Shown here piece after piece: positions 1 through 8,250 of a stretch of 8,250 nt of DNA. Made by a program: the position numbers and the translations under genes. The notes beneath the pieces are model-generated. The model had not been told where the DNA came from. It saw only the letters and a list, made by a program, of their open reading frames with translations, and made no database searches. Positions within the stretch are counted from its first letter, which is position 1. Each line of letters opens with the position of its first letter. Origin of the DNA: Phycisphaerales bacterium (GTDB taxonomy: Bacteria > Planctomycetota > Phycisphaerae > Tepidisphaerales > Tepidisphaeraceae); assembly GCA_003153655.1 (NCBI GenBank), contig PMAK01000179.1, forward strand, positions 1 through 8,250. Direction: 5' to 3'.

Positions 1-200
1 CGTCGCCGCAGGCAGCAATCTTTTCTTTTCGGCGGCAGAAGGATGGCCGGAACTTTTTCAGGCCAGCCAGCAGCGCTATCTGCGGCGACGCCTGTTCCAT
101 TCGAGTAAACGACGCCGGCCGTCACGCACACCGCAAACAATCATCAGGAATTTCGAGGTAATCTGCGCGCCCTTCCGATGTCAGCCACAGCGCTATCGCC
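1..200. other. left edge, no supportable gene
   Basis: I see no convincing gene here. One + frame is open from base 2 to a TAA at about 230, but it has no start codon in the window, its translation is rich in arginine and has no motif I recognise, and it would run into the leader of the alpha-galactosidase gene. It could be the tail of a gene that begins to the left. The ten-base word CAGCGCTATC occurs twice (71-80 and 188-197) without obvious meaning. No clear sigma70-type promoter for the downstream gene was found. Confidence 0.4.
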
Positions 201-236
201 TTGCCCCGGAATTACGAAATGCTATCGTTTAATCCC

Positions 237-241
237 GGAGG
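237..241 (+). promoter_or_regulatory. Shine-Dalgarno GGAGG that decides the melA start
   Basis: GGAGG lies 10 bases before the GTG at 252. Neither the TTG at 201 nor the ATG at 219 has a comparable site, so the GTG is the preferred start. Confidence 0.6.
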
Positions 242-251
242 CCAAAAAGTT

Positions 252-1661
252 GTGATTAAAGTAGCCATGATCGGCGCAGGCAGCGTGGTCTTTTCCCGGA
301 ATCTCACCGGGGATATTCTTTCCTACCCGGAATTCAAAAACGCGACACTGAGTTACATGGACGTCGACGCCGATCGGCTCGACGTCGGCGTCAACCTCTG
401 CCGCAAAGTCGCCGAAACCCTCGGCGCTAATCCCAAAATCGAAGGCACGCGCGATCGCAAAACCGCCCTCGCCGGCGCGGATTTCGTCATCAACATGGTC
501 CAGATCGGCGGATTCGATTCCACCCTCGTCGATTTCGAAATCCCCCGAAAATACGGCCTCCGATTCACCATCGCCGACACCACCGGCCCAGGCGGCCTCT
601 TCCGCGCACTTCGCACCTACCCAATGCTCACCGGCCTCTGCGCCGACATGATGCAGCTCTGCCCCAAGGCACTCCTGCTCAACTATTCCAACCCCATGTC
701 CATGAACATGCAGACCATCTCCCGCACCAGCAACATCCGCGCCGTCGGCCTCTGCCACAGCGTCCAGGGAACCTTCCAGCAACTCATGGAATACATCGGC
801 GAAAAACCCGAAAACGTCGCCTTCATCTGCGCCGGCATCAACCACATGGCCTTCTACCTCAAGCTCGAAAAAGACGGCGTCGATCTCTACCCGCGAATCT
901 TCGACGCGATGAACAACCCCAAAACATTCGCCCACAACGCCGTCCGCTTCGAACTCATGAAACGCCTCGGCTATTTCGTCACCGAAAGCTCCGAGCACAA
1001 CGCCGAATACAACTCCTATTTTCTCCCGCATGGCCCGGAAAGGGTCCAGCGCTTCCACGTTCCGCTCGATGAATACCCGCGCCGATGCGACGCCATCATC
1101 GACGAATTCGAACGTATGAAAAAACTAAGCAAATCCCCCGACAAAATGGACGTCCACCGCAGCCACGAATACGGCAGCGCCATCATCCACTCCATGGCCA
1201 CAGGCAATCCCAGCGTAGTCTACGGAAACATGCCCAACCAAGGCGCGATCTCCAATCTCCCCGCCAACGCCATCGCCGAAGTCGCAACACTCATCGATCG
1301 CAACGGCCCCCAACTCACCACGGTAGGCGATCTCCCCCCGCAACTCATCGGCTACATGCAGCCACACGTAACCCAGCAAGAACTCTTCATCCGCGCAGCA
1401 ACCGAAGGCCGCCGCGACCACATCTATCAGGCAGCAATGTTCGATCCGCTAACAGCGGCCGTCCTGCCACTCGATAAAATCGTAGAAATGTGCGACGAAC
1501 TAATCGCCGCCCACGGCGACCTGCTCCCAAAATTCCCCGCCAAAACCCTCGTCCCCACCAGCGGAAAACAGTTCGAATCCGCCGACATGAAAAAATACCG
1601 CCAAAGCTGGGAAGACGTGAAAGCCACCGCGAAATCGCCGGCTTCGCAGAAATTATTCTAA
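252..1661 (+). CDS. melA: alpha-galactosidase, glycoside hydrolase family 4 (MelA-like)
   Basis: This is a cytoplasmic NAD+- and Mn2+-dependent glycosidase that would split alpha-galactosides such as melibiose by the GH4 oxidation-elimination mechanism. From the GTG start it is 469 aa, close to the roughly 450 aa of E. coli MelA. Seen in the sequence (numbering from GTG): a Rossmann dinucleotide motif IGAGS at about 7-11, the sugar-binding NPM motif at 147-149, the metal-ligand Cys168 in GLCHSVQG, and the metal-ligand His198 in GINHMAFYL. Other MelA-like stretches are YFVTESSEH, PLDEYPRRC and the late AAMFDPLTAAVL. GH4 also contains alpha-glucosidases and alpha-galacturonidases, but CHSVQG with GINHMAFYL matches MelA best. 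The start could also be TTG 201 or ATG 219; GTG 252 has the Shine-Dalgarno and begins right at the Rossmann strand. It stands alone and no sugar transporter is adjacent. It ends 15 bases before a large palindrome that it shares with the converging operon. Confidence 0.9.
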   Translation: MIKVAMIGAGSVVFSRNLTGDILSYPEFKNATLSYMDVDADRLDVGVNLCRKVAETLGANPKIEGTRDRKTALAGADFVINMVQIGGFDSTLVDFEIPRKYGLRFTIADTTGPGGLFRALRTYPMLTGLCADMMQLCPKALLLNYSNPMSMNMQTISRTSNIRAVGLCHSVQGTFQQLMEYIGEKPENVAFICAGINHMAFYLKLEKDGVDLYPRIFDAMNNPKTFAHNAVRFELMKRLGYFVTESSEHNAEYNSYFLPHGPERVQRFHVPLDEYPRRCDAIIDEFERMKKLSKSPDKMDVHRSHEYGSAIIHSMATGNPSVVYGNMPNQGAISNLPANAIAEVATLIDRNGPQLTTVGDLPPQLIGYMQPHVTQQELFIRAATEGRRDHIYQAAMFDPLTAAVLPLDKIVEMCDELIAAHGDLLPKFPAKTLVPTSGKQFESADMKKYRQSWEDVKATAKSPASQKLF

Positions 1662-1676
1662 AATCAAATACATATT

Positions 1677-1760
1677 GCCACAGATGAAAAGACAGATGCA
1701 CACAGATAAGACAGATTTCAACCCGTCTTTATCTGTGTGCATCTGATTTTCATCTGTGGC
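1677..1760. repeat. 84-bp palindromic repeat, copy 1, between convergent genes
   Basis: Arms of 36 bases (1677-1712 and 1725-1760) are inverted copies with only a compensating one-base offset, around a 12-base loop. Each arm carries GCCACAGATGAAAA followed by CAGATGCACACAGATAA. The right end shares its last base with the TAG stop of the minus-strand CysO-like gene, and the left end is 15 bases after the melA stop. A copy with the same arms lies at 3585-3677. The RNA would fold strongly from either strand, so it could end transcription from both sides, but a mobile palindromic repeat (REP or MITE-like) is equally possible. No transposase is present. Confidence 0.85.
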
Positions 1761-2044
1761 TAAAAATCTTTTCCACCCGCAATCGCCGGAATAATACTAA
1801 GCTCATCCCCAGCCTTCACCGGCGTCTCCAAATTCTTCAAAAACCGAATGTCCTCATCATTCAAATAAACATTCACAAACCGATTCAGCTGGTTCGGCCC
1901 CTTAAACAACCGCGTCTCAATCCCGCTGGCCTTGTCTTTCAACCCATTCAAAACCTCACCAACAGTGGTGCCGGCGACCTCAACGACATCCGCGCCCTGG
2001 GTGTAATTTCGCAGCGGCGATGGGATTCTAACTTTAATACTCAT
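1760..2044 (-). CDS. CysO/MoaD/ThiS-family sulfur-carrier protein with Lys-Asp-Phe after the GG
   Basis: This is a 94-aa ubiquitin-fold sulfur carrier. In this family the C-terminal Gly-Gly is adenylated by a ThiF/MoeB-type enzyme and converted to a thiocarboxylate that donates sulfur to a partner. The sequence resembles mycobacterial CysO: the segment RFVNVYLNDEDIRFL (about 55-69) and the ending SIIPAIAGG (83-91) are typical. Unlike CysO, GG is not terminal; residues 92-94 are KDF before a TAG stop. A protease would have to remove these, as JAMM-type proteases do for some other carriers such as QbsE. No such protease and no activating enzyme lie in the window. The ATG is 7 bases after the stop of the threonine-synthase-like gene with no strong Shine-Dalgarno, so translation is probably coupled. 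The gene would share the SAM-riboswitch transcript. MoaD itself (molybdopterin) is less likely given the neighbours. Confidence 0.85.
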   Translation of the reverse strand: MSIKVRIPSPLRNYTQGADVVEVAGTTVGEVLNGLKDKASGIETRLFKGPNQLNRFVNVYLNDEDIRFLKNLETPVKAGDELSIIPAIAGGKDF

Positions 2045-2051
2045 GGCTGCA

Positions 2052-3344
2052 TCATATCACGGAAACAGGTTTTCGGGAGGCGCGGTCCGCCGCCTTGGCT
2101 TCGGATAAATTCTGCGAACCCTGCCGCGCCAATAATTCATCAAATTCCGAAATCTTCGCCTCAATCGCTTCCGGCTGCACCAGATCGTTCTGCACCGCCT
2201 CCAGCGTCTTCAGCCCGTTCCCGGTGATGCTGACCACGATCGACTCATTCTTCGGAATCCGCCCCTGCTGAATCAGCTTCATCGCCACCGCCAGCGTCGT
2301 TCCACCCGCCGGCTCCGTCCAAATCCCCTCGGTGCGGGCAAGTAACTTGATCGCCGCCACAATCTCCGGATCAGTCGCGCTCTCGCCCCACCCGCCCGAA
2401 TCCTTCACCGCATGCCATACATAATATCCATCCGCCGGATTCCCGATCGCAATGCTCTTCGCAATCGTATTCGGCTTCTGTGGCTCGATAATGTCGATCC
2501 CCTTATGAATCGCCTTCACCACCGGATTACACCCAGCCGCCTGCGCCGAATAAATCTTCGGCCCATTGTCCTCCACCAACCCAAGCTCAATAAACTCCCG
2601 ATAAGCCTTGTAAATCTTCGGCAAAATCGTCCCGCCCGCCGTCGGCACAACCGTATGCTGCGGCAACCGCCACCCAAACTGCTCCGCAATCTCAAACCCG
2701 TACGTCTTCGCCCCCTCCGTGTAATACGGCCGCAGATTCACATTCACAATCGCCCACCCATACTTATCCGCGATCTCCGTGCAAAGCCGATTCACATCAT
2801 CATACGTCCCGCGAATCCGCACCATCGTCGGCCCAAAAATCAGACTGCCAAGGACTTTCCCCTGCTCCAGATCATGCGGAATCATGACGTAACATCGCAA
2901 CCCCGCCATCGCCGCATGCGCAGCCGTACTGTTAGCCAGATTTCCCGTGCTAGCGCACCCAACGGTATCAAACCCAAATTCAATCGCCTTGGAAATAGCG
3001 ACCGACACCACACGCTCTTTGTACGAATACGTCGGATAGTTGCACGAATCATCCTTGATCCAGAGATCCGAACACCCCAGTTCCTTCCCCAGCCGCACCG
3101 CTTTCCGAAACGGCGTAAACCCGGAAAAAAATCCCGTCTTCGGCTCCGCAACCGGCAAGAAATCCTTATATCGCCAAAGACTCTTAGGCCCAGCCGCGAT
3201 CGATTCACGCGTAACCTTCCCCTTCATCGCGGCATAGTCATACTCCACCTCGTAAGGCCCAAAACAAGCCTGACAAACATGGACCGGACTCACCGGCACG
3301 CGATGACCGCACTCTTTACACTTAAGACCGATTACATAGCTCAT
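2052..3344 (-). CDS. threonine-synthase-like PLP enzyme, probably a sulfur amino acid synthase
   Basis: This is a fold-type II PLP enzyme of 430 aa from the ATG at 3344, which has an AGAAGAGG Shine-Dalgarno 8 bases upstream; an upstream ATG at 3383 falls inside the riboswitch platform and is rejected. An N-terminal zinc ribbon has Cys9/Cys12 and Cys24/Cys27. The PLP Schiff-base lysine is probably Lys109 in YPTYSYKERV, the phosphate loop is STGNLANS (132-139), and TGNGLKT (374-380) matches the TGxGLK of threonine synthase. Canonical threonine synthase turns O-phosphohomoserine into threonine and has NPTGSFKDR around the lysine; the form here is clearly different. A SAM-I riboswitch upstream and a CysO-like sulfur carrier 7 bases downstream argue for a role in homocysteine, methionine or cysteine formation, by analogy with CysM using CysO thiocarboxylate. 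That function is inference. Automatic annotation would call it threonine synthase (thrC), which stays possible. The last 30 or so residues are low-complexity and charged. Confidence 0.85.
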   Translation of the reverse strand: MSYVIGLKCKECGHRVPVSPVHVCQACFGPYEVEYDYAAMKGKVTRESIAAGPKSLWRYKDFLPVAEPKTGFFSGFTPFRKAVRLGKELGCSDLWIKDDSCNYPTYSYKERVVSVAISKAIEFGFDTVGCASTGNLANSTAAHAAMAGLRCYVMIPHDLEQGKVLGSLIFGPTMVRIRGTYDDVNRLCTEIADKYGWAIVNVNLRPYYTEGAKTYGFEIAEQFGWRLPQHTVVPTAGGTILPKIYKAYREFIELGLVEDNGPKIYSAQAAGCNPVVKAIHKGIDIIEPQKPNTIAKSIAIGNPADGYYVWHAVKDSGGWGESATDPEIVAAIKLLARTEGIWTEPAGGTTLAVAMKLIQQGRIPKNESIVVSITGNGLKTLEAVQNDLVQPEAIEAKISEFDELLARQGSQNLSEAKAADRASRKPVSVI

Positions 3345-3352
3345 GGAATAAT

Positions 3353-3398
3353 CCTCTTCTAAGAACAAGAAGAGGCGCGGCAAGGCGGGCTTCTTCTT
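3353..3398 (-). promoter_or_regulatory. riboswitch expression platform that can hide the Shine-Dalgarno
   Basis: Read on the minus strand, CCTCTTCT (3375-3368) is perfectly complementary to AGAAGAGG (3360-3353), the Shine-Dalgarno of the threonine-synthase-like gene, across a 7-base loop. The competing partner is the 3' side of riboswitch stem P1: AAGAAGA (3398-3392) can instead pair with TCTTCTT (3373-3367). With SAM bound, P1 holds the first segment and the Shine-Dalgarno hairpin can form (off). Without SAM, the P1 strand is free to take the anti-Shine-Dalgarno segment and translation opens (on). No U-run terminator is seen, so control looks translational. Confidence 0.7.
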
Positions 3399-3505
3399 AT
3401 CTGTCCCGGCAAAACCGGGCGGGAGTTAGCACCGTCTTAAGGCAAATACCCAAAACGGTTGCTGTGGCTTCATCGGGCCCTACCCTCAGCCACTCTCGAT
3501 AAGAA
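3394..3505 (-). promoter_or_regulatory. SAM-I (S-box) riboswitch aptamer
   Basis: The minus strand carries all conserved S-box parts in order. P1 is TTCTTATC (3505-3498) pairing perfectly with GATAAGAA (3401-3394). P2 is GTGGC (3493-3489) with GCCAC (3468-3464), enclosing the kink-turn and GAGGGTAGGGCCCGATGAA. The GCAACC segment follows. P3 is ACCGT (3459-3455) with ACGGT (3435-3431). The conserved GGTGCTAA is at 3433-3426, followed by CTCC. P4 is CCCGG (3419-3415) with CCGGG (3409-3405) around a TTTTG loop. S-box RNAs bind S-adenosylmethionine and shut down methionine and sulfur genes. The leader begins just downstream of a good promoter and ends at the Shine-Dalgarno hairpin of the threonine-synthase-like gene. 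Confidence 0.95.
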
Positions 3506-3526
3506 TCTATTCAATTGTCAGCCAGG

Positions 3527-3555
3527 ATTATTGATTACCCCCCGGAAACTGTCAA
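3527..3555 (-). promoter_or_regulatory. sigma70-type promoter of the riboswitch operon
   Basis: On the minus strand a perfect -35 TTGACA (3555-3550) is followed after exactly 17 bases by AATAAT (3532-3527), one mismatch from consensus. Transcription would start near 3520, about 15 bases before the riboswitch, which fits a complete aptamer in the transcript. Confidence 0.8.
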
Positions 3556-3584
3556 GCGCAGCCTCAGAAACGCAGGGAAATGCA

Positions 3585-3677
3585 TTTTGCCACAGATATA
3601 AATCAGATGCACACAGATAAAGGCAAATCTCAATTGCATTTACATCTGTGTGCATCTGATTTTCATCTGTGGCAAAA
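3585..3677. repeat. 93-bp palindromic repeat, copy 2, behind the uracil-DNA glycosylase gene
   Basis: The outer arms TTTTGCCACAGAT and ATCTGTGGCAAAA are perfect inverted copies, continuing inward as AAATCAGATGCACACAGAT against its complement with two interior mismatches. The centre, near 3631, is less well paired than in copy 1. The outer 30 or so bases of each arm are nearly the same as in 1677-1760. It starts 4 bases after the TAA stop of the glycosylase gene and about 30 bases upstream of the -35 of the riboswitch operon, so it could insulate the two. Confidence 0.85.
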
Positions 3678-3681
3678 ACTC

Positions 3682-4371
3682 TTATTTCCAAGCCCGCCGA
3701 AGCACCGCATCAAACATCTCCATCGTCAATTTCCCCGTAAACGTATTCTGCTGACTCACATGATAAGACCCAATCAATCGCCGGCGATCATTCAATCGCA
3801 TCTCCGCCCCATGCCCAAACGCCACCTTCCCATCGGCAAAATCACACCCATGCCGCTTCGCTAAAGCCAGAGCCGCATCCCACCCAATCTTCCCCAGCGC
3901 CAATATCACCCGCGCCTCGGAAAGTAAATCCCACTCCCGATCCAAATACTCCGAGCAATTCCCAATCTCCCCAGGCAACGGCTTATTCCCCGGCGGCGCA
4001 CACCGAACCGCCGCACTCACAAAAACCCCTTCCAATCTCAACCCATCATCCCGATGCAAAGAAGTCCCCTGATTCGCCATTCCCATGCGATGCAGCGCCG
4101 CAAAGAGAAAATCCCCGCTCCGATCCCCGGTAAAAACCCGCCCGGTCCGATTCGCCCCATGCGCCGCCGGCGCAAGCCCGACAATCCAAATCCTCGCCCG
4201 CGCATCCCCAAACCCCGGCACGGGCTTCCCCCAATAATCCCAATCCAAATACGCCCGCCGCTTATCCCGCGCCACCGCCTCGCAATAAGCCCGCAATCGC
4301 GCACACCGGACGCACCCAACAACTTCCGCTGACAAAACACGAAGCGAATCTTTACCGCGTGAAGTTGGCAT
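3682..4371 (-). CDS. family 5 uracil-DNA glycosylase (UDGb type)
   Basis: This 229-aa enzyme would remove uracil and some other deaminated bases from DNA at the start of base excision repair. Motif A is GLAPAAHGANRTGR (65-78), the family 5 form, which lacks the Asp or Asn found in other uracil-DNA glycosylases. It is followed by VFTGDRSGDFLF. The second active-site motif is SYHVSQQNTFTGKLT (202-216). Four cysteines, Cys20 and Cys23 (CVRC), Cys124 (RCAPPGNKP) and Cys139 (NCSEYL), fit the 4Fe-4S cluster of family 4/5 enzymes. The motifs match Mycobacterium tuberculosis and Thermus UDGb. The ATG shares one base with the TGA of the upstream release-factor-like gene (TGATG), so the two are translationally coupled. 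A large palindrome follows the stop by 4 bases. Confidence 0.92.
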   Translation of the reverse strand: MPTSRGKDSLRVLSAEVVGCVRCARLRAYCEAVARDKRRAYLDWDYWGKPVPGFGDARARIWIVGLAPAAHGANRTGRVFTGDRSGDFLFAALHRMGMANQGTSLHRDDGLRLEGVFVSAAVRCAPPGNKPLPGEIGNCSEYLDREWDLLSEARVILALGKIGWDAALALAKRHGCDFADGKVAFGHGAEMRLNDRRRLIGSYHVSQQNTFTGKLTMEMFDAVLRRAWK

Positions 4372-4886
4372 CAGTTAAGCGTCCGCAGTCCCATCTTTTT
4401 CCGCTGCCGATTCACCTCAGTCCAGACCATCGCATCCGCGCGAAGAAACCCAACCAGCGGCCCAGTCGTCACGCCAATAATCTTCGCCGCATCCGAGATA
4501 CTCCAACCCACCGAATCCAGCACATCCAGCACCACGCCAACCACCCCCGGATAATCCGCCGATTTGCGCGAAACATCCAACCGCTTCGGATCAGGAAACC
4601 GCGACAAATCCACACCCTCCCGCAGACGAATCGCGATCTGAAGCCGCAGCCGTCCAATCGCCACGTCCCGATTCCGATGCTGCGACCGCGATTCCCCCGC
4701 GATAACCGAAATCCCGCTGGCCCTATGCGTCAATCGCACGGCCGAACTCGTCTTATTCCGCTTCTGCCCCCCAGGCCCCGGCCCGCGAAACGCCTCAAAC
4801 CGGCACCGGGCCAGAAGCTGCTCATCAGTCAGTTGTCGAAAATCGGGCATAGTGGCACGCTGCATCGGACCGTCATAAGATGCCAA
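4371..4886 (-). CDS. GGQ-domain peptide chain release factor-like protein
   Basis: This is a stand-alone catalytic domain of the class I release factor family, related to ArfB (YaeJ), which hydrolyses peptidyl-tRNA on stalled ribosomes. The GGQ motif lies in GPGPGGQKRNKTSSAVRLTH (GGQ at 39-41 from the longest start). It is followed by a basic SRSQHRNRDVAIGRLRLQI stretch (67-85). There is no codon-recognition domain. Instead of a simple basic tail there is a C-terminal segment (about 114-171) with SISDAAKIIGVTTGPLVGFL, which looks like a helix-turn-helix, ending in VNRQRKKMGLRTLN. I recall this layout from planctomycete and verrucomicrobial release-factor-like proteins. Possible starts are ATG 4886 (171 aa), 4865 and 4850 (159 aa); none has a clear Shine-Dalgarno. 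The one at 4850 puts GGQ at 27-29, as in ArfB, and avoids overlap with lpd, so it may be the real one. It is the first gene of a coupled pair with the glycosylase. Confidence 0.85.
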   Translation of the reverse strand: MASYDGPMQRATMPDFRQLTDEQLLARCRFEAFRGPGPGGQKRNKTSSAVRLTHRASGISVIAGESRSQHRNRDVAIGRLRLQIAIRLREGVDLSRFPDPKRLDVSRKSADYPGVVGVVLDVLDSVGWSISDAAKIIGVTTGPLVGFLRADAMVWTEVNRQRKKMGLRTLN

Positions 4887-6298
4887 TGACTATGCCCCAA
4901 AGCAATTTCGACCTCATCGTCATCGGAGCCGGACCCGGCGGATACACCGCCGCCATCCGCGCCGCGCAGCTCGGCCTGAAAGTCGCCTGCGTCGAACGAG
5001 AATTCCTCGGCGGAACCTGTCTCAACATCGGCTGCATCCCCTCCAAAGCCCTCCTCGATACCTCCTACCGCTTCTACGACCTCACCCATCACCTCGCCCA
5101 TCGCGGCATCAAAGCCACCAACCCCACAATCGACCTCCCAACAGTCATGACCTTCAAAGACGATGTCGTCAAAAAGATGACAAATGGGGTCGGATACCTT
5201 TTCCGCAAAAATAAAATCGAACACCTCATCGGCCAGGCCCGAATCCTAAGCCCCGGAAATGTCGAAGTAAAAAGCGCCTCCGGCGCCGCCACCTATTCCA
5301 CAAAAAACATCCTCATCGCCACCGGCAGCGCCCCCATCGAGCTCCCCAAAATTCCCTTCGATGGCAAAAATATCCTCTCCTCCACTCAGGGCCTCTCACT
5401 CCCCGAAATCCCCAAACGCCTCATCGTCATCGGCGGCGGATACATCGGCGTCGAACTCGGCTCCGTCTGGAACCGCCTAGGCTCCGAAGTCCTCGTCCTC
5501 GAATTCCTCCCCGGCATCCTCCCCCCATCCGACCGCGAAATGGCCACCGCCCTCCAAAAATCCCTCGAAAAACAAGGCATGAAATTCCGCTTCAACACCT
5601 CCGCCGATACCGCGGTCGCGTCGAATGGCAAAGTCAAAGTCAATTATCACAGCGGAAGCGAAACCGGCCCAGAAACTGGTGTAGAAGAAGCCGACAAGGT
5701 TTTAATCGCCGTAGGCCGCAAACCCGTGACGGACGGCCTGGGCCTCACCGAAGCCGGCGTCCAACAAGATCACCGCGGCTTCGTCATGGTCAGCCCCCAC
5801 TACGCCACAAGAGTCCCCGGCATCTACGCCATCGGCGACGTCATCGGCGGCGCAATGCTAGCCCACAAAGCCGAAGAGGAAGGCGTCGCCGCCGTCGAAA
5901 TCATGGCCGGCAAAGCAGGCCACGTAAATTACAAAGCCTGCCCCGCGGTCGTCTACACACACCCCGAACTGGCACAGGTCGGAATGACCGAAGAAGAAGC
6001 CGCCGCCAGAGGCCCGATCAAGATCGGCAAATTCCCCTTCACAGCCAACGGCCGCGCCCGCGGCATGGACGACGTCGAAGGCTTCGTAAAAGTAATCGGC
6101 GACGCCAAAACCGACCGCCTGCTCGGCGTCCACGTCTTAGGCGCCGACGCCAGCACCATGATCGCCGAAGCCGCAATGGCCATAGAATTCGCCGCCAGCG
6201 TCGAGGACATAGGCCGCGCCTTCCACGCCCACCCCACGCTCCCCGAAGCCATGCGTGAAGCGGCCCTAGCCGCGAATCACCTGGCCCGCCAGATGTAA
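4880..6298 (+). CDS. lpdA: dihydrolipoyl dehydrogenase (E3)
   Basis: This is the FAD enzyme that reoxidises dihydrolipoamide with NAD+ in the pyruvate and 2-oxoglutarate dehydrogenase complexes and the glycine cleavage system. It is 472 aa, the usual length. In order: an FAD-binding GAGPGG (16-21), the redox disulfide Cys47/Cys52 in GGTCLNIGCIPSK, an NAD-binding GGGYIG (185-190), the second FAD contact AIGD (317-320), and the dimer-domain catalytic pair His451/Glu456 in HAHPTLPEA. All key residues are present. ATGs at 4880, 4886 and 4892 are in frame and none has a strong Shine-Dalgarno; any of them puts the FAD strand at the N-terminus. No E1, E2 or glycine-cleavage gene is adjacent. The start region overlaps or abuts that of the divergent release-factor-like gene. 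The last 16 codons or so and the following 27 bases are repeated in degenerate form at 7411-7487. Confidence 0.96.
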   Translation: MPMTMPQSNFDLIVIGAGPGGYTAAIRAAQLGLKVACVEREFLGGTCLNIGCIPSKALLDTSYRFYDLTHHLAHRGIKATNPTIDLPTVMTFKDDVVKKMTNGVGYLFRKNKIEHLIGQARILSPGNVEVKSASGAATYSTKNILIATGSAPIELPKIPFDGKNILSSTQGLSLPEIPKRLIVIGGGYIGVELGSVWNRLGSEVLVLEFLPGILPPSDREMATALQKSLEKQGMKFRFNTSADTAVASNGKVKVNYHSGSETGPETGVEEADKVLIAVGRKPVTDGLGLTEAGVQQDHRGFVMVSPHYATRVPGIYAIGDVIGGAMLAHKAEEEGVAAVEIMAGKAGHVNYKACPAVVYTHPELAQVGMTEEEAAARGPIKIGKFPFTANGRARGMDDVEGFVKVIGDAKTDRLLGVHVLGADASTMIAEAAMAIEFAASVEDIGRAFHAHPTLPEAMREAALAANHLARQM

Positions 6299-6324
6299 TA
6301 GTCACATGTCTTACTTAGCCGGCC
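6250..6324 (+). repeat. direct repeat R1: lpd 3' end and downstream bases
   Basis: This 75-base stretch covers the last 16 codons of lpd, its stop and 26 bases beyond. It recurs in the same orientation at 7411-7487 with about ten substitutions and two single-base gaps by my hand alignment. The two copies bracket 1086 bases that hold the PEP-CTERM gene. Confidence 0.85.
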
Positions 6325-6344
6325 CGCGTGTGTCTTGATTACTT

Positions 6345-7328
6345 TCAACCCAGGCGCCAACTCCCGCGCCGCCCCAAAAGAAATATGCTCCCGCATAAAA
6401 CGAGCGATTCAAGAGCGCCAGGCTCGGGAACCTCGACCGCGATGTTGAGGTTTACCCAAGCCAAACCCGTGATTAAATTGGCATTTACAATTGTCCCATC
6501 AGCGGTGTACTCAGCAATGTTTCCCTGCTGGGTTGCAGCGAAAAGGTCATCGCCTCCGGATACTATATCCAGCGTCGAGTTCAAACCTGGAAGTAGCGAT
6601 GAAGTCACCAATGTCCCGGATGTCGTGAATTCCGCGATATTTTGAGTGTTAAAATCTGTTGTGAACAAATCATTACCTATCTGCGCAAGGCCAAAATAAG
6701 CACCAAAACCGCCCGTAATGAAATTGGAATTTGAAGTTCCTCCTGAAATTGAGAATTGAGCGATTAAGGGCAGCTGCCCATTTATTGGCGGAAGAACTAT
6801 TGCCGGGTCACTTTCCACGAACACGTTATCGCCACTCACCGTCATGAATTGGGGTTCCGGAAATGCAACGCCGAGCGAGGAATTCAGCAATACTCCGGCA
6901 GTCGTGAATTCCTCAATGGTATTTGGAGAGGTTCTGCCACGGAGGATACTGAGGAACATTTTATCGCCGGATACCGTTATCGCGGTCGCAGAGCCTGTAT
7001 CGAAGAAGGCATTGTATACGGTTGCATTCACCAATTGGCCACCGGTGGTGTATTCGGAAACTGTGCCATCGTGTAGCACAAAAAGATCATTTCCTTCCAC
7101 GGCGAGCTTCGTGGACACGTCATCTAAATTCGGAATTGTGATAAAGTCGGTGTTAATTGGAGTACCATTCAAGGAGTATTCTTCGATATCATTCCCCTGA
7201 GTCAAAAATATCTGCCCACGCGCGATGCTGGCGAACGAAAGTATAAATAACCCTGCTGCGCAAGATCGGATATCCATTTTCTTCCGGTTAAAAACGCTGA
7301 ACAGATCATCAAAACGCAAGCGTCTCAT
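6345..7328 (-). CDS. PEP-CTERM secreted protein with propeller-like repeats
   Basis: This is a 327-aa exported protein of unknown role. The N-terminus has a basic start, a hydrophobic stretch AAGLFILSFASIARG (24-38) and a likely signal cleavage near residue 38. The body has at least five units of about 45 residues, each with a I-A/E-E-Y/F-T-x-x-G strand (near 48, 90, 138, 190, 230, 270) and a G-D/N-D-L/M-F-V strand (near 79, 121, 166, 219, 260), as in beta-propellers. The C-terminus is VPEP (300-303), a hydrophobic helix (about 306-318) and Arg-Arg at 320-321, the PEP-CTERM sorting signal that exosortase and its partner process for surface display. The ATG at 7328 has AAAGG 5 bases upstream; the ATG at 7277 would give a more usual signal peptide. 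The gene is visibly richer in A/T than its neighbours and is bracketed by copies of the lpd 3' end, so it may be a later arrival. No exosortase is in the window. Confidence 0.85.
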   Translation of the reverse strand: MRRLRFDDLFSVFNRKKMDIRSCAAGLFILSFASIARGQIFLTQGNDIEEYSLNGTPINTDFITIPNLDDVSTKLAVEGNDLFVLHDGTVSEYTTGGQLVNATVYNAFFDTGSATAITVSGDKMFLSILRGRTSPNTIEEFTTAGVLLNSSLGVAFPEPQFMTVSGDNVFVESDPAIVLPPINGQLPLIAQFSISGGTSNSNFITGGFGAYFGLAQIGNDLFTTDFNTQNIAEFTTSGTLVTSSLLPGLNSTLDIVSGGDDLFAATQQGNIAEYTADGTIVNANLITGLAWVNLNIAVEVPEPGALESLVLCGSIFLLGRRGSWRLG

Positions 7329-7357
7329 TCCCGCCTTTCTTAATTCCGAACACGAAT

Positions 7358-7386
7358 AAGATAATGAATAGGGGGAGCTAATTCAA
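7358..7386 (-). promoter_or_regulatory. possible promoter of the PEP-CTERM gene
   Basis: On the minus strand TTGAAT (7386-7381) and TATCTT (7363-7358) are 17 bases apart, each matching consensus at four of six positions. The surrounding sequence is A/T-rich. The match is weak. Confidence 0.3.
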
Positions 7387-7410
7387 TTCAATTCTGCGGG
7401 CAGAATAATC

Positions 7411-7487
7411 CATGCGCGAAGCGGCCCTGGCCGCAAATCACCTTAGCCCGCCAGACGTAATATTCCCCCCGTCTTGCTTAGCCGGCC
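7411..7487 (+). pseudogene. direct repeat R2: degenerate fragment of the lpd 3' end
   Basis: It starts CATGCGCGAAGCGGCCCTGG and encodes MREAALAANHL as in lpd (458-468). It then gains one base, so the lpd reading frame and stop are lost. Similarity continues past the position of the lpd stop through GTCTTGCTTAGCCGGCC, so noncoding bases were copied too. No other part of lpd is found next to it. It is either a remnant of a tandem duplication or the far copy of an attachment-like repeat. Confidence 0.8.
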
Positions 7488-7489
7488 GC

Positions 7490-7523
7490 TCTGCACTGAG
7501 CCTGTCGAAGTTCGTAGGGTGGC
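7490..7523. repeat. possible dispersed repeat containing CTGAGCCTGTCGAAG
   Basis: The word CTGAGCCTGTCGAAG (complement CTTCGACAGGCTCAG), followed by TTCGTAGGGTGGCAT, resembles a short intergenic repeat that I recall from many bacterial genomes. There is only one copy in this window, so the repeat nature is from memory and not shown here. It lies directly after the lpd fragment and 21 bases past the stop of the 83-aa gene. Confidence 0.35.
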
Positions 7524-7543
7524 ATACTCACCCACCAATGACT

Positions 7544-7795
7544 CTATTCAGTGGCTGAGCCGCCAGCAGCGTCCTTGCTCGCATGCGCTTCGATTTCCAA
7601 ATGCATTGAATTGCAGGCTCCAGGTCGGACCACAAGACAGCAATACTCTTTACCGCGCCTCGGCACGTAAAAGTGTAGCGCGCGAGGATTTTCGTCAGAG
7701 GTGATTTCGAACTGCCAGCTATCAACTAAAATAGCGACACTTTTCACTTCCCGGATTTCCTCAGAGCCATCACTCAGGCGTAACAAGATTCGCAT
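7544..7795 (-). CDS. small hypothetical protein, 83 aa
   Basis: I do not recognise this protein. The ATG at 7795 has an excellent Shine-Dalgarno, AGGAG 5 bases upstream, which is the main reason to believe in it. The product starts MRILLRLSDGSEEIREVKSV and seems a compact alpha/beta protein with a Cys-Cys pair (residues 52-53) in KEYCCLVVRPG and an alanine/glycine-rich tail. There is no signal peptide or membrane segment. It lies downstream of the 41-aa gene on the same strand, with a terminator between them, so it depends on read-through or on its own unseen promoter. Confidence 0.6.
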   Translation of the reverse strand: MRILLRLSDGSEEIREVKSVAILVDSWQFEITSDENPRALHFYVPRRGKEYCCLVVRPGACNSMHLEIEAHASKDAAGGSATE

Positions 7796-7815
7796 GGGAT
7801 CTCCTCACAACAGTC

Positions 7816-7846
7816 AAAGAAAAAGCCCAGCCAAAATGGCCGGGCC
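7816..7846 (-). terminator. rho-independent terminator behind the 41-aa gene
   Basis: On the minus strand GCCCGGCC (7845-7838) and GGCTGGGC (7832-7825) pair over 8 bases with one G-U, around a 5-base loop. The run TTTTTCTTT follows (7824-7816). It lies about 30 bases after the stop of the 41-aa gene. Confidence 0.75.
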
Positions 7847-7874
7847 TTTGATATTTAGCCTGCAAATTCTCAGC

Positions 7875-8000
7875 CTACTTGGCAAGCTTCGCCAAGGTCT
7901 TACCAAACTTTTTATTGGTCCGCGCCAACGCCGCTCGAAATCCCAGCTTTCGGCCGGCGGGAGGAATAACCTTCGTTTTCGGAATCTTCACCACATTCAT
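7875..8000 (-). CDS. very small basic protein, 41 aa
   Basis: I do not recognise this protein. From the ATG at 8000 it is 41 aa and strongly basic: it starts MNVVKIPKTKVIPPAGRKLG and ends in a Lys/Arg/Ala-rich likely helix with FGKTLAKLAK. It could bind nucleic acid or a partner protein, but nothing proves that. The start at 8000 is supported by GGAG 7 bases upstream and a promoter-like pair at 8029-8058. The same frame is open up to an ATG at 8123 (82 aa), and a GTG at 8102 has AAGGAG 11 bases upstream, so a longer form is possible, although the extra residues look less protein-like. A clean terminator follows. Confidence 0.5.
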   Translation of the reverse strand: MNVVKIPKTKVIPPAGRKLGFRAALARTNKKFGKTLAKLAK

Positions 8001-8028
8001 GACAAACTCCACTGATCTATCGGCAATA

Positions 8029-8058
8029 ATTTTACAATGCCCTCGAGACGAAGGCCAA
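8029..8058 (-). promoter_or_regulatory. possible promoter of the 41-aa gene
   Basis: On the minus strand TTGGCC (8058-8053, four of six) and TAAAAT (8034-8029, five of six) are 18 bases apart. The start point would lie near 8022, about 22 bases before the ATG at 8000. This favours the short form of the small protein. Confidence 0.45.
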
Positions 8059-8182
8059 CGGGACAGCGTTGAATAGCCGCCACAAGCCGAATGCATTCCC
8101 ACGCCGAAATTTTCTCCTTGCATACTAGCTAAATGTTAGGTATAAGTTTGGCTCGATGAAAGTAACTGTTCAGTCAAACCTC

Positions 8183-8250
8183 CTACGGTTTTGACGGATC
8201 GTCGTCCGATAAAAGAGGCGTGAGCCATTCGCCGACGAGTTCCGTGCCGG
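8183..8250 (-). CDS. possible C-terminal end of a gene running off the right edge
   Basis: One minus-strand frame is open from the window edge to a TAG at 8185-8183 and would encode an ending GTELVGEWLTPLLSDDDPSK plus Pro. It is only 21 codons, and the other two frames are also largely open here, so this is a guess from the protein-like, acidic composition. The product is not recognisable. Between this stop and 8058 I see no feature. Confidence 0.3.
   Translation of the reverse strand, partial: GTELVGEWLTPLLSDDDPSKP

What the first reader, a model, noticed from the sequence alone, without database searches (positions are those of the whole stretch)
1760..3555. SAM riboswitch drives a threonine-synthase-like enzyme plus a CysO-like sulfur carrier: candidate thiocarboxylate-dependent homocysteine synthase
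Seen: a complete S-box aptamer with promoter in front of a two-gene operon of a fold-II PLP enzyme and a MoaD/CysO-family protein, 7 bases apart. Known: S-box RNAs repress methionine and sulfur assimilation genes; in mycobacteria CysM uses thiocarboxylated CysO and O-phosphoserine to make cysteine; threonine synthase binds O-phosphohomoserine. Inferred: the pair makes homocysteine from O-phosphohomoserine (or another activated homoserine) with sulfur from the carrier. That would join the threonine and methionine branches in one enzyme family. Plain threonine synthase under SAM control would be odd in itself.
Basis: partly seen in the sequence, partly recalled or inferred. Interest (0 to 1): 0.88.

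Follow-up and report, generated by a model that had tools for sequence, protein, structure and literature searches.

The report
SAM-switched homocysteine synthase with sulfur carrier
A planctomycete carries a SAM riboswitch sequence in front of genes for a threonine-synthase-like enzyme and a small ubiquitin-like sulfur carrier, a pair that likely makes homocysteine for methionine by the route reported in Streptomyces in 2024, and the enzyme-carrier gene pair recurs in other bacterial phyla.

Summary
In detail: a complete S-box (RF00162, 87.7 bits) with a promoter-like site precedes a 430-aa fold-II PLP enzyme and, 7 bases on, a 94-aa MoaD/CysO-like carrier. I file the window pair as a planctomycete member of that kind. 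An actinomycete locus with the same order (enzyme 51% identical) joins it in one clade apart from canonical ThrC. Of 13 close genomes with the S-box enzyme, own included, 13 also hold canonical thrC, 11 lack metX, 13 lack metA and 9 lack any strong PF01053 enzyme. Of 80 loci, 71 have the carrier, 66 the S-box, 51 an E1-like gene. The S-box is mainly planctomycete: 62 of 66 planctomycete-titled loci, 2 of 12 with other titles. The own genome has E1, CysM and JAB-rhodanese genes on another contig. Against: a cyanobacterial homologue was reported to make mainly threonine, and 116 of 199 Planctomycetota lack MetM, MetX and MetA alike. No activity was measured.

The parts
3527..3555 (-). sigma-70-type promoter-like site TTGACA-17-AATAAT, 21 bases ahead of the aptamer
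   Evidence: 11 of 12 matches; 3 sites found in the region against 1.7 expected, so the match alone is weak; its position supports it
3394..3505 (-). SAM riboswitch aptamer (S-box, RF00162)
   Evidence: 87.7 bits, E 2.4e-20
3354..3374 (-). predicted hairpin (7 pairs) whose 3' arm takes in 3 of the 4 bases of the Shine-Dalgarno-like GAGG (3356-3353) when aptamer helix P1 is formed
   Evidence: minimum-energy fold -64.2 kcal/mol; prediction only
3364..3401 (-). predicted alternative helix (3401-3392 with 3373-3364, 10 pairs) that frees the Shine-Dalgarno when the 5' strand of P1 is unavailable
   Evidence: -60.7 kcal/mol; prediction only
2052..3344 (-). MetM-like threonine-synthase homologue, 430 aa, fold-II PLP enzyme with N-terminal CxxC..CxxC segment; predicted homocysteine synthase
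1760..2044 (-). MetO/CysO-like sulfur carrier, 94 aa, Gly-Gly followed by Lys-Asp-Phe

Best explanation
The operon carries an S-box, a MetM-like enzyme gene and a MetO/CysO-like carrier gene, and likely makes homocysteine from O-phosphohomoserine with sulfur delivered by the carrier, under repression by SAM. Predicted steps: the E1-like enzyme with its rhodanese partner loads sulfur on the carrier C-terminus (genes shown elsewhere in the genome, function inferred). The enzyme's PLP eliminates phosphate from O-phosphohomoserine, the same first half-reaction as threonine synthase; the sulfur nucleophile then adds at the gamma carbon instead of water at the beta carbon (inferred). The JAB protease, encoded in the E1-CysM cluster, would trim the carrier tail and/or release the amino acid (inferred from the CysO system, recalled). 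High SAM would form aptamer helix P1 and let a hairpin cover the ribosome-binding site (predicted fold).
For: S-box over the family cut-off lies directly upstream of this enzyme in 13 of 26 genomes (own plus 12 relatives) and upstream of it in 66 of 80 loci from a species-level scan. Carrier near the enzyme in 71 of 80 loci, E1-like gene within 2.6 kb downstream in 51 of 80; S-box, carrier and E1 together in 44 of 80. The 13 genomes each also have a canonical thrC (13 of 13). MetX: 2 of 13 enzyme-bearing genomes against 10 of 13 others (Fisher p 0.005); strong PF01053: 4 of 13 against 13 of 13 (p 0.0005). MetA 0 of 26. HcyBio 1 of 58. In G016, in which this enzyme was not found, the S-box sits about 145 bases ahead of the metX match instead. 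Nonomuraea gerenzanensis: S-box 68.7 bits, enzyme 51% identical over 90% of the query, carrier 24 bases after the enzyme's stop codon; one clade with the window enzyme, support 100/100. Prior report of MetM/metO with SAM riboswitch in S. albulus (PMC12172450). Own-genome E1, CysM, JAB-rhodanese cluster.
Against: No activity was measured. The Microcystis homologue, 51.6% identical to MetM and beside a carrier gene, was reported to act mainly as threonine synthase and deaminase, with no rise in methionine (PMC12172450), so family membership does not prove homocysteine synthesis. In the phylum sample 116 of 199 genomes lack MetM, MetX and MetA, so absence of the usual genes is common and weak by itself there. 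26 of 33 MetM-bearing phylum genomes keep a PF01053 enzyme, and only 16 of 33 have an S-box within 0.5 kb upstream (stricter filters). Outside planctomycete titles only 2 of 12 named loci have the S-box. The own genome keeps one cystathionine-gamma-synthase/lyase-like gene and is 88% complete. G006 and G013 among the 13, and G134 and G208 among the 33, have both routes. The carrier ends in GG-KDF, not GG. In 5 of the 11 close genomes where the carrier was found it lies 0.8-1.1 kb away, with other sequence between. No carrier was found near the enzyme in 9 of 80 loci; 4 of those end within 25 bases of the enzyme and one more within 1 kb.
Confidence: 0.82

Rival explanations
1. The enzyme makes homocysteine, but with free sulfide; the carrier is only a loosely linked helper, or serves CysM instead.
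For: In 2 of the 13 close genomes no carrier was found in the fetched stretch, and in 5 of the other 11 it lies 0.8-1.1 kb off. The E1 lies directly beside a cysteine-synthase-family gene in 7 of the 12 close-family stretches read, which were chosen because of E1 or PALP hits.
Against: Carrier near the enzyme in 71 of 80 loci with eight different higher-rank names in the record titles, and E1 in the same run of genes in 51 of 80.
Confidence: 0.1
2. It is a second threonine synthase (perhaps bifunctional), and SAM control balances the threonine and methionine branches.
For: TIGR00260 thrC over cut-off, 257.7 bits; best solved relatives are threonine synthases; a cyanobacterial homologue showed threonine synthase activity (PMC12172450).
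Against: A canonical thrC is present in 13 of 13 close genomes with this enzyme. 44 columns that are nearly fixed in both groups differ between 38 members of this clade and 8 canonical ThrC, 15 of them in all 8, including the segment N-S-x-N-P-F/Y-R replaced by N-V-N-L-R-P-Y-Y. Clade split 100/100. A SAM switch and a sulfur carrier would be out of place in plain threonine synthesis (inference).
Confidence: 0.05
3. It is a cysteine synthase that uses the carrier with O-phosphoserine, as mycobacterial CysM does, and SAM controls it as part of sulfur assimilation.
For: The carrier is CysO-like, and S-boxes can control cysteine genes in other bacteria (recalled).
Against: The genome has a CysM-like gene next to E1 and JAB. 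The enzyme is of the threonine synthase family, not of the CysM/CysK family. In close relatives the enzyme alternates with metX and PF01053 genes.
Confidence: 0.03

Closest known systems
MetM/MetO route of Streptomyces albulus (Hasebe et al. 2024, AEM 90:e01247-24; known here only through passages of PMC12172450)
   Same: Threonine-synthase-like enzyme, sulfur-carrier gene metO, upstream SAM riboswitch; reported conversion of O-phosphohomoserine to homocysteine.
   Different: Different phylum. In 51 of 80 related loci (46 of the 51 with planctomycete titles) an E1-like gene is part of the run; in the window's own family the E1 lies elsewhere, often with CysM and JAB. Whether the Streptomyces paper covers any of this is not known, as it is not held.
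CysO-CysM-Mec cysteine route of mycobacteria (recalled)
   Same: Small ubiquitin-like carrier with Gly-Gly near its C-terminus and a fold-II PLP enzyme; E1 and JAB genes present in the genome.
   Different: Enzyme is of the threonine synthase family; a SAM riboswitch sequence precedes it; expected product is homocysteine.
HcyS-dependent MetY route of Wolinella succinogenes (recalled)
   Same: Protein thiocarboxylate as proposed sulfur donor for homocysteine, with a carrier tail that must be trimmed.
   Different: MetY is a fold-I enzyme (PF01053) using acylated homoserine; here the enzyme is fold II and no homoserine acyltransferase was found in the genome.
Canonical threonine synthase ThrC
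   Same: Fold, PLP lysine, expected substrate O-phosphohomoserine.
   Different: 44 columns nearly fixed in each group differ; a separate ThrC exists in the same genome.

Membership tests
MetM/MetO homocysteine route | Threonine-synthase homologue distinct from the genome's ThrC | tested here: met
MetM/MetO homocysteine route | Sulfur-carrier gene next to the enzyme gene | tested here: met
   window: 7 bases apart; carrier near the enzyme in 71 of 80 loci
MetM/MetO homocysteine route | Upstream SAM riboswitch (as stated for S. albulus) | tested here: met
   window; 66 of 80 loci; Nonomuraea
MetM/MetO homocysteine route | Close sequence kinship with S. albulus MetM itself | tested here: inconclusive
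   The MetM sequence was not at hand; an actinomycete locus of the same layout (Nonomuraea, L167) is 51% identical (49% in the full alignment) and in the same clade
MetM/MetO homocysteine route | Makes homocysteine from O-phosphohomoserine; relieves methionine auxotrophy | not testable with these tools
   needs assay or complementation
CysO-type sulfur carrier | Ubiquitin-like fold with C-terminal Gly-Gly | tested here: inconclusive
   GG present but followed by KDF in the window; 58 of 71 linked carriers end at GG
CysO-type sulfur carrier | E1 and JAB protease in the genome | tested here: met
   G000:C63
Threonine synthase (ThrC) | Family model over its cut-off | tested here: met
   TIGR00260 257.7 bits, cut-off 167.1
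Threonine synthase (ThrC) | Residues conserved in canonical ThrC (7 from planctomycete genomes, 1 Lysinibacillus) | tested here: not met
   44 columns differ, 15 of them conserved in all 8 canonical rows
Wolinella-type HcyS/MetY | Fold-I O-acylhomoserine sulfhydrylase | tested here: not met
   enzyme is PF00291, fold II
SAM riboswitch (RF00162) | Full aptamer over gathering score | tested here: met

The most novel reading that the evidence does not exclude
In the window's family (Tepidisphaeraceae) a single ubiquitin-like carrier, made only under SAM control from this operon, is charged by one E1-rhodanese set and serves two enzymes, CysM and the MetM-like synthase, with one JAB protease releasing both products. 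All cysteine and homocysteine sulfur would then pass through one protein thiocarboxylate, and the SAM riboswitch would gate both amino acids at once; in the 9 of 13 genomes without any strong PF01053 enzyme this would be the only route to homocysteine.
Probability: 0.35. Interest if true: 0.68.

Novelty: new member of a known kind. Interest (0 to 1): 0.45.

Why it matters
Source names in the protein collection call these proteins threonine synthase wherever a function is given in the listed rows, so methionine routes are probably misread in many genomes. The loci show the enzyme-carrier pair under eight higher-rank names, with S-box control mainly in Planctomycetota and also in Methylomirabilis, Verrucomicrobiales and an actinomycete, and they point to organisms that seem to depend on this route. 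If the function is right, it would fill an apparent gap in methionine synthesis for part of the Planctomycetota, and it makes the question of carrier-bound against free sulfide directly testable.

Tried and rejected
Threonine synthase as the main role: rejected because a canonical ThrC is present in 13 of 13 close genomes. CysM role: rejected on family. A general ribosome-site switch for the whole family: the window leader folds that way, but of 22 testable relatives only 2 gave the clean pattern (5 more in part, 13 equal, 2 opposite), and 32 of the 48 loci whose start codon my script could place (of 66) have a run of five or more T between aptamer and start, which suggests terminators there; so the claim is kept for the window only. 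A strict either/or swap with metX in the phylum: weakened, since 2 of 33 have both and 116 of 199 have none of MetM, MetX, MetA. A first S-box alignment had 6 of 14 rows on the wrong strand and was redone. Literature: ten searches. PMC12172450 stood first in the listing, but I opened it only; the MetM report was found only through it. Other papers seen: passages of PMC1779556, PMC7311316, PMC12452182 and PMC13257386, none of which showed this route in the passages returned. Chlorohelix, Haladaptatus, Lysinibacillus and Azospirillum records were fetched as outgroups; no carrier gene is listed in the stretches shown.
Full report
Observation. On the minus strand it holds a promoter-like site at 3555-3527, a full S-box at 3505-3394 (87.7 bits), an enzyme gene at 3344-2052 and a carrier gene at 2044-1760, 7 bases apart. 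The neighbours look unrelated: a family-4 glycoside hydrolase on the plus strand downstream and a uracil-DNA-glycosylase-like gene upstream.

The enzyme. It is a PALP, fold-II protein. The AlphaFold2 model from 31 sequences has mean pLDDT 90.0, and its best structural matches are threonine synthases. It scores over the threonine synthase cut-off, yet it is not this genome's ThrC. A canonical thrC lies at G000:C174:2612-3661, and it scores only 115 bits against the model of the window family, which gives 887 bits to the window enzyme. In a tree of 51 proteins, 38 window-type enzymes form one group with support 100/100 and 8 canonical ThrC another with 100/98; the placing of the long-branched outgroups is unsure, as the program warns. 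44 alignment columns, nearly fixed in each group (at least 35 of 38 and 7 of 8), differ between the two; 15 of them hold in all 8 canonical rows, 7 of which come from planctomycete genomes. The PLP-lysine motif reads PSGSFKDNG (7 rows) or PTGSFKDRG (1 row) in the canonical set and P(T/S)xS(F/Y)K(D/E)RV in the window group (PTYSYKERV in the window). N-SVNPFR reads NVNLRPYY. That the latter segment helps to bind the substrate phosphate in ThrC is recalled, not tested.

The carrier. It is a ThiS/MoaD-fold protein, nearest in solved structures to 4n6e_B and 3dwg_C (the latter is mycobacterial CysO, recalled). It ends in IAGG-KDF. Of 71 carriers linked to the enzyme in the locus set, 58 end at GG; the rest have tails or fusions, including an Endomicrobia carrier fused to an E1 (L119). 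A tail would have to be trimmed before thiocarboxylation (inference).

Linkage. A scan of one genome per species gave 167 coding matches, of which the tool kept the best 80 loci. Titles: 66 planctomycete, 2 plain 'bacterium' (L111, L130), 12 others (Acidobacteria, Armatimonadota, Omnitrophica, Endomicrobia, Nitrospirae, Methylomirabilis, Verrucomicrobiales); these are mostly metagenome bins, and one, L109 'Acidobacteria', falls inside the Phycisphaeraceae group of the tree, so it may be mis-binned or transferred. A carrier lies near the enzyme in 71 of 80, in 5 of these 0.6-1.1 kb away. The S-box model finds an aptamer upstream in 66 of 80: 62 of 66 planctomycete titles, 2 of 2 'bacterium', and only 2 of the 12 others (L122, L132). 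An E1-like gene follows within 2.6 kb on the same strand in 51 of 80, and 44 of 80 have S-box, carrier and E1. Of the 9 without a carrier, 4 end within 25 bases of the enzyme and one more within 1 kb; of the 14 without S-box, 2 have no upstream sequence and one has 658 bases. Rfam itself confirmed the S-box in 10 of 10 loci sent, including Methylomirabilis, Verrucomicrobiales and the actinomycete Nonomuraea.

Genome-level test. Among 26 close genomes (own included), the S-box passes the Rfam score in 14. In 13 it lies directly upstream of this enzyme; in the 14th (G016, no such enzyme found) it lies about 145 bases ahead of the metX match. The 13 enzyme-bearing genomes: canonical thrC also present 13 of 13; carrier nearby 11 of 13, in 5 of them 0.8-1.1 kb off (none found for G010 and G015); metX present 2 of 13 against 10 of 13 in the rest, p 0.005; strong PF01053 present 4 of 13 against 13 of 13, p 0.0005; metA 0 of 26. 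HcyBio occurs in 1 of 58 genomes searched, G137. G012 (one contig, 98% complete) has the enzyme and S-box and no metX, metA, strong PF01053 or HcyBio. In a sample of 199 Planctomycetota the enzyme is in 33 (one a contig-end fragment, G154, 316 bits; next best group starts at 278 bits). 16 of the 33 have an S-box within 0.5 kb upstream (the tool used stricter filters). metX at E 1e-50 or better is in 49 with an overlap of 2 (p 0.007), and metA is in 4, none overlapping. 7 of the 33 lack PF01053 at E 1e-40 or better, and one of the 7 (G137) has HcyBio. Against a neat picture, 116 of 199 genomes have none of the three, so other routes or auxotrophy must be common there. Fisher values ignore shared ancestry.

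Own genome. It keeps one PF01053 gene in two frame pieces, most like cystathionine gamma-synthase/lyase, beside a CBS-like gene (partial matches, under the model cut-offs). This looks like a homocysteine-to-cysteine pair, but a role in homocysteine synthesis is not excluded. On contig C63 an E1-like gene, a CysM-like gene and a JAB-rhodanese reading frame follow each other. I read 12 such stretches from the same family, chosen for E1 or PALP hits. E1 beside a CysM-type gene occurs in 6 (G000, G001, G006, G009, G012, G013) and beside another cysteine-synthase-family gene in G005. A JAB motif occurs in 8 of 12 (Pfam was run on 4 of these, G000, G001, G012 and G014, and confirmed all 4). No carrier gene was found in any of the 12. 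This is the basis of the shared-carrier reading; other carriers elsewhere in these genomes were not searched for.

Control. Folded from 3505 to 3326, the leader forms the aptamer helices plus a 7-pair hairpin over the Shine-Dalgarno; with the 5' strand of P1 withheld, the 3' strand of P1 pairs with the hairpin's 5' arm and frees the site. No T-run follows the aptamer in the window. The family as a whole does not share this: many relatives carry T-runs.

What is known. Two phrase searches for the reaction returned no paper. PMC12172450 (mSystems 2025) was in the listing; its passages, read, showed that Hasebe and colleagues (2024) had identified MetM as a homocysteine synthase in Streptomyces, with a SAM riboswitch upstream of metM in S. 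albulus, metO of the sulfur-carrier family, and cyanobacterial homologues. The 2024 paper is not held, and I have not read it. The same passages warn that the Microcystis homologue behaves mostly as threonine synthase/deaminase. A Nonomuraea gerenzanensis record gave an actinomycete locus with the same S-box, enzyme, carrier order and 51% enzyme identity. I therefore file the window as a new member of the MetM/MetO kind. That it works like it (carrier-fed homocysteine synthesis) is strongly suggested; membership by direct comparison with S. albulus MetM was not tested.

Verdict. What is added here, as far as I could see without that paper, is the planctomycete and wider spread, the E1 partner, the alternation with metX in close relatives, and the possible sharing of one carrier with CysM.

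Noticed in passing
window 1666-1771 and 3585-3677: The operon is bracketed by two copies of a palindromic intergenic repeat (core ATCTGTGTGCATCTGATTTTCATCTGTGGC, 95% alike over 40 nt, arms 22-38 nt).
   Followed up: partly
L172 4244-7616 (G000:C63): Own-genome run E1-like, CysM-like, JAB in one reading frame with two rhodanese matches; no carrier gene found there. The frame crosses two N bases.
   Followed up: partly
G016:C54:22712-22834 and G018:C19:306525-306635: S-box ahead of metX in G016 and a below-cut-off S-box ahead of a PF01053 gene in G018: the switch seems to stay with the homocysteine step when the enzyme changes.
   Followed up: partly
phylum sample: 116 of 199 Planctomycetota show none of MetM, MetX, MetA; how they obtain homocysteine is open.
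   Followed up: no
window 2055-3344, residues 10-28: N-terminal CxxC..CxxC segment, possibly a zinc ribbon; Pfam calls it NinF (29.1 bits, cut-off 27.5), likely a false label.
   Followed up: no
L119 (Endomicrobia) and L129 (Acidobacteria): Carrier domain fused to an E1-like protein next to the enzyme (L119), and a carrier-model hit inside a 480-aa E1-like protein besides a separate carrier (L129).
   Followed up: no
L109 (JAJDNS010000116.1): A record titled Acidobacteria carries an enzyme that falls inside the Phycisphaeraceae group of the tree: mis-binning or transfer.
   Followed up: no
window 4371-4886 and 4880-6298: A short GGQ release-factor-domain protein (PrfH/ArfB-like) and a dihydrolipoyl dehydrogenase ORF overlap by 7 bases at their listed starts on opposite strands.
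   Followed up: no
window 6345-7328: 327-aa protein without a family match whose C-terminus (VPEPGALESLVL..LLGRRG) looks like a PEP-CTERM sorting signal (recalled motif).
   Followed up: no
L167 (NZ_LT559118.1): An 11.85 Mb Nonomuraea gerenzanensis record, chromosome-sized, is listed as plasmid I in PLSDB, with only 10 annotated features.
   Followed up: no
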